DNA from: an uncultured Cellvibrionales bacterium
GTDB taxonomy: Bacteria; Pseudomonadota; Gammaproteobacteria; Pseudomonadales; Porticoccaceae
Assembly: GCA_913062605.1 (NCBI GenBank)
Contig: CAJXWQ010000005.1
Span: forward strand, 62,001-126,000
Length of the DNA stretch: 64,000 bases
Direction: 5' to 3'
A program made the translations under genes and the position numbers. This document shows, piece by piece, positions 1-64,000 of the stretch. Under the pieces are notes generated by a model. The model was not told the origin of the DNA, made no database searches, and worked only from the letters and a program-made list of their open reading frames with translations. Position 1 is the first letter of the stretch. The number at the start of each line of letters is the position of its first letter.

Positions 1-2063
1 TTTTGACGAGCTGTTGTTTTGGCTGAATCAACAGTGTAAACACCTTCGTCATCTTGGGTGTATTGAACACCGTAGATTTTCTGAGCGTACTCAGGAAGGA
101 TGTAGTTCTCGTTGAGATCTTCTTCGATACTTTGAAAACCTTTATGGTTACGATCCAGAGGATCACCGAAGCCAGGACCACCACGGAGGTAGTTCAGGTA
201 CAGATCGCCATTCTCGAAGATTGCTTCAGTAGTAATACACTGCTTATCACGCTTAACCAAAGCATCTGGGCTAATATGTTTTTCCCACTCACAGTCATCG
301 GGGTTCAAATCTTCACCCAAAGGAAGTGATTTTCCTGCTGCGATTCTACCGTCTTCACCTATAAGACCAGTGTTGTGAGCTTCGAAACGGTAACCAGTTG
401 CTGAAGGATAACCACCCATCAGACCCCAGTCACTGTTCATGTAGCCATTACCCATGAAGAACATAGTCCAGTCATGAGAACCCCATACCATACGCAAGGT
501 CTCAAAACCGTTACCACCGCGGTACTTACCGTAACCGCCGGAGTTGGTTTTTTGCATACGACCCATGTACAGAAGTGGCTCAGCCAGTTCCCAGATCTCG
601 ATATCACCCATGTCACCTTCAGGGTTCCAGATAGCAGCAGCGTTGTTCAAGCCATCTTTCATGGCACAAGCACCAGTACCACAAGCAGCTGTTTCGAAGC
701 TGTTTACAGCGTGAATTTCGCCGTCTTGGTTGATACCACCGCCTTGCAGCCAGTTACAAGGGTTAGAGTTACCAGAGTTAACTTCTTCCAGGTAACCACG
801 ACCAAAGTAAGTACGGCTAATACCGCGCCACAAAGAACTCCAAGAAGATACCAGGAAGTGCCATGCATCAGCGTGAGCTGTACGACGGTCATCCGGGTTA
901 GTCCAAGTGCCTTTAGGCAGACGGAATTCAGTTGCGTAACGAGCACCATCATTAATACGCTCTGTAGGCACAAGGCTTTGAGTCATCATTACCCAAATAC
1001 CAGAGGTAAACGCTGTGGGGTTAGCGTTATATGTGTGCCAGCCCCAACGACTACAACCTTCAAAGTCTAAACGCCATGTAGCGTTAGGCTTAACGGTGAT
1101 TGTGCAAGGCGCGTGCATGATAGTGTCAATTTTAGCGAACGGAGAAGGTACGTTTACATCTTCGTGAGTGTAAGGTACATCTACGAATGCAACGGTTTTA
1201 ACTTTGCCTGGAATACACATTGCCTTAATACGGCTAACCAGACCACGGCGACCATCTTCAATAACTTCTAGGGCGAACTGTTCCCAAGCATCAACACCTT
1301 CTTCAGCGATGGTTTCTTGAACCATTTCGCGAATCATGTGAGTACCAGCAATACGGGTTTTCTCATCGAGAATCCAGTATTTAACAGTACGAACGTTACG
1401 TTGGCTTTCGTGCAACCAGTCACGCAGAGGAGTGTCATTCACACCCGTCTTACGACAAGTAATTTGCAGACCATCACCGAAGCGTTGGATCTGACCGTTT
1501 GACATGGAGCCAGGACCTACAGCACCAGTATCAATTACGTGAGTTACACCACCAACCCATGCTTGCAAGTATCCTTCAAAGAAGATAGGAACAATAGTTG
1601 CGATATCGCAAGGGTGAACGTTACCAGTTTGGCAATCATTGTTGGTGAACATGTCACCGTCATTGATGCCAGGGTTGAGTTCCCAGTTGTTCTGGATCAT
1701 ATATTTGATCGCAGCACCCATGGTACCAACGTGAATGATAATACCAGTAGAAGTAGCAACACAGTCACCAGCTACGTTGTACAGGGTGAAACACAACTCA
1801 CCTTCCTGCTCAACAATTGGAGATGCTGCAATCTTCTTAGCAACTTCACGAGAGTTAACCAGACCAGCACGAACTTTAGAGAAAATACGCTCGTAACCGA
1901 TTGGGTCTCTTTCTTTAAACTCTAGATCTTTAATACCGTTATAGTGACCAGTCTCTGCTGAACGAGCCAGAATACCGTTACGGTTATCATCTAGGGACAT
2001 GCCGTTTCTTAGCAGCATTCCTAGTTTTTCCCCAAAGGGACTGTTATTTTGTAAAATTGTCAT
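1..2063 (-). CDS. acxB: Acetone carboxylase alpha subunit (HyuB family), 3' end cut by window
   Basis: Partial gene: about 687 codons are open from the ATG at 2063 to the window edge, against roughly 770 in known AcxB proteins, so the C-terminal tenth is missing. It belongs to the hydantoinase B/oxoprolinase family. With AcxA and AcxC it should form the ATP-dependent, metal-containing enzyme that carboxylates acetone to acetoacetate in the cytoplasm. The start is supported by a GAGGA ribosome site 7 bases upstream. It lies 64 bases downstream of acxA on the same strand, the usual acxA-acxB-acxC order; acxC would lie outside the window. Codon use is strongly biased to GGT, CGT, GAC and AAC, unlike most neighbours, which suggests high expression. 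The subunit assignment rests on family similarity and the partner gene; acetophenone carboxylase or hydantoinase relatives are less likely. Confidence 0.88.
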   Translation of the reverse strand, partial: MTILQNNSPFGEKLGMLLRNGMSLDDNRNGILARSAETGHYNGIKDLEFKERDPIGYERIFSKVRAGLVNSREVAKKIAASPIVEQEGELCFTLYNVAGDCVATSTGIIIHVGTMGAAIKYMIQNNWELNPGINDGDMFTNNDCQTGNVHPCDIATIVPIFFEGYLQAWVGGVTHVIDTGAVGPGSMSNGQIQRFGDGLQITCRKTGVNDTPLRDWLHESQRNVRTVKYWILDEKTRIAGTHMIREMVQETIAEEGVDAWEQFALEVIEDGRRGLVSRIKAMCIPGKVKTVAFVDVPYTHEDVNVPSPFAKIDTIMHAPCTITVKPNATWRLDFEGCSRWGWHTYNANPTAFTSGIWVMMTQSLVPTERINDGARYATEFRLPKGTWTNPDDRRTAHADAWHFLVSSWSSLWRGISRTYFGRGYLEEVNSGNSNPCNWLQGGGINQDGEIHAVNSFETAACGTGACAMKDGLNNAAAIWNPEGDMGDIEIWELAEPLLYMGRMQKTNSGGYGKYRGGNGFETLRMVWGSHDWTMFFMGNGYMNSDWGLMGGYPSATGYRFEAHNTGLIGEDGRIAAGKSLPLGEDLNPDDCEWEKHISPDALVKRDKQCITTEAIFENGDLYLNYLRGGPGFGDPLDRNHKGFQSIEEDLNENYILPEYAQKIYGVQYTQDDEGVYTVDSAKTTARQ

Positions 2064-2127
2064 TTGTTATCCTCTGTATCTTTTCGTCTATGTAATTGAC
2101 GTAAATAATCTTTTAGATGCTAAGGCC

Positions 2128-4272
2128 TTAGCCTTCAACCAAGTGGAACAGACGGTGCTCATCCAGGAAGGTTGAGAAACCAGTCGGTACTACATAGGTA
2201 GTCGCATCAGATTCGATAACGGCTGGACCAACAATGTTGTTACCGGGAAGAAGAGCTTCCATTTGGAACAGCTCCGCTTCAACCCACTCACGATTATCGT
2301 AGAACTTACGTGAGCCCAAACGAGCATTTTCTGGAGGAGTAGGACCAGCATCTGGCTCTGTAGGAATGGTTGGTTTACTGGTTTCAACGGAACCGCGGAG
2401 GATCGCACCAGTAATACCAAAGCCCAGCTCAGGAGAACGAGCCGCATCAGCGTAAACACGGGCATAAGTATCATCAAATGCTTGAACCAGTGCAGGCCAA
2501 TCTTCTTTACCAGAAATACTGTTTACAGGTGAATCAATTTCCAAATCGTTCAGCTGACCCATGTACTGCATGCTGTAGCCAGGCTTCAGAGTAACGGCTG
2601 ATTCGTCAAAACCGTTAATTGCAAACTCTTCCAGAACTTTAACTTTCAGTACGTCCCAAGCGGACTGCAACTTCTGACAAGCTACTTCGATATCTTCTTC
2701 AGTTGATTCGTCGTTAATACCAACGTCAACACTCTTATCGTAACGATATTCGAAGTCTGCAGTAGCACAACCAAATGCAGAGAAACCAGCCGCCCAAGCA
2801 GGGACGATAGTTTCTTTAAAGCCCAAGCCTTTAGTGTAACCGTAGGCGTGAACTGGACCACCACCACCGTAGGAGAAGCACACGAAATCACGTGGGCTGT
2901 AACCCTTACCGGTAATCATCGCACGAAGGTGCTGACGCAAAGAAAGGTCAAGCAGTTCGATTACACCAGAAGCCGCATCTTCTACAGACAGGCCAAGTGG
3001 AGTAGCGATTTGGTCTTGGATGCACTGACGAGCACGAGGCACGTCCAGATCCAGAATACCACCGAGGAAGTTATCTGGGTTCAGGTAACCAAGGATGATG
3101 TGACAGTCAGTTACAGAAACTGTATCCAGACCACCTTCTGGCCAGCAAGTACCTACACGGTAACCAGCACTATCAGGACCCAATTTCAGAGACATAGAGT
3201 AAGGATCGATACGTACGAAACTACCCGCACCAGCACCGATACTGTCCATGGCCACCATTGGCAAAGACAGAACCAAACGTGCCATATCACTATCTTTATG
3301 GATAGAGTAGTTGCCTTGAGTGATCAAAGCCATATCGAAGCTAGTACCGCCAATGTCGGAACATGCGATGTTTTCGTAGCCGAGCTGCTCACCCAGGTAC
3401 TTAGCACCGATTACACCACCGATTGGACCAGATACCAGTGAACGAGCCAGTTCTTTCGCTTTCCAGCCAATAGTACCGCCGTGAGTAGCCATTACACGCA
3501 AGTCGAAAGTAGCACCTTCGTCTTTCATGCGCTCGCTCAACTGACCAAGAATTTTGCGTGAAGGCTCTGCCGCATACGCTTCAAGGATAGTTGTGTTAGT
3601 ACGGTGGCTTTCTTTACGTACTGGGTAGTAATCAACAGAAGCAAAGATGGGAAGATCTGGCTGGCCCTTCTCTGCAGCTACTTCCCTGACAACATCGCGA
3701 ACAGCTTGTTCGTGCTCGCCATTCAGGTAAGAACTGATCAGGCTGATAGCAATTGCTTTAACGCCTTGATCGATTAGTTCTTCAGCCGCTACGCGTGCTT
3801 CATGAAGACGAACAGGAATTACAACAACGCCTTTAGAATCGATACGCTCAGTTACACCACGAGTATCGTGAATGTGAACCAGAGGCTCGTCAAAACGGTG
3901 AGTGTTAAGGTGAAGGCGATCTTCAAACGCGTAACCCAGGTAGCACTGAAGTGCACGACCCATACGGTGGAAATCTTCAAAACCTTTACTAACGATCAAG
4001 CCAGTGCGAAGACCCTTACGACCAACAACACGGTTGAGCATGGCTGTACCAGAGAATACACAGGTAACCATTTCTGGGTACACGTCTTGTATTTCGCGGC
4101 CCCAGTGAGCCAGTGCATCTTTACTGGATTCTAGTACTGCATTTGCTTCGTCAGCATCACTCTGAGCTTTACCAACAACAAATGTGCCATCTTTACGCAC
4201 AAAGAATGTGTCAGTCATGGTGCCGCCAGCATCGATCCCTAGGACCTCGACGGGATTAGTTAAATCATTCAA
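2128..4272 (-). CDS. acxA: Acetone carboxylase beta subunit (HyuA family)
   Basis: 714 residues, close to the ~717 of Xanthobacter AcxA. The N-terminus has the actin-like phosphate loop GIDAGGTMTDTFF (about residues 13-25) typical of the HyuA/oxoprolinase ATPase fold, and a second glycine-rich segment SDIGGTSFDMAL near residue 305. It should handle ATP-dependent activation for acetone carboxylation. The start is TTG at 4272, chosen because a GAGGA site lies 7 bases upstream; no in-frame ATG fits better. It is the first gene of the operon, with a predicted sigma-54 promoter about 110 bases upstream. Strong codon bias shared with acxB implies abundant protein during growth on acetone or isopropanol. 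Confidence 0.9.
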   Translation of the reverse strand: MNDLTNPVEVLGIDAGGTMTDTFFVRKDGTFVVGKAQSDADEANAVLESSKDALAHWGREIQDVYPEMVTCVFSGTAMLNRVVGRKGLRTGLIVSKGFEDFHRMGRALQCYLGYAFEDRLHLNTHRFDEPLVHIHDTRGVTERIDSKGVVVIPVRLHEARVAAEELIDQGVKAIAISLISSYLNGEHEQAVRDVVREVAAEKGQPDLPIFASVDYYPVRKESHRTNTTILEAYAAEPSRKILGQLSERMKDEGATFDLRVMATHGGTIGWKAKELARSLVSGPIGGVIGAKYLGEQLGYENIACSDIGGTSFDMALITQGNYSIHKDSDMARLVLSLPMVAMDSIGAGAGSFVRIDPYSMSLKLGPDSAGYRVGTCWPEGGLDTVSVTDCHIILGYLNPDNFLGGILDLDVPRARQCIQDQIATPLGLSVEDAASGVIELLDLSLRQHLRAMITGKGYSPRDFVCFSYGGGGPVHAYGYTKGLGFKETIVPAWAAGFSAFGCATADFEYRYDKSVDVGINDESTEEDIEVACQKLQSAWDVLKVKVLEEFAINGFDESAVTLKPGYSMQYMGQLNDLEIDSPVNSISGKEDWPALVQAFDDTYARVYADAARSPELGFGITGAILRGSVETSKPTIPTEPDAGPTPPENARLGSRKFYDNREWVEAELFQMEALLPGNNIVGPAVIESDATTYVVPTGFSTFLDEHRLFHLVEG

Positions 4273-4681
4273 GTTTATATCCTCTAATTATGAGTTGTTA
4301 ACTTCTACTCCCTGCCTCGCTTACAAATCGACAGGTTAGTTCTCTGCGATCCGGGGACGGGAGTACCCTCGGATACGACTATTGCAACAGCCGTGCCAAT
4401 GAGAAATTATCATTAGATTTTATTGGCTTACAAAAACGTACTGATTAATTCCGCGGTCAATAACCCCTGAAACGTTTGAATTTCAGTCATCGACCGAGCA
4501 TTAATCGAACAGATTAAAGCATGGTGTTAGGAGTGTGTCCAATAAAACTGTAGAGCCGGTCTCACGCTCAGGTTGAGTTATCGGGTAAATAACCGCTCCT
4601 ACCATAAGAAGGACAAGACAGCCCTTCCTGCTCTATAATCATACAATCCTAACTGTAAAACGTATCCTGCGTGATCCTGCC
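4273..4681. other. acxA-acxR divergent control region
   Basis: 409 bases without a gene. It holds the minus-strand -24/-12 promoter (4383-4398) and, further upstream for acxA, an inverted repeat CTGAAA-N8-TTTCAG at 4467-4486. That repeat is centred about 105 bases upstream of the predicted start point, where enhancer-binding proteins usually bind, so it is a candidate AcxR site (inference). A second small inverted repeat, GTTAT-N7-ATAAC, lies near 4577-4593. I see no clear housekeeping promoter for acxR. Confidence 0.55.
4383..4398 (-). promoter_or_regulatory. Sigma-54 (RpoN) -24/-12 promoter of acxAB
   Basis: On the minus strand this reads TGGCACG-N4-TTGCA, a full match to the RpoN consensus with the GG and GC doublets 12 bases apart. 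The predicted start point is about 4372, giving a leader of about 99 bases before the TTG of acxA. A divergent sigma-54 activator gene lies next to it, which fits. Confidence 0.9.
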
Positions 4682-6652
4682 ATGACGAATGATTCACCCC
4701 TAAAGGGCTCTACCGCTGTCTCACACCCGACACGTATCGCCACCGCTCGAGAAAAGCTCCAAACCGGCGGAAACCTGCCCGATGATACAGTTCGCCCGGT
4801 TATCAAGGACTCTTGGGAGAGATGCATGGATGGGCATGTGGACCCCCTTGTGGCCAAACGAAGCCTTGAGCTGGACGGAGACCAGCTCCAAAATCTTAGG
4901 CAACAAAACCAAGAACTGATTTCAGCATCAGACATCATTATGTGCGAGGTCAAAGAGTTGCTGGCGGAGTCCGGCACCATCATGCACCTAGTAGCGCCGT
5001 CAGGGACGATCCTGAATTACGAGGGAGACCCTGCCACTCTAGAGTTAGCCCACAACTATCGGCTCGCTCCCGGTGCTAACTGGTCTGAACACGCTGCAGG
5101 TACCAATGCCATTGGTACCGCACTTAATAATGCCGCCCCAGTTCAGGTTCATGCCTTTGAACACTACTGTGAAAACATCAGCCGCTGGACTTGCTCTGCT
5201 GCGGTGATCAGAGACCCCTTTGAAAAGCGACTTCTAGGTGCGGTGAATATTTCTGGTCTTGAAAATACACTTCATGACTATTGCTTGGCTTTGGCTCTCT
5301 CCGGTGCGCGCAGGATCGAGGGGCAATTTGCCCAACTCAAGCTTGCCAAGAGAGACACCCTTCTCGGTGTGACCATCAACCGCTTTACCTCATCGGGCAA
5401 TGATGGAGCCCTACTGTTTGATTTGGATGGCAAATTAGTCCGCGCCAACCCACAGGCTGACAGAGTCCTCGCGGCACGAGGCATAAGAATAAACCTCACA
5501 CCATACAACCCTATTCTCACGCTCAACGACGAAGGGAACTACTTTGCTGAGTCTGTACCTGTTTTGAATCAAATTGATCAGCGCTGGGTCGAACCGGTAA
5601 TACATCAAGGAGAAGCTATTGGTTACTTGGCCGTCATCTCACTGCCATCACGACACCCCCAAGCCACACCCAGCAATAACCCTGCCAGCACACCAGCGCC
5701 TGACGAAACCACAGGGTTTTCTCGCCTGATCGGTCAGAGCCGAATATTTCAAACCACTGTTCAGCAGGCCAAACGCCTGGCAAAAGCGCCTATTCCCGTT
5801 CTCTTACAAGGGGAAACCGGTGTTGGCAAAGAGCTATTCGCCCGAGCGATGCACGAGGAAGGCAAGACCCAGAATGGAGCGTTCGTTGCACTCAACTGCG
5901 GCGGCTTATCACGAGACCTGCTGGCAGGAGAGCTGTTTGGCCATGTAGAAGGCGCATTTACCGGGGCTCGTCGTGGCGGGATGCCGGGCAAGATAGAAGC
6001 GGCTAATGGCGGCACACTATTTTTGGATGAAATCGGTGAGATGCCCCTTGACCTACAACCGATGTTTTTACGGGTGCTGCAAGAATCGGAGATCTGCCGC
6101 GTCGGGGAAACAAGGCCGCGTAAAGTCAACCTTCGGCTGATTGCTGCCACTAACCGAGACCTATCTCAGGAAGTGGCTGAAGGTCGTTTCCGGATGGATC
6201 TTTACTACCGAATCTCTTCCATGACGCTAACAGTTCCACCCCTACGAGAAAGAAAGGGCGATGTCTCACTGCTGGCCGAGAATATTTATGCTCACCTAAT
6301 CGAGCAGCACTCCGGTGGGGATAGGCGTCTGAGCAAACCCCTGGTTGAACTACTGGAAAAACATTCTTGGCCAGGTAACATTCGGGAGCTCAGCAACCTG
6401 ATCACGGCAGCATTCTTTCTTTCTGATCAGGAGGAACTGGGGCCTGAGGATTTACCTAAGGATTTCACCGCTTCCTCTGCAGAAGCTGCTGATGAAGAGG
6501 ACAGCAACCCTTTGGGTTTGGCAGAAAAAGACGTGATTACCCGCGCCATTCGAGAGCAGGGCGGCAACTTAACCAAAGTCGCCAAGCAACTGAATATTGC
6601 CAAGAGCACGCTTTACATCAAGTTAAAAAAGTATGGCATTCAGCGCTCCTGA
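4682..6652 (+). CDS. acxR: Sigma-54-dependent activator of acetone carboxylase operon (AcoR/AcxR type)
   Basis: 656 residues. The N-terminal ~330 residues form a sensory region with a GAF-like part (about 85-230). The central AAA+ domain has Walker A GETGVGKE (near residue 377), the sigma-54 contact loop GAFTGA (near 424) and Walker B LFLDEIGE (near 446). The C-terminus is a Fis-type helix-turn-helix (about 615-656, NLTKVAKQLNIAKSTLY). It lacks a phosphorylatable receiver domain, so it probably senses a ligand directly, as AcoR does. Being divergent from acxAB with an RpoN promoter between, it is the likely activator of acetone carboxylase. No good ribosome site precedes the ATG at 4682, so the exact start is uncertain. 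Confidence 0.88.
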   Translation: MTNDSPLKGSTAVSHPTRIATAREKLQTGGNLPDDTVRPVIKDSWERCMDGHVDPLVAKRSLELDGDQLQNLRQQNQELISASDIIMCEVKELLAESGTIMHLVAPSGTILNYEGDPATLELAHNYRLAPGANWSEHAAGTNAIGTALNNAAPVQVHAFEHYCENISRWTCSAAVIRDPFEKRLLGAVNISGLENTLHDYCLALALSGARRIEGQFAQLKLAKRDTLLGVTINRFTSSGNDGALLFDLDGKLVRANPQADRVLAARGIRINLTPYNPILTLNDEGNYFAESVPVLNQIDQRWVEPVIHQGEAIGYLAVISLPSRHPQATPSNNPASTPAPDETTGFSRLIGQSRIFQTTVQQAKRLAKAPIPVLLQGETGVGKELFARAMHEEGKTQNGAFVALNCGGLSRDLLAGELFGHVEGAFTGARRGGMPGKIEAANGGTLFLDEIGEMPLDLQPMFLRVLQESEICRVGETRPRKVNLRLIAATNRDLSQEVAEGRFRMDLYYRISSMTLTVPPLRERKGDVSLLAENIYAHLIEQHSGGDRRLSKPLVELLEKHSWPGNIRELSNLITAAFFLSDQEELGPEDLPKDFTASSAEAADEEDSNPLGLAEKDVITRAIREQGGNLTKVAKQLNIAKSTLYIKLKKYGIQRS

Positions 6653-6722
6653 GTAATGCCTTAAATGGCAGTGCTTCTATATATAAGGTGACTCACTCCC
6701 ATGTTGGAATGCTTTAGCACGC

Positions 6723-7202
6723 TCAGGAATGCTCTGCAGAATTGGATGTTTCCACAATGACCTCTCGCCCCATACGCAGGACTCTCTTTGCCAGCTGAAC
6801 CTCCTTAAGAAACAGCAGCAATGCCATAATCAACACCACCAATGCAAAAACAAAAAGCCCAACAATCAAACCACCAATATTTAATCGCCAAAAACCGCCC
6901 ACAAAAAGGCTGACAATCAATGTACAGACTAACAACCCCGAGGCGGTACAAAAACCGATGGCCCAGTTAATAATATTGATCCGACGCCACAATACCACCA
7001 GCTCTCTGTGATATGCGGCCTGCTGTGAAGCGTCACTCAGCCTCGCTTCCCGATGCTCGACCACTCGAGCGCGGTCAACAATCCGGCCTAAACGACCAGA
7101 CATGACATTTAGAAAACCAGCGATGCCCGCCAATAAAAAGACCGGCGCGACCGATAGCTGGATGATCATAGCTAAATCAGTTGCTGTAATTATTGGATTC
7201 AT
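6723..7202 (-). CDS. DUF2721 family membrane protein
   Basis: 159 residues with about three hydrophobic membrane segments: residues 10-32, about 78-103 and 105-132. The short loop after the first segment, GRLGRIVDRARVVE, is the conserved signature I associate with DUF2721. No biochemical role is known to me. It is convergent with acxR and stands alone before the RND pump genes (53 bases further along, same strand). Confidence 0.75.
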   Translation of the reverse strand: MNPIITATDLAMIIQLSVAPVFLLAGIAGFLNVMSGRLGRIVDRARVVEHREARLSDASQQAAYHRELVVLWRRINIINWAIGFCTASGLLVCTLIVSLFVGGFWRLNIGGLIVGLFVFALVVLIMALLLFLKEVQLAKRVLRMGREVIVETSNSAEHS

Positions 7203-7255
7203 TGTTTCTCAATCAACGTTATAGCGCTAACCTCATACGTGCTCAGCTAAAAACA

Positions 7256-10200
7256 CTAGCCAAGCTCCCCGGGGATGACCCCAGCCTTTCGCCAGTCTCT
7301 GAACATTGCTTTTACCCTTTCCCCTGACACATAAATTGATGGTACCAATAAAAGGGTGACAAACGTTGCCAGCAACACACCAAAGGCCAAAGAGATAACC
7401 ATTGGGATCAGAAACTGCGCCTGAGCGCTTCGCTCAAACAGAATGGGCATCAGCCCAAAAAAGGTGGTGAGTGACGTTAATACAATAGGGCGAAAGCGAT
7501 CTCGCGCTCCCTGCACCACTGCTTCAAAAGGCTTCCAACCCTCTTTTACCAGTTGATTGATGCGATCAATCAGCACCAGGTTATCGTTGACCACAACACC
7601 TGCCGCTGCCAACACCCCCATCATAGAAGGCATACTGATTTCCTTGCCCAGCAAAAGGTGGCCTACAATCGCACCGGCAACCCCAAAGGGCACCGCACTG
7701 AGAATAATCATCGGTTGCCAATATGAACGAAACTCCACAGCCAGAAAAGCATAAATTGCCAGCAAGGCCAGCGCCATCAATTGCAGGAACCCTGTTTCAA
7801 ATTCAGCCTGATCTTTTTGGGCGCCATCAATCTCCATGGATATCCCTGGATATTTTTCTTCCAGCTCAGGCCAGTATTGTTTTTTTAGTGCAAAAACAAT
7901 CTCATTGGCTGAGGCAGAACCCTTGGCTAATTCACCCTTTATCTCGACCATGCGCATCCGATCACGACGCTTAATCTCAGAATAGCCGGGAACAAACTTT
8001 GCGTCGGCTACGGCATTGAATGGCAACTCACGGCTATCGGAGGTGCGAATCCGCATACCCTCCAGTGATGCCAGCGAAGCACGCTCATCGATGGGGTAAC
8101 GCACCATCACCTTAACGTCTTCACGCTCACGGGGAATCCGCTGAGCTTCAGCACCGTAGAATGCATTACGAAGCTGCCCGGCAATATCACTGAGCCCAAC
8201 CCCCAACGTATCAGCATTATCCTTAAGGCTAATTTCAATTTCTTTGCGCGCTGAGCGAATAGAATTAGACATGTTGTAGACGCCGGGATAGCTCAACAAC
8301 GCTGTCTCAATATCAACCGTAGCAGCCCGCAGCTCATTGATGCTCCGACCTTTCAATACCAGGTTAATATCCTTGGGTTTTCCCATCAGCGTATATTCAA
8401 CATCGAACTCTTCCACATTTTCCACTGGACCAATGTGCTTAAGCCATAATCCAGCCACATCTTTAGACGACACTGAACGAGTTTCATTACTCGAGAGTTC
8501 GAGCACAATAGATACATTATTTTCATTGCTTTCAGCGTAGTGATTTTTCAGCATTGATTGGCCACCTTCACTGGTTAGTAACGGTTCCTTTTTCAGCGCT
8601 ATCACTGCCTCTTCTAGCTGCTCCATAATTTCCAGTGATCGCTTGAAGCCAATGCCCTCTTGCAGCTCAACCGTTGCACGCAGGTACTCACCCTCAACGA
8701 CGGGGAAGAAGGAGACCCGCAACCAACCACTGAAAAAGATACCTAACACAACGATCAATACAGCCACAAAGGAAGCTATGGTGATATGAGCATGCCGCAA
8801 GGACCGCTCCAGAGAGGGTCTGTATTGATTTTCTGCAAAGTTTTTTAACTGTGCTGATACTTTTTGACGGGCACGATAGAGCCATCGAGCAATCAACCAC
8901 CGAGGCTCCTTCTCCGGTTTCAGGTGGCGCAGATGCGCGGGTAAAATCAGGAAAGACTCAACTAGTGAAAATGCCAGGGCAATAATGGCCACCTTCGGCA
9001 TCACCACCATTAGCTTGGTGGAATCACCCGGTAGCAGCAGCATTGGTACAAAAACAATGATGGTAGTAATAACAGCAAAGGTAACCGGCTTGGAAACCGA
9101 CTTAGCACCTATGGCAGCACTATCGTGACCGTTAAGCCCACGCTCATAATGGGAGTAAACACTTTCGCCCACCACAATCGCATCGTCTACCACAATTCCT
9201 AGAATTAACAGGAAAGCAAACATCGATACCACATTCACACTAATACCGAAATAAGGCATCAGCCACAGGGTGCCCAAATAGGAGATACCAATCCCTGCCG
9301 CTACCCAAAATGCCAAGGCTGGGCGAAGAAACAGCACCAGCAAAGCAAACACTAACAAGAGTCCACCCAGCCCATTACGCAACAATAAATCAATCCGGCT
9401 ACTGAGATAGACTGAAAGATCTCGCCATACCACCAATTCAACACCATGCTGCAGGCTAGGGACCTTCTGGTCGACATACTTCCTGACAGCATCTGAGGTC
9501 GTAATCACGTCTGGATCACGGGTATTAAATAGGTTGATAAAGACGGCTGGCTTACCATTAAACTTGGACACGACATCCTGTTCGGCAAAACCATCATTAA
9601 TATGGGCTATCTCCCCAAGGTGAACCTGCGTACCGTCCGCATTACGCAGCACCACAATATTTTCAAAATCCTGACGGTTATAGGCCTGTCCACGAGTTTG
9701 AAGAACAATGTCGCCTGCTTGCTCACGAACCTCTCCTGCGGGCAGATTGATTGAGGAACGACGAATAGCGTCAACTACGTCGTTAAACCGTAGTTGGTAT
9801 TGGCGCAGGGTTTCTTCCGAGACCTCAACAGAAACCTCTTCGGGCCGGGTACCCCCGATTTCAGCCAAAGTCACCCCAGGTAATTTAATCCCCTCATCCC
9901 TGATATCCTCAGCCAACCGCTTGAGGTCCCATTCATTAAGTGGGCCGGCTACTGCAATGCTGAGGAGCTGAGTTCTAGCGAGAATCTCCTTAATCTGTGG
10001 GCGCTCAGAATTCACCGGAAATGTGCTGATGGCATCCACTCGGGCTTTAACATCATTAAGTAGTTTCTGGGTGTCATAGCCGTCGGCTACTTCGACTTCT
10101 ATGCGACCGGCCCCCTGATAAGCAAAAGAGCGAAGCTCTTCAATGCCATCTAGGTCGTGAATTTCTTCTTCCACCCGAGCACAGATCTGTTCTTCGACCT

Positions 10201-10387
10201 CTTTCGGTCCCGCACCCGGGTAAGGAACAACAACCTGTACAACATCCCGTGGGATTTTCGGGAACATTTCTTTATCCAGGTCTGGCAGGCTGGTGATACC
10301 ACCCACCAAAATCATTAGCATCAGTAAATTAGAGGCAATGGGGTTATTAACAAACCAGGCGAGAAGGCCTTTGCTAGCCGTACTCAT
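7256..10387 (-). CDS. RND family efflux transporter, inner-membrane permease
   Basis: 1043 residues, normal for the AcrB/HAE1 superfamily, with the expected duplicated layout: a membrane helix at 12-32, a large periplasmic domain, a helix block at about 335-490, a second periplasmic domain and a C-terminal helix block at about 870-1020. The TM4 proton-relay signature GIVVDDAIVVGE (about 396-407) keeps both aspartates. It should export hydrophobic compounds by proton antiport together with the adaptor gene just upstream. No outer-membrane TolC gene is present here. The substrate cannot be told from sequence; the general sequence style is closer to multidrug (HAE) than to metal (CusA) pumps. 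Confidence 0.9.
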   Translation of the reverse strand: MSTASKGLLAWFVNNPIASNLLMLMILVGGITSLPDLDKEMFPKIPRDVVQVVVPYPGAGPKEVEEQICARVEEEIHDLDGIEELRSFAYQGAGRIEVEVADGYDTQKLLNDVKARVDAISTFPVNSERPQIKEILARTQLLSIAVAGPLNEWDLKRLAEDIRDEGIKLPGVTLAEIGGTRPEEVSVEVSEETLRQYQLRFNDVVDAIRRSSINLPAGEVREQAGDIVLQTRGQAYNRQDFENIVVLRNADGTQVHLGEIAHINDGFAEQDVVSKFNGKPAVFINLFNTRDPDVITTSDAVRKYVDQKVPSLQHGVELVVWRDLSVYLSSRIDLLLRNGLGGLLLVFALLVLFLRPALAFWVAAGIGISYLGTLWLMPYFGISVNVVSMFAFLLILGIVVDDAIVVGESVYSHYERGLNGHDSAAIGAKSVSKPVTFAVITTIIVFVPMLLLPGDSTKLMVVMPKVAIIALAFSLVESFLILPAHLRHLKPEKEPRWLIARWLYRARQKVSAQLKNFAENQYRPSLERSLRHAHITIASFVAVLIVVLGIFFSGWLRVSFFPVVEGEYLRATVELQEGIGFKRSLEIMEQLEEAVIALKKEPLLTSEGGQSMLKNHYAESNENNVSIVLELSSNETRSVSSKDVAGLWLKHIGPVENVEEFDVEYTLMGKPKDINLVLKGRSINELRAATVDIETALLSYPGVYNMSNSIRSARKEIEISLKDNADTLGVGLSDIAGQLRNAFYGAEAQRIPREREDVKVMVRYPIDERASLASLEGMRIRTSDSRELPFNAVADAKFVPGYSEIKRRDRMRMVEIKGELAKGSASANEIVFALKKQYWPELEEKYPGISMEIDGAQKDQAEFETGFLQLMALALLAIYAFLAVEFRSYWQPMIILSAVPFGVAGAIVGHLLLGKEISMPSMMGVLAAAGVVVNDNLVLIDRINQLVKEGWKPFEAVVQGARDRFRPIVLTSLTTFFGLMPILFERSAQAQFLIPMVISLAFGVLLATFVTLLLVPSIYVSGERVKAMFRDWRKAGVIPGELG

Positions 10388-10389
10388 GG

Positions 10390-11550
10390 TTACTGAGCCA
10401 CCAATTCGTCAGGTGTTGATATAACGGGAGAGATTTTCATCCCCTCCACCACATAGCCAGGTCGATCGACCAAAACAATATCACCAGCTTCTATTCCAGT
10501 AATAAATGCTGTCTCCCCTCGATCCTGCAACACTCTAACTGACTGGATTCGTAACCTATTATCGCCATCTACCATCAGCAACTTGTCTTTTTCATAAAGC
10601 GCCATGCGTGGAACCACTATAACGCCATCAAAGGTTCGACCTAATATCTCCGCATTCACAAACAGGCCTATCGCCAATGGCGGATCGCTCTCAAACGGCT
10701 TATCCACCTCTACAATTCCATACATAACCCGGCTACGAGTATCGATACTGGCATCAGTACGAGAGATCACGCCCTGCCATTGATAGTGCTCACCGCTGAG
10801 CATTGCAGAAAGCTTCACGGGTAGTTGATTACCTTGATTTGGCTGTAATGGTAGGTTTAACAACCCTGTCTGAAAAGCGGTTAACGGCAATCGAATTTGA
10901 GCGGTATCCGCAGCAAACACCTGTGCAACCTTCATCCCTGCCGGTAGATATTGGCCGACGTTAACCTGAATATCCCGGATTCGGCCATCAAATGGTGCCA
11001 CGATAGTGGTTCGCTCAAGGTTAATTTTTGACTGGTCAAAATCAGCCTTTGCTGCCTCAAGGGCTGCTTTTGCCGCCTTCAACTGCGGCTCACGTAGAAA
11101 TAATGCATTGCCAGCCTTATTGCCTAGGTCACGCCATTCACGTTTGGCCTGGAGCGCGCGTCCCTGCTCCATGGCAAGAAGCTGCTCAGCCTCCGCGATA
11201 CGTGCTTTGGCTCTGACCGCTTCAATTTGATAATCCCGAGAATCAAGCTGTAACAAAATATCGCCCTGCTTGAAAAATCCGCCATCAACAAAATTTTCTG
11301 ACACAGAGACTACTTGCCCCGATACCTGCGCGGCCATCGCAATTTCTCGTTTGGGCTGTACGGTTCCTTGTGCATAAACAACTATCCGCTGCTGCTCTGG
11401 CTCGGCAACCATGGCCTTTACCTTTGGCGCAGGTGGCTCACTCAATAACTGCGGTTGCGGCTTTGGACGAGACATTGTCAAACCTGCCACCACCAATACG
11501 GCGGCAAGCAAAATTATAAGAGGGAGAGCTGCTTTCTTGAATTGACCCAT
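10390..11550 (-). CDS. RND efflux periplasmic adaptor (membrane fusion protein)
   Basis: 386 residues. One N-terminal membrane anchor (about 8-27) is followed by a barrel-sandwich/lipoyl half (QVSGQVVSV, about 74-82), an alpha-helical hairpin rich in Ala, Glu and Lys (about 115-165), the second lipoyl half (VAPFDGRIRDI, about 185-195) and a beta-barrel region. This is the standard HlyD/AcrA order. Its stop is 2 bases before the permease start, so the two are cotranscribed and probably form one pump. No regulator gene is adjacent. Confidence 0.9.
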   Translation of the reverse strand: MGQFKKAALPLIILLAAVLVVAGLTMSRPKPQPQLLSEPPAPKVKAMVAEPEQQRIVVYAQGTVQPKREIAMAAQVSGQVVSVSENFVDGGFFKQGDILLQLDSRDYQIEAVRAKARIAEAEQLLAMEQGRALQAKREWRDLGNKAGNALFLREPQLKAAKAALEAAKADFDQSKINLERTTIVAPFDGRIRDIQVNVGQYLPAGMKVAQVFAADTAQIRLPLTAFQTGLLNLPLQPNQGNQLPVKLSAMLSGEHYQWQGVISRTDASIDTRSRVMYGIVEVDKPFESDPPLAIGLFVNAEILGRTFDGVIVVPRMALYEKDKLLMVDGDNRLRIQSVRVLQDRGETAFITGIEAGDIVLVDRPGYVVEGMKISPVISTPDELVAQ

Positions 11551-11780
11551 TACCTACATACCATCTTCATTGACGGGAACACATTATCGCAAAAAATTTT
11601 GAGTACACCTTATCTATTACTTGGAAATATGGCTATCTATGACATAGGTTCATCTTAGATCACTCGCACTATTTATAGGCAATAACCTACTATTTAATGA
11701 GAAGAGCCTTTCTCCATACAAGGCAGTCATGACCTAAGCATTCATTTTCAGATACAATCGGCGTCTTCTGATTAACCGGC

Positions 11781-12029
11781 ATGACAACGCTGTTCAACAT
11801 GACTGTTTTTATCCTACAAAACCAGCACGATCAATTTCTTGATAAGTCCCTACAGTGGGTTAACCATTGTGGTGCCAAACAGCTTTTCAAGAATTCTCAC
11901 CGTGATATCGCACTCAATCAACTGATGGAACTCAATGCTAAAGATATTCAACTCCGGGCCAAACTCGTAACCTGCCAGCTCGATGCCAAAGGAAACCCCG
12001 TCCTGCCCATACAGCAGCCTGCAGCTTGA
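11781..12029 (+). CDS. Small conserved-looking protein upstream of gshA
   Basis: 82 residues from ATG 11781, or 76 from ATG 11799 (MTVFILQNQHDQF). It is soluble, charged and mostly helical by eye, with no signal peptide. It resembles short proteins of unknown function that I have seen in other gammaproteobacteria, but I cannot name a domain. It ends 22 bases before the chosen gshA start and is on the same strand, so the two are probably cotranscribed. Neither start has a strong ribosome site. Confidence 0.6.
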   Translation: MTTLFNMTVFILQNQHDQFLDKSLQWVNHCGAKQLFKNSHRDIALNQLMELNAKDIQLRAKLVTCQLDAKGNPVLPIQQPAA

Positions 12030-12051
12030 TCTACCAAACGAGGACATCATT

Positions 12052-13638
12052 TTGCCCCTGTTAAAAAATCGTCTGTCCCTACTTTCTGCTGATACTGACT
12101 CAAGGCTATTGTCAGGGATTACCCGCGGTATTGAAAAAGAAAGCTTACGAGTAACGCCAGAGGGGAAATTAGCTCACACCCCCCACCCCCAAGCGCTAGG
12201 TTCCGCATTAACACACCCGCAAATCACCACTGATTACTCAGAAGCACTGTTGGAATTTATTACACCCCCGTCCAGTAATGCCGATGACGTATTACAGACG
12301 CTGGAAAATATTCATCGCTACACCTATCGCCAAATAGGTGACGAGCTATTATGGGCCAACAGCATGCCTTGCCAGCTGAGTGGTGACAGTGATATTCCGG
12401 TTGGACAATATGGCCACTCCAACGTCGGGCAGATGAAAAGTATCTATCGGGTAGGGCTTGGCCACCGCTATGGGCGATTGATGCAAACCATTGCCGGTAT
12501 TCACTACAACTTCTCTGTACCAGACAAGCTTTGGCAGCTACTGCAGGCACAGGAAAGCCCCCAGCAATCCTTGCAGGACTTTAAAACGGAAAACTATTTT
12601 TCCCTCATCCGCAATTTTCGCCGACATTTTTGGCTGCTCTTGTATTTATTTGGTGCTTCGCCGGGCGTTTGCCGAAGTTTTGTCCGAGGCCGAGGGCATC
12701 ACTTACAACCCTTTGGCTCCGATGAGCACAGTCTTTATATGCCCAATGCGACATCCCTCCGCATGGGTGATTTGGGCTACCAAAGCAAAGCCCAAGAGCA
12801 ACTGGTCGTCTGCTACAACGATCTTAAAAGCTATGTAGAAACCCTTCGCCAAGCGCTAGTAAAACCCTACCCCGATTACAAAACTATGGGGCTCAAAGAC
12901 AGCAATGGTAATTACCAACAGCTGAGCCCCCACTTGCTGCAAATCGAAAACGAGTTTTACAGTACTATCCGCCCCAAACGCGTCACCCACTCTGGCGAAA
13001 CCCCTCTGTGGGCACTGTGGGAGCGTGGAGTAGAATATATTGAAGTCCGCTGTGTTGACCTAAACCCTTTCCAGCCTCTCGGCATCGACCGTGAACAGAT
13101 GGATTTTCTGGATACTTTCCTGCTGACAAGCCTACTTTCCAAGAGTCCGCCGACTGATGATCAGGAGTACCACAATATCCTGGAAAACCAACACCGTATG
13201 GTATATCAGGGGCGCAATCCCGAATTAATGCTGCGGGATGGTCAGGATGAACGATCCGTTCTGGAATGGGGGCGTACGCTATTCGAAGCAATGGCTCCTG
13301 TCGCCGAATTGCTGGATAGCCATCACCAGTCCAACCGTTACAGCACGATGTTAACAACGCTTGCCAAGCGTCTGGACAATCCAGAGCTAACTCCGTCAGC
13401 ACGCATCCTCAAAGAAATGTCTGATACAGGGCAAACCTATTTCAACGTGGCGATGAACCACGCCAAGCAACACCGTGATCACTTTCTCAGCACCGAGCTG
13501 CCAAAAGATATTGCCGAACAATACCAAGAAATGGCGACTCAATCCCTGCAGCAGCAACAGCAGGTTGAGTCTGAGGATCAGCAGCCGTTTGATCAATTTC
13601 TTGCAGACTATTACAAGCAGTACGACTTTCCGCTGTGA
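12052..13638 (+). CDS. gshA: Glutamate-cysteine ligase
   Basis: First step of glutathione synthesis: ATP-dependent joining of the gamma-carboxyl of glutamate to cysteine. From the TTG at 12052 the protein has 528 residues, against 518 in E. coli. It has the family segments GITRGIEKESLRV, the ITTDYSEALLEFITP stretch and QIENEFYSTIRPKR, and matches E. coli GshA along its length. TTG 12052 is preferred over an ATG at 11983: a GAGGA site lies 7 bases upstream, it removes the overlap with the small gene before it, and the protein then begins where the homologue does. The stop overlaps the acpH start. Confidence 0.92.
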   Translation: MPLLKNRLSLLSADTDSRLLSGITRGIEKESLRVTPEGKLAHTPHPQALGSALTHPQITTDYSEALLEFITPPSSNADDVLQTLENIHRYTYRQIGDELLWANSMPCQLSGDSDIPVGQYGHSNVGQMKSIYRVGLGHRYGRLMQTIAGIHYNFSVPDKLWQLLQAQESPQQSLQDFKTENYFSLIRNFRRHFWLLLYLFGASPGVCRSFVRGRGHHLQPFGSDEHSLYMPNATSLRMGDLGYQSKAQEQLVVCYNDLKSYVETLRQALVKPYPDYKTMGLKDSNGNYQQLSPHLLQIENEFYSTIRPKRVTHSGETPLWALWERGVEYIEVRCVDLNPFQPLGIDREQMDFLDTFLLTSLLSKSPPTDDQEYHNILENQHRMVYQGRNPELMLRDGQDERSVLEWGRTLFEAMAPVAELLDSHHQSNRYSTMLTTLAKRLDNPELTPSARILKEMSDTGQTYFNVAMNHAKQHRDHFLSTELPKDIAEQYQEMATQSLQQQQQVESEDQQPFDQFLADYYKQYDFPL

Positions 13639-14213
13639 ATTATCTGGCCCACATCTATCTTTCCGGTGAAAGCCCGGAAGCAATGATAGGCGGGCTGCTG
13701 GGCGACTTTGTCAAAGGACCATTACGTGGTCAGCTTCCTCGCGCGATAGAAGAAGGAATTGCGCTGCACAGAAAAATTGACGTTTTTACCGATTCACTTC
13801 CAGAAGTAAAGCACGCTGTCGCTCGTATAGAGCCACCCTACCGCCGCTTTGGCGGTATCCTGATTGATATCTGCTATGACCACTTTCTCGCTGCTAACTG
13901 GTCTGAATTCCACCCCCAACCCCTGGAAAACTACTGTCAGCATTTCTATCAAATACTGTCGGAGTATGAGCATCACCTGCCACCCGCAGCCAAGCGGTTC
14001 AGCGCCATCGCCCCGGAAGTGCGGTGGCTTGAAAGCTATACTCAAATGGAAAACATTGAATATATCCTCGAAAGGGTAGGCCAACGTTTTCGCACGACGG
14101 TTCCCCTCAACGAAGCATTTCCTCAACTAGTCCGAGACTACCCATTATTAAGCCAGGAATTCTCCCAGGTATTTCCAAAAATAATGACCTTCGCTGAGAA
14201 CCAGCGTCCCTGA
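13635..14213 (+). CDS. acpH: Acyl carrier protein phosphodiesterase
   Basis: 192 residues. It removes the 4'-phosphopantetheine group from holo-ACP. The N-terminus (MNYLAHIYLS, GGLLGDFVKG, HRKIDVFTD) and the DHFLAANW segment match E. coli AcpH, including the conserved His and Asp residues of its HD-like fold. The start is GTG, overlapping the gshA stop by 4 bases (GTGA), indicating translational coupling. It is convergent with the HPP gene 27 bases away, with no obvious terminator between. Confidence 0.88.
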   Translation: MNYLAHIYLSGESPEAMIGGLLGDFVKGPLRGQLPRAIEEGIALHRKIDVFTDSLPEVKHAVARIEPPYRRFGGILIDICYDHFLAANWSEFHPQPLENYCQHFYQILSEYEHHLPPAAKRFSAIAPEVRWLESYTQMENIEYILERVGQRFRTTVPLNEAFPQLVRDYPLLSQEFSQVFPKIMTFAENQRP

Positions 14214-14240
14214 CCAACCCATAGGTAATAATGGAACGGG

Positions 14241-14795
14241 TCAATATCGAGTGCTGGAATCTGGTAATTCTGATTCTCTTTTTCCCTCGGGCACTTGCTG
14301 CAACTCTGGATAAAACGGGTTTTTATCCCTTAACGAAGCCACGGCCATAGCGATAGATAGCAAAATAATGGTATTGAAAAAAACGGGCAATATCACAAAA
14401 GCATAACCAAGGGCTTCAACTTGCTCGCCACCAATAACCGCTGTCACCGCTGTCGCACCACCCGGGGGGTGGATACAACGCAAGTAATGCATCAATAACA
14501 TGGCAATAGCGATCGCCAGCGATGAGGCAAAAATAGGGTTAGCTATTAGTTTTTGGCAGGTAACACCTACCAGCGCTGAAACCATATGACCGCCCACTAA
14601 ATGCCAAGGTTTTGAAACAAGACTATGGGGCAGGCCAAAAATCAACACAGCAGATGCACCCGTAGACGCCAATATAACGGGCATTTCTTCAGCAGATAGT
14701 ATTGTGAAACTAAAAAATGATGCAAGTAGCGTCGCAACAAAAGCACCGGTAATAGAAACTACTACCTCTTTATTGCTCATACCTCTCATCGCCAT
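14241..14795 (-). CDS. HPP family integral membrane protein
   Basis: 184 residues from the ATG at 14795, chosen because a GGA-containing ribosome site precedes it; a longer frame to 14855 is less likely. It has four to five membrane segments and the family signature HPPGGATA near residue 112. HPP proteins are integral membrane proteins proposed to act as nitrite or other anion transporters in some organisms; the function here is open. It is not in an obvious operon. Confidence 0.82.
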   Translation of the reverse strand: MAMRGMSNKEVVVSITGAFVATLLASFFSFTILSAEEMPVILASTGASAVLIFGLPHSLVSKPWHLVGGHMVSALVGVTCQKLIANPIFASSLAIAIAMLLMHYLRCIHPPGGATAVTAVIGGEQVEALGYAFVILPVFFNTIILLSIAMAVASLRDKNPFYPELQQVPEGKRESELPDSSTRY

Positions 14796-15084
14796 AATAC
14801 TTATCCGCTTTTTAAAAGGGTGCAAGATGAAACAAGGGAGCATCTCTCGCCTCACATTTCACCTCCAACTTACGCAGGGCTACCAGCATCCCCATATGAA
14901 GCCGGGATGCCACAAACCAGCTTTAGTTTTACATTGGGAAAATAGAAAAACAACTGAAACAATACTCAACTCCCGCCAATAACGCCCAATACACAGCTCA
15001 TGCTACGCCCTGTTTTCAAGCCCTAGTGTACTGACGAAATATCCGGGCTAGAATAGGCCATGGATTAAAAAGGAAGACTGGATA

Positions 15085-15561
15085 ATGCCCACAGCAAGAC
15101 AAACCAACTTACTTATTTTTATAGCCTGTAACGCCCTGATTCTCATTGCGCTCTATATGCAAAACATTATGGAGCTAAAGCCCTGCTATCTATGCATTAC
15201 CCAGCGAGGGTTTGTGATCTTAACAGGCACCTTTGCCCTGCTGGCATTCCTTCACAACTACGGAACAAAAGTCTATGGCGGGCTTATCGCGTTAAGCGCG
15301 CTTGCAGGGAGCTTTTTTGCAGGAAAACAACTCTGGCTGCAAAGCCTCCCGGAAGATCAAGTACCGGCTTGTGGCCCGCCTGCTGAATACCTGTTTAATG
15401 CCTTCAGTTTTGGTGACGCATTGAGTATGTTATTTCGAGGGGATGGCAACTGTGCAGAAGTGCAATGGACCTTCCTCGGCCTAAGCATTCCAGGCTGGAC
15501 TCTGCTGTGCTTTCTAGGCCTCGCCGCGCTGGGCCTATGGCAAATGGTTCGCAAACATTGA
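15085..15561 (+). CDS. dsbB: Disulfide bond formation protein B
   Basis: 158 residues with four membrane segments. The first periplasmic loop carries the quinone-linked CxxC pair (KPCYLCITQR, near residues 35-38). The second loop carries the other cysteine pair (ACGPPAEYL near 96 and GNCAEVQ near 125). It should reoxidise periplasmic DsbA, whose candidate gene is at 58.4-59.0 kb. An AGGAAG site precedes the ATG. It is the first gene of a tight cluster with lrgA and lrgB (2-base gap), an unusual partner set. Confidence 0.92.
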   Translation: MPTARQTNLLIFIACNALILIALYMQNIMELKPCYLCITQRGFVILTGTFALLAFLHNYGTKVYGGLIALSALAGSFFAGKQLWLQSLPEDQVPACGPPAEYLFNAFSFGDALSMLFRGDGNCAEVQWTFLGLSIPGWTLLCFLGLAALGLWQMVRKH

Positions 15562-15563
15562 AC

Positions 15564-15917
15564 ATGCTTCGCGGATTTATCATCCTGTTGGTATTTCAGG
15601 GTATTGGCGAGGCAGCCGCCCATTACGGCAAAGTACCCATACCAGGCCCGGTAATAGGTATGGTTCTGTTATTTTTGGCACTGACATTCAGAGGTTCTGA
15701 AATGCCCATTTGGCTGGGCCAAACGGGATATTTCATGATTCGCTGGCTAGCACTTATGTTTGTTCCAGCTTGTGTGGGGCTTTTTTTCCTCCCCACCAGT
15801 CATGTAGGTCAGTGGCTCGCCATTATCGGTGTCATTGTACTGGCTACACTACTTACCCTTACTGCAACCGCTTGTGTCATGAAGCATCTGCTGCAACCAG
15901 AGACCAAGCACCGATGA
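15564..15917 (+). CDS. lrgA: CidA/LrgA family holin-like protein
   Basis: 117 residues with four membrane segments and the family core GPVIGMVLLFLAL (near residue 31), followed by the PACVGLFF segment. The start at 15564, 2 bases after dsbB, is preferred over a longer frame that overlaps dsbB. CidA/LrgA proteins are holin-like and were linked to murein hydrolase export or to pyruvate uptake in other bacteria. Its stop overlaps the lrgB start (ATGA). Confidence 0.85.
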   Translation: MLRGFIILLVFQGIGEAAAHYGKVPIPGPVIGMVLLFLALTFRGSEMPIWLGQTGYFMIRWLALMFVPACVGLFFLPTSHVGQWLAIIGVIVLATLLTLTATACVMKHLLQPETKHR

Positions 15918-16621
15918 TGGCGTGGATCTCCCCGGCAAGCCTTCTGGCGGTAACCTTTGCAGCCTTCACACCTGCATTCTATCTTTATAAAATCAGTAAA
16001 GTTCCACCGGCGATACACCCACTACTACACCCTTTAGTCACTGCACCACTATTGGTCAGTGGCCTATTATTACTAGTAGATGTCGATTACAGCCAGTATC
16101 GCCAGGCTAACAGCCCCCTCTTTTTCTTACTGGGCACGGCGACGGTAGCACTTGCCATTCCGTTGCATCAGCAGTTCCACCATATCCGTAAATTGGTAAA
16201 GCCCTTACTGATAACACTGCTATTTGGTGCCAGCTTTGCTGTTATTAGTGCTCTGTCCGTTGCCTGGCTGCTCGGGGCATCTATTGATACATTGATTTCA
16301 CTGACACCTAAGTCAGTGACAACCCCGATCGCCTTGGGAATTACCGAGAAAATTGGGGGCGAGCCGGGGCTAACTGCCGGTGTCGTGGTTTTCACCGGCG
16401 TAGTGGGCGCAGCATTCGGGCCAATACTTTTTCGCTGGTTGAATATCACCGATGACCGCATCAAAGGTTTTGTACTCGGTATTAGCGCGCATGCTGTGGG
16501 CACAGCCCGGGCCTTTGAAATCAGTAGCCGTTGTGGCGCTTTTGCTAGCCTGGGGCTTGGGTTGACCGGTATCTTGACCGCTGCATTATTGCCCTGGGTT
16601 GTCACGGCCTTTTTGAGATAA
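15914..16621 (+). CDS. lrgB: CidB/LrgB family membrane protein
   Basis: 235 residues with six or more membrane helices. The family segments LTPKSVTTPIALGI (near 134), GVVGAAFGP (near 165) and GISAHAVGTARAFE (near 190) are intact. The start at ATG 15914 overlaps the lrgA stop by 4 bases; a longer frame from 15710 lies within lrgA and is rejected. It acts with LrgA as a membrane pair. In staphylococci the pair modulates autolysis, and in Bacillus the homologues carry pyruvate; which applies here is unknown. Confidence 0.88.
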   Translation: MMAWISPASLLAVTFAAFTPAFYLYKISKVPPAIHPLLHPLVTAPLLVSGLLLLVDVDYSQYRQANSPLFFLLGTATVALAIPLHQQFHHIRKLVKPLLITLLFGASFAVISALSVAWLLGASIDTLISLTPKSVTTPIALGITEKIGGEPGLTAGVVVFTGVVGAAFGPILFRWLNITDDRIKGFVLGISAHAVGTARAFEISSRCGAFASLGLGLTGILTAALLPWVVTAFLR

Positions 16622-16670
16622 CCAACCGACTCACCGGACAAACCAACATCAAGCTTGATACTAGTAAGCC

Positions 16671-16745
16671 ATGCTCTCTCTCACGAGCACCCTCTTAGGC
16701 CTTGTCACACTGTTACTGTTTGCATATGCTGGGGTGAACCCATAA
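16671..16745 (+). CDS. Possible 24-residue single-pass membrane microprotein
   Basis: A short frame encoding a run of leucine, valine and alanine (MLSLTSTLLGLVTLLLFAYA plus four residues) between lrgB and rsd. Length and composition fit a small membrane protein, but there is no good ribosome site, so it may be chance. Confidence 0.2.
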   Translation: MLSLTSTLLGLVTLLLFAYAGVNP

Positions 16746-16760
16746 AAAAAGCTGCTGTAT

Positions 16761-17237
16761 ATGCTTAAGAACTGTAAATCTGCTCAAGAACGCTGGGGGG
16801 GCGTTAGCACCCTGATTGACAGCTGGCTAGAAGAACGGCGAGATGTCCTTGTTGAGTTTTGTGCACTTGGAGACATCCGCGATTTTGACAGTAAAAACTC
16901 CGTACACCGTGAAAAGCTGAAGGCTTTCTGTGAAATTCTGGTGGACTACACATCGGCCGGACATTTTGAAATTTACGATCAATTGGTTCAGGAAGGCAAG
17001 GAACTTCAGGATAATCAGGGGCTAGAGGCTGCCAATGGTCTGTTAGAGACCATTGATACCACCACTGAGATGATTTTAGACTTTAATGACAAGTATCTCG
17101 AAACAGATGACCTCAAAACACTGGCGGCTGACCTATCACAACTGGGTGAATCACTCGAAGCACGGCTGGCAGCAGAAGACCAAATGATTGAAATATTACA
17201 TACCGCCCATAGCGAAAAGGTGATGAATAAGGCCTAA
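16761..17237 (+). CDS. rsd: Anti-sigma-70 factor Rsd/AlgQ
   Basis: 158 residues, all-helical in appearance, matching the Rsd/AlgQ family. Conserved parts include the SWLEERRDVLVEF segment, the LVDYTSAGHFEIYDQL core (about 54-69) and the C-terminal LGESLEARLAAEDQMIE. Rsd binds region 4 of the housekeeping sigma factor and shifts RNA polymerase toward alternative sigmas such as the RpoH encoded about 3.7 kb away. It is followed by a strong intrinsic terminator. Confidence 0.88.
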   Translation: MLKNCKSAQERWGGVSTLIDSWLEERRDVLVEFCALGDIRDFDSKNSVHREKLKAFCEILVDYTSAGHFEIYDQLVQEGKELQDNQGLEAANGLLETIDTTTEMILDFNDKYLETDDLKTLAADLSQLGESLEARLAAEDQMIEILHTAHSEKVMNKA

Positions 17238-17279
17238 AATAGCTCAATCACGATGTGTACCACATCAAAACCGATCTAT

Positions 17280-17305
17280 AAAAAAGGCCCTCACGGGCCT
17301 TTTTT
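17280..17305. terminator. Bidirectional intrinsic terminator between rsd and FKBP gene
   Basis: Hairpin GGCCC-TCAC-GGGCC flanked by six A on the left and six T on the right, so it can work for both convergent genes. Confidence 0.88.
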
Positions 17306-17344
17306 GATTACTGCTTGGTTTATTAATACCTAGGTAAACAATAC

Positions 17345-18091
17345 CTATTCAGCACCTAACACCTTGAGCAGCTCCACTTCAAAAATCAGGGTAGCACTTG
17401 GACCAATAATTCCACCTGTACCCTGTGGACCATACGCAAGCTCCGATGGAAGATACAACTCCCACTTAGCGCCCTCTTTCATCCGCTTAAGTGCTTCAGT
17501 CCAGCCAGGAATAACTTCGCTAACATTGAGCTCAACTGAACCACCATGCTTCGTTGAAGCATCAAATTCAGTGCCATCGATCAAAGTGCCACGATAGTTG
17601 ACTTCCACACGGCTTTCGGCTGTTGGCATGACGCCATTGCCCGCTGTAATCACTTTATACTGTAAACCACTCTCCGTAGTATTAACCCCATCTTTGGTCG
17701 AGTTTTCGGCCAAGAAAGCAGAGCCAGCCTTTATATTGCTTTCTGAGGCTGTACGCATGGTATCTTCATGCTGTTTTACCTTAGCTTGTTGCGCATCATG
17801 GAAGGCTTGAACAACACCTTCTAACTCTTCCTTAGCAATCCGAGGTGGATGACTATCCAGAGAATCAGACAAACCAAGAGCAAAGGCGTCACGGTCTATT
17901 TGAATATCTGATGTGCGAAGCTGGCCGCCCATATCGACACCAACGACATAGCTGAATTTCTTTATCTGAGTATCAAATACCACTTCAGCCTGCGCTTTGT
18001 CCTGCGTAGTATTTGCCTCTTCCTGCTGTTTATCACAAGCTGTCAGGGTGACCGCTATTGTTGAAGCGAGCACCAGGAATTTAAATTTCAT
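17345..18091 (-). CDS. FKBP-type peptidyl-prolyl isomerase, probable lipoprotein (FkpA/Mip type)
   Basis: 248 residues from the ATG at 18091, selected for the AAGGAAA site 7 bases upstream. The N-terminus is a lipoprotein signal with LTAC (Cys near residue 20). A helical FKBP_N dimerisation segment covers about 45-135, and a C-terminal FKBP domain covers about 145-245 (VEVNYRGTLIDGTEFDAS, VIPGWTEAL, LPSELAYGPQGTGG). It should catalyse proline isomerisation and act as a chaperone in the periplasm. Confidence 0.88.
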   Translation of the reverse strand: MKFKFLVLASTIAVTLTACDKQQEEANTTQDKAQAEVVFDTQIKKFSYVVGVDMGGQLRTSDIQIDRDAFALGLSDSLDSHPPRIAKEELEGVVQAFHDAQQAKVKQHEDTMRTASESNIKAGSAFLAENSTKDGVNTTESGLQYKVITAGNGVMPTAESRVEVNYRGTLIDGTEFDASTKHGGSVELNVSEVIPGWTEALKRMKEGAKWELYLPSELAYGPQGTGGIIGPSATLIFEVELLKVLGAE

Positions 18092-18142
18092 ACAAGTTTC
18101 CTTAGTTGACGATCCGAATAGATCGGGCATATTAACGTAAAA

Positions 18143-18685
18143 TCACGTTGAGGTCTGCGGTTCGTCTAACGGACAAAGTAATGGGCTGTCAGTCGGTATA
18201 GGCTGGCAACCTAGCATATCCAAATAGGTGTTTAAATTTGCTGCCTGCAACCTTTCTGTCTGCAGGGCGGCCCCATGTTCATAAGCATGGCAAAAACCAT
18301 CACCTAACCACCAATCATAGAGGGTGTTTTGGACAACCTGCTCTGCCATCAGTTCCACCTGCTGCAGTGACTGAATCATCTCGCTCTTAATCACATCACT
18401 CTTCACCATTTCACTAGAGCCCCATTGTGATGACACCAAAAATCGGCGAACGGCTCTCAATTTTTGAACTGCTTGTAGGTCCCACTCCTCAATCAATAAC
18501 CTCGCCTTCTCCAGTGCCACGGGTTCAAGTCGCTGACCACTGAAACCCAACCAGCAACAAAACAGTAGAAGGTTGACGTTGGCCCCATCACTGTCCTGAT
18601 AACTCAAGCAGCATTCTGCCACCTTCGGTCGACTATAAAGGGCTAGGGAATACTGCCAAAAAGGATTTTTCTGATTATCACTCAC
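18143..18685 (-). CDS. TIGR02444 (DUF2390) family protein
   Basis: 180 residues from GTG 18685. Longer readings run back into elbB and are rejected; a GAGGAGG site lies 12 bases before the GTG. The N-terminal NPFWQYSLALYSRPKVAECCLSYQD and the LLLFCCWLG segments are the family signature. It is a soluble, probably helical protein of unknown role. It sits 7 bases downstream of elbB and is probably cotranscribed with it. Confidence 0.78.
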   Translation of the reverse strand: MSDNQKNPFWQYSLALYSRPKVAECCLSYQDSDGANVNLLLFCCWLGFSGQRLEPVALEKARLLIEEWDLQAVQKLRAVRRFLVSSQWGSSEMVKSDVIKSEMIQSLQQVELMAEQVVQNTLYDWWLGDGFCHAYEHGAALQTERLQAANLNTYLDMLGCQPIPTDSPLLCPLDEPQTST

Positions 18686-18692
18686 TGTTATA

Positions 18693-19349
18693 TCAAGCCT
18701 CCTCCAGCACAGCATCCACCAGCTTGTTAATTCCGCTGGCCGCTTCACTGATATTGCCTGCCAACATATAGGCCGGTGTAGTCATTACTTTATTGGCACC
18801 ATCAATACAGATGTTATTCACCGAGCACCGCTCATGCACTGCGCCAGTTGCCTCAATTGCCGTGGCCGTCTCCAAGTCATCACCAATAGTAAAATGTACA
18901 CCTTCACCAAATAGCTTACCCACCATAGCGGGAGCAATACACATAAGTCCTATGGGCTTATCCGCCCGGTGCATGGCCTGAACAAAACGCACCAGGCCCT
19001 CATCAACAGTGAGTCCTGAGCCCTTCACAGCAAAGTCACAGAGATTTTTCGCAGCACCAAAGCCTCCCGGTATAATCGCCGCATCAAAATCCTCAGCGTT
19101 GGCATCGGCCAGATTTTTGATATTACCGCGTGCCAACCGGGCGGCTTCCACCAGCACATTTCGACGCTCACCTTCCATCACATCACCCGTGACATGGTTA
19201 ATGACATGCATCTGCTCAATATCTGGTGCAAAACACTGCACGTGGGCACCTGCCTGATCCAACTGCAACAGTGTGATCACCGATTCGTATATCTCCGACC
19301 CATCAAAAACACCACACCCTGACAGGATAACTGCTACTCGCTTGTTCAT
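18693..19349 (-). CDS. elbB: Isoprenoid biosynthesis glyoxalase ElbB
   Basis: 218 residues from the ATG at 19349 (AGGGG site upstream), equal to the usual ElbB length. It has a class I glutamine amidotransferase/DJ-1 fold with the nucleophile-elbow cysteine in GLMCIAPAM (near residue 134) and the IIPGGFGAAKNL segment (near 93). E. coli ElbB shows glyoxalase activity, and its name comes from an isoprenoid-production phenotype. It is followed closely by the DUF2390 gene. Confidence 0.9.
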   Translation of the reverse strand: MNKRVAVILSGCGVFDGSEIYESVITLLQLDQAGAHVQCFAPDIEQMHVINHVTGDVMEGERRNVLVEAARLARGNIKNLADANAEDFDAAIIPGGFGAAKNLCDFAVKGSGLTVDEGLVRFVQAMHRADKPIGLMCIAPAMVGKLFGEGVHFTIGDDLETATAIEATGAVHERCSVNNICIDGANKVMTTPAYMLAGNISEAASGINKLVDAVLEEA

Positions 19350-19443
19350 TATTAACCCCTTGTTTTGCATCAACTTAGTTGTTTATAAATATTCTATGGT
19401 TAAGGGAAGCGTCTGATTATATTAAGCTGTTAGAGATATTCCT

Positions 19444-19650
19444 ATGGCTATTCTGAGGGACGTACCTGAACAAGTGCATGTTCAACTGGGGAACCCTCAA
19501 GTGATTATTACGGAATGTGTAGATATTATTGGGGCGGACGTTCTGGTTATCGGTACGGTGGCAAGAAGGGGTATTACTGGAAAATTGCTGGGCAATACCG
19601 CCGAAAAAATTCTGCTCAAGACAGACTGTGACTTACTGGTAGTCAACTAA
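19444..19650 (+). pseudogene. C-terminal remnant of a UspE-like universal stress protein
   Basis: 68 residues that match only the last part of a universal stress protein domain: DVLVIGTVARRGITGKLLGNTAEKILLKTDCDLLVVN contains the G-x2-G-x9-G(N/S)T nucleotide loop. UspE-type proteins have about 300 residues and two such domains; here everything upstream is gone. The frame is open only six codons further back before a stop. It is probably a decayed copy left after deletion, though a short expressed product cannot be excluded. Confidence 0.65.
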
Positions 19651-19694
19651 CAGTAGGGTTATCTATCTCACTCATGACTTACAAGAGGGCTCCA

Positions 19695-20390
19695 CTAATC
19701 AACCCTCTTGTACAGCAAGTCCCAAACCCCATGCCCGAGTCGTTCGCCTCGCTGCTCAAACTTGGTGATCGGACGATAGTCGGGACGGGTGGAATACTGC
19801 CCAGCCCCCGCAAGGTTTTCATAACCCTCAGCCGCTTCCATCACTTCCAACATATATTCAGCGTAAGGCTCCCAATCAGTGGCGAGGTGGAATACTCCTT
19901 CCAGTTTAAGTTTGGAACGAATTTCTTGAACAAACTGAGGTTGTATCAAACGACGTTTATTGTGCTTTTTTTTGTGCCAGGGATCGGGGAAATAGATCTG
20001 CAGCCGGTCGATACTGGCATCGTCAATACAGTCATCCAGCACATCAGTAGCGTCAGCCAGGTACACTCGCAAGTTAGGTAGCTCCAGCTTGCCAGCACCG
20101 TTAATCAGTCTGCCCACCCCCGGTGGATGCACTTCGATGCCAATGAAGTCTTTCTCCGGTTCTGCCTGTAGCATTTCCAGCAATGAACCACCCATACCAA
20201 ACCCGATTTCCATCACTCGAGGACTACTGCGACCAAAAGTAGTATCAATATCGACTTTGCCGTTGTGTAAGCTCAACCCGTAATCTGGCCAGTATTTATC
20301 AAAGGCCGCTTTCTGAGCCTCAGTCATTCGGCCGGCACGCACCACATAACTTCGAATAGATTTCTTTTTATGCTCCGGCCTGATATCCAA
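19695..20390 (-). CDS. trmB: tRNA (guanine-N7-)-methyltransferase
   Basis: 231 residues. It methylates G46 of tRNAs using SAM. The SAM motif is [15 protein letters not shown] (about 59-73), and the catalytic/tRNA-binding stretch [16 protein letters not shown] (near 132-147) is intact. The start is TTG at 20390; a GGAGA site lies 8 bases upstream and overlaps the end of the DUF423 gene, 2 bases away, so the two are coupled. Confidence 0.93.
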
Positions 20391-20392
20391 TA

Positions 20393-20785
20393 TTATTCTC
20401 CGATTGCCTGCTGGGCAGTCACAACTCTTATCAATGCAAATAACAACACCAGCCAGCCAATCAAAAACAATACCCCGCCAAAAGGGGTTACCATTCCAAG
20501 GGGTTTGATGCCGGTAATGACCAGTGCATAGAGGCTACCAGAAAAAAGTACTGTGCCAGCGACTAGCAACCAACCTGATATAGCCAGCAATGAAGCGGCA
20601 TGACGGCTACCGGCTATCACAATAGACAGCAGCACCAACGTATGGAACATCTGATACTGCACCGCTGTTTGCCAAACTGACAACAGCTCGGGCTCGACAA
20701 TGCCGCGTAACCCATGAGCACCAAAGGCACCAAGGGCGACACCAAGAAACCCTAACATTGCTGTTATCACAGCCAGTACTTTCAT
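20393..20785 (-). CDS. DUF423 family membrane protein (YgdD-like)
   Basis: 130 residues with four membrane helices. The GALGAHGLR-like segment near residue 20 ([11 protein letters not shown]), the [11 protein letters not shown] helix and the [12 protein letters not shown] segment near 100 are typical. Function unknown. It is cotranscribed with trmB. Confidence 0.85.
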
Positions 20786-20843
20786 CAGAACTCCAGGGAG
20801 ATACCATTTAATAAAAATTATTTAATAAAAACTATGGGTCAAT

Positions 20844-20870
20844 AAAAAAGCCGCGGGACTCGCGGCTTTT
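20844..20870 (-). terminator. Intrinsic terminator downstream of rpoH
   Basis: Minus strand: GCCGCGAGTCCCGCGGC hairpin followed by six T. It lies 28 bases after the rpoH stop. Confidence 0.87.
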
Positions 20871-20898
20871 CAGGCTGTTGATTCGTTCACTCTGCCCG

Positions 20899-21753
20899 TC
20901 AGGCTTCCATGATCGTCCGTACTTTTTTCATGGCATTCTGTTCGAGCTGTCGGATACGCTCAGCGGATACACCATATTTATCGGCCAGGTCATGGAGAGT
21001 AGATTTACTCTCTTCCAACCAACGGCTGTGAATAATGTCACGACTGCGATCATCCAACTCTTCCAGCGCTTTCGCCATACGAATGGAGTTGTCTTGCTCA
21101 CTATCTGCCTGCTCCAGCTGTAATGCCGGATCAGCACTTTTATCTTCCAGAAAGTAAGCAGGTGCCTGATAAGAACTCTCATCATCGTCATCTGTCGATG
21201 CATCAAATGCGGCATCTCGAGCAGACAACCGTTGCTCCATTTCACGAACATGTTTGACTTCAACACCGAGATCATCGGCAATTGCCTGAGCTTCACTGTC
21301 GGTCAACCAAGCTAAACGCTTTTTCGCACCACGCAGATTGAAGAACAATTTGCGCTGGGCCTTGGTGGTAGCCACTTTGACAATACGCCAGTTGCGCAGC
21401 ACATATTCATGAATTTCTGCCTTTACCCAATGAACAGCAAAGGAGACCAGACGAACTCCTTTTTCTGGATTAAAGCGTTTAACCGCCTTCATCAGGCCAA
21501 GATTACCTTCCTGAATCAAATCCCCAAGAGGCAGACCATAGCCGTTATAGGAGCGGGCAATATGGACAACAAAACGGAGGTGGGAAAGTACCAGGCGGCG
21601 AGCAGCATCAAGATCTTCTCGATAATAGAGATCTTCCGCGAGAGCACGTTCCTGCTCTGCGGATAAAACTGCAACAGTATTAACGCCCTGCATATAGGCG
21701 GCAAGGTTTGCACCCGGCGCCATCCACTCTACAGTTTGCAAATTCTTAGTCAT
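20899..21753 (-). CDS. rpoH: RNA polymerase sigma-32 (heat shock) factor
   Basis: 284 residues from the ATG at 21753, exactly the E. coli length; an in-frame extension to 21780 is not needed. Region 2 is intact ([25 protein letters not shown]). The RpoH-specific box [15 protein letters not shown] is near residue 132, and the region 4 helix-turn-helix ([21 protein letters not shown]) is at the C-terminus. It directs transcription of chaperones and proteases. Position next to ftsX is the conserved gammaproteobacterial order. Confidence 0.95.
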
Positions 21754-21855
21754 ATCAACCTCAATAATCCAAGGGGGCACATTTTACCAGTTTGGTATTA
21801 GATTTCCATACCCCCAAAAAGTTTCCATAACCAGTTGTTTTAAATCAACAAAGCA

Positions 21856-22902
21856 TTATTTTGGCTCAATACTGCCAAGGTGTCTTGCCACCGCTAGCCA
21901 AGCCCCTATCAACCCCAACACAGCACCGATGAATATAAGTGCCAACAATCCAGAAAATCCTAGCCCCTGAAGTTGAAAGATGCTCTGATATAGCACAGCC
22001 AAGCGCTCTACGGGGCCATCTACCCACTGTAGGCCCACCGCCACCAGCAGCCATGCTAGCAGCCCCCCGAGGGCACCATACCAAATACCGGTATAGAGAA
22101 ATGGTCGCCGTACATAGGCATTAGTACCACCCACCAGTTTTACGACAACAATCTCATCCCGCCGACTCTCTATCGCCAGCCGGATGGTATTACCAATAAT
22201 GAGCAAAACACCCAATGCCAAAGCGACCCCGAGAGAAAAGGCCAATCGCTCCCACACCTCAAGCATACCCCGCAGTCGCTGTATCCACTTCATATCCAGC
22301 CGCACGTCGTCGACCAGCGCCAATTCCTTTAGTCGTGCCACCAGAGCCTCACTGGCCACCAGATCACCATGAAACTGATCAGCAGGCTGTACGATAAGTA
22401 CCGGTGGTAGCGGGTTCTCATCCAGCATCGCCAGCACATCTCCAAACCCTGAAAGTATCTGAAACTCAGCTAGGGCTTGCTGTCGTGAGATATAGTCTAC
22501 GGCAGTAATATCCGATTCTGACAGCAGGCTTTCTCGCAGCTGATCTACTGCTACCTCCGTAGCTTCCTTTTTAAGAAATACGGTCAACTGTGCAGTGGTT
22601 TCCACCCGGCTACCTAGCTGCTGCAAATTTACAACGCCGACATAGAGTGCTGCCGGCAACCCCAGTGCTATAGCTACCACGAGTGATGTCATCAGGGTCT
22701 GAGCTGGTTCTGCTGCCAGACGCTGAAAGGTGCGGAGAAGTAATTGACCGTGATTTTGGAAATAACTTTTCAGCTTATCCAATAACCTTGCTCTGCCATC
22801 AGAGGCGCCTCGGCGCAGCTCTCTTGAAGATTTTTTTGCAGACTCTCTACGAGTAGGCTTGGACTTCTGCAAGCGATTACGCTGCATATTCCGGCGCCCC
22901 AT
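21856..22902 (-). CDS. ftsX: Cell division ABC transporter-like permease FtsX
   Basis: 348 residues. A basic cytoplasmic N-terminus of about 70 residues is followed by one membrane helix (about 72-93), a periplasmic loop (about 95-215) and three C-terminal helices, the standard FtsX layout. With FtsE it links septal peptidoglycan hydrolysis to the divisome. Its start overlaps the end of ftsE by 26 bases; an alternative ATG at 22887 would shorten the overlap. Confidence 0.93.
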   Translation of the reverse strand: MGRRNMQRNRLQKSKPTRRESAKKSSRELRRGASDGRARLLDKLKSYFQNHGQLLLRTFQRLAAEPAQTLMTSLVVAIALGLPAALYVGVVNLQQLGSRVETTAQLTVFLKKEATEVAVDQLRESLLSESDITAVDYISRQQALAEFQILSGFGDVLAMLDENPLPPVLIVQPADQFHGDLVASEALVARLKELALVDDVRLDMKWIQRLRGMLEVWERLAFSLGVALALGVLLIIGNTIRLAIESRRDEIVVVKLVGGTNAYVRRPFLYTGIWYGALGGLLAWLLVAVGLQWVDGPVERLAVLYQSIFQLQGLGFSGLLALIFIGAVLGLIGAWLAVARHLGSIEPK

Positions 22903-23554
22903 CGTGTATTAACCTGCCCTGCTCCAACTGCAGAAGACGCAAGCCCATACGGGAGATCAAGTCCACATCATGGGTCGCGATCAATACCGTGACACCCAAC
23001 TCACAGAACTGTCGAAACAAATCCATAATTTCTGCCGACAACTGTGGGTCCAAGTTTCCCGTAGGCTCATCTGCCAGCAGGATCCTAGGCTTGTGTACTA
23101 CAGCTCTGGCAATCCCCAAACGCTGTTGCTCTCCACCTGAAAGTGCGATGGGGTTTTGTTTTTCCTTATCCAGCAATCCTACCTTATCCAGAGCCGCCCT
23201 CACTCGCCGCCCAACCTCACGGGGTTGATACCCGGAAACCAGCAATGGGAGAGCAACGTTATCAAATGCGCTTCGATCAAACAGTAACTGGTGGTTCTGG
23301 AACACCACACCCACATTGCGGCGGTAATAAGGTATTTGGCTACTGTGAAGACGATTGAGGTTTTTACCGTTGACCAGCAATTGACCGTGGGTGGGTCGCT
23401 CCATCAGCATAATCAGTTTAAGCAAGGTGCTTTTTCCCGCACCGGAATGACCGGTGAGAAAGGTCATTTCACCGGCTGCCAGCTCGAGACTGAGGCCACT
23501 CAATGCCTCTTGGCCCGTGGAATATCGCTTACTCACCTTATCAAATTGAATCAT
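22877..23554 (-). CDS. ftsE: Cell division ATP-binding protein FtsE
   Basis: 225 residues. Complete ABC ATPase: Walker A GHSGAGKST (about 35-43), Q-loop VVFQNHQLL, signature LSGGEQQRLGIARA (near 138) and Walker B ILLADEPTGNLD (near 159), then the H-loop ATHD. It forms the FtsEX complex with the next gene. The ftsY gene ends 21 bases upstream. Confidence 0.95.
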   Translation of the reverse strand: MIQFDKVSKRYSTGQEALSGLSLELAAGEMTFLTGHSGAGKSTLLKLIMLMERPTHGQLLVNGKNLNRLHSSQIPYYRRNVGVVFQNHQLLFDRSAFDNVALPLLVSGYQPREVGRRVRAALDKVGLLDKEKQNPIALSGGEQQRLGIARAVVHKPRILLADEPTGNLDPQLSAEIMDLFRQFCELGVTVLIATHDVDLISRMGLRLLQLEQGRLIHDGAPEYAA

Positions 23555-23575
23555 GCGGATCTGTGGATATCCTTT

Positions 23576-24694
23576 CTAGCCTCGATCGAACAGCCCATTA
23601 ACATACTCGCTGGCCACAAAGGGCTGGAGATCATCAGCACCCTCACCCAGACCCACAAAGCGAACTGGAGTACCAAACTGCTTGCAAAGGGAAAAGATGA
23701 TGCCACCCTTCGCCGTACCATCCAGCTTCGTCAGAGCCACACCTGTCACGTTGACCGTATCGTTAAATTCTTTCATCTGATTTAGTGCGTTTTGCCCAGT
23801 ACCGGCATCCAGTACCAACAACACTTCATGGGGCGCTGTGTCATCCAGTTTAGTCATCACGCGCTTCACCTTCTTCAATTCTTCCATGAGGTTGCTTTTG
23901 GTATGCAGTCGTCCTGCGGTATCAGCAATAAGAATATCTACATTTCGGGACTTGGCAGATTCGATAGCGTCATAAATAACCGAGGCACTATCGGCCCCCG
24001 TATGCTGTGCAACCACCGGTACATTATTACGCTCACCCCAAACTTGCAGCTGCTCAACCGCTGCCGCCCGGAATGTATCACCAGCGGCCAGCATGACCGA
24101 CTTCCCCTGATCCCGGTAACGCTTGGCGAGCTTACCAATCGTGGTCGTTTTACCAACACCGTTGACCCCAACAACTAACAAGACAAAAGGAATTTTCTGC
24201 CCATCGATACTCAGTGGCTGCTCACAGGGTTTAAGCTTGGCAACCATGGTATTTTGAAGCGCTTCAAATAAAGCTCGACTGTCGGCCAGCTCCCGCCGCT
24301 TCACTCGATCGGCTAAATCCTGAATAATTTCCACAGTGGATTCGATACCCACATCGGCCAACAACAGCAGGGTTTCCAGTTCCTCTAGAAGCTCATCATC
24401 AATCTCTCGTTCACCGAGAAATAAATTACCAAAACTACGTCCCGTTTTTGATAACGCACGACGAAATCTTGCCCGCAAGGTTTCCTTGGGCCTGGTTTCT
24501 TTAGCGCTAGCTTCCTTGACTTGGTTATTATCAATGTCGGTATCAGGTTGCTGACTATCGGCAGCCACCTCAACGGTAGAGTCTATTGACGGAGGTTCTA
24601 CAGGCTTCTGACGACGAAAACGTTGTAAAAATTTTCGCTTTTCTCCCGGCCGTTGGGTGTTATTCTCTGGATCGTTTGAATCTGGCACAGACAT
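23576..24694 (-). CDS. ftsY: Signal recognition particle receptor FtsY
   Basis: 372 residues from the ATG at 24694, which begins MSVPDSNDPENN; a longer frame to 24796 would enter the rsmD start and is unlikely. An acidic A domain (about 1-85) precedes the NG GTPase domain with GVNGVGKTTTIGKL (G1), DTFRAAAVEQL, DTAGRLHTK (G3) and TKLDGTAKGG (G4 region). It receives ribosome-SRP complexes at the membrane. First gene of the ftsY-ftsE-ftsX cluster. Confidence 0.94.
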   Translation of the reverse strand: MSVPDSNDPENNTQRPGEKRKFLQRFRRQKPVEPPSIDSTVEVAADSQQPDTDIDNNQVKEASAKETRPKETLRARFRRALSKTGRSFGNLFLGEREIDDELLEELETLLLLADVGIESTVEIIQDLADRVKRRELADSRALFEALQNTMVAKLKPCEQPLSIDGQKIPFVLLVVGVNGVGKTTTIGKLAKRYRDQGKSVMLAAGDTFRAAAVEQLQVWGERNNVPVVAQHTGADSASVIYDAIESAKSRNVDILIADTAGRLHTKSNLMEELKKVKRVMTKLDDTAPHEVLLVLDAGTGQNALNQMKEFNDTVNVTGVALTKLDGTAKGGIIFSLCKQFGTPVRFVGLGEGADDLQPFVASEYVNGLFDRG

Positions 24695-24706
24695 CCTGTT
24701 TTCTCG

Positions 24707-24734
24707 GTGTAAATCTGACGGTGTAAATCTGACG
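24707..24734. repeat. Two tandem copies of a 14-base unit in the ftsY-rsmD gap
   Basis: GTGTAAATCTGACG occurs twice head to tail, followed by a further GTGTA. It lies in the divergent control region, just upstream of the ftsY start. Confidence 0.9.
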
Positions 24735-24756
24735 GTGTATGCTATCACTTTAAGGA

Positions 24757-25368
24757 TTGAAAAACGCTTTGAAGCGCCATCATCACTCAACATCATCCTC
24801 TCGAAAAGAGGCCCTTGGTCAGCTGCGTATTATCGGTGGCCAATGGCGCGGACACAAACTTCATTTTGCTGATGTAGAAGGGTTACGCCCCACGGGTGAT
24901 CGGATTCGGGAAACCCTGTTTAACTGGCTGGCACCGGTCATCTCGGGTGCTCACTGTCTGGACTTATTTGCAGGTTCAGGAGCGTTGGGGCTTGAAGCCC
25001 TCTCTAGAGGTGCCACACACGCGATCCTGGTCGAGAAAGATCCTGTGGCCGCAGCCCTATTGAAACAAAACAGTGCCTCGTTAAAGACTGATAGAGCCCA
25101 AGTCATTCAGGCCGATGCTTCTCAATGGCTGAACACTTTTACGCCTGAAAGGCCATTTGATGTAGTCTTTCTTGACCCACCCTTTGCTGCCGATTTACTG
25201 CAACCCTGTTGTGATCTGTTACAACGTCCCGGCCTGCTTTCCCAAAACAGTCTTGTCTACATTGAAACCGATAGACATCAACCGCCCCCCATCACACCGT
25301 CTACCTGGGATCTATTTCGAGAAAAAATTGCGGGACAAGTGTGCTACCGACTTTATCGATGCGATTGA
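24757..25368 (+). CDS. rsmD: 16S rRNA (guanine(966)-N2)-methyltransferase
   Basis: 203 residues from TTG 24757. The SAM-binding motif LDLFAGSGALGLEALSRGA (near 68) and the catalytic DPPFA motif (near 143) are present, as is the N-terminal LRIIGGQWRGHKL. It methylates G966 of 16S rRNA. The start is uncertain: TTG 24757 lies directly after an AAGGA, too close for a normal site, so TTG 24769 may be used instead. Divergent from ftsY, as in other gammaproteobacteria. Confidence 0.88.
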   Translation: MKNALKRHHHSTSSSRKEALGQLRIIGGQWRGHKLHFADVEGLRPTGDRIRETLFNWLAPVISGAHCLDLFAGSGALGLEALSRGATHAILVEKDPVAAALLKQNSASLKTDRAQVIQADASQWLNTFTPERPFDVVFLDPPFAADLLQPCCDLLQRPGLLSQNSLVYIETDRHQPPPITPSTWDLFREKIAGQVCYRLYRCD

Positions 25369-25440
25369 GCCTCAATGACAAAACGTATACCATTCCACGC
25401 TCACCTACTCACACACCCAAGCTTCCAGCTCACAGAGTGA

Positions 25441-25932
<492 letters not shown>

Positions 25933-25949
25933 TTAGCCCTTTCACCCGT

Positions 25950-26006
25950 TATTTTTGGCAACTCGTATTTATTATTTCTGACAACTCATACTCATCATTT
26001 TTGACA
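25950..26006. repeat. Imperfect 23-base tandem repeat (about 2.5 copies)
   Basis: Units at 25950-25972, 25973-25995 and a partial one from 25996 share T/CATTTYTGRCAACTC. They fill the gap between coaD and mutM, and the last partial unit covers the mutM stop codon. Confidence 0.7.
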
Positions 26007-26810
26007 AAGAGCGCAGTAAACCGTAGAGCGCTGCCCTAGCCTGATCTCCTTTAACAGCGTTTTGCACCGAAGGCAGGGCATGCCGCCGCGACCATAGACA
26101 TACAATTCTTGCTTGAAATAACCAGGTTTCCCTTCATTACCAACAAAATCTTTCAGAGTTGTACCGCCCTGCTCTATCGCCCGTTTTAAAACGGTTTTGG
26201 CATTCTCAGATAATGCCTCGTAAGTTTTTCGGGAAATACGTCCAGCGGCTTTCTTTGGCCTAATACCACTAAGAAACAGCGATTCATTGGCATAAATGTT
26301 ACCCACGCCCACAACGACCCTGTTATCCATCAAAAACTGCTTTACCGACACAGTTTTTCCTCGAGACAAACGATAGAGATAATTGCCATCGAACGCAGGG
26401 TTAAAGGGTTCTGGCCCCAAATGACTCAACAATTTGTGCTGTTCTGGTTCACCACTCAGCCACAGTACCGAACCAAACCGTCGAGGGTCTGTAAACCGCA
26501 ACTGTGTCCCATCTTCGAAGCTAATATCCACATGATCATGCTTGGCTGGCGGCGTGCCCACTTGAACAATGCGAAGATTCCCAGACATTCCCAAGTGAAT
26601 CATTAGGTGGCCGTGATCAAATCGAAACAACAGATATTTCGCTCGCTGCCGGCCATCAATTAGTACCTTCCCACATAGCTGTTCTGACAAATCACTTGGT
26701 ACGGGCCAACGCAACCGAGGCTCACGTACCACCACCTTGGAAACCCGCTTCCCAGTGATGTGGGGTATTAACCCATTCAGAGTAACGACAACTTCTGGTA
26801 ATTCCGGCAT
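25995..26810 (-). CDS. mutM: Formamidopyrimidine-DNA glycosylase
   Basis: 271 residues. It starts PELPEV, giving the catalytic N-terminal proline and Glu after Met removal. The helix-two-turn-helix segment (VGNIYANESLF, near 166) and the C-terminal zinc finger (CLRCKTLLKEIRLGQRSTVYCALC) are complete. It excises 8-oxoguanine and opened purines from DNA. Convergent with coaD. Confidence 0.95.
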   Translation of the reverse strand: MPELPEVVVTLNGLIPHITGKRVSKVVVREPRLRWPVPSDLSEQLCGKVLIDGRQRAKYLLFRFDHGHLMIHLGMSGNLRIVQVGTPPAKHDHVDISFEDGTQLRFTDPRRFGSVLWLSGEPEQHKLLSHLGPEPFNPAFDGNYLYRLSRGKTVSVKQFLMDNRVVVGVGNIYANESLFLSGIRPKKAAGRISRKTYEALSENAKTVLKRAIEQGGTTLKDFVGNEGKPGYFKQELYVYGRGGMPCLRCKTLLKEIRLGQRSTVYCALCQK

Positions 26811-26942
26811 GATCAGATTCCGAGTGTACTTATCAACGATTAATCGACGGCAAAATGTCTGGCATACTAATAGAGACCTCGGTCAAAATGCACCTTTCTG
26901 GCTGATAAATGACAGAGAAAAAACCACTGGACAGCGCTAACT

Positions 26943-27347
26943 ATGGCCTTGGGCAGAAAACGTATCACAGAAGACCCCGAAATCGACCTCACCCCCATGC
27001 TGGATGTGGTCTTTATTATGCTGATCTTTTTTATCGTGACGGCCTCTTTTGTCAAAGAGTCAGGTATTGATGTTAACAGGCCACCGATCACAACAGCACC
27101 GCCAGAAAATAGCAAACATCAGAATATTATTTTCAGCATTACCAAAAACAATGACATATGGCTGGAAGGTCGTCGTATTGATGTGCGCTCAGTGCGAGCA
27201 AACGTAGAAAGGGCTCATGCCGAAAACCCCAAGGCCAAGGTTGTGATTGAAGCGCACCCCAAATCTAAAACAGATACTTTTATTCTGCTGTCTGACCAAG
27301 CTCGGGAAGCGGGAGTAACTGACATCGCACTAAGCACTAAGCACTAA
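26943..27347 (+). CDS. ExbD/TolR family biopolymer transport protein (no ExbB partner nearby)
   Basis: 134 residues. One membrane helix (about 18-38) carries the conserved aspartate in LTPMLDVVFIMLIFF; a periplasmic domain of about 95 residues follows. It should couple proton flow to TonB-dependent uptake with an ExbB partner, but no exbB or tonB is next to it. The last codons and the stop lie in a four-copy 7-base repeat. A TonB-dependent receptor is at 50 kb, without evidence that they act together. Confidence 0.88.
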   Translation: MALGRKRITEDPEIDLTPMLDVVFIMLIFFIVTASFVKESGIDVNRPPITTAPPENSKHQNIIFSITKNNDIWLEGRRIDVRSVRANVERAHAENPKAKVVIEAHPKSKTDTFILLSDQAREAGVTDIALSTKH

Positions 27348-27354
27348 GCACTAA
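27327..27354 (+). repeat. Four tandem GCACTAA units across the exbD stop codon
   Basis: 7-base unit repeated four times without mismatch; the stop TAA at 27345-27347 is inside unit three. Because 7 is not a multiple of 3, unit gain or loss would change the C-terminal frame. Confidence 0.93.
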
Positions 27355-27392
27355 AGGTTCGCTGCAATACCGGTCCACCATATAACAGGCAC

Positions 27393-27415
27393 AAAAAACC
27401 CCGACTATATCGGGG
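27393..27415 (-). terminator. Intrinsic terminator downstream of rpmG
   Basis: Minus strand: CCCCGA-N5-TCGGGG hairpin followed by a run of six T. Confidence 0.85.
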
Positions 27416-27435
27416 CTTCTCATCTGTACAAAAAC

Positions 27436-27603
27436 TTACTTAATTTTAGCTTCTTTGTACGGAACGTGCTTGCGAACCACTGGGTCGTATTTACTGAACT
27501 CCAGCTTTTCAGGCTGAGTACGCTTATTTTTAGTGGTGGTGTAGTAATGGCCAGTGCCAGCACTGGATACTAACTTAATGTTATCGCGATTCGATTTAGC
27601 CAT
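27436..27603 (-). CDS. rpmG: 50S ribosomal protein L33
   Basis: 55 residues ([20 protein letters not shown] at the N-terminus, [10 protein letters not shown] at the C-terminus). It has the L33 core ([18 protein letters not shown]). The zinc-binding cysteines of the C+ form are absent, so this is a C-minus paralogue. An AGGAG site precedes the ATG. It is 11 bases downstream of rpmB. Confidence 0.95.
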
Positions 27604-27614
27604 GATTTATCTCC

Positions 27615-27851
27615 TTAAACCTTCTCGCCACGTTTACGCATATCAACCAGCACTTGTTCAATGCCCAGCTTATCAATAATACGCATTCCCTTGGCGGAAA
27701 GGCGCAATTTTACAAAACGCTTTTCTGCTTCAATCCAAAAACGGTGGGAGTGCAAATTAGGCTCGAACCGGCGACGAGTCCTATTTTTTGCGTGTGAAAC
27801 ATTGTTTCCAGACATCGGCTTTTTACCGGTGACTTGACATACTTTAGACAT
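27615..27851 (-). CDS. rpmB: 50S ribosomal protein L28
   Basis: 78 residues, the usual bacterial length. N-terminal [22 protein letters not shown] and [16 protein letters not shown] are typical of L28. First gene of the rpmB-rpmG operon; upstream radC is on the same strand 176 bases away. Confidence 0.96.
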
Positions 27852-28027
27852 TGCTTTGCCTCTGCTCTGGGCGCCACCAGTACTTGGCGACTACTTTGGA
27901 AATCTGTTAGCGGTTTGCCCCCAAAAGGGTACCCCCACAAAGAGCCGCGTTTTATACCAGAAGGGCTTGGCGAAATCAAACAAATTCGCCCAAAAGGCCA
28001 CAGTTTCCAGTATTTCACACCGGCATT

Positions 28028-28702
28028 TCACAAGACACCCCGTTCAGCCATAGAGACCGTATAACCACCGCCTACAACCACATGGTCTAGCACCCTCACA
28101 TCAACTAAGGTCAGGGCATCCTTCAATCGCCGGGTAATCAGCCGGTCGGAATCACTCGGCTCTGCCACACCAGAGGGGTGGTTGTGAGAAAAAATAACCG
28201 CCGCTGCATTGTGATGTAGTGTTCGCTTCACCACCTCGCGGGGATGAACGCTGGCACCATCAACCGTGCCAAAAAATAATTTTTCCCACGCAATTAGTCT
28301 ATGCTGGGTATCCAGAAATAATACGGCAAAAACTTCCTGCTGGCAGTGACGCAACTGAGCCAACAGGAACTCACTCACCCGTGTAGCGCTGGTAAATATA
28401 TGCTCCCGTTGAAGCTGCTCACCCAGATGTCGGCGAGCCAGCTCCATCACAGCCTGTAACTGTACGAACTTCGCCTCCCCAAGACCTCGGACACGACAAA
28501 ATGAGGTCTTATCCGCCGATAACATCGCCCCAAGACTACCGAACCGCTGTAACAGTTCGCGAGCCAAATCCACTGCTGAAAACCCAGGGCAACCTGTACG
28601 AAGAAAGATAGCCAGCAGTTCGGCATCGGACAAGGCGCTAGCGCCCTTTTCTAGAAGTTTTTCCCGGGGTCGTTCTGCCTCCGGCCAATCACGAATTGTC
28701 AT
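28028..28702 (-). CDS. radC: RadC/JAB-domain protein
   Basis: 224 residues from the ATG at 28702, chosen for the AGGAGG site 6 bases upstream. An N-terminal helix-hairpin-helix region (about 20-95) precedes a JAMM-type metalloprotease-like domain with [14 protein letters not shown] (near 172). The biological role of RadC is still unclear; the old DNA repair assignment was withdrawn for E. coli. Divergent from coaBC, as usual. Confidence 0.93.
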
Positions 28703-28801
28703 AAGCACCTCCTTGTGCAATAGATGACGTGAGTACTGACTACGCAAATTTGCTTTGCAATGTTATCTTAGCTATCTGGGTTTTATTTTTCAGGAATTTT
28801 C

Positions 28802-30010
28802 ATGTCCTCACTGGCCAACAAAAGAATTCTGCTAGGAGTAACCGGTGGTATTGCTGCGTATAAAAGCGCAGAGATCATTCGCCGCCTACAAGATGCCGGT
28901 GCCAATGTCCGGGTTGCTATGACCCACGCCGCCACCGAATTTATAACGCCACTCACCATGCAGGCGCTATCAGGCAACCCTGTCCATCTCGAGTTACTAG
29001 ATACTGGTGCCGAAGCCGCCATGGGCCATATTGAGCTGGCACGGTGGGCTGACGTGATCCTGGTCGCCCCTGCATCGGCTAACTTCATTGCCAAATTAAT
29101 GAATGGTGAAGGGGGGGATCTACTATCCACTCTCTGTCTGGCCAGCCGCTCACCCCTCGCTATTGCTCCGGCAATGAACCAGAGCATGTGGCGCAATGCC
29201 AGCACCCAACACAATATAGAACGACTGCGAGGCCGGGGGGTAAATATTTTTGGTCCAGCAGAGGGAAACCAAGCCTGTGGTGATGTGGGCCCTGGGCGAA
29301 TGAGTGAACCAGAGGATATCGCGGAACTCACCGCGGACTTATTTGAAACAGGTACTTTGGCAGGAAAAAAAGTAGTCATCACTGCGGGCCCAACTCGGGA
29401 AGCCATTGACCCGGTACGCTATATCAGCAACCACAGTTCTGGAAAAATGGGCTATGCACTGGCAGAAGCCGCTGTTGAAGCAGGCGCAGAAACCATACTG
29501 ATCAGTGGGCCGGTTAACCTGATATCACCCGATAGGGTAAAAACTATCGCCGTCACCAGTGCTCAAGAAATGTACGATGCAGCCCTAGCCGAAGCCGATG
29601 GTTGCCAATTATTTATTGCCTCCGCAGCCGTAGCAGACTATCGCCCGGTGCAAGTCTCGGAACAAAAAATAAAAAAATCTGCCGACACATTGACTATAGA
29701 GATGATTAAAAATCCAGATATTGTCAGTGCAGTGGCGGCGCTCCAAAACCGCCCTTTCACCGTTGGGTTTGCCGCTGAAACAGCCAATATTGAAAACGGC
29801 TTGGAACTCCATGCCCGCAGTAAACTAGAGCGGAAGAATCTCGATCTGGTCATTGCCAATGACGTATCAGACCGCACTATTGGTTTTAACAGTGATGACA
29901 ATGCCGTTTTGGTAGTAGAAATGAAAAGCTCCGAAGCCATCCCGAAAATAAACAAATCTATTTTGGCGCGTCAATTGATCGCAAAAATTGCCGACATGCT
30001 CCCTAGCTAA
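28802..30010 (+). CDS. coaBC: Bifunctional phosphopantothenoylcysteine decarboxylase/synthetase
   Basis: 402 residues. The N-terminal flavoprotein decarboxylase half (CoaC, about 1-180) has the active His in GHIELARWAD, the PASANFIAKL motif and the Cys of QACGDVGPGRM (near 160). The C-terminal synthetase half (CoaB) has ITAGPTREAIDPVRYISN and the SAAVADYRP motif. It converts 4'-phosphopantothenate through the cysteine adduct to 4'-phosphopantetheine. An AGGA site precedes the ATG. The usual downstream dut gene is absent; algC follows after 10 bases. Confidence 0.95.
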   Translation: MSSLANKRILLGVTGGIAAYKSAEIIRRLQDAGANVRVAMTHAATEFITPLTMQALSGNPVHLELLDTGAEAAMGHIELARWADVILVAPASANFIAKLMNGEGGDLLSTLCLASRSPLAIAPAMNQSMWRNASTQHNIERLRGRGVNIFGPAEGNQACGDVGPGRMSEPEDIAELTADLFETGTLAGKKVVITAGPTREAIDPVRYISNHSSGKMGYALAEAAVEAGAETILISGPVNLISPDRVKTIAVTSAQEMYDAALAEADGCQLFIASAAVADYRPVQVSEQKIKKSADTLTIEMIKNPDIVSAVAALQNRPFTVGFAAETANIENGLELHARSKLERKNLDLVIANDVSDRTIGFNSDDNAVLVVEMKSSEAIPKINKSILARQLIAKIADMLPS

Positions 30011-30020
30011 TTGAACTCAC

Positions 30021-32465
30021 ATGACCGATAACAAAAAAAACAGCCCTAAGAAGAACAACCCCGTTCTAGCCGCTTTAGACAAGCTACAGCAACACCCCAT
30101 TACATTGGGGGTGCTCGTCCTCATTATTTGCTGCTTCGTGTTGCTGGCCTTCACCGTACGGCACTACATGATAGACAACGCCAGACTTGTACTCGCTAAT
30201 GCCAGTGCTGAAAGCTACGCGCAACAACAGTTAACTCTGACCAACACCTACCTTCAAACACAGCAGCAGCAGCTGCAAAATATTGCTGAAAAAGAATTAT
30301 TTATTGATGCGTTAACCTCAGGCGATACCGAAGAAATACATCGCCTGGAAGGTTTGATGAAAGAGTGGGTAGAGGGCCTATCCCATGGCTATCTGCTCAG
30401 CCCACAAGATAACCGCTTGGATAAAGCACACAATTTTGTTGGTCAGGCAATGTTCCAGAAGGTGCTGGATGGCAAACAACCGGACCCTGTTGCTGCTTAT
30501 ATTGATAGCAACTGGCAACTTATATTTGCCTATCCACTCAAAACCGAGGAAGGGGTCGTCCTAGGCACCATGATAGCCATGCTACCCACAGATACTCTCG
30601 CAGACTCGCTTCTTGCCAATGTAAATCGTTCGCTGGGCACAACCAAACTCTTCCAAACATTACCAGATATCCCGAGTACTCCCATCATTGCGCTGAATAA
30701 TAAGACGGAAGCTCTTGATGGCATTACTCTGAAAACCAAGATGCCACACTGGCAAATACGCTTTACTGGCAGTGCTCTACTACTTGAACAAGCCCAGCCT
30801 TCCTATCAGGTATTCATGATAATTGTGGCCGGTCTGATCATCATCATGCTACTGCTGATCTACGCGGTTATCAGGTATACCCTGCACCATCACAAGGACA
30901 AGCCCAAAAAGCACCGGCCAAAGAACCTTGTAAAAAATGACGCACAGGTCAATCCACAGGAAAGTACGCCAGTTGAAAAACATGCCTATATTGTCGATGG
31001 CAACAGCGACTCTTTTCTACAGGTTATTCCTTCGACAGAATCAGAATTAGGCTCCGATACTACCGAGGCCAAAGATACCAAAGCGACAGGGAAGCCCGCC
31101 TTTCCCGATGTGGTATTTCGAGATTATGACATTCGTGGTCTGGCCAACACTCAATTGACACCAGAATTTGCAGAGCAGCTGGGTAAGGTTCTAGCGAAAA
31201 AGGCACTTTCACTGGGAGAGCATTCTCTCATTGTTGGTTGTGATGGCCGAAAATCTAGCCCCGCACTGACCGCCGCATTGGAACAGGGTATTCTCAGCAC
31301 CAGCTGTAATATTATCTATCTCGGCCAAGTACCCACACCACTACTCAACTTTGCCACCCACCAGATACAGGAAACAGATTGCGGCATTATGGTCACTGCA
31401 AGCCACAATCCTGCGGAGTACAACGGCTTCAAGATGTTTTTCAAACATCACGCTCTGTGTGGGGATGAAATTCAAGCCCTAAAAGCAGACATGGAATGCG
31501 ATATTCCAACAAAAACTGATGGTCAGCGCAAAATGTGTTTACTCTCGACAGACTATGTCAACGATATTGTCAGTGATATCGTGCCCGCCCAAAACCTGAA
31601 GGTCGTTCTGGATGGAGGTAATGGCGTCGCTGGAGAATTGGGCGTTACCTTACTTGAGGCCATTGGCTGCAAGGTAATGCCTCTCCACTGTGACATAGAT
31701 GGTGATTTCCCCAATCACCCCCCTGACACTTCCGTGGCGGCCAATCTTGAAGACCTTATTTTATGCGTCAAGGAACACAACGCCGACTTGGGCATTGCCC
31801 TTGATGGTGATGGCGACCGTGTTGTGGCCGTTTCTGCCAGTGGCAAGATTATCTGGCCCGATGAACTATTGATGATTTTTGCTCGGGACGTTATTTCTCG
31901 CCAACCAGGTGCTGATGTGGTCTTTGATATTAAAAGTACCCGTCGCCTCAACAACCTGATCAGTAGTTACGGGGGCCGACCCATTATGTGGAAAACTGGT
32001 CACTCCCATATGTACAACAAGATTCTGGAATGTGATGCACCGCTAGGCGGCGAATACAGCGGGCATATTTTCTTCCGTGATCGCTGGCACGGTTTTGATG
32101 ATGGCCTCTATGCTGCTGCACGGCTAATAGAAATCATATCCATCAGAGAACAGGGGCTCGACGAAATTGTTTCAAGCTTTGAAACACTGCATGCCACAAC
32201 AGAAATCAAAATAGACGTAGCTGATGAAGAAAAGTTTGTGATTGTCGACAGCCTGGTTTCCAACCATACTTTTCAGGATGGTAAAGTGTCCACCATCGAT
32301 GGCCTGAGGGTTGATTTCCCTAAGGCTTGGGGTCTTATTCGTGCATCCAATACCAGTCCTGCCCTGACACTGCGTTTTGAAGCCGAGTCAGAGGAAGCCC
32401 TGGAGAAAATCCAGTCGCTTTTCAGGCAGCAACTACGTAGCATAGATACCAATTTAACGTTCTAA
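30021..32465 (+). CDS. algC: Phosphomannomutase/phosphoglucomutase with membrane-anchored N-terminal extension
   Basis: 814 residues, nearly twice the 463 of classical AlgC. Residues about 30-50 and 265-287 are membrane helices enclosing a periplasmic domain of about 210 residues; a low-complexity linker runs to about 355. The mutase follows with the phosphoserine loop TASHNPAEYNG (near 460), the metal loop DGDGDR (near 595), the sugar loop GEYSGH and the phosphate-binding RASNTSPALTLRFE. It interconverts hexose 1- and 6-phosphates for exopolysaccharide and LPS precursors. Longer AlgC forms with this layout exist in pseudomonads as I recall. No strong ribosome site is visible at the ATG. Confidence 0.9.
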   Translation: MTDNKKNSPKKNNPVLAALDKLQQHPITLGVLVLIICCFVLLAFTVRHYMIDNARLVLANASAESYAQQQLTLTNTYLQTQQQQLQNIAEKELFIDALTSGDTEEIHRLEGLMKEWVEGLSHGYLLSPQDNRLDKAHNFVGQAMFQKVLDGKQPDPVAAYIDSNWQLIFAYPLKTEEGVVLGTMIAMLPTDTLADSLLANVNRSLGTTKLFQTLPDIPSTPIIALNNKTEALDGITLKTKMPHWQIRFTGSALLLEQAQPSYQVFMIIVAGLIIIMLLLIYAVIRYTLHHHKDKPKKHRPKNLVKNDAQVNPQESTPVEKHAYIVDGNSDSFLQVIPSTESELGSDTTEAKDTKATGKPAFPDVVFRDYDIRGLANTQLTPEFAEQLGKVLAKKALSLGEHSLIVGCDGRKSSPALTAALEQGILSTSCNIIYLGQVPTPLLNFATHQIQETDCGIMVTASHNPAEYNGFKMFFKHHALCGDEIQALKADMECDIPTKTDGQRKMCLLSTDYVNDIVSDIVPAQNLKVVLDGGNGVAGELGVTLLEAIGCKVMPLHCDIDGDFPNHPPDTSVAANLEDLILCVKEHNADLGIALDGDGDRVVAVSASGKIIWPDELLMIFARDVISRQPGADVVFDIKSTRRLNNLISSYGGRPIMWKTGHSHMYNKILECDAPLGGEYSGHIFFRDRWHGFDDGLYAAARLIEIISIREQGLDEIVSSFETLHATTEIKIDVADEEKFVIVDSLVSNHTFQDGKVSTIDGLRVDFPKAWGLIRASNTSPALTLRFEAESEEALEKIQSLFRQQLRSIDTNLTF

Positions 32466-32488
32466 TTCTGCCCTACACAGCATCATAG

Positions 32489-33406
<918 letters not shown>

Positions 33407-33412
33407 TTGATT

Positions 33413-34024
33413 ATGGCGACGGGAAAAGGCTCCAGGAAACAACAAATTCTACAAGCCCTTGCTCGTATGCTGGAAGCCACGCCTGGTGGCCGCATCACCA
33501 CCGCAGCACTGGCTGCCGAAGTAGGTGTATCTGAAGCAGCTCTTTACCGACATTTTCCTAGTAAAACCAAAATGTACGAAGGGCTAATCGACTTTATTGA
33601 AGAAACCCTGTTTAGCCGGGTTCGCGTTATTCTTTCCGAAGAGCCCGATGCCATCAGTCGTTGCTATCGAATCCTCACCCTGCTGCTGACCTTTGCGGAA
33701 CGGAATCCTGGAATTACTCGCCTATTAACCGGTGATGCCCTCACCGGTGAAACCGATAGGCTTCATAGTCGAATCCAGCAATTATTTGACCGTTTGGAAA
33801 CTCAACTGAAGCAAATTTTGCGCGAGGCAGAAGTGACCGAAAACCTTCGGCCGACAATGACGATAACCTCAGCAGCCAACATGCTTCTAGCGTTAGCGGA
33901 GGGGCGTATCAGTCAGTTTGTTCGTAGCGGCTTTAGCCGTCGTCCGACGGAACAGTGGCAGGAACAGTGGTCGGTAGTGATGTCGGGCTTTTTTCGAGAG
34001 ACTCAACCCCCTTTAACACCATGA
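33413..34024 (+). CDS. slmA: Nucleoid occlusion factor SlmA (TetR family)
   Basis: 203 residues from the ATG at 33413, 6 bases after argB. The N-terminal TetR-type helix-turn-helix reads [30 protein letters not shown] (about 26-55). The rest matches SlmA through the C-terminal [13 protein letters not shown]. SlmA binds specific chromosomal sites and blocks FtsZ ring assembly over the nucleoid. Its last 92 bases are shared with the oppositely oriented DUF4124-type gene. Confidence 0.9.
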
Positions 34025-34607
34025 AACGCAACCGGTAATGCTCATAACGTTGACTGACCGCTTCGCTCTCCTGTTTCCGAAGTTCCAATACCTGCACGGC
34101 ATCCCTCTCCTGGAGCGCTAAATCATCCATGTGTTTCAGCAATGATTTCGGCACCAGCTTACCACTGAGCTGATAGTTAGCCGCCTTAACTCTAGCATCT
34201 TGCTGTACATCTCGATTCGTCAGCAGATTTGACTGGGTAATTTCAACTTCCCTTTCTAGCTGTGACACTCGCCTTTCCCCGGCCGCCTCAATCTCACTCA
34301 CCTCACTGTAACTGCGCAGCAGCATCTCGTCCTCTTCCAGTTGTTTCGACGCATCCTCAGAGTTCTCTGTGGGTCCTCCTGCTTCGGACGTATCAGGATT
34401 CCTCTGAGGTGGTACTACCTGCTCCACACGACCCGTTTTACTAATAACCTCGTAGCCTCCGGCCACATATTCTGGAGGCACCGTATAGTCGACAACCAGG
34501 TTGCCCTCCTTGTTGCGATAACGATAGAGGCTACCTGCCTCTGCCACCATAGTCGCCATCCCTAGTAAGGCCAGGGCAATACAACCGGCTCTTTTGTATT
34601 TATTCAT
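33933..34607 (-). CDS. DUF4124-type exported protein with coiled coil
   Basis: 224 residues from the ATG at 34607 ([20 protein letters not shown], signal peptide cleaved after about AEA). A small N-terminal domain ([23 protein letters not shown]) resembles DUF4124. A long charged helix or coiled coil covers about 85-200, and a Thr/Pro/Ser tail ends the protein. Probably periplasmic or membrane-attached; role unknown. A similar protein lies near crc in pseudomonads, as far as I recall. The 3' end overlaps slmA in antisense by 92 bases. Confidence 0.7.
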
Positions 34608-34812
34608 AACTTCGATCACAGACACTCTTGAAACAAGCAGATACTTTTGAAACAAACTGACTCACCTTCTGAGACAAGTTCACCTACCCATAGGCCGGCA
34701 TGTTCTACTATGCCCGTTCTTGAAACCCAAACTCTAAGGTATGATACACGCTCCCAAATAATGGAGCGACTTTCCACTCAGGTTGACGACTCCCTACTCA
34801 GGCCCACCATAT

Positions 34813-35610
34813 ATGAGAATTATTAGTCTTGCCGTAGATGGAATTCACCAGGCTTCCCGCCGTGGTCTTTTCCAGTGGCTCGCTTCTCAGGAGGCTAATA
34901 TCATCTGCCTTCAGGACTTACGCGTCCAAACGTCAGAGCTAACCTCAAATCCAGACTTTGAGCTGGATGGCTATTCCAGCTATTTTTTTGACTCACCCAC
35001 CCCGCAACACAACGGGGTTGCCATTTACAGTCGAGAAGTCCCCAAAGCGATTATGTATGGCTTTGGTGCATCTAATGCTGAAGACATGAATGGCCGCTAT
35101 CTACAGGCAGATTTTGAACATGTGAGTGTCTGCTCACTGCTTGCGCCTAATGCCTCCACTGACAGCAAGGCCATAACCAGTAGCGCCTCAGTACAAGAGA
35201 TAAAAGACCACTTTTTTCGTGACCTGTTGGGCCACCTGAACAAAATCAGCCACAAGCGCCGGGAATATGTAATCTGTGGCAACTGGAATATTGCACATCG
35301 CGATATAGATGTGAGCGACCCAAGCAGCTCTATGGGCACTTCAGGCTTTCTCCCTAACGAACAACAGTGTCTCGGCCAACTCTACAAGAACATTGGCTAT
35401 GCTGATGCCTTTCGCCTCTACAATACAGATACCGATGAATTCAGCTACTGGCCTTCTGGCGAGCAAGATGTAGGCCCCGGCTGGCGGACCGATTTACAGG
35501 TTGTATCACAGGGACTCATCAATCGTGTTGAATATGCCGCAATCTACAAGGCGAAAACTTTTTCCAGTCATTCACCTGTAATTATTGACTACGATCTGGA
35601 GAATCTCTGA
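34813..35610 (+). CDS. crc: Crc-like exonuclease III family protein
   Basis: 265 residues from the ATG at 34813 (MRIISLAVDGIHQASRRGLF), close to the 259 of Pseudomonas Crc. The fold is that of ExoIII, but key catalytic residues differ: the metal-binding Glu is Asp (ICLQDLRV), the Asp of GDxN is Asn (CGNWNIAH) and the Asp before the final His is Ser (SSHSPVIIDYD). The FLPNEQQCLGQLYKNIGYADAFR and GWRTDLQVV segments follow Crc closely. Crc acts with Hfq to repress translation of catabolic mRNAs. It may have lost nuclease activity; some ExoIII-like activity is possible because the Asn in GNWN is kept. pyrE and rph, usual neighbours, are absent. Confidence 0.75.
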   Translation: MRIISLAVDGIHQASRRGLFQWLASQEANIICLQDLRVQTSELTSNPDFELDGYSSYFFDSPTPQHNGVAIYSREVPKAIMYGFGASNAEDMNGRYLQADFEHVSVCSLLAPNASTDSKAITSSASVQEIKDHFFRDLLGHLNKISHKRREYVICGNWNIAHRDIDVSDPSSSMGTSGFLPNEQQCLGQLYKNIGYADAFRLYNTDTDEFSYWPSGEQDVGPGWRTDLQVVSQGLINRVEYAAIYKAKTFSSHSPVIIDYDLENL

Positions 35611-35765
35611 TTAAGCGCTTTAATTGAGCCTCCCAATCGAACGCTTTAATTAAACCCAAGCTGTAACTTTCTTGCACTGAAGAAACGCCCTCTTTAGACT
35701 CCCACAAAGCTCTTGTTAAAACTCGTGGTTCTAACCGATCATTTTATGGAGAAAGACAACCACAG

Positions 35766-36956
35766 ATGTCAGATATCTTCCCGGAAAACTCTGTAGGTCT
35801 AGTCACACCAGAGGTCGTACATTTTGACGACCCACTGGAGCTAGCCTGTGGGCGCACCCTACATAATTATCAACTGATGGTTGAAACCTACGGTGAGCTT
35901 AATAGCAATAAAAGTAATGCCATACTGATTTGTCACGCGCTGAGCGGCCATCATCACGCGGCTGGCTATCACAGTGTTGATGACAAAAAACCAGGCTGGT
36001 GGGAAAACCATATCGGACCGGGCAAGCCCTTCGATACTAACCAATTCTTTATTGTTTGCCCCAATAATCTCGGTGGCTGTCATGGCAGTACCGGCCCTAG
36101 CTCCATTAACCCTGAAACGGGTAAACCCTGGGGGGTGGATTTTCCACCACTTCGCGCACGAGACTGGGTTCAAAGCCAAGCAAAACTGGCAGATCGACTC
36201 GGCATTCAACAATGGGCCGCCGTTGTCGGTGGTAGTCTGGGTGGAATGCAAGCCATGCGCTGGGCACTGGAATACCCTGACCGGATACGGCATGCCATCG
36301 TCATTGCTTCTGCCATGAAGCTGAGCGCACAGAATATCGCTTTTAATGAAATTGCCCGCAATGCGATTAAATCAGACCCGGATTTTCGTGATGGCCATTT
36401 TCTTGAAGGTAACACGCTGCCTCGAAATGGACTGGCCCTCGCCAGAATGATCGGTCATGTAACCTATCTTTCAGATGAACTGATGGGTAACAAATTTGGC
36501 CGGGAGTTGCGATCTGGCTCATTTCAGCAGGGCCAAGATACGCCCATTGAATTTCAGGTAGAAAGCTACCTACGCCATCAAGGTGATGCCTTTTCCAGCA
36601 ATTTTGACGCTAACACCTATCTATTGATGACCAAGGCACTGGATTACTTCGACTTGGCCAGAGAATATGGCAATGACCCTGTCAAAGCCTTCGGTCATGC
36701 CCTGTGTGATTTTTTGGTGGTGTCTTTTTCAACGGACTGGCGGTTTGCACCAGAACGCTCTCAGGAAATTGTCAAAGCATTGATTGATGCCAACAAAAAT
36801 GTCTCCTACGCTGCTATTGACTCTAACTTGGGGCACGATGCTTTTCTGCTGCCAAATGAACGCTACGAACAAATACTCACGGCTTATATGAGCCGTGTCG
36901 CCAGTGAGGCAACTCATTCTAAAAAAACAACGATATCTACGGAGGGCTCACTATGA
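35766..36956 (+). CDS. metX: Homoserine O-acyltransferase (MetX)
   Basis: 396 residues, alpha/beta hydrolase fold. Nucleophile Ser in [12 protein letters not shown] (near 157), Asp in the [11 protein letters not shown] region (near 322) and His in LGHDAFLL (near 359). The N-terminus and the [23 protein letters not shown] segment closely resemble the pseudomonad enzyme, which uses succinyl-CoA, so a succinyl donor is likely here too (inference). The stop overlaps metW by 4 bases. Two copies of CGCTTTAATT 26 bases apart lie about 115-150 bases upstream. Confidence 0.93.
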
Positions 36957-37549
36957 GCATCCGCACTGATCTCGACATTATTCAGCAATGGATAGCACCG
37001 GAAAGTCGAGTATTAGACCTCGCTTGTGGTGATGGAACACTGCTAAAAAGTTTGAGGCAACACAAACAGGTAGAGGGTTACGGCCTGGAAATTGACCCCG
37101 ACAAAATAACCCATGCTATCGCCAACAGCATTAATGTAGTGGAAACCAATCTGAACAAAGGCTTATCCCAATTTCCTGATAACAGCTTTGATATCGTCGT
37201 TATGACACAAGCACTTCAGGTCATGCGTTACCCTCACTTGGTATTGGAGGAAATGCTAAGAATTGGCAAGGAGTGCATTGTTACCTTCCCCAATTTTGGG
37301 AATTGGCGTGCAAGAACCTCTCTTCTCATCCACGGACGCATGCCTGTCACCAAACAACTGACTTATCAGTGGTATGACACACCCAATATTCACTTCTGTA
37401 CCGTGAATGACTTTGAAGCACTCTGTGATGAAAAAAAGATCCGTATCATTCACAAAGAATTTGTTGCTGAACGAATACCGGACAAGCAAATCAAAGGAAT
37501 ATGGCCTAACCTATTTAGTGACACGGCTATTTACCTTTTAAGCAAATAG
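36953..37549 (+). CDS. metW: Methionine biosynthesis protein MetW
   Basis: 198 residues. SAM-methyltransferase-like fold with [12 protein letters not shown] (near 20) and the [10 protein letters not shown] and [18 protein letters not shown] segments typical of MetW. MetW is required with MetX for homoserine acylation in several proteobacteria. The ATGA overlap with metX shows coupling. Confidence 0.93.
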
Positions 37550-37593
37550 CTCGCTCAAGATGAAACCCCTTTTGGGTTTTGGAGGTAATGAAC

Positions 37594-38034
37594 ATGAACC
37601 ACAAGAAACTACTCTGGCTTCCCTTACTGGCACTACTCGCCTTTAGCGTCCATGCCGACAACAAGCCCTATAAAGAATTTGGTGACTATAAAGTTTTTTA
37701 TAGCTCATTTAACAGCAGCTTTATTCTGCCAGAAATAGCCAGTGTCTATAACATTACCCGTGGTAAAGACAAAGGGCTGGTAAATATTGCCGTGCTCCTA
37801 GGTGACCAGGCTGGAGGAACAACGGCGTTAGTAAAGGGTACTGTTTCAAATATGCTGGCTCAACAGCAAGTACTTAAATTTTTTGAAGTGCGAGAGGGCA
37901 ACACGGTCTATTATCTCGCACCGTTTGAATTTGATAATGAAGACTCCATGACCTTTAAAATCCAAGTACAGCCAGACCCTAACAAACCATCCAAATCACT
38001 GTCGTTTCAAAATAAGTTTTACTACGACGACTAA
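37594..38034 (+). CDS. DUF4426 exported protein
   Basis: 146 residues from the ATG at 37594; GGAGG lies 8 bases upstream, which favours this ATG over one at 37588. Signal peptide MNHKKLLWLPLLALLAFSVHA is followed by a mature domain of about 125 residues (FGDYKVFYSSFNSSFILPEIA) matching DUF4426. Function unknown; it follows metX-metW in related genomes. A short AAACCC/GGGTTT hairpin sits just before the ribosome site. Confidence 0.8.
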   Translation: MNHKKLLWLPLLALLAFSVHADNKPYKEFGDYKVFYSSFNSSFILPEIASVYNITRGKDKGLVNIAVLLGDQAGGTTALVKGTVSNMLAQQQVLKFFEVREGNTVYYLAPFEFDNEDSMTFKIQVQPDPNKPSKSLSFQNKFYYDD

Positions 38035-38057
38035 CCCACACCATCGGATGACACACC

Positions 38058-38090
38058 GGCCACCCAGTAAAAATTGGGGTGGCCATTTTT
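38058..38090 (+). terminator. Intrinsic terminator after the DUF4426 gene
   Basis: Perfect 8-base stem GGCCACCC/GGGTGGCC with an 11-base loop, followed by ATTTTT. Its position rules out an early start for rdgB. Confidence 0.87.
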
Positions 38091-38126
38091 GTGGGTGAAC
38101 AAACACATCAACAAGATAACCCTGCT

Positions 38127-38714
38127 ATGAAAATTACTCTCGCCAGTGGCAATAAAGGCAAACTTGCCGAGTTTCAGCAATTGCTCTCCGGCCTTGATTT
38201 CGATGTTGTCCCGCAATCCAAGTTCAATATTCCCGAAGCCGTCGAGGATGGCCTCAGCTTTGTGGAAAATGCCATTATCAAAGCCCGACATGCCGCGCGA
38301 CTGACTGGATTACCGGCAATCGCCGATGACTCCGGATTGGAGGTAGATGTCCTCAATGGGGCACCCGGTATTTATTCAGCCCGGTTCTCTGGTGAAAACG
38401 CCACCGATGATAAAAATAATCTGCGGCTCTTATCACTACTTCAGGATATTCCTGAAGAACAGCGCACCGCGCGGTTCCAATGCCTGCTGGTTTATCTTCG
38501 ACACCCCGAAGACCCCACACCGCTAATATGCCAAGGGACTTGGGAAGGTCGTATTGCCTTCAAACCCGAGGGCGACAATGGCTTTGGTTATGACCCGCTA
38601 TTTTATGTGCCTGAACTGGGCTGCAGCTCCGCCCAGCTCGACAAAGTACAAAAGAATAAAATCAGTCATCGGGGCAAAGCCATGGCGCAACTGTTGAAAA
38701 CATTATCAACATAA
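38127..38714 (+). CDS. rdgB: XTP/dITP diphosphatase
   Basis: 195 residues from ATG 38127 (E. coli 197). Motifs LASGNKGKLAEFQQLL at the N-terminus, ENAIIKARHAA (near 51), IADDSGLEVDVLNGAPGIYSAR (near 67) and the FGYDPLFYVPE segment (near 153) are complete. It removes deaminated purine triphosphates (XTP, ITP, dITP) from the nucleotide pool. It precedes hemW as in many gammaproteobacteria. Confidence 0.94.
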   Translation: MKITLASGNKGKLAEFQQLLSGLDFDVVPQSKFNIPEAVEDGLSFVENAIIKARHAARLTGLPAIADDSGLEVDVLNGAPGIYSARFSGENATDDKNNLRLLSLLQDIPEEQRTARFQCLLVYLRHPEDPTPLICQGTWEGRIAFKPEGDNGFGYDPLFYVPELGCSSAQLDKVQKNKISHRGKAMAQLLKTLST

Positions 38715-38804
38715 GCGACCAACAACAGTTAGTAAACGCATGTTAAACCTCACCGGCATAGTTAAACTCCCAAGTATAAAACTCCCTAGCCTAGTTAAAC
38801 GTTC

Positions 38805-39959
38805 ATGACCGACTCGCTGCTTAGCCTTCCTCCGCTCTCGCTCTACGTCCACATTCCCTGGTGTGTACGCAAGTGCCCCTATTGTGACTTCAACTCTCAC
38901 GCGGCATCTGAAGAGCTCCCTGAAGAGGAATACGTACTTGCCCTGATCCGCGACCTCGACATTGAACAAGCTTATGTACAAGGCCGCAAACTGACCTCGA
39001 TTTTTTTTGGTGGTGGAACCCCAAGCCTGTTTTCCGTTGAAGCTATCGGTAGAATTATTCAGGCCGCGAATCGCCGGATTGGGTTTGAAGACGACATAGA
39101 GATCACCCTAGAAGCCAACCCCGGAACATTCGAACAAGAAAAATTTATCGGCTATCGCAGTGTTGGGGTCAACCGCTTATCTATCGGCGTACAAAGTTTT
39201 AACGACCAGAATTTAACCCAGCTTGGCCGCATACACTCAGCCGAGCAGGCTATCACTGCGATCAATTCTGCCAGAGCTGCGGGCTTTGAAAACTTTAACC
39301 TCGATTTAATGCATGGCCTGCCCGGTCAAACAACCGTAGAGGCCATGGCCGACTTGCAACAAGCGATTGACCTGGCCCCCACGCATATCTCCTGGTATCA
39401 ATTAACCATTGAGCCCAACACCGAGTTTTATAGTAGACCGCCCTCTCTGCCTACCGATATTATTTTAGAGGCCATACAAGATCAGGGGCACCAGGTTTTA
39501 CTCAACAACGGTTACAAACAGTATGAAGTGTCCGCCTTTTGTAACGACCAAAAAGAATCTTCACATAATAAAAACTATTGGTCGTTTGGTGACTATTTAG
39601 GTATCGGTGCCGGTGCACACGGAAAAATCACCCTGCCCTCTGAGCAACGCATTATCCGTACTACCAAAACCCGAAAACCCGGCGATTACCTATCGCGAAA
39701 AAATTCTTATACCGCCAGTTGTAAAAATATTCCGGCAGATGAACTACCACTCGAATTTATGATGAATGCGATGCGATTAAATGCCGGGGTACCCACCGAA
39801 TTATTTTCAGAACGAACGGGAATTTCTCTAGAAGAAATAAAACCGGCACTGGGTACGCTGTTAGAACAGGGATTAATAAACCAACAAAGTACACACCTGA
39901 AACCGACACAAAAAGGTCATCAGTTTTTAAATACTTTGTTGGAAATATTTAATGCTTAG
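38805..39959 (+). CDS. hemW: Radical SAM heme chaperone HemW
   Basis: 384 residues. Radical SAM cluster motif CVRKCPYCDF (near 20-29) with the trailing Cys/Phe of the HemW type, then FFGGGTPSLF, ITLEANPGT, RLSIGVQSF and the LDLMHGLPGQT segment. The C-terminal HemN_C domain (FMMNAMRLNAGVP) is present. HemW transfers heme to respiratory enzymes rather than acting as coproporphyrinogen dehydrogenase (established for the family). It ends 27 bases before the first attC-like site. Confidence 0.92.
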   Translation: MTDSLLSLPPLSLYVHIPWCVRKCPYCDFNSHAASEELPEEEYVLALIRDLDIEQAYVQGRKLTSIFFGGGTPSLFSVEAIGRIIQAANRRIGFEDDIEITLEANPGTFEQEKFIGYRSVGVNRLSIGVQSFNDQNLTQLGRIHSAEQAITAINSARAAGFENFNLDLMHGLPGQTTVEAMADLQQAIDLAPTHISWYQLTIEPNTEFYSRPPSLPTDIILEAIQDQGHQVLLNNGYKQYEVSAFCNDQKESSHNKNYWSFGDYLGIGAGAHGKITLPSEQRIIRTTKTRKPGDYLSRKNSYTASCKNIPADELPLEFMMNAMRLNAGVPTELFSERTGISLEEIKPALGTLLEQGLINQQSTHLKPTQKGHQFLNTLLEIFNA

Positions 39960-39986
39960 TAGAGTTGGTAATAGTTATCAATAATC

Positions 39987-40045
39987 CACTAACGCCTAAA
40001 GCATGGGCGCAGCTTTTCTGCGTCCGATGCCTTTACTTGTTAGGC
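39987..40045 (-). other. attC recombination site of cassette 2
   Basis: 59 bases. On the minus strand it begins GCCTAAC and ends GTTAGTG, with an inner imperfect hairpin: TAAAGGCAT pairs with ATGCTTTA leaving one unpaired G, and GGACGCAG pairs with CTGCGCC leaving one unpaired A. Extrahelical bases on one arm are the hallmark of integron attC sites. The stop codon of the cassette gene lies inside it. The outer GTTAGTG departs from GTTRRRY, as expected where the last cassette meets chromosomal DNA. Confidence 0.85.
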
Positions 40046-40557
40046 CTTTCGGCCATATTTAATAACATAAACTTTGAATTTGGGTCGCACTCTTTATTGC
40101 ACCACATACCCCATTGGGAGTTACCATAATCAAAGAACTGAAACCCAAGTTTTTTACCTGAAATAGAAGCTACTTTAAGTGAATAAACTTTTGGCTTCGT
40201 TTCTGATACATCAAAACCTGCCTCAAATATTTTTCTTGATACTTCCGCCTCATTGCCAGTAAGAGCAACCATTTCAATTTTTGTGAAATATGACTTATTG
40301 CCCAGGGGTTCCGGGTTAGAGCGAACCATTTGAGACGGAATCATTACTGGACTATAGCTGCCAGGATTTGACCAAACCCAACCCTCTTTATTGGTGATGA
40401 TGTGGCCATAGGGAGTACATATAAGTTGGCCCCAGTTGCTCAATGGGGTCGGAAGCTCTACCACTGCGGATTCGGACGCTCCACTGCAATCTCCGGAAGG
40501 TGACGCAATTGCATTTACCGAAAGTAAAAACATTACGACCAAAATTGAATATTTCAT
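40033..40557 (-). CDS. Cassette-borne exported protein, unknown function
   Basis: 174 residues from the ATG at 40557; AAGGAG lies 5 bases upstream. Signal peptide MKYSILVVMFLLSVNAIAS, then a mature part of about 155 residues with four cysteines (GDCSGAS, LICTPYG, MWCNKECDP), suggesting disulfides in the periplasm. No known domain recognised. The frame fills most of a 585-base cassette, beginning 20 bases after the upstream recombination point. Confidence 0.75.
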   Translation of the reverse strand: MKYSILVVMFLLSVNAIASPSGDCSGASESAVVELPTPLSNWGQLICTPYGHIITNKEGWVWSNPGSYSPVMIPSQMVRSNPEPLGNKSYFTKIEMVALTGNEAEVSRKIFEAGFDVSETKPKVYSLKVASISGKKLGFQFFDYGNSQWGMWCNKECDPNSKFMLLNMAERPNK

Positions 40558-40571
40558 CGACACTCCTTGTG

Positions 40572-40646
40572 ACCTAACGCTAAGGTTTGGGGCAGAACGC
40601 GAAGCGGACTGTCCCAGCCGAAGGCGACAACACCGCTTTGTTAGGC
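40572..40646 (-). other. attC recombination site of cassette 1
   Basis: 75 bases. Minus strand starts GCCTAACAAAGCGG and ends TTAGCGTTAGGT, close to common attC ends. An inner arm TGGGACAG pairs with CTGCCCCA leaving one A unpaired. The cassette circle would regenerate GCCTAAC...GTTAGGC, fully complementary. Confidence 0.85.
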
Positions 40647-40729
40647 TTTATTAAACTATTTGGCTCAGTCATTAATAGCATTACTCTGTTCTCGGCGATT
40701 TTTACTTTGTTTTCAATAGGTAACATTTC

Positions 40730-41086
40730 TTACAAGTTATAACATTTCTTCATATATTGAGGCCTAGCTAACTCCACCTTTTTTCTGAATGATTTATCTA
40801 TTTCTCCAGATGGGTCATAAAGAGCCTTTGTTTCAGCTTCAACTTGCTTTATAGATAGTTGAGGGTTATTTCTTTTAAAAGTTAATACTTTTCGGAAATA
40901 TTCTTTATACTGATAATCTAAATTGTTAAATATCGTTTCATAAACACATGTTAAAAGGGATTTATCAGATTCACTTTTTGTGCGATTGAGCTCAATACCA
41001 TACTGAATGTATTCATCAAGCAAATTTTCATCAGTAGCAAAAGATAAATTGGGCATAAGGAAAACTAGCACTATTGCAAAACGCAT
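40730..41086 (-). CDS. Cassette-borne small exported protein, unknown function
   Basis: 118 residues. Signal peptide MRFAIVLVFLMPNLSFA, then about 100 charged residues with two cysteines (LLTCVYE, KKCYNL) and many Lys, Glu and Tyr; strongly AT-rich coding unlike hemW or arsM. AAGGAT precedes the ATG. No domain recognised. It occupies a 557-base cassette, starting 48 bases after the cassette boundary at 41134. Confidence 0.72.
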   Translation of the reverse strand: MRFAIVLVFLMPNLSFATDENLLDEYIQYGIELNRTKSESDKSLLTCVYETIFNNLDYQYKEYFRKVLTFKRNNPQLSIKQVEAETKALYDPSGEIDKSFRKKVELARPQYMKKCYNL

Positions 41087-41128
41087 GTTTTAAGATCCTT
41101 TTTAGCTCACTGGTTCGGTTGATTGTAA

Positions 41129-41216
41129 GCCTAACAGTCTGTTAATGAGGCCTACGGCCTCATAATAATTATTATCGGGTGACCAGTATAATAACTTATC
41201 GGGCCTACCTTGTTAT
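41129..41216 (-). other. Cassette array upstream boundary, degenerate attC-like site
   Basis: The minus strand ends in a perfect GTTAGGC (41135-41129), the recombination half-site bounding cassette 1. The rest, back to TAACAAGG at about 41213, has weak symmetry: TAGGCC, an ATAAT-rich stem and an 8-base perfect hairpin ATGAGGCC-GTA-GGCCTCAT. The far half-site GAATAAC does not fit RYYYAAC, so this may be a decayed attC. No attI or intI is visible further upstream. Confidence 0.5.
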
Positions 41217-41358
41217 TCGACAACTATTTGAACTATATAGATTAATCATTGATTAATGGTTTTTTACAAAAGATTATCGGGTCAATTCCTAGTGTAAATT
41301 ACATGTGCAATGAGAAATAAATCTAACCATCACCTCTCAACTATCACACCCTTTAGCC

Positions 41359-42399
41359 CTAACAACACCCACCACTTTTAGCGGCCTTTTCTGAGAAAGG
41401 CAACGTACTCACACCCTGGTTAAAAATACCATTGTGCTGCTCAAAGTTACCTGAAAATTCAAAATGACCTGAAAACCGGGAGCCTTTTAAAACACGATAG
41501 GTGTTGCCGCACACGGAGACTGATTTGCCTTTGGGTATTCTGTTGTGTTTATCCAGTTCAAAGGCGCAGCCATTGTTGGGTACGGTTCCTTGATAAACCA
41601 CCGACTGGCCATAGTCTTCACTACTGTGTTCCAGGTCAGTTAATTTAAAGAGCCGGTAGGTGGCTGAGTAAAAATTGATGTGGCCAATTTTGTTTTTCAC
41701 CTTATCGTTGTCGATGCCCAGTGGGCGATCTTCTACCAACCGTGGGTCGGCAAACCCCGATTGTTTGGCCAGTTGAATAAAATCATTCCAATACAATGCG
41801 CCACTGAGGCATTCACCATAAAGCACCGGATCGGCCATCAGCTCTTCGGGCACACGGCGGTCGGCATAGACATCGGAAAAATACAGCTCTCCACCGGGTT
41901 TTAATAATCGGTAGGCCTGTTCCAGCACGGCTTTTTTATCGGGCGACAGGTTAATGACGCAATTGGAGACGATGATATCGAAGCTTTTATCGGCTAAATT
42001 CAGTTCATCGAGCTTTTCAATATAGCCTTTGATAAACCGTACGTTGGGCTGACTAAAACCAAATGCCTCTCGGTGATGGTCGATATGCCGATTGGCGACG
42101 GCCAGTTGTTCATCGGTCATATCCACGCCGACCACTTCACCGGCTTCACCCACCAATGCGGATAACACATAGCAGTCCTGCCCCGAGCCACTACCCAGAT
42201 CGAGGATGCGCATGCCTTGGAGTAATTCCGGTGCCACCAGACCGCAGCCATAATATTTACTGCTCACTTCCGGGTGAATTTTCGCCATGATGGGTTTGAT
42301 ATGGGCGGGGATATTGTCCAGGGTGCAGCAGGCATCGGTTTTTAAATCGTCTGAACCCGTCAACTCCTTACCGTAATAGTCTTTTACTGTTTCGTGCAT
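41359..42399 (-). CDS. arsM: Arsenite S-adenosylmethionine methyltransferase
   Basis: 346 residues. SAM motif ILDLGSGSGQDCYVLS (near 66). Cysteines expected for As(III) binding are present: the N-terminal ACC (near 24), SNCVINLSPDK (near 146) and GECLSGALYW (near 197). A C-terminal extension ends in GGCC. It should methylate arsenite to methylated, volatile or less toxic forms. It lies 65 bases downstream of the disulfide reductase fusion on the same strand. Related SAM methyltransferases are possible alternatives, but the three-cysteine pattern favours ArsM. Confidence 0.85.
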   Translation of the reverse strand: MHETVKDYYGKELTGSDDLKTDACCTLDNIPAHIKPIMAKIHPEVSSKYYGCGLVAPELLQGMRILDLGSGSGQDCYVLSALVGEAGEVVGVDMTDEQLAVANRHIDHHREAFGFSQPNVRFIKGYIEKLDELNLADKSFDIIVSNCVINLSPDKKAVLEQAYRLLKPGGELYFSDVYADRRVPEELMADPVLYGECLSGALYWNDFIQLAKQSGFADPRLVEDRPLGIDNDKVKNKIGHINFYSATYRLFKLTDLEHSSEDYGQSVVYQGTVPNNGCAFELDKHNRIPKGKSVSVCGNTYRVLKGSRFSGHFEFSGNFEQHNGIFNQGVSTLPFSEKAAKSGGCC

Positions 42400-42464
42400 G
42401 TAATAAACAACCTTATATTTCTTGTCACTATATTTATGTCACTGCGACATAATGTCTTATCTTC

Positions 42465-44588
42465 TTAGTGCCTGTTCCAGACATGATATTTCTGAACCCA
42501 GTGAAGCACTTGTTGAGGGGCATGATTTCGGCTCCACTCCCCAGCCGCAAATTTATTCGCTTCACTGATGGTCGGGTAGCTGTGAATGGTGCCGAGGATT
42601 TTTTTCAGCCCCAACCCCTGCTTCATGGCGGTGACAAATTCGGTGAGCAAATCACCCCCGTGGTAACCCACGATGGTGGCACCCAGAATGCGATCCTTAC
42701 CCGGAACGGTCAATACTTTCACAAAACCCTCGGCCACACCGTCGGCAATGGCTCGGTCTAGATCATCCAAGGCATATTTGGTGACCTCATAGGGAATATT
42801 CTGAGCGATGGCATCGCTCTCACTCAAACCCACATGGGCGACTTCCGGGTCAATAAAAGTCACCCAGGGTATCACGCGGTAATCCACTTTGAATTTCTTC
42901 AACCGGCCAAACAGTGCGTTGACTGCGGCATACCAGGCTTGATGGGCCGCGGTGTGGGTGAATTGATAGGGGCCGGCCACATCACCGCAGGCGTAGATAT
43001 TGGGGTAGCGGGTGCGTAAATAGTCATCCACCGTGACAGTGCCATTGGCGTTCAGTTCCAGCCCAATGGCCTCCAAGCCCAGCCCGCTGGTATTGGCTTT
43101 TCGCCCTACCGCGACCAGTACTTTATCGAATGCCACTTCCCTTCTTTCACCATCGGCTTCAAGGAGTGCAACAGATTCATCACCTCGCTGCTCAAAGCCA
43201 ACCGATTGATGGCCGGTCAGCAGCTCAATGCCCTCCTCGGTAAACCGCTGCATCACAAAGGCTGATACATCCTCATCTTCACGGGGTAGCACCCTTGGCA
43301 TCATATCCACCAAGGTGACATGGGAGCCGAGCCGGTTAAAGGCTTGGGCCAGTTCACACCCGATTGGCCCACCGCCCATGACTAATAGCCGCTGGGGCAA
43401 CTCGGTGAGATCCCACAAATTGTCTGAGGTGAGGTAGTCCAACTGATCGAGGCCTGGAATCGGTGGTACAAAGGGTCGTGCGCCCGAGGCAATAATAATA
43501 TTGCGAGTCGTCATGCTCTGACCTTTCACCTCTACCTGCCAGGGCGATAAAATTTTGGCTTCACCTTGCAGGCAATCCACCCCCAGCTCGGTGTAACGCT
43601 CAATGGAGTCATGGGGTTCAATCTCTTTAATGACTTGGCGCACTCGCTCCATCACCCGCGGGAAGTCCACGGTCGGCTCACCCACATCGATACCCAGTTG
43701 TTTGGCTCGGGAAATTTCTTTTACTGTTTTGGCCGCTCGAATCAGTGCCTTACTCGGCACACAACCAGTATTGAGGCAGTCGCCCCCCATTTTGTGCTTT
43801 TCAACCAAGGTCACTTTGGCTTTAACGGTGGCGGCTATATAAGCACTCACTAATCCCGCACTACCTGCACCGATCACCACCATATTAGTATCGAAAGATT
43901 TGGGTTTGCTATAAGGCTTATATACCTTTCGGTGCTGAACAACACTCACCAAACCCCGAGCAATAAAGGGAAAAATCGCCAATAACAAAAATGACAACAA
44001 CAACGTTGGTGTGAGAATACCTGCAGTAGAAAACTCCTCCACAGCGCCAAGCTCAGCACCCGCATTCACATAAACGGCCGTGCCTGCCAACATCCCCAGC
44101 TGACTCACCCAATAGAATGCCACTGTTTTCATGGGAGTAAGCCCCATCACCAAATTGATAATCCAAAAGGGGAAGACTGGAATCAGTCGTAGCGTAAATA
44201 AATAAAATGAGCCATCTTTCTCAACACCTCGATTGACCGACACCAGGTAGCTGGAAAATTTATTTTGCACCCAATCCCGTAACAAGAAGCGAGATACCAG
44301 AAAGGCCAGTGTTGCGCCGATAGAGCTGGCAAAGGACACAAGCAACAAACCTGTCCAAAGCCCAAACACCATTCCACCAATAATAGTAAGCAGTGCGGCA
44401 CCGGGTAATGACAGACCGGCCGCAATGACATAAATAACAAAGTAGGCCAGTGCAGTAACTAATGGTTTCTGGTGATACACCTCCTGGAAAAACCCAAGAC
44501 TGAGGTACTGTTCACCATCAAAAAAAAGGTACGCACCAACAATCAGAGCTATAACTAAGAGTAGGATAATCTTTTTGGCAGGCATCAA
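42465..44588 (-). CDS. TVP38/TMEM64-domain and FAD disulfide oxidoreductase fusion protein
   Basis: 707 residues. The N-terminal ~225 residues are a DedA/TVP38/TMEM64 (SNARE-associated) membrane domain with about six hydrophobic segments and the GGMVFGLWTGLLL and FRLIPVFPFWIINLVMG-like segment near 137. A flavin disulfide reductase of the mercuric reductase/dihydrolipoamide dehydrogenase type follows: FAD motif VIGAGSAGLVSA (near 237), redox pair GGDCLNTGCVPSKAL (near 268), NAD motif VMGGGPIGCELA (near 402) and a C-terminal dimerisation domain. No HMA domain or C-terminal vicinal cysteines are present, so mercury reduction is unlikely. It is the first gene before arsM; arsenic or thiol redox at the membrane is my inference. 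Confidence 0.88.
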   Translation of the reverse strand: MMPAKKIILLLVIALIVGAYLFFDGEQYLSLGFFQEVYHQKPLVTALAYFVIYVIAAGLSLPGAALLTIIGGMVFGLWTGLLLVSFASSIGATLAFLVSRFLLRDWVQNKFSSYLVSVNRGVEKDGSFYLFTLRLIPVFPFWIINLVMGLTPMKTVAFYWVSQLGMLAGTAVYVNAGAELGAVEEFSTAGILTPTLLLSFLLLAIFPFIARGLVSVVQHRKVYKPYSKPKSFDTNMVVIGAGSAGLVSAYIAATVKAKVTLVEKHKMGGDCLNTGCVPSKALIRAAKTVKEISRAKQLGIDVGEPTVDFPRVMERVRQVIKEIEPHDSIERYTELGVDCLQGEAKILSPWQVEVKGQSMTTRNIIIASGARPFVPPIPGLDQLDYLTSDNLWDLTELPQRLLVMGGGPIGCELAQAFNRLGSHVTLVDMMPRVLPREDEDVSAFVMQRFTEEGIELLTGHQSVGFEQRGDESVALLEADGERREVAFDKVLVAVGRKANTSGLGLEAIGLELNANGTVTVDDYLRTRYPNIYACGDVAGPYQFTHTAAHQAWYAAVNALFGRLKKFKVDYRVIPWVTFIDPEVAHVGLSESDAIAQNIPYEVTKYALDDLDRAIADGVAEGFVKVLTVPGKDRILGATIVGYHGGDLLTEFVTAMKQGLGLKKILGTIHSYPTISEANKFAAGEWSRNHAPQQVLHWVQKYHVWNRH

Positions 44589-44752
44589 GGTTCCGGTTTT
44601 TGTGTTGTTGTTATCTGCCGCTTAGAGCCCTTTTTGTACGATCGGTTCAATATTCCCAGCACACGATAGCCTGTTGTCATAAAGGTGCTCAAAAACAGCA
44701 GGATAAGGTGTCTTAAAATATTTTTGTTTGCTGCCAAAAATGATTTTCCACC

Positions 44753-46888
44753 ATGAAAGAAATACTCCACTCACCCTCTAACATAGAGAACACGCAATAC
44801 CTTATGTCCGAAGAGAAAATCGACATTAGCAACGCCAAATACTTTATCAATCGCCATATCAGTATGATGGGGTTCAATTTACGCATTCTTGAACAGGCGA
44901 TGAATGAGGAGTACCCACTACTAGAACGTTTTCAGTTCCTGATGGTTTTTAACAGCAATATGGATGAATTTTTTGAAATCCGATTAGCTGGCCTCCGACG
45001 TCAAATCAGCTTTTCTCGTGAAACTGTGAATATCGATGGTGTCCGCCCCCAAGAAGTGCTCCACACCCTCAGCGAACAATGCAAGGCGGCGATTGAAAAA
45101 CAATACCATATTCTCAATGACATATTAGTACCGGCATTAAACAGTAACAACGTCTGCTTTCTCAACCATCAACACTGGAACAAGGATATTGCCAACTGGG
45201 CAGAGGATTATTTTCGTCATCAGGTCATGCCGATTATCAGCCCCATTGGCCTGGACCCGGCCCACCCCTTTCCCCGACTAGTAAATAAAAGTCTGAATTT
45301 TATTGTTTCATTAGAGGGCAAAGACGCGTTTGGCCGTGACAGTGGTATGGCCATTGTTCCTGCCCCTCGGTCACTTCCCAGGCTTATTCGGTTACCCGAT
45401 GAACTGGGCAAAAAAGGTGACAATTTCGTACTCCTGTCCTCTCTAATCCATGCACATATCGACGACCTGTTTAACGGTATGACCACGACGGGCTGCTATC
45501 AATTTCGCATTACCAGAGATGCTGATCTGGACTTAAATGCAGCTGAAGTTGAAGACATCGCCAGAGCCCTGCGTGGTGAATTGCATTCACGCCGATTTGG
45601 TAGTGCCGTACGTTTGGAGGTAGATAAGCATTGCCCCGATGAGCTGGTCAACTTCCTTCTGGAACAGTACAACCTAACGGAAGATGAGCTTTACCGGGTA
45701 GATGGCCCGGTTAATCTCGGCAGAATGATGCAATTGAAGGATATGCTTGATCGCCCCGAACTGTTATTCCCTCCCTTTACACCCTCTATCCCCAAACCAC
45801 TGCGGAGCAGTGCGGCCAGTATCTTCGATCTCATCCAAAAAGAAGATATTCTTTTGCAGTACCCCTTTCAATCATTTACACCCATTATTGATTTACTCCG
45901 GCAAGCGGCAAAAGACCCCGATGTACTGTCGATTAAAATGACGCTCTACCGCACCGGCGCTTCTTCAGAGATTGTCGACGCGCTGCTTGAGTCGGCTCGT
46001 GCAGGAAAAGAAGTTACTGTGGTCATCGAATTACGTGCCCGCTTTGATGAAGAGGAAAACCTGCAACTTGCTACCTACCTTCAAGAAGCCGGCGCTGTTG
46101 TCACCTATGGTGTCGTAGGCTACAAAACACACGCCAAGGCCCTGTTAATTGTGCGGCGAGAGGGCAACAAATTACGCCGCTATGTGCATCTAGGTACCGG
46201 TAACTATCATTCCGGCAATGCCCGCATCTATACCGATTACAGTCTTCTGACCGCAGACCCGGACTTATGTAGTGATGTGCACAAAATTTTTCAACAACTC
46301 ACAGGGATGGGCAAAACCGAACGTATAAAAAAACTGTTCTGTGCGCCTTTTACGTTGAAAAAAAACCTTCTTCGATTGATTGAGGAAGAAGCTGAGGCCG
46401 CCCGACAAGGTAACAAGGCCCATATCATCATCAAGGTTAATGCCATAACCGAATCCAAGATCATCATGGCCCTCTACGAAGCCAGCAACGTCGGTGTAAA
46501 AATTGATCTGATTGTTCGTGGTATGTGCTGTTTGCGACCAGGTATTCCGGGCGTTTCAGAAAACATCCGGGTGCGCTCTATTGTTGGTCGATTTCTGGAG
46601 CACTCACGAGTCTACTATTTCCACAATGCCACACCCCATGCCTTTTGCGCCAGTGCTGATGCCATGGAGCGCAACCTACTGCATCGAGTTGAAATCTGCT
46701 TCCCCATTCTCAATGCACGGCTACAAGCAAGAGTCAGAAGTGATCTGCAAACCTACCTGATGGATAACTGTCAGAGCTGGGAACTACAACCGGACGGCAA
46801 CTACCAGTTAAACTGCCCACAGAAAGATGAAGAACAACATACTGCACAGACGGACTTGCTTGAAAAATTGGCTATACGCAATACTTAA
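44753..46888 (+). CDS. ppk1: Polyphosphate kinase 1
   Basis: 711 residues. All four PPK1 parts are visible: N domain (FINRHISMMGFNLRILEQA, near 30), head domain, and two PLD-like catalytic domains. The phosphorylated His is in GYKTHAKALLIVRR (near 459), and the second is in IVGRFLEHSRVYYFHN (near 615). It makes polyphosphate from ATP. The ATG at 44804 (MSEEKID) is an alternative start. ppx, often adjacent in pseudomonads, is absent. Confidence 0.93.
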   Translation: MKEILHSPSNIENTQYLMSEEKIDISNAKYFINRHISMMGFNLRILEQAMNEEYPLLERFQFLMVFNSNMDEFFEIRLAGLRRQISFSRETVNIDGVRPQEVLHTLSEQCKAAIEKQYHILNDILVPALNSNNVCFLNHQHWNKDIANWAEDYFRHQVMPIISPIGLDPAHPFPRLVNKSLNFIVSLEGKDAFGRDSGMAIVPAPRSLPRLIRLPDELGKKGDNFVLLSSLIHAHIDDLFNGMTTTGCYQFRITRDADLDLNAAEVEDIARALRGELHSRRFGSAVRLEVDKHCPDELVNFLLEQYNLTEDELYRVDGPVNLGRMMQLKDMLDRPELLFPPFTPSIPKPLRSSAASIFDLIQKEDILLQYPFQSFTPIIDLLRQAAKDPDVLSIKMTLYRTGASSEIVDALLESARAGKEVTVVIELRARFDEEENLQLATYLQEAGAVVTYGVVGYKTHAKALLIVRREGNKLRRYVHLGTGNYHSGNARIYTDYSLLTADPDLCSDVHKIFQQLTGMGKTERIKKLFCAPFTLKKNLLRLIEEEAEAARQGNKAHIIIKVNAITESKIIMALYEASNVGVKIDLIVRGMCCLRPGIPGVSENIRVRSIVGRFLEHSRVYYFHNATPHAFCASADAMERNLLHRVEICFPILNARLQARVRSDLQTYLMDNCQSWELQPDGNYQLNCPQKDEEQHTAQTDLLEKLAIRNT

Positions 46889-47211
46889 CCCTGCCTCGTG
46901 AAGCCGAGAGGTCCTGCTCAAAAGCCCCCGCCCGACTCACCCAGCCGCCAATTGTTTGATACCGCTTAAAACAACTGCATGGCCACATCCAAATACACGA
47001 GCCGAGTCTCTTCTCGGCCCGAAATCACTTTAATTGGATAACCAATCATTGTTTCCGCAGGATGAATAAACTCACTGGTGTTTAAGGAACCAAGACTTGT
47101 TTACAAGGAAATTGCCCACAGGATTTGTTACCCGCCCAACGTGAATGCTATCATTCAAAGTCATTCTACCGCTGTACCTTTGAATTCACGTTAATCTGGA
47201 GACTCCCCCCT
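46889..47211. other. ppk1-trxA intergenic region
   Basis: 323 bases. No complete gene found. On the minus strand a frame of about 48 codons without a usable start ends at 46966 ([19 protein letters not shown] and following), which could be a relic. The trxA promoter and leader should be in the right part; I could not pick a convincing -35/-10 pair. Confidence 0.4.
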
Positions 47212-47538
47212 ATGAGCGACAATATCGTTCACGTAACTGATGCTGGCTTCGCAAGTGATGTACTCGGCGCCGACCTGCCCGTTCTGGTTGATTTCTGGGC
47301 TGCCTGGTGTGGTCCTTGTAAAATGATTGCACCTATTCTTGATGAACTGGCTGACGAGTACGCCAACAGGGTAAAAATTTGTAAAATAGATGTGGATGCC
47401 AACCCGGAAACACCTGCCAAGTTCAACGTACGCGGTATACCAACATTGCTTCTTTTCAAAGACGGTAATATTGAGGCCACCAAAGTAGGCGCCCTCTCAA
47501 AAACCCAATTGATTGAATTCATCGACGCTAGCCTTTAA
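47212..47538 (+). CDS. trxA: Thioredoxin 1
   Basis: 108 residues from ATG 47212, chosen for the GGAGA site and for the match to E. coli TrxA (109). Active site [10 protein letters not shown] (near 29-38) and the cis-Pro segment [12 protein letters not shown] are intact. General cytoplasmic disulfide reductant. It sits before rho, the conserved order. Confidence 0.96.
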
Positions 47539-47540
47539 CA

Positions 47541-47594
47541 ATGGCTGCGGTGGCAATAAGTATGCTGCCGCGCCAGCTGTTGCGCTTTCAATAA
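47541..47594 (+). CDS. Possible 17-residue leader peptide upstream of rho
   Basis: ATG 2 bases after the trxA stop, encoding MAAVAISMLPRQLLRFQ. E. coli rho also has a short leader frame, but this one shows no sequence likeness that I can see. It may be chance. Confidence 0.15.
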   Translation: MAAVAISMLPRQLLRFQ

Positions 47595-47749
47595 GGCCCG
47601 CCTATACTTGGCGCAATCGCACCGATGTCCTTCAACGCGTAGAGAACAACACACTATCCCAACAAACCCTTCCACGGTATCAATACTGAACCCTGACCGG
47701 TGGGCCGCCAATTTCAATTTCTAACAATAACCTTACTATGTCTGCATTT

Positions 47750-49009
47750 ATGAATCTAACTGAACTCAAGACCAAACCCATTGATGAACTTCTGAAAATT
47801 GCGGAAGGCATCGGACTCGACAACCTCGCCCGCTCCCGAAAACAAGACGTTATCTTCAGTATTCTCAAACGCCACGCTAAAAGTGGAGAAGATATTTACG
47901 GCAACGGCGTACTTGAAATTCTTCCCGATGGTTTTGGCTTTCTAAGATCCGCTGAAGGCTCCTACCTGGCCGGCCCCGATGACATCTATGTGTCTCCCAG
48001 CCAAATCCGACGCTTTAACCTGCGGACGGGTGACAGCATTTCCGGAAAAATCCGTCCGCCAAAGGAAGGCGAACGCTATTTCGCCATGCTGAAGCTGGAT
48101 GAAATTAATTACGATAAACCGGAAAATGTCCGCAACAAGATCCTGTTTGAAAACCTCACCCCACTGTTCCCAGATGAGCGGTTGGTGTTGGAAGCGGGTA
48201 GCGGCTCCACAGAGGATTTGACCGGTCGTATCATTGACCTGATTTCCCCTATCGGCAAAGGCCAGCGCGGCCTCATTGTGGCACCGCCCAAGGCCGGTAA
48301 AACCATTATGATGCAGCATATGGCCCAGGCCATCATTCGCAACAATCCCGAATGCTACATTATCGTTCTATTGATTGATGAACGCCCGGAAGAAGTCACG
48401 GAAATGCAACGCTCGGTGCGAGGCGAAGTTATTGCCTCCACCTTTGATGAGCCACCTGCCCGTCACGTCCAAGTGGCCGATATGGTTATCGAAAAGGCCA
48501 AGCGCCTGGTAGAACACAAGAAAGACGTCGTGATTTTGCTGGATTCCATTACCCGCCTCGCTCGTGCCTACAACACCGTACAGCCATCCTCAGGGAAAGT
48601 GTTGACCGGTGGTCTGGATGCCCACGCTCTGGAACGCCCCAAGCGCTTCTTTGGTGCGGCACGAAATATCGAACAGGGTGGAAGCCTGACTATTGTTGCT
48701 ACTGCGCTGGTTGAAACCGGTTCCAAAATGGATGAAGTGATCTATGAAGAATTCAAGGGTACCGGCAACCTGGAATTGCACCTGGATCGCAAAGTGGCTG
48801 AAAAGCGGATTTACCCAGCGATCAACATCCGCCGCTCGGGCACTCGCCGCGAAGACCTATTGATGGGTGAAGATGAGCTGCAAAGGGTATGGATTCTGCG
48901 CAAATTGTTGCACAGTATGGAAGATTCAGATGCCATTGAGTTCCTGATTGATAAACTGAAACTCTCCGATACCAATGCCGAGTTCTTTAAGTCGATGAAA
49001 CGAAAATAG
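47750..49009 (+). CDS. rho: Transcription termination factor Rho
   Basis: 419 residues from the ATG at 47750, exactly the E. coli length; an ATG four codons upstream at 47738 is possible. RNA-binding fold [17 protein letters not shown]-like segment (near 60), Walker A PPKAGKT (near 178), Walker [17 protein letters not shown] (near 260) and Q/R-loops are all present. A hexameric RNA helicase ending transcription. The 200-base leader after trxA is typical of autoregulated rho genes. Confidence 0.97.
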
Positions 49010-49037
49010 CTTACTCCCAAGATTAAAAGACAACATC

Positions 49038-49065
49038 AAATAGCCCGGCATTTGCCGGGCTATTT
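49038..49065. terminator. Bidirectional terminator between rho and pdxH
   Basis: Perfect 13-base stem AAATAGCCCGGCA/TGCCGGGCTATTT with a 2-base TT loop centre; A and T runs on both sides suit both convergent genes. Confidence 0.88.
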
Positions 49066-49145
49066 GTTTATCTTATTTGTTGCTACGTATCGTTGGCGCG
49101 CACACCAGAATAACACGGTGCTAACCAACAACAGCCCCTCTTAAC

Positions 49146-49781
49146 TCAAGGAGCTAATCTTGAAACTCTCCAACCCTCATTGCCCAGAAGATACTGAAAA
49201 CGGTCGTGAAGACGTGTTTCACCACCCTGCCAAAATTCAAACTCAGTCGGTACTACTCGATATCCGCCCCAAAAATCTGGCAGTGGCACGCCTCCATCAT
49301 TAAATTTTTTCTTCATCTGCATAAATTGGGCTTCCAATGCTTGGCGGGAAGTAATGCGGCTACTCTGCTTAGAAGCCCAAGCCGCTAGCTGACTGCCTCT
49401 GGGACGCTTGAGGAAGTATTTTAGTACTTCTGTCTTGGAAAGTTTTTCAGCCCGGCCACCAACGATGACCTGACGATCCAGTTGCATCCAAGGAAAGATA
49501 AGGCATACATTAGAATTACATTCAATTTCTTTCGCCTTACGGCTTCCAAGGTTCGTATAAAGTAGAAACCCCTTTTCATCAAAACCTTTTAATAACACTG
49601 TACGCTGCCAAGGCTGGCCTTCAGCATTAACGGTTGCCAAACACATTGCAGTAGGGTCAGATAACTCAGAGTCAATTGCCTGATTCATCCACAGAGAAAA
49701 TTGATCAAAGGGGGACTCCTTGAGGGATTCTCTGGTTAAGCGGCCATATTTATATTCACGACGGGCATCTTCCAGCGACAT
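49146..49781 (-). CDS. pdxH: Pyridoxamine/pyridoxine 5'-phosphate oxidase
   Basis: 211 residues, FMN-binding. [27 protein letters not shown] (near 60), the [13 protein letters not shown] segment and the C-terminal [12 protein letters not shown] active-site stretch (near 186) match PdxH. It oxidises PNP/PMP to pyridoxal phosphate, the cofactor of SerC encoded 8 kb away. Confidence 0.94.
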
Positions 49782-49957
49782 TTTTTTCTCCTAGTCAGGG
49801 GCATATTTTAGCCTTTATATCCCGCCACTGTTTACTCTACACCAGATAAATAACACCAATCATTGCTCTGTTGCATAATCTTCAGTTTCAATAACAATGG
49901 CTGAGACATAAAATGATGCTCCAATAAAGCCTCGCAATGGCCATACAGGATCGAAAG

Positions 49958-52063
49958 ATGCGCCGTTTGAACAGTTTACCCGCTATCATTGCCCTGATAC
50001 TTTCCCATCATGTAATCGCAGGGAGTCCAGCAGCGCCTTTCTTTACCGAAGAGGATATCTTTGGTGAGCTGCCGATGGTTTCTTCTGCATCCAGGATGGA
50101 CCAATCCATAAATCATGTCCCTGCGAGCATCACGATTATTGACCGAGAAATGATCGATGCCTCTGGAGCAATTACCTGGGTAGATGTTTTCAGACTGGTT
50201 CCAGGGTTTCAGGCCTATTTTATCAACGGCAACCGTTATGGTATTTCATACCACGGCTTTGGCCAGGAATTTCCTAATCACCTCGAAGTGACGGTGGATG
50301 GCCGATCCATCTACGAGCCCGCTTATTCTGGTATTGAGTGGGGCTCCCTTGGTATCACACTCGACGAAGTGGATCACATTGAAGTAGTCCGCGGCTCTAA
50401 TTCACCCTCCCAAGGCTCCAATGCTTTTATGGGTGCGATCAATATTGTGACGCTAAAACCCCAACAGGAGAGCGGTCTCCATCAACGGTTTACGGTGGGT
50501 GACCGACAAACCCGTGAAGGCCATGTCCGTTATAGTGCTCACCACCAGAAACTGGATTATCGTGTAAGCGTAAACTACATACACAATGACGGCTTTCCCT
50601 CAGTAAAGTCCGGTGAAAACCCAGGTCCGCTTGACGATGGAAAGGAAAGCTTGGGTTTTAACTTTCGCGGCATGTATACACCTGATATCGCCAATACCTT
50701 TGACTTCCAGGCGGGCTTTAACCACAACAATATGGGCTGGGGTGATGTGGATCATCCCGATGAATACTCTAAAACAGAATTCAAGAGCCAATACCAATCA
50801 CTGAAATGGAACCTTGATATCAATGCAACTGATACACTTCAATTGCACTACTATCACAATAAACTGGAGGGTAAAAACTTCATAAACCAAGGCCTACTGT
50901 CCGAACTACTTACAGAAGAGATTGGCTTCCCCATTGGCCCAGACGATGTAAAACCCTTTTTGCAAGCCAACATTGATCCTGGGCTGGATATTGAAGACCA
51001 GCCCTTTATTACCGGGTTTCAGAATACAGAGTCAGAGCGCCACGACCTGGAGTTAGAACATCACCTACAACTCACCAACAACCTCCGTGCCACTTGGGGT
51101 GCAGGCATTCGCTATGATCGCGTTGAAGGTGAAACCATTTTTGGCCATGACGACGATGAAACCCTCACCAGCCGACGACTGTTTGGTCATCTGGAGTGGC
51201 GCCCATTTCGTCGCTGGACCCTAAACGCCGGCCTGATGATTGAGGATAATAGCCTGGTGGATACCATTGCCTCCGGGCGAATTGGGGTTAACTATCACCT
51301 CAACGACAACCACACTATTCGCCTTGGCTATGCCCAGGGAAAACGCTCGCCAACATTGACGGAAGCCAAAGAGTTCATCGCAGATATCATAGACGACCAA
51401 CTGCTGGTTGCCGCCATTCGTCGTAGCGACCCCGATCTGGATGAAGAACGCCTAAAAAGTCTAGAACTAGGCTATGTAGCCCTGTTTCCAAAACAAGGCT
51501 TAACCTTTGATGTACGGTTATTTCGTGAAGAAGTAAGGGATGCTTTTGATGTATATCAGCAGCTTGCTGATATCGGTCTGCCAAGTTTTGATCCAGAAGA
51601 TCACTTTTCTGTACGCAATAATATTGCCGAATGGGATATGACCGGAGCAGAGCTGCAACTCCGTTACCAGCCCAGTAATAAAACCTTAGTCACTGCCCAC
51701 TATGGCTACCGGGATGTTGATGGTTCTTTTATCAAACGTTTTGAACCAGAGCTTCGTGTGGGTGACCTCGGCAATCGTGGGCCGAGCCACACTGCCGGAC
51801 TACTATTGAACCAAAAATTCACTCCTCGATGGTCAGCGGGCCTGAATCTTTACCATATTAGTGATGCTGACTGGCGAGATGGTAACGAAGTTAATCAATT
51901 TGTCAGGGTTGATGCCCAGCTGGGTTTTAACTTTGCAGTAGCCTCCTCCAGAGGAAATATTTCACTGATTGGGCAAAACCTTGGTGAAAACTATATGGAG
52001 CATGGTGAAAACAATATATTCGACACTAGAGTTTATTTGCGTCTGACTCTGGATCTACCCTGA
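49958..52063 (+). CDS. TonB-dependent outer-membrane receptor
   Basis: 701 residues from the ATG at 49958 (GGA 7 bases upstream); an ATG at 49937 is the alternative. Signal peptide to about residue 22, plug domain (VPASITIIDREMI, WVDVFRLVPGFQAYF, HIEVVRGSNSPSQGSNAFMGAINIVT) and a C-terminal barrel ending in the aromatic-containing VYLRLTLDLP. It should bind and import a large nutrient using TonB energy. The ligand is unknown. It lies 75 bases upstream of a binding protein and a hybrid kinase, so it may feed a signal to them. Confidence 0.85.
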   Translation: MRRLNSLPAIIALILSHHVIAGSPAAPFFTEEDIFGELPMVSSASRMDQSINHVPASITIIDREMIDASGAITWVDVFRLVPGFQAYFINGNRYGISYHGFGQEFPNHLEVTVDGRSIYEPAYSGIEWGSLGITLDEVDHIEVVRGSNSPSQGSNAFMGAINIVTLKPQQESGLHQRFTVGDRQTREGHVRYSAHHQKLDYRVSVNYIHNDGFPSVKSGENPGPLDDGKESLGFNFRGMYTPDIANTFDFQAGFNHNNMGWGDVDHPDEYSKTEFKSQYQSLKWNLDINATDTLQLHYYHNKLEGKNFINQGLLSELLTEEIGFPIGPDDVKPFLQANIDPGLDIEDQPFITGFQNTESERHDLELEHHLQLTNNLRATWGAGIRYDRVEGETIFGHDDDETLTSRRLFGHLEWRPFRRWTLNAGLMIEDNSLVDTIASGRIGVNYHLNDNHTIRLGYAQGKRSPTLTEAKEFIADIIDDQLLVAAIRRSDPDLDEERLKSLELGYVALFPKQGLTFDVRLFREEVRDAFDVYQQLADIGLPSFDPEDHFSVRNNIAEWDMTGAELQLRYQPSNKTLVTAHYGYRDVDGSFIKRFEPELRVGDLGNRGPSHTAGLLLNQKFTPRWSAGLNLYHISDADWRDGNEVNQFVRVDAQLGFNFAVASSRGNISLIGQNLGENYMEHGENNIFDTRVYLRLTLDLP

Positions 52064-52138
52064 TGCCAGTAATCGCCCCATATTTCCACTGGTATATTTT
52101 TCTTCCTAGGTAACAAAAAAATAGAACTATAATTCGAT

Positions 52139-53164
52139 TTGTATTCAAAAACACAGCGACAGCCAATGGATGGCACTAATAACAAGACTGGATGGAGACA
52201 ACAGCACACCCATGGGTTAATGAGCTGGGTATTGTTTGTGTTCCTATTGTTTATATGCCCTCTGTCTCAGGCAAGTATCCTCCTGTTGCTGTCTGGTGAG
52301 AACTCTTACTATCGGGAGACAGCTGAAAGCCTCCAAAAGACCACCTCAACACTGGGAATATCACCTGATAACTTTGAAATCGTCACTATCGGAGAAGCAC
52401 AGCAAGCAAATACCCTAAACAAGCCCTACGAGCTCATCGTTGCCATAGGTAGCTCTGCTGCCAGAGAGTCACTTCTACAAAATAGCAACACTCCGTTACT
52501 TAACATCTTTACACCAAAAAATGCTTTTGATGCCATTGAATTATCAACGGTGCACGAGACCAACCGCAAAATATCTGCCATTTATCTAGATCAACCGCTA
52601 TCTCGCCTCATTACTCTTAGCTGCTTACTCAAACCTGAGGCAAGAAACTTCGGCACTATTTTTGGCCCTGTCTCTCAAAGCTCCCAGTCTGAAATTGAAG
52701 CATTAACCAATGAAAATGGCATACAGCTTAACCATGCATTCCTGGCCGAAGATAACAATCCGGTGGCTGTTCTAAAGCCGATAGTCTCAAAAAGTGACCT
52801 GTTTATTGCCATTCCAGATCATGCCATTCTCAACCGTGCTATTGCCAAGTGGATTCTCTACATGGGCTTTCAGCAGAAAGTACCGGTAATTGGATTTTCC
52901 AAGGCCTATACAAATGCCGGTGCACTCGCCTCTGTATTCTCATCTCCAGAGGGCATTGGTAAACATGCCGGTGAACTGATCTTTGACTGGTTAGAAAACA
53001 GTAATCAAGCTATTTGGAATCCCCAATACCCACGTTATTACACCCTTAGCACCAACCCCGCCGTAGCACGATCACTGGGCATCTCACTACCCTCAGAAAG
53101 AGAATTGTATGAGAAGTTCCAGGAACAGGAATTGAAACAAAAGGCTCATGGCAATGACCAATAG
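52139..53164 (+). CDS. Periplasmic binding protein, ABC_sub_bind-like
   Basis: 341 residues from TTG 52139; ATG 52166 (MDGTNNK) and ATG 52220 (MSWVLFVFLLFICPLSQA) are alternatives, the last giving a clean signal peptide. The mature protein has two alpha/beta lobes with the SASILLLLSGENSYYRETAESL start, YELIVAIGSSAARESL and IGFSKAYTNAGALASVFSSPEGIGKHAGELI segments of the ABC transporter substrate-binding family PF04392. No permease or ATPase genes follow; instead a sensor kinase starts 17 bases before its end. A sensory rather than transport role is inferred. Confidence 0.78.
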   Translation: MYSKTQRQPMDGTNNKTGWRQQHTHGLMSWVLFVFLLFICPLSQASILLLLSGENSYYRETAESLQKTTSTLGISPDNFEIVTIGEAQQANTLNKPYELIVAIGSSAARESLLQNSNTPLLNIFTPKNAFDAIELSTVHETNRKISAIYLDQPLSRLITLSCLLKPEARNFGTIFGPVSQSSQSEIEALTNENGIQLNHAFLAEDNNPVAVLKPIVSKSDLFIAIPDHAILNRAIAKWILYMGFQQKVPVIGFSKAYTNAGALASVFSSPEGIGKHAGELIFDWLENSNQAIWNPQYPRYYTLSTNPAVARSLGISLPSERELYEKFQEQELKQKAHGNDQ

Positions 53165-55811
53165 GCGGCTGTTCAATAATTCTATTCACCAACGCTTCCT
53201 TGTTGTCGCGCTGTTGCCCTTGTTTCTAATTACGGGTCTTCTCAGTTTATACACCATTGATACCCGCAGGAGTGACCTGTCTGAGAACCTTAACCAATCT
53301 GGAGATATGGCCTCAAACTACCTTTCCACTATTTCTGACTTTGCTCTGTACTCACGAAATTCAGAAATGCTCTTAAACATAGCTCTATCTGCTACTCGCT
53401 TGCCAGATGTAGCAAGTGTGGGTTATCTGGATAAACAACATAAACTTGTTCTCAGCACTACAGAATTCCCATCATCGGCTCTGTCTACTGCTGTTAGCTT
53501 TCAAACCATTACCGGATCAGATAACTACCTGTATTTTAAAAAGCCAATCTACTTATCTGGCATAGAATTTACTGACTATCACGAAGAAAGCAACGCGAAA
53601 ACACCAAATGCTGAACTGGTTGGATCGGTAGTTGTCGTTATTGATCAGTCCAACTTATTGGCAAAAGAACGTAAGGTCATTATTACTACTCTATGGCTGG
53701 CGCTGGCTGGCTTTATCATTGCTACTATCTTGACCTACCTTCTCAGCTTGAAGTTGATCGCGCCCATTCAAAGGCTAACATCTACCATCAAAAAAATGGC
53801 CAGTGGCAACCTGGATATTCGAGCTGAAATAGGCTCACAAGATGAGCTGGATATCCTTGCAAATGGCATCAACCAGCTAGCAGAGTCAGTGACAGAAGGT
53901 AGGGTTAATTTAGAAGATAGAATCCGGGTAGCCACCCGCCAACTACAAGAAACACTGGCTGATCTAAAAAAGAACAATCAGGAGCTGGAAGCTGCCCGAC
54001 ATACAGCAGAAAAAGCAAATCTGACCAAGAATGACTTTTTGGCACGCATGAGCCACGAACTTCGAACACCCATTACATCTATTCAAGGATTTATACGATT
54101 GCTGGAAGCTTCTAGGCTGCCTGAAACTGATCGACACTATTGTCATATTATCGATCAGGCCGCACAACAACTGCTGGCACAAATTGACGATATTCTCGCT
54201 TTCTCGAAACTACAATCCAACACTGTAGAGCTGGCCCAGCGCCCCATAGACCTTGCAGAGTGCACTGAACAGGTAATCGCACTTTTTTCGCTCCAGGCCC
54301 AACACAAGGGTCTAGACCTTATCGTGGATTATGCTCCTGATCTACCTCTGCACCGAATAGGCGACTCTGTTCGCATACAACAAATTCTCAGTAACTTGAT
54401 TGCCAATGCCATCAAATTCTGTGATGAGGGTGGTGTTTATATCCACCTCAAGGGCGACAAACAATCCAACGTGATTATTAAGGTCACGGATACCGGCATC
54501 GGTATTCAGAAAGAAGCTCAAGATCAACTCTTCAATGCGTTTGCGCAGGCTGATACGTCTATTTCCAGACTCTATGGTGGTACAGGTTTGGGCTTATCCA
54601 TTCTAAAAAATTTGGTAGATTTAATGGGCGGCCAAGTAACACTGGAAAGCATTGTTGGAAAAGGCTCTACTTTTAAAATTTCCCTGCCGCTGCCTCTCGC
54701 CAAAATACAACCAGACTGGCATATTGAGCATAAAATAGTAGTACTGAGTGGTTGTCATGAACCAATAACCAATGCAGTAATTCACGCGCTAGAGCGATTT
54801 CATATCAATGATATGGCCGTGACAGATCAGGCTGATCTTCTCAGCGTGGCAACAAAATTAAGCAGTAATGACAGGGTGATTCTTTGCCCACCTACATCAT
54901 TCCCTCAGCAATTTAATGTGCCAGAATTCATATTAAAACTCCGTGCTGTAACACCGGCCAAATTGATTCTCATGGCAGCACAATTCAACTATTACCAACA
55001 GTTTAATGCCAGACAACGGGCGGAACTCCACCCAATCACATTTTTGGCCATGCCACCCCCCCTGTCTGAACTACAACGAGCACTCAAACAGAACGCGCCT
55101 GACAAACCTGCACCGACTCTTGTGTCACCCAATACACACTTGCTCGATGGTGTGAATATCTTGGTTGCTGAAGATAACCAGTTCACTCGCCTTTTACTCG
55201 ACACCCTGTTAAGCAAATTGGGGGCGTATTGCACATTGACCAGTAATGGCAACGAAGCGCTTGCGGCCTGCCAGCATGACCATTTCGATCTCTTCCTCGT
55301 AGATATACATATGCCCATGAAAAACGGCATTGAAACCATTGATGCATTGCGAAAAAGTAGTAACCTGAATGCCAATCTCCCCATTCTGGCTGTCACTGCA
55401 GACATTCTCCAGCAAGAAGAGATGGCCCTATTTGAGGCTGGTGCCAACGGACTACTCATTAAGCCTCTGGATGAGGAAGAACTGCTTAAAAATATCTGTC
55501 AGCAACTAAATATTCAGCCCCCTACAGACCCGCTGCCGGGCACCACAGCCAGTAGTGATCTCTCTGCTGAGGTTTTCCGGCAGGAGGTAAATAGCTTACT
55601 TGAGGGTGCAAAAAGCTCTCTGAAATCAGCAAATATTCTTCAACTTCGTGAGACTATCCATCAACTTCTAGGTATTGCTGGAGTATTCAAACTTACCCTG
55701 CTTGAAGAACAGGTCAGACAGTTACACCAGCTGGTGCAAACCAACTGTCTTGAACAAGTGCCAATACTACTAGATCAAATAGGTGATGAACTCGAGAACA
55801 CCGACATCTGA
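53148..55811 (+). CDS. Hybrid sensor histidine kinase, BarA/GacS type
   Basis: 887 residues. TM1 (about 14-34), periplasmic domain (about 35-175), TM2 (about 178-200), HAMP (about 201-255), coiled coil, HisKA with SHELRTPITSIQGF (H near residue 303) and HATPase (N box NLIANAIKF near 419, G boxes DTGIGI and GGTGLGLSIL). A degenerate receiver-like part covers about 530-655. A true receiver (VAEDNQFTRLL, phosphorylatable FLVDIHMP near 720) and an HPt (HQLLGIAGVF near 850) follow. The domain order is that of BarA/GacS. It overlaps the binding-protein gene by 17 bases. Whether it is the genome's GacS itself or a paralogue tuned to this ligand is not decidable here. Confidence 0.85.
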   Translation: MAMTNRRLFNNSIHQRFLVVALLPLFLITGLLSLYTIDTRRSDLSENLNQSGDMASNYLSTISDFALYSRNSEMLLNIALSATRLPDVASVGYLDKQHKLVLSTTEFPSSALSTAVSFQTITGSDNYLYFKKPIYLSGIEFTDYHEESNAKTPNAELVGSVVVVIDQSNLLAKERKVIITTLWLALAGFIIATILTYLLSLKLIAPIQRLTSTIKKMASGNLDIRAEIGSQDELDILANGINQLAESVTEGRVNLEDRIRVATRQLQETLADLKKNNQELEAARHTAEKANLTKNDFLARMSHELRTPITSIQGFIRLLEASRLPETDRHYCHIIDQAAQQLLAQIDDILAFSKLQSNTVELAQRPIDLAECTEQVIALFSLQAQHKGLDLIVDYAPDLPLHRIGDSVRIQQILSNLIANAIKFCDEGGVYIHLKGDKQSNVIIKVTDTGIGIQKEAQDQLFNAFAQADTSISRLYGGTGLGLSILKNLVDLMGGQVTLESIVGKGSTFKISLPLPLAKIQPDWHIEHKIVVLSGCHEPITNAVIHALERFHINDMAVTDQADLLSVATKLSSNDRVILCPPTSFPQQFNVPEFILKLRAVTPAKLILMAAQFNYYQQFNARQRAELHPITFLAMPPPLSELQRALKQNAPDKPAPTLVSPNTHLLDGVNILVAEDNQFTRLLLDTLLSKLGAYCTLTSNGNEALAACQHDHFDLFLVDIHMPMKNGIETIDALRKSSNLNANLPILAVTADILQQEEMALFEAGANGLLIKPLDEEELLKNICQQLNIQPPTDPLPGTTASSDLSAEVFRQEVNSLLEGAKSSLKSANILQLRETIHQLLGIAGVFKLTLLEEQVRQLHQLVQTNCLEQVPILLDQIGDELENTDI

Positions 55812-55832
55812 TGTCAATGAGGGAATAAAGAA

Positions 55833-55868
55833 GAAAAAATAGCCAGCCACTGAGGGTTGGCCATTTCT
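55833..55868. terminator. Probable bidirectional terminator between kinase gene and serA
   Basis: Stem GCCAGCC/GGTTGGC with one mismatch, loop of 6, A-run on the left (six A) and a T-rich right flank; better for the minus-strand serA-serC transcript. Confidence 0.65.
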
Positions 55869-55899
55869 ATTTAAGGCTGTTCTTTAAAGCTACTCGGCC

Positions 55900-57072
55900 T
55901 TAAGCTAAAGCACGAGCAATAATAATACCTTCCACTTGACTGATTTCGTCCAACAACTCCTCGCTAGGCTGTGTTTCCACATCAATGATACTGTAAGCAA
56001 TCTCATCGCGGCTCTTGTTAACCATATCGATCACATTCATGCTGCGATCAGCCAATAAAGAAAGCACGCTACCCAACACTTTAGGTACATTTTCGTTGCA
56101 GAAAGTGATGCGATAGCCGCCATTTCTCGGCATTTTTGTCGCCGGAAAATTTACAGAATTTTGAATATTTCCATTTTCCAGATAGTCCATCAGTTGCTTC
56201 GCTGCCATGATGGCACAGTTTTCTTCCGCCTCTTCTGTACTGGCACCAATATGCGGCATTAACAGCACATCGCTACGCCCCAAAAGTTCAGGTGTGGGGA
56301 AATCAGTGGTGTATTTACCTAATTTGCCCGCTTCCAGCGCATCCAAAACAGCGGATGTATCCACTACCTCTTCACGTGCAAAATTTAGAAGAACCGCATT
56401 GGGCTTGAAGCATCGTAGGGACTCTGCATTGATCAAATGGCGGGTAATCTCCAGCGCCGGAACATGGAGCGTAATAAAGTCCGAGGCAGCCAACAGGCTT
56501 TGCAAATTATCCATTTTCTCTACGCTGCTAGACAAGCGCCATGCCGCCTCAACAGAGATGGCCGGATCGTAGCCCGCAACATTCATACCGAGCTCCAGCG
56601 CCATATTTGCCACCAAAGAGCCAATTGCACCGAGACCAACTACACCCAGTGTCTTGCCCGCCACTTCACATCCGGCAAACTGTTTTTTCTGCTTCTCCAG
56701 CAGCATAGACATCTCTCCGCCATCCTTGATCTCAGAGAGGCCCTGAACATAGCTCATGCCACCGAAGATATCCCGTGATGACAAAAACAAAGCAGAGGCA
56801 ATCAGCTCTTTTACCGCATTAGCGTTGGCACCTGGCGTATTAAAAACCACAACACCTTTCTGGGTATAGTCACTGATGGGGATATTATTTGTTCCAGCCC
56901 CAGCTCGAGCTACAGCTTTGACACTACTTGGAATTTCTTCATCGTGTAGTTTTTGACTGCGTAATAAAAAAGCATCTGGCTCAGAAAACTCACTGGCTAT
57001 TTCATACTGCTCATGGGGAAAGCAATCCAGCCCCTTAGAAGAAATTTGATTGTAAGTACGAACTTTAAACAT
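55900..57072 (-). CDS. serA: D-3-phosphoglycerate dehydrogenase
   Basis: 390 residues from the ATG at 57072 (GGGAA six bases upstream). NAD motif GVVGLGAIGSLVANMA (near 143), catalytic Arg/Glu/His set (FAREEVVDTSAV near 231, PHIGASTEEAEENCA near 273) and a C-terminal ACT domain from about 318 for serine feedback. First step of serine synthesis. It is downstream of serC in one operon (30 bases apart). Confidence 0.92.
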   Translation of the reverse strand: MFKVRTYNQISSKGLDCFPHEQYEIASEFSEPDAFLLRSQKLHDEEIPSSVKAVARAGAGTNNIPISDYTQKGVVVFNTPGANANAVKELIASALFLSSRDIFGGMSYVQGLSEIKDGGEMSMLLEKQKKQFAGCEVAGKTLGVVGLGAIGSLVANMALELGMNVAGYDPAISVEAAWRLSSSVEKMDNLQSLLAASDFITLHVPALEITRHLINAESLRCFKPNAVLLNFAREEVVDTSAVLDALEAGKLGKYTTDFPTPELLGRSDVLLMPHIGASTEEAEENCAIMAAKQLMDYLENGNIQNSVNFPATKMPRNGGYRITFCNENVPKVLGSVLSLLADRSMNVIDMVNKSRDEIAYSIIDVETQPSEELLDEISQVEGIIIARALA

Positions 57073-57102
57073 GGTCATTTCCCATTCTAATTCGGTAGCG
57101 GT

Positions 57103-58218
57103 TTATTCAGATACTTGGTTATAGGCCCATTCAACCCAGAGCATCAATACTTCAATGTCAGCAACTTCAACGGTGGCCCCACCCCAGATACGTAACCCGG
57201 CTGGAGCATCCCTATAAGCACCTATATCAAAGGCAATGTTCTCGCTATCCAGCAGCTTGACAACTTGCTTCACTTTATCGGCATCCAAATCAAGGCTCAG
57301 ACAAATACTGGTATTCGACAGTGTCTCAGGGTCTTCAGCCAGGAAACTGATCCAGTCATGCTCAGCAACAAACTGTTTGACTACCTTCAGGTTAGCTTCA
57401 GATTTGGCAATAACAGCATCGGCACCACCCAAAGATTTCACCCATTCAAGTGCATCCAGGTAGTCAGCAACACAAAGCATCGAGGGCGTATTGATCGTCG
57501 CACCTTTGAAGATACCCTCTATCAGCTTACCGCCTTTTGTCAGGCGGAAAATTTTTGGTAACGGCCAAGGTGGCGTATAACTTTCCAGTCGTTCGACTGC
57601 CCGGGGGCTTAGGATCAACATACCGTGGGCGCCTTCGCCACCCAACACTTTCTGCCAACTAAAGGTCACTACATCTAGTTTTTCCCAAGGCATATTCATG
57701 GCAAATACAGCAGAAGTAGCATCACAAATGGTCAACCCCTGACGATCAGCACTAATCCAATCACCATTGGGAACCTTCACTCCAGAGGTAGTGCCGTTCC
57801 AGGTAAATACGATATCGTGTTCAGAATTGGCTTGGTTAAGATCTGGCAACTTACCGTAGTCCGCACCGTAGTCATTGATATCCTCTAGCTTGAGCTGCTT
57901 AAGAATATCGGACAACCAGCCTTGACCAAAAGATTCCCAGGAAAATACGTCCACTGGACGAGGACCAAGCAGCGACCACAAAGCCATTTCTACAGCACCC
58001 GTATCAGAAGCAGGTACAACGCCCACGCGATAGCCTTCGGGTAAACCTAAAAGCTCAGCAGTTTCTACACAGACTCGCTCCAGAGCGACCTTGCCAACAG
58101 TGGCACGATGGGATCGACCTAACGTAGAGAGATCAAGTGCAGAGAGGTCATAACCGGGGCGCTTGCTACAGGGTCCTGAAGAAAAATTGGGGTTAGCCGG
58201 CTTTTGTGTCGGTTTCAT
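57103..58218 (-). CDS. serC: Phosphoserine aminotransferase, alphaproteobacterial type
   Basis: 371 residues. The N-terminus [24 protein letters not shown] and the PLP lysine in [17 protein letters not shown] (near 191) mark the subfamily common in Alphaproteobacteria, distinct from the E. coli form. It transfers the amino group to 3-phosphohydroxypyruvate using PLP. AGGAAA precedes the ATG. With serA immediately downstream it forms a serC-serA pair that may have come by transfer (inference). Confidence 0.9.
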
Positions 58219-58403
58219 AGTTTATTTCCTGGGTGGTCTCTCAAGAAGCGCGCAATTTTAATCGTGATTGCCATCAGAGCAAAGCAGTTAGATCGAATAT
58301 CGGTGCTTTTTCAGTGCTTTTTTGGTGATTATCAAGTTTTTTGGACCGAGGGGGAGCTTGAAAAGGTGCAGGGGCTCACTCCCCCTGTACCAGAGTCGGT
58401 TGG

Positions 58404-59045
58404 CTACTGTGCTGCGGCACGTTCCTTTTTAATTAGAAAATCAGCTACTTTTAACATGCTCTCATTGCCTCCCGCCGTACGACCAGATACACGATATTTC
58501 CCATTGACAATGACTTCTGGGGTACCCTGCGTGCGATATCGCTCCTGCTTTTTCATAGCAAGATCAACAGCCATTTCAATACCCTTGGAATTAAACACTT
58601 TGTTAAAACGCTCAAGGGATACACCATTTTCAACAAAAATATTGGCAATATCTTCTTGGTTTTCAAGCTTTTGTTTTTTCAGATTCATTGCCTCAAAAAT
58701 TGCGGCATGTAGCTTATCCAGTACCTTTAATGCCTTGGCAGTATAGTAGGCCTTGGCATGAAGCCCCATCGTTGCATGCCAAACGGCAGGTACTCGCTGA
58801 AAGTTCACGTCATCCGCCAATGCTCGAGACCAAGGATTAACATTTGACTCAAAAGAGTAACAATGGCTACAACCGTACCAAAACACTTCTACGACTTCGA
58901 TTCTGGTGGGATCACTGGTAGAAACGGCTTCAGGGAGCACCTCATAGTGAACACCTTCTTTATACTGTTCAGTATCTGCCTGACAGGCCGCCAAAGGTGC
59001 CAATACAATGGCAAACAATAGCTGTGATAATAATCTACGCATCAA
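58404..59045 (-). CDS. dsbA: Thiol:disulfide interchange protein DsbA-like
   Basis: 213 residues. Thioredoxin fold with active site FWYGCSHCYSFE (near 55-66), a CSHC variant of the usual CPHC, and the cis-Pro segment TQGTPEVIVNGKY (near 176). The N-terminus MMRRLLSQLLFAIVLAPLAAC resembles a lipoprotein signal (Cys near 21), so it may be membrane-anchored. It should oxidise periplasmic thiols, recharged by DsbB (15.1 kb). It lies after cytochrome c4, the pseudomonad order. Confidence 0.9.
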   Translation of the reverse strand: MMRRLLSQLLFAIVLAPLAACQADTEQYKEGVHYEVLPEAVSTSDPTRIEVVEVFWYGCSHCYSFESNVNPWSRALADDVNFQRVPAVWHATMGLHAKAYYTAKALKVLDKLHAAIFEAMNLKKQKLENQEDIANIFVENGVSLERFNKVFNSKGIEMAVDLAMKKQERYRTQGTPEVIVNGKYRVSGRTAGGNESMLKVADFLIKKERAAAQ

Positions 59046-59138
59046 TTTATCCCTTTGAGTTAAATTTGATCTGCTCTAAAAATTGGACCACCCTAAATAG
59101 ACTCCAACAATCTCACAGGTTCCCCAAAATACAAACAT

Positions 59139-59165
59139 AAAAAAAGCGGCGATTAGCCGCTTTTT
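59139..59165 (-). terminator. Intrinsic terminator downstream of the cytochrome c4 gene
   Basis: Minus strand: GCGGC-TAATC-GCCGC hairpin followed by seven T; 13 bases after the cytochrome stop, before dsbA. Confidence 0.87.
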
Positions 59166-59178
59166 CTAACCGAGTTAA

Positions 59179-59817
59179 TTACTTCAATCCGGCAATAAAA
59201 TTAGCCACTGCTTCAATTTCTACGTCGCTCATTTGAGCAGCAACACCACGCATAGTCCGAGCATCACCATCATTGTTCCTGGCAGCTGGGTTTTTAGCAT
59301 CGTGAGCACCCGTCCGGAATGCGCGCAACTGCTTGGCGGTATACTGAGCAAATTGGCCGCCGAGTGCGGGATAACCCGCCGGGGCGTTGCCTTGTCCAGC
59401 CGGAGAGTGACACCCGGTACAGGCGGGAACACCCGTTGCCATATTGCCACCGCGGAAGATTTGCTCCCCTCTATCCAGATTTTCTTCCTTGGCACCAGAC
59501 AACTGAATTGTCTTGGAAGCAAAGAAAGCTGAGATATCGGCTAAATCCTGATCAGAAAATGCATTTAGCATTCCCGTCATCTCGGCTACGGGACGACTGC
59601 CAGACTTAATATCCTGAAGCTGCTTGATGAGATATTTTTCACCTTGGCCAGCCAATTTAGGAAAGTTAGATACCATGCTGTTGCCATCAGCCCCGTGGCA
59701 ACCTGCACACATGGCTGTTTTACCCTGCCCAGCCGCAGCATCACCGCCCGCAAAGGCGAAGGAGGAAGCTAGGGTAATACCCAGCATGGCAGCAAATCCT
59801 AGAATCATTTTTTTCAT
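59179..59817 (-). CDS. Diheme cytochrome c4
   Basis: 212 residues. Signal peptide (MKKMILGFAAMLGITLASSFAFA) and two CXXCH heme sites, CAGCHGADGN (near 37) and CTGCHSPAGQG (near 134), each with a downstream Met ligand (PVAEMTGML and RTMRGVAAQMSD). It carries electrons in the periplasm toward oxidases. It is divergent from engB and followed by dsbA after a terminator. Confidence 0.92.
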   Translation of the reverse strand: MKKMILGFAAMLGITLASSFAFAGGDAAAGQGKTAMCAGCHGADGNSMVSNFPKLAGQGEKYLIKQLQDIKSGSRPVAEMTGMLNAFSDQDLADISAFFASKTIQLSGAKEENLDRGEQIFRGGNMATGVPACTGCHSPAGQGNAPAGYPALGGQFAQYTAKQLRAFRTGAHDAKNPAARNNDGDARTMRGVAAQMSDVEIEAVANFIAGLK

Positions 59818-59949
59818 TGGTTAATCCGCTCTCTGCATTCCGCTACAATATAAGAAAAATCGTATTGCCTTCTAAAAAGCTGGGGCATTATATACCAACT
59901 CCCTCCTGATCTTAATAGGCGAAATCAGGTTACCAGAATAAGGTCTTCC

Positions 59950-60564
59950 ATGTCCGATGACATCTCCTTTAATCAGGCCAAATACCTGCTCAGTGCACCA
60001 ACGATCAAACAGTGTCCCGATGATACCGGTAGGGAAGTGGCTTTTGCTGGCCGCTCTAATGCGGGGAAATCCAGTGCCATTAACACACTGACCAACAATT
60101 CCAAGCTAGCTCGAACCAGTAAAACACCCGGTCGCACCCAATTGCTTAATTTCTTCACCCTCTCTGAAGACCGCCGTCTGGTTGACCTGCCGGGCTATGG
60201 CTTTGCTAAGGTACCCAAAGCCATGAAGCAGGCATGGGATAGAAACCTTGCCTGTTACTTACAAGAACGTCAGTCCCTTTTTGGCCTGGTGATGCTAATG
60301 GATATACGCCATCCTCTTCAGGAGTACGACTGGCAGATGATTCGCTGGGCCTCCCAAGCTGAAATGCCTGTTCATCTACTGTTAACCAAAGCCGATAAAC
60401 TGAAAAAAGGCCCCGCAAAAAGTGTGCTGCTTGGCGTTCAAGGTGAACTGGCTAAAGAGGGGTTTGGTGACAACATATCGATCCAAACCTTTTCTTCTCT
60501 GAAAAAAGCAGGGCTAGAAGAACTGAAGAAAACCCTCAATGTCTGGCTCAAAGCAGAGAAATGA
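59950..60564 (+). CDS. engB: Ribosome biogenesis GTP-binding protein EngB (YihA/YsxC)
   Basis: 204 residues. GTPase motifs G1 [12 protein letters not shown] (near 34), G2 [10 protein letters not shown]3 [10 protein letters not shown] (near 81), G4 LTKADKL (near 148) and SSLKKAG (G5). It helps assemble the 50S subunit. AAGG precedes the ATG. Convergent with polA across the sRNA cluster. Confidence 0.94.
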
Positions 60565-60574
60565 TTGTCTGGAC

Positions 60575-60606
60575 AAAAAAAAGCCCTAACTTAATACAGT
60601 TAGGGC
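60575..60606 (-). terminator. Intrinsic terminator of sRNA unit 1
   Basis: Minus strand: GCCCTAAC-N8-GTTAGGGC followed by eight T. Confidence 0.92.
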
Positions 60607-60678
60607 CTACTTTGCTGTTACTTGGGGAGAAACATCAAGCAATATGCTAATTTGGGGAGAAGTAGTAACATCGCTTGA
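60575..60678 (-). ncRNA. Predicted small RNA, unit 1 of three (ErsA/Spot 42 locus)
   Basis: About 104 nt from the predicted start point near 60678 to the end of the T run. The 5' hairpin closes with TCAAGC (60678-60673) and GCTTGA (60640-60635), and displays CUCCCC in its loop. A second CUCCCC lies between the hairpins, just before the shared core CCCCAAGYAACAGCAAA (60627-60611). The 3' terminator with eight T is typical of Hfq-bound sRNAs. The locus is that of spf in Enterobacteria and ersA in Pseudomonas. Boundaries are predicted from the promoter and terminator only. Confidence 0.78.
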
Positions 60679-60684
60679 GTAAGG

Positions 60685-60712
60685 TTAGTCACCCCACCTA
60701 AAGAAAAGTTCC
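60685..60712 (-). promoter_or_regulatory. Sigma-E/AlgU-like promoter of sRNA unit 1
   Basis: Minus strand: GGAACTT, 16-base spacer, ACTAA. The -35 fits the RpoE/AlgU consensus fully; the -10 matches TCTRA in four of five bases. Confidence 0.7.
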
Positions 60713-60761
60713 CGCCTATTCAAAAAAATTTCTTTTTTTTACATTGATTACTTCCAAGCAC

Positions 60762-60792
60762 AAAAAAGCCCTAACTGGAGGAGGGTTAGGGC
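60762..60792 (-). terminator. Intrinsic terminator of sRNA unit 2
   Basis: Minus strand: GCCCTAAC-N9-GTTAGGGC (loop CCTCCTCCA) followed by six T. Confidence 0.92.
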
Positions 60793-60835
60793 TTGCTTTG
60801 CTGTTGCTTGGGGAGAAGATAGCAATATTGCTTGC
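60762..60835 (-). ncRNA. Predicted small RNA, unit 2 of three
   Basis: About 74 nt if the start is near 60835; the shortest unit. It begins with a self-complementary AGCAATATTGCT (60832-60821), then one CUCCCC, the shared core CCCCAAGCAACAGCAAA (60813-60797) and its terminator, whose loop is CCTCCTCCA. The same GGAACTT element lies upstream, but the -10 is weak (CCCAA), so this unit may be less active. Confidence 0.7.
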
Positions 60836-60841
60836 GGGAAG

Positions 60842-60869
60842 TTGGGCCACACTATTTGTAAAAAGTTCC
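60842..60869 (-). promoter_or_regulatory. Sigma-E/AlgU-like promoter of sRNA unit 2 (weak -10)
   Basis: Minus strand: GGAACTT, 16 bases, CCCAA. The -35 is perfect; the -10 keeps only part of TCTRA. Confidence 0.5.
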
Positions 60870-60907
60870 CATTATCTGAAAAATGATTTTTTATCCTTTC
60901 TTCAGAC

Positions 60908-60940
60908 AAAAAAAGCCCTAACGAGTATGAGTGTTAGGGC
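60908..60940 (-). terminator. Intrinsic terminator of sRNA unit 3
   Basis: Minus strand: GCCCTAAC-N10-GTTAGGGC followed by seven T. Confidence 0.92.
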
Positions 60941-61011
60941 CTGCTTTGCTGTTGCTTGGGGGATTCACAAGCGCTGCATCCAGTTTGGGGAGAAAGCAGC
61001 AATGTCGCTGC
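60908..61011 (-). ncRNA. Predicted small RNA, unit 3 of three (nearest polA)
   Basis: About 104 nt from near 61011. The 5' hairpin GCAGC-GACATT-GCTGC starts at the predicted first base. A CUCCCC follows (60992-60987), then a CCCCC and the shared core CCCCAAGCAACAGCAAA (60961-60945), and the terminator. It is the first unit downstream of polA on the same strand, so some read-through from polA could also feed it. Confidence 0.78.
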
Positions 61012-61017
61012 AAAACA

Positions 61018-61045
61018 TTAGGCACCATCTCTTATGTAAAGTTCC
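61018..61045 (-). promoter_or_regulatory. Sigma-E/AlgU-like promoter of sRNA unit 3
   Basis: Minus strand: GGAACTT, 16 bases, CCTAA. Perfect -35; four of five bases match TCTRA. Confidence 0.7.
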
Positions 61046-61168
61046 TCATCGTTCAGAAAAAAATTATTATTTTCTTTTCTAACCGAAAAAATATATATCT
61101 ACTTGTTTTTATTAGATTATTTTTTGACTCCCGTTTATTTTTTAAGTACTGATAGATCGACACAACAG

Positions 61169-63892
61169 CTAATGGGCTTCATCCCAATTATTACCAACAC
61201 CTATGTCCACCACTAGCGGAACATCAAGGCTAGCAGCACCCGACATCCGCTCCTTAAGCCCCGTCATCACGGTATCCAGTTCCGAGTTCGGTACATCCAG
61301 TACCAGCTCATCATGAACCTGCATAATAACCCTAGATTGCAGGCCCGATGATACCAGCCAATCATCGACCTCTATCATGGCCAACTTGATAATGTCTGCA
61401 GCCGTACCTTGCATGGGGGCATTAATAGCTGTGCGTTCGGCCGCTTGCCGCCGCATCCCATTGCTGGATTTTATTTCTGGCAGATACAGTCGTCGGCCAT
61501 AGAGTGTTTCTACAAAGCCCAAATCCGCAGCACTGTTACGAATATTATCCATATAAGCCTGCACACCAGGGTAGCGCTCAAAATAAAGGTCTATATATTC
61601 TTGAGCCTGCTTCCGACCAATATGTAGCTGACGAGCCAGCCCAAATGCTGACATACCATAAATCAGACCAAAATTAATAGCTTTTGCACTACGCCGCTGC
61701 TCTACGGAAACTTCATCCAACGATACCCCAAATACCTCGGAGGCGGTTGCCCGGTGAACATCCAGACCATGGGCAAAAGCATCCGTCAGGCCTTTATCCT
61801 GAGACAGGTGCGCCATAATACGCAGCTCAATCTGTGAGTAATCTGCCGCCACAATCTTACAATCTTCAGAGGCAATAAATGCCTGCCGAATTCGACGCCC
61901 CTCTGCTGTTCGCACAGGAATATTTTGTAGGTTTGGATCAGAAGAAGACAAACGGCCCGTGGCGGTCACGGCCTGATGATAAGAGGTATGAATTCTACCC
62001 GTGGCCGGATTGATCATCCCCGGCAGTTTATCGGTGTAAGTAGATTTAAGCTTCGACAGGCTGCGGTGCTCAAGCAAGATTTTCGGTAATGGATAGTCCA
62101 GTGCTAATTCCTGTAACACTTCTTCCTTAGTGGAAGGTGCCCCTTTAGCCGTTTTTTTCAATACTGGAATATTCAGCTTTTCAAAAAGAATCTGCCCCAA
62201 CTGCTTGGGTGAGGCTAAATTAAACTCTTCTCCAGCCAAGTCATAGGCCTGCTGCTCAAGCTCACCAAGTCGGATGCCAAGCTCCTGACTTTGCTTATGA
62301 AGTAAGTCGGCGCTTACTATCGCTCCATGCCTTTCTATGTTTGAAAGTACGGCCACCAAAGGTATTTCAATGGTATCAAATACCCGCTGTAGCCCCTCAC
62401 TGTCCTGCAATTTTGGCCAAAGTGCCTGGTGCAACCGCAAGGTAATATCTGCATCTTCAGCAGCGTAGGGCCCCGCCTCTTCAATGGCGATTTGGTTAAA
62501 TGTTAGCTGTCCGGCTCCTTTGCCGGCAATATCTTCAAAGTGAATCGTTTTCTCACCCAAATATTTGAGGGCTAGGGTATCCATGTCATGCCGGCTACCC
62601 GTGGAGTTCACCACATAGGATTCCAGCATGGTGTCGAAACGTACCCCCTGCAACTTAATGCCATAGTTAGCCAACACACTCATATCGTATTTCAGATTTT
62701 GTCCGAGCTTTTCCGCGGCGGGATCTTCCAACAGAGGTCTCAGCTTTTCCAATACCAAGTCACGACTAAGCTGCTCCGGGGCACCCAAATAATCATGAGC
62801 CACTGGCACATAGGCTGCTTCGTAGGGTGACACGGCGAAAGAAACACCTACAATTTTTGCCTGCATATAATCCAGGCTCGTGGTTTCAGTATCAAAAGCA
62901 AAAAAATCTGCTTGCTCCAGTTTTTTCAGCCATCTATCCAGTTCCAGCTCAGTTAAGATTATCTGATAATCCTTTTCCACCTGCTCTGGCTCAACAGGGT
63001 CAGAGGCATTGCGGTCTGCCTCCAACAGCTCTTCCGTCCAAGTCTTAAGCTCCAGTTTCCGAAACCAGTCAAGGAGCACAGTATTGTCCGGCTCTCCATT
63101 AACAAGACTATCTAGATCTCGATCCAGTAACACGTCCGTCTTAATGGTAGCAAGCAAGTAAGAAATATCTGCCAGATCGCGGTGTTCAGACAGTTTTTCT
63201 GGCATTTTTTTTGCGCCCCGAAACTCCAGATCACGTACCTTTTCCAGGTCAGCATAAATGGCCTCAAGACCACCAATTCCCTGGAGCATAGCCAGGGCCG
63301 TTTTTTCACCCACACCGAGAACGCCGGGAATGTTATCCGACTTGTCACCGATCAGCGCCAGATAGTCGATAATCAATTCTGGTGGAACACCAAACTTATC
63401 AATCACACCCTGCCTACCCAGGTGTGTTTCTGTCATGGTGTTGACGAGTGTTACATGCTCATTCACAAGCTGCGCCATGTCCTTATCTCCAGTGGAGATC
63501 ACCACTGGACGCTGCTTGGCTGAAGACTCTAATGCAAGAGTGCCGATAACATCATCGGCCTCTACTCCATCCACCATTAGCAACGGCAAGCCCATTGCCC
63601 GAATAATCTGGTGAATGGGTTCAATTTGCTGCCGAAGATCATCAGGCATTGGGGGGCGATGAGATTTGTACTCTTTGTACAGTTCATCACGGAAGGTCTT
63701 ACCCTTGGCGTCAAACACCACGACCACAGGGCTGCCTGGATAATCCTTTACCATCCGGCGCATCATAGCGATAACACCTTTCACCGCACCTGTGGGAATA
63801 CCGGTAGAAGTGATCAGCGGTGGAAGAGCATGAAAGGCTCGGTAAAGATAAGAAGACCCATCTACCAATACCAGTGGTGCTTTACTTGTCAT
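61169..63892 (-). CDS. polA: DNA polymerase I
   Basis: 907 residues. N-terminal 5'-3' exonuclease ([41 protein letters not shown]). The middle 3'-5' exonuclease has an intact [11 protein letters not shown] (near 336), so proofreading is expected. The polymerase domain has motif [17 protein letters not shown] (near 683), the O-helix [20 protein letters not shown] and motif [13 protein letters not shown] (near 858). Replicative gap filling and repair. The following intergenic sRNA cluster and convergent engB follow the conserved order. Confidence 0.97.
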
Positions 63893-64000
63893 TTATAGTG
63901 TCCAGCATGAACAGATTTTAGGGGGCCCAAGCATAACGCAATTTGTTTCATTTGAGCCAACAAGGGGGTACTCTTTAGCCGGTAGCTCTAGTGGTGAACC

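Follow-up and report, generated by a model that had tools for sequence, protein, structure and literature searches.

An integrase-less integron between hemW and arsM as one of a set of dispersed attI docks, probably served in trans

The window analysed here is a 64-kb stretch of DNA from an uncultured member of the Porticoccaceae, referred to below as the source genome. Between hemW and a gene resembling arsM it holds two short genes on the minus strand, each lying in a gene cassette that ends in an attC site, and an attI at the border of the array that faces the arsM-like gene. The features are listed below; R1 stands for the attC covariance model described after the list.

38805-39959, plus strand: hemW, left flank (TIGR00539, over cut-off)
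39987-40045, minus strand: attC of cassette 2, 59 nt (R1 33.2 bits, E 7e-7; fold z -3.6)
39993-40577, minus strand: cassette 2, 585 bp; ends G|TTAGGT and G|TTAGTG
40033-40557, minus strand: ORF of cassette 2, 174 aa, ATG at 40557 behind AAGGAG; no family
40572-40646, minus strand: attC of cassette 1, 75 nt (R1 28.7 bits, E 1.5e-5)
40578-41134, minus strand: cassette 1, 557 bp; ends G|TTAGGC and G|TTAGGT
40730-41086, minus strand: ORF of cassette 1, 118 aa; no family
41132-41191, minus strand: attI (dock), with a TAACAG..CTGTTA box pair at the crossover, a hairpin and an AT-rich stretch; the minus-strand cassettes read away from it
41145-41163, no strand assigned: conserved hairpin ATGAGGCC-TAC-GGCCTCAT in attI, from covariation and DNA fold
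41171-41180, plus strand: direct repeat ATTATCGGGT, copy 1; copy 2 is at 41273-41282
41192-41272, no strand assigned: remains of the attI-intI spacer of intI-bearing copies, from DNA matches in relatives
41359-42399, minus strand: arsM-like methyltransferase, right flank (best NCBIfam match arsenite methyltransferase, 176.5 bits, under the cut-off of 263)

The sequence-only reading had placed three crossovers on the minus strand, G|TTAGGC (G at 41135), G|TTAGGT (40578) and G|TTAGTG (39993). All three are where it put them, and they bear out the cassette lengths of 557 and 585 bp. The attC sites were examined with R1, trained on 37 sites of relatives and a plasmid site, 38 in all, with the source genome held out. 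The model requires TAACAA and misses looser attC, and its E-values are rough because the calibration was shortened. Its covariation table is circular, the training sites having been picked for pairing, and hence was set aside as evidence. Covariance scores below threshold had been named beforehand as grounds for giving up the attC sites; the scores obtained, 33.2 and 28.7 bits, are strong, and the proposed sites of 59 and 75 bases are the sole R1 matches on both strands of the 64-kb window at E≤10. A fixed rule combining consensus and pairing returns the same two attC and no others on either strand of the window; the background was one match when 20 shuffled 64-kb sequences were scanned on a single strand. 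The first structure scanners were dropped, attC not being separable from background with them. Rfam gave no match.

In both attC the R''/R' and L''/L' arms are arranged canonically around a 3-nt spacer, and a single base is extra-helical. As single-stranded DNA the 59-base site has a clearly more stable fold than its shuffles (z -3.6), the 75-base site a modestly more stable one (z -1.5). For one arm of the 59-base site an unpaired G and an unpaired A had been reported; the G stands and the A does not, as the minimum-energy fold leaves G and C unpaired.

Neither cassette gene could be assigned to a family: the 118-aa and 174-aa ORFs have no significant match in Pfam, NCBIfam or PHROGs, the best for the 118-aa ORF being at E 0.11 (Pfam) and E 0.022 (PHROGs), which are not significant. 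Both proteins start with stretches that look like signal peptides when judged by eye, in agreement with the claim that they are exported. The description of the two genes as AT-rich holds for cassette 1 (GC 0.348, compared with 0.476 for the window) and does not clearly hold for cassette 2 (0.427). The 174-aa protein has distant relatives, 38-39% identical, in two other genomes of 390 (loci L286 and L287), and in both an attC (38.0 and 30.9 bits) starts 2 bases past the gene, so that this family evidently travels as a cassette. The 174-aa ORF has no match in plasmids and no relative in viral contigs.

The earlier reading described a CALIN-like pair of cassettes without an integrase. This is correct for the cassettes and the integrase, but the third border was overlooked as an attI. 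R2, a covariance model of the attI copies of relatives, gives it 71.9 bits over 41132-41175. The scores of the relatives' own copies lean upwards, the model having been trained on them; only the copies of the source genome were held out. The DNA from 41129 outwards recurs in relatives, and in the alignment their similarity stops abruptly at the crossover, TAACAGTCTGTTAATGAGGCC..., the DNA on the cassette side being unrelated. In the hairpin, 39 sequences of relatives show 24 cells changed on two sides, compared with 4.5 in shuffles, and the 60 nt of attI fold as DNA with z -3.4. The hairpin probably matters. The attI pattern was found in none of the viral contigs.

As had been claimed, the window holds no intI: tblastn with 24 IntI proteins gave no match at E≤0.05. 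The DNA at 41192-41272, where matches in relatives extend to 41203-41209 and in one genome to 41239, likewise contains no intI relic by comparison with 24 IntI proteins. It is missing in the sister genome G080, which is without DNA between two ATTATCGGGT copies. The locus shares features with more than one kind of known element. Two attC on the same strand lie about 0.5 kb apart, a cluster of at least two such sites as in a CALIN, and no integron integrase is nearby. The attI at the start of the array and the single orientation of the attC are features of a complete integron, of which the adjacent intact intI is absent. Insertion at an attG would have used a genomic site other than attI, and the border here is an attI. 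Since attI and cassettes have been retained without intI, the locus is an integron that has lost its intI, and is more than a cluster of attC.

The presence of the cassettes is lineage-specific. hemW occurs in all 17 genomes of the genus and the arsM-like gene in 15 of them (source genome counted). Identical content at the locus in distant relatives would have counted against mobile cassettes; when the hemW-arsM gap was compared in 15 genus genomes, it proved empty in nine (17-41 bp). The other six have an insert, of about 1.4 kb in the source genome, 476 bp in G080, 992 bp in G075, 689 bp in G081, 367 bp in G082 and 236 bp in G079. Among these six the attI is present here only in the source genome and G080. 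The HemW of G080 is 96% identical, and the same attI is adjoined there by about 320 bp of unrelated DNA. The end of this DNA looks like a shortened attC when judged by eye; with R1 at E≤10 the insert yields no attC. The inserts of G075, G082, G079 and G081 (loci L140, L143, L148 and L152) are unrelated stretches of 236-992 bp without attI or attC matches (R1 at E≤0.05). The gap seems to be a recurrent insertion place.

The attI of the window is one of many, and they are dispersed. With R2 at least 68 copies were found in 25 of 112 genomes of the family; these are lower bounds, since strict filters were used and 56 first-look candidates were scored in each genome. A further 40 were found in 10 genomes of Marinobacterium, Methylophaga, Nitrincola and Pseudomaricurvus, picked from those found by an exact-pattern search; eight of the 10 have an intI over cut-off, one each. 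Together these make at least 108 copies in 35 genomes, from 1 to 6 apiece, and 28 of the 35 genomes have two or more. An intI over the TIGR02249 cut-off lies beside 14 of the at least 108 copies, 170-208 bp off and in the same orientation, and never beside two in one genome. Two of the 14 are imperfect: that of G080 has an internal stop, and in G113 the match covers no more than positions 1-254 of 315. In G114 an intI interrupted by three stops lies apart from every attI copy. In 10 of 17 genomes of the genus, and in all ten of those from the other four genera, attI occurs at 2-6 places, of which no more than one adjoins an intI over cut-off; several attI of the same type per genome, a single one at most with intI, is what is seen.

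The exact attI pattern, searched for in the GTDB genome collection, returned 59 stretches from 31 genomes, 17 of which have at least two. They belong to Porticoccus, other Porticoccaceae, Marinobacterium, Methylophaga, Nitrincola, Pseudomaricurvus and some other Gammaproteobacteria. These attI copies are associated with cassettes: 66 of the 67 attC matches in the 59 stretches (E≤0.05) are on the cassette side and in cassette orientation, where by our own arithmetic about 23% would be expected. No attC lies within the retrieved DNA of 19 stretches. At the place expected for IntI, 11 stretches have a long match (weak in L284 and not reaching the end in L245), 16 have a fragment and 32 have none; among the last, L246, L262 and L273 extend fewer than 200 bases to that side, too little for a judgement. 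From such fragments beside docks it follows that some docks, at the least, started out as whole integrons. The 16 fragments all start at 103-220 nt from attI, so what has been kept is the part of intI nearest to attI. Perhaps a cassette promoter located there is behind its retention.

In a tree of IntI proteins, 13 dock-adjacent IntI fall in one 100/100 branch, separate from IntI1 and IntI2. The branch has 18 rows: the 13, four others and one Pseudoalteromonas protein. In two of the four others the contig begins just before intI, so attI would be cut off. The tree leaves out the dock-adjacent IntI of L107, L245 and L284, and L271 and L274 repeat genomes that are included.

The source genome itself has at least three attI copies found by R2: that of the window, one on contig C22 and one on contig C10. 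The C10 copy is beside tatD, where an 84-aa frame (L005, 1369-1623) by our reading fuses an N-terminal to a C-terminal part of IntI, the middle being deleted; attI and attC adjoin this remnant. At the tatD loci that match C10, intI has decayed in place, to a fragment in G079 and by one stop in G080. The C22 attI is followed by a weak IntI fragment (E 8e-5). Elsewhere in the source genome no match over the TIGR02249 cut-off was found; the assembly is 91% complete, so the absence of intI from the genome is not certain. The source genome probably has no working IntI at present, and its docks, with remnants only and no intI over cut-off, may be frozen.

At least nine attC were found in the source genome with R1 at E≤0.01 (150 of 447 first-look candidates scored): three on C5, two of which are those of the window, two on C16, and one each on C10, C8, C22 and C2. 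The top-scoring attC listed, at 41.6 bits, is C5:37854-37928, on the same contig but outside the window, with none of the three attI near it. There are also attC on contigs without an R2 attI match (C16:37167-37589, C8:55316-55383 and C2:49356-49416).

Whether docks without intI are still in use can be approached by comparing copies. Genus copies without intact intI were compared in 48 within-genome pairs, with identities of 0.90, 0.83 and 0.68 in the first three 20-nt bins. Beyond about 60 nt identity falls to 0.48-0.59, about the shuffled level, and it is alike on the cassette side. Four genomes of four species (G071, G077, G078 and G084; loci L108, L110, L124 and L126) have a common attI beside hemB (porphobilinogen synthase), with more than 3 kb of aligned right flank and no IntI match at E≤0.05. 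The contents of this common intI-less dock differ: the DNA at the crossover is unrelated among the four, the nearest match on the left side, among the matches listed, being 899 bp off. The attI of G071 and G077 has changes near the crossover. R1 gives 29.4 bits at this dock in G078, weak scores in G084 (17.1) and G071 (15.2), and nothing in G077 at E≤10. Another dock, with an intI fragment beside it, is common to G073 and G086 (L165 and L168); a block of about 385 bp is present in G073 alone, exactly between G and TTAGCGG. By eye this block has an attC-like end; R1 finds no attC in either locus at E≤10, the end of the block being unrecognised. The difference may be a gain in one genome or a loss in the other. 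As R1 is silent or weak at the docks compared, apart from that of G078, cassettes there were judged by inspection and from their borders, and the model may be too demanding.

At E≤1e-60 no intI is found in G071, a one-contig genome with four docks, nor in G073 and G086, both of which are incomplete assemblies. Preservation of the docks was compared between 13 genomes with intI and 14 without, and the median scores, 68.0 and 65.75 bits, do not differ clearly (p 0.20). The comparison covers 27 of the 35 genomes. It omits G008, G013, G018, G037 and G074, which have one copy (the one copy of G086 was kept), G081, whose sole copy is beside intI, G070, whose intI is on another contig, and G080, whose intI has a stop. 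The attI copies beside intI are also not clearly better preserved than the rest (p 0.13).

Scattered cassettes have been described before, and the systems below are compared from excerpts of the published accounts. CALINs resemble the present locus in having at least two attC and no intI nearby, and differ from it in that an attI is present here (PMC9024848). According to the same excerpt, attI is poorly described outside class 1 and hence goes undetected by IntegronFinder 2.0, so such docks would be filed as CALIN. In Xanthomonas, CALINs occur at several recurrent chromosomal places off the single intI locus, and intI has been lost (PMC12444791); the excerpt mentions no attI, whereas each place here bears a cognate attI copy. 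Shewanella has many small scattered groups of cassettes (CALIN/SALIN) in genomes with and without intI (PMC9229058), and again, unlike here, the excerpted text mentions no attI at the groups. Insertion at attG and the delta-attI cassettes (PMC12901181, excerpt) have in common with our case that IntI acts off its usual attI and that pieces of attI lie away from intI. The difference is that here an attI of about 60 nt stands in the chromosome, which is neither a genomic site devoid of attI features nor the end of a cassette. Decayed intI are common, both here and among the intI pseudogenes and multi-intI genomes surveyed earlier (PMC2426708, excerpt), but here attI copies are more numerous than intI, 14 of at least 108 adjoining one over cut-off. 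The sources proposed for CALINs are off-target insertion, loss of intI and rearrangement (PMC8618304, excerpt). No dispersed attI copies are announced in the titles and abstract openings of the open-licence literature searched, and an earlier description is possible.

The explanation that we favour, and consider likely, is that the hemW-arsM locus is an integrase-less integron and one of a number of dispersed attI docks, probably served in trans. The two cassettes would have entered in the standard way, by crossover of attI to attC, between hemW and the arsM-like gene, and the intI expected between attI and arsM would have been lost. IntI from one place, present now or in the recent past, would recombine the attC of circular cassettes into any attI dock, and the chromosome would thereby have several landing places for cassettes. 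Action of IntI on the docks in trans is what we infer; a published assay, known to us from an excerpt, places IntI1 and attI1 on separate plasmids (PMC12690207). A more general form of this explanation is a distributed integron, with one intI per chromosome and several short attI docks, each with the covarying hairpin, that occupy separate, partly orthologous places and each gather cassettes in trans. This is quite possible, if somewhat short of probable. We likewise put at a little under even the chance that the docks are remnants of whole integrons whose attI stayed in use.

Another reading is decay alone. Whole integrons may have been gained or copied repeatedly, each then losing its intI and becoming inert, with attI surviving by chance or as the carrier of a cassette promoter. 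The intI fragments at 16 of the 59 copies with the GTDB pattern agree with such a history, as do the internally deleted intI at tatD and the weak fragment at C22 in the source genome, the decay in place at the tatD loci of G079 (fragment) and G080 (one stop), the preservation of docks without a clear link to the presence of intI, and the small number of clear attC at the docks compared. Counter to the reading of the docks as relics only are the hemB attI, where four genomes with a common intI-less right flank have unrelated DNA at the crossover, the block that fits exactly into the crossover next to a fragment of intI in the G073/G086 pair, and the within-genome copies, of which only about 60 nt are conserved while the surrounding DNA has diverged. 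We regard it as possible and rather doubtful.

Two other explanations concern the attI itself. It could be retained for the expression of the first cassette gene, as promoter or 5' hairpin, and not for recombination, which would agree with the covarying hairpin adjoining an AT-rich stretch and with a promoter-like pair at 41216-41188 directed towards the cassettes. Yet promoter-like matches are about as numerous as in shuffles (4 vs. 4.5) and the conservation starts exactly at the crossover; moreover, promoter and recombination roles are compatible. Retention for expression alone is unlikely. That IntI put both cassettes off target, at an attG-like site between hemW and arsM, the likeness to attI being incidental, is very improbable. 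Such an origin would sit well with the unrelated inserts between the two genes in G075, G079, G081 and G082, which are without attI or attC matches; GTTATGC and GCATAAC can be seen by eye close to the ends of the G081 insert. An off-target origin is largely refuted by the border, which scores 71.9 bits as attI, and by the sister genome G080, where different DNA adjoins the same attI.

Integrons are described as a single platform made of an integrase, one adjoining attI and one array of cassettes. In the genomes considered here attI outlives and outnumbers intI, and a set of attI of which no more than one adjoins an intI suggests an integron that occupies several places. If the satellite docks work, a cell would have several first positions for new cassettes, and capture would be independent of a local integrase. 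If the distributed integron is real, many clusters filed as CALIN would be working docks and not debris. The attI of this branch of IntI can now be searched for, which makes a part of the CALIN question directly testable.
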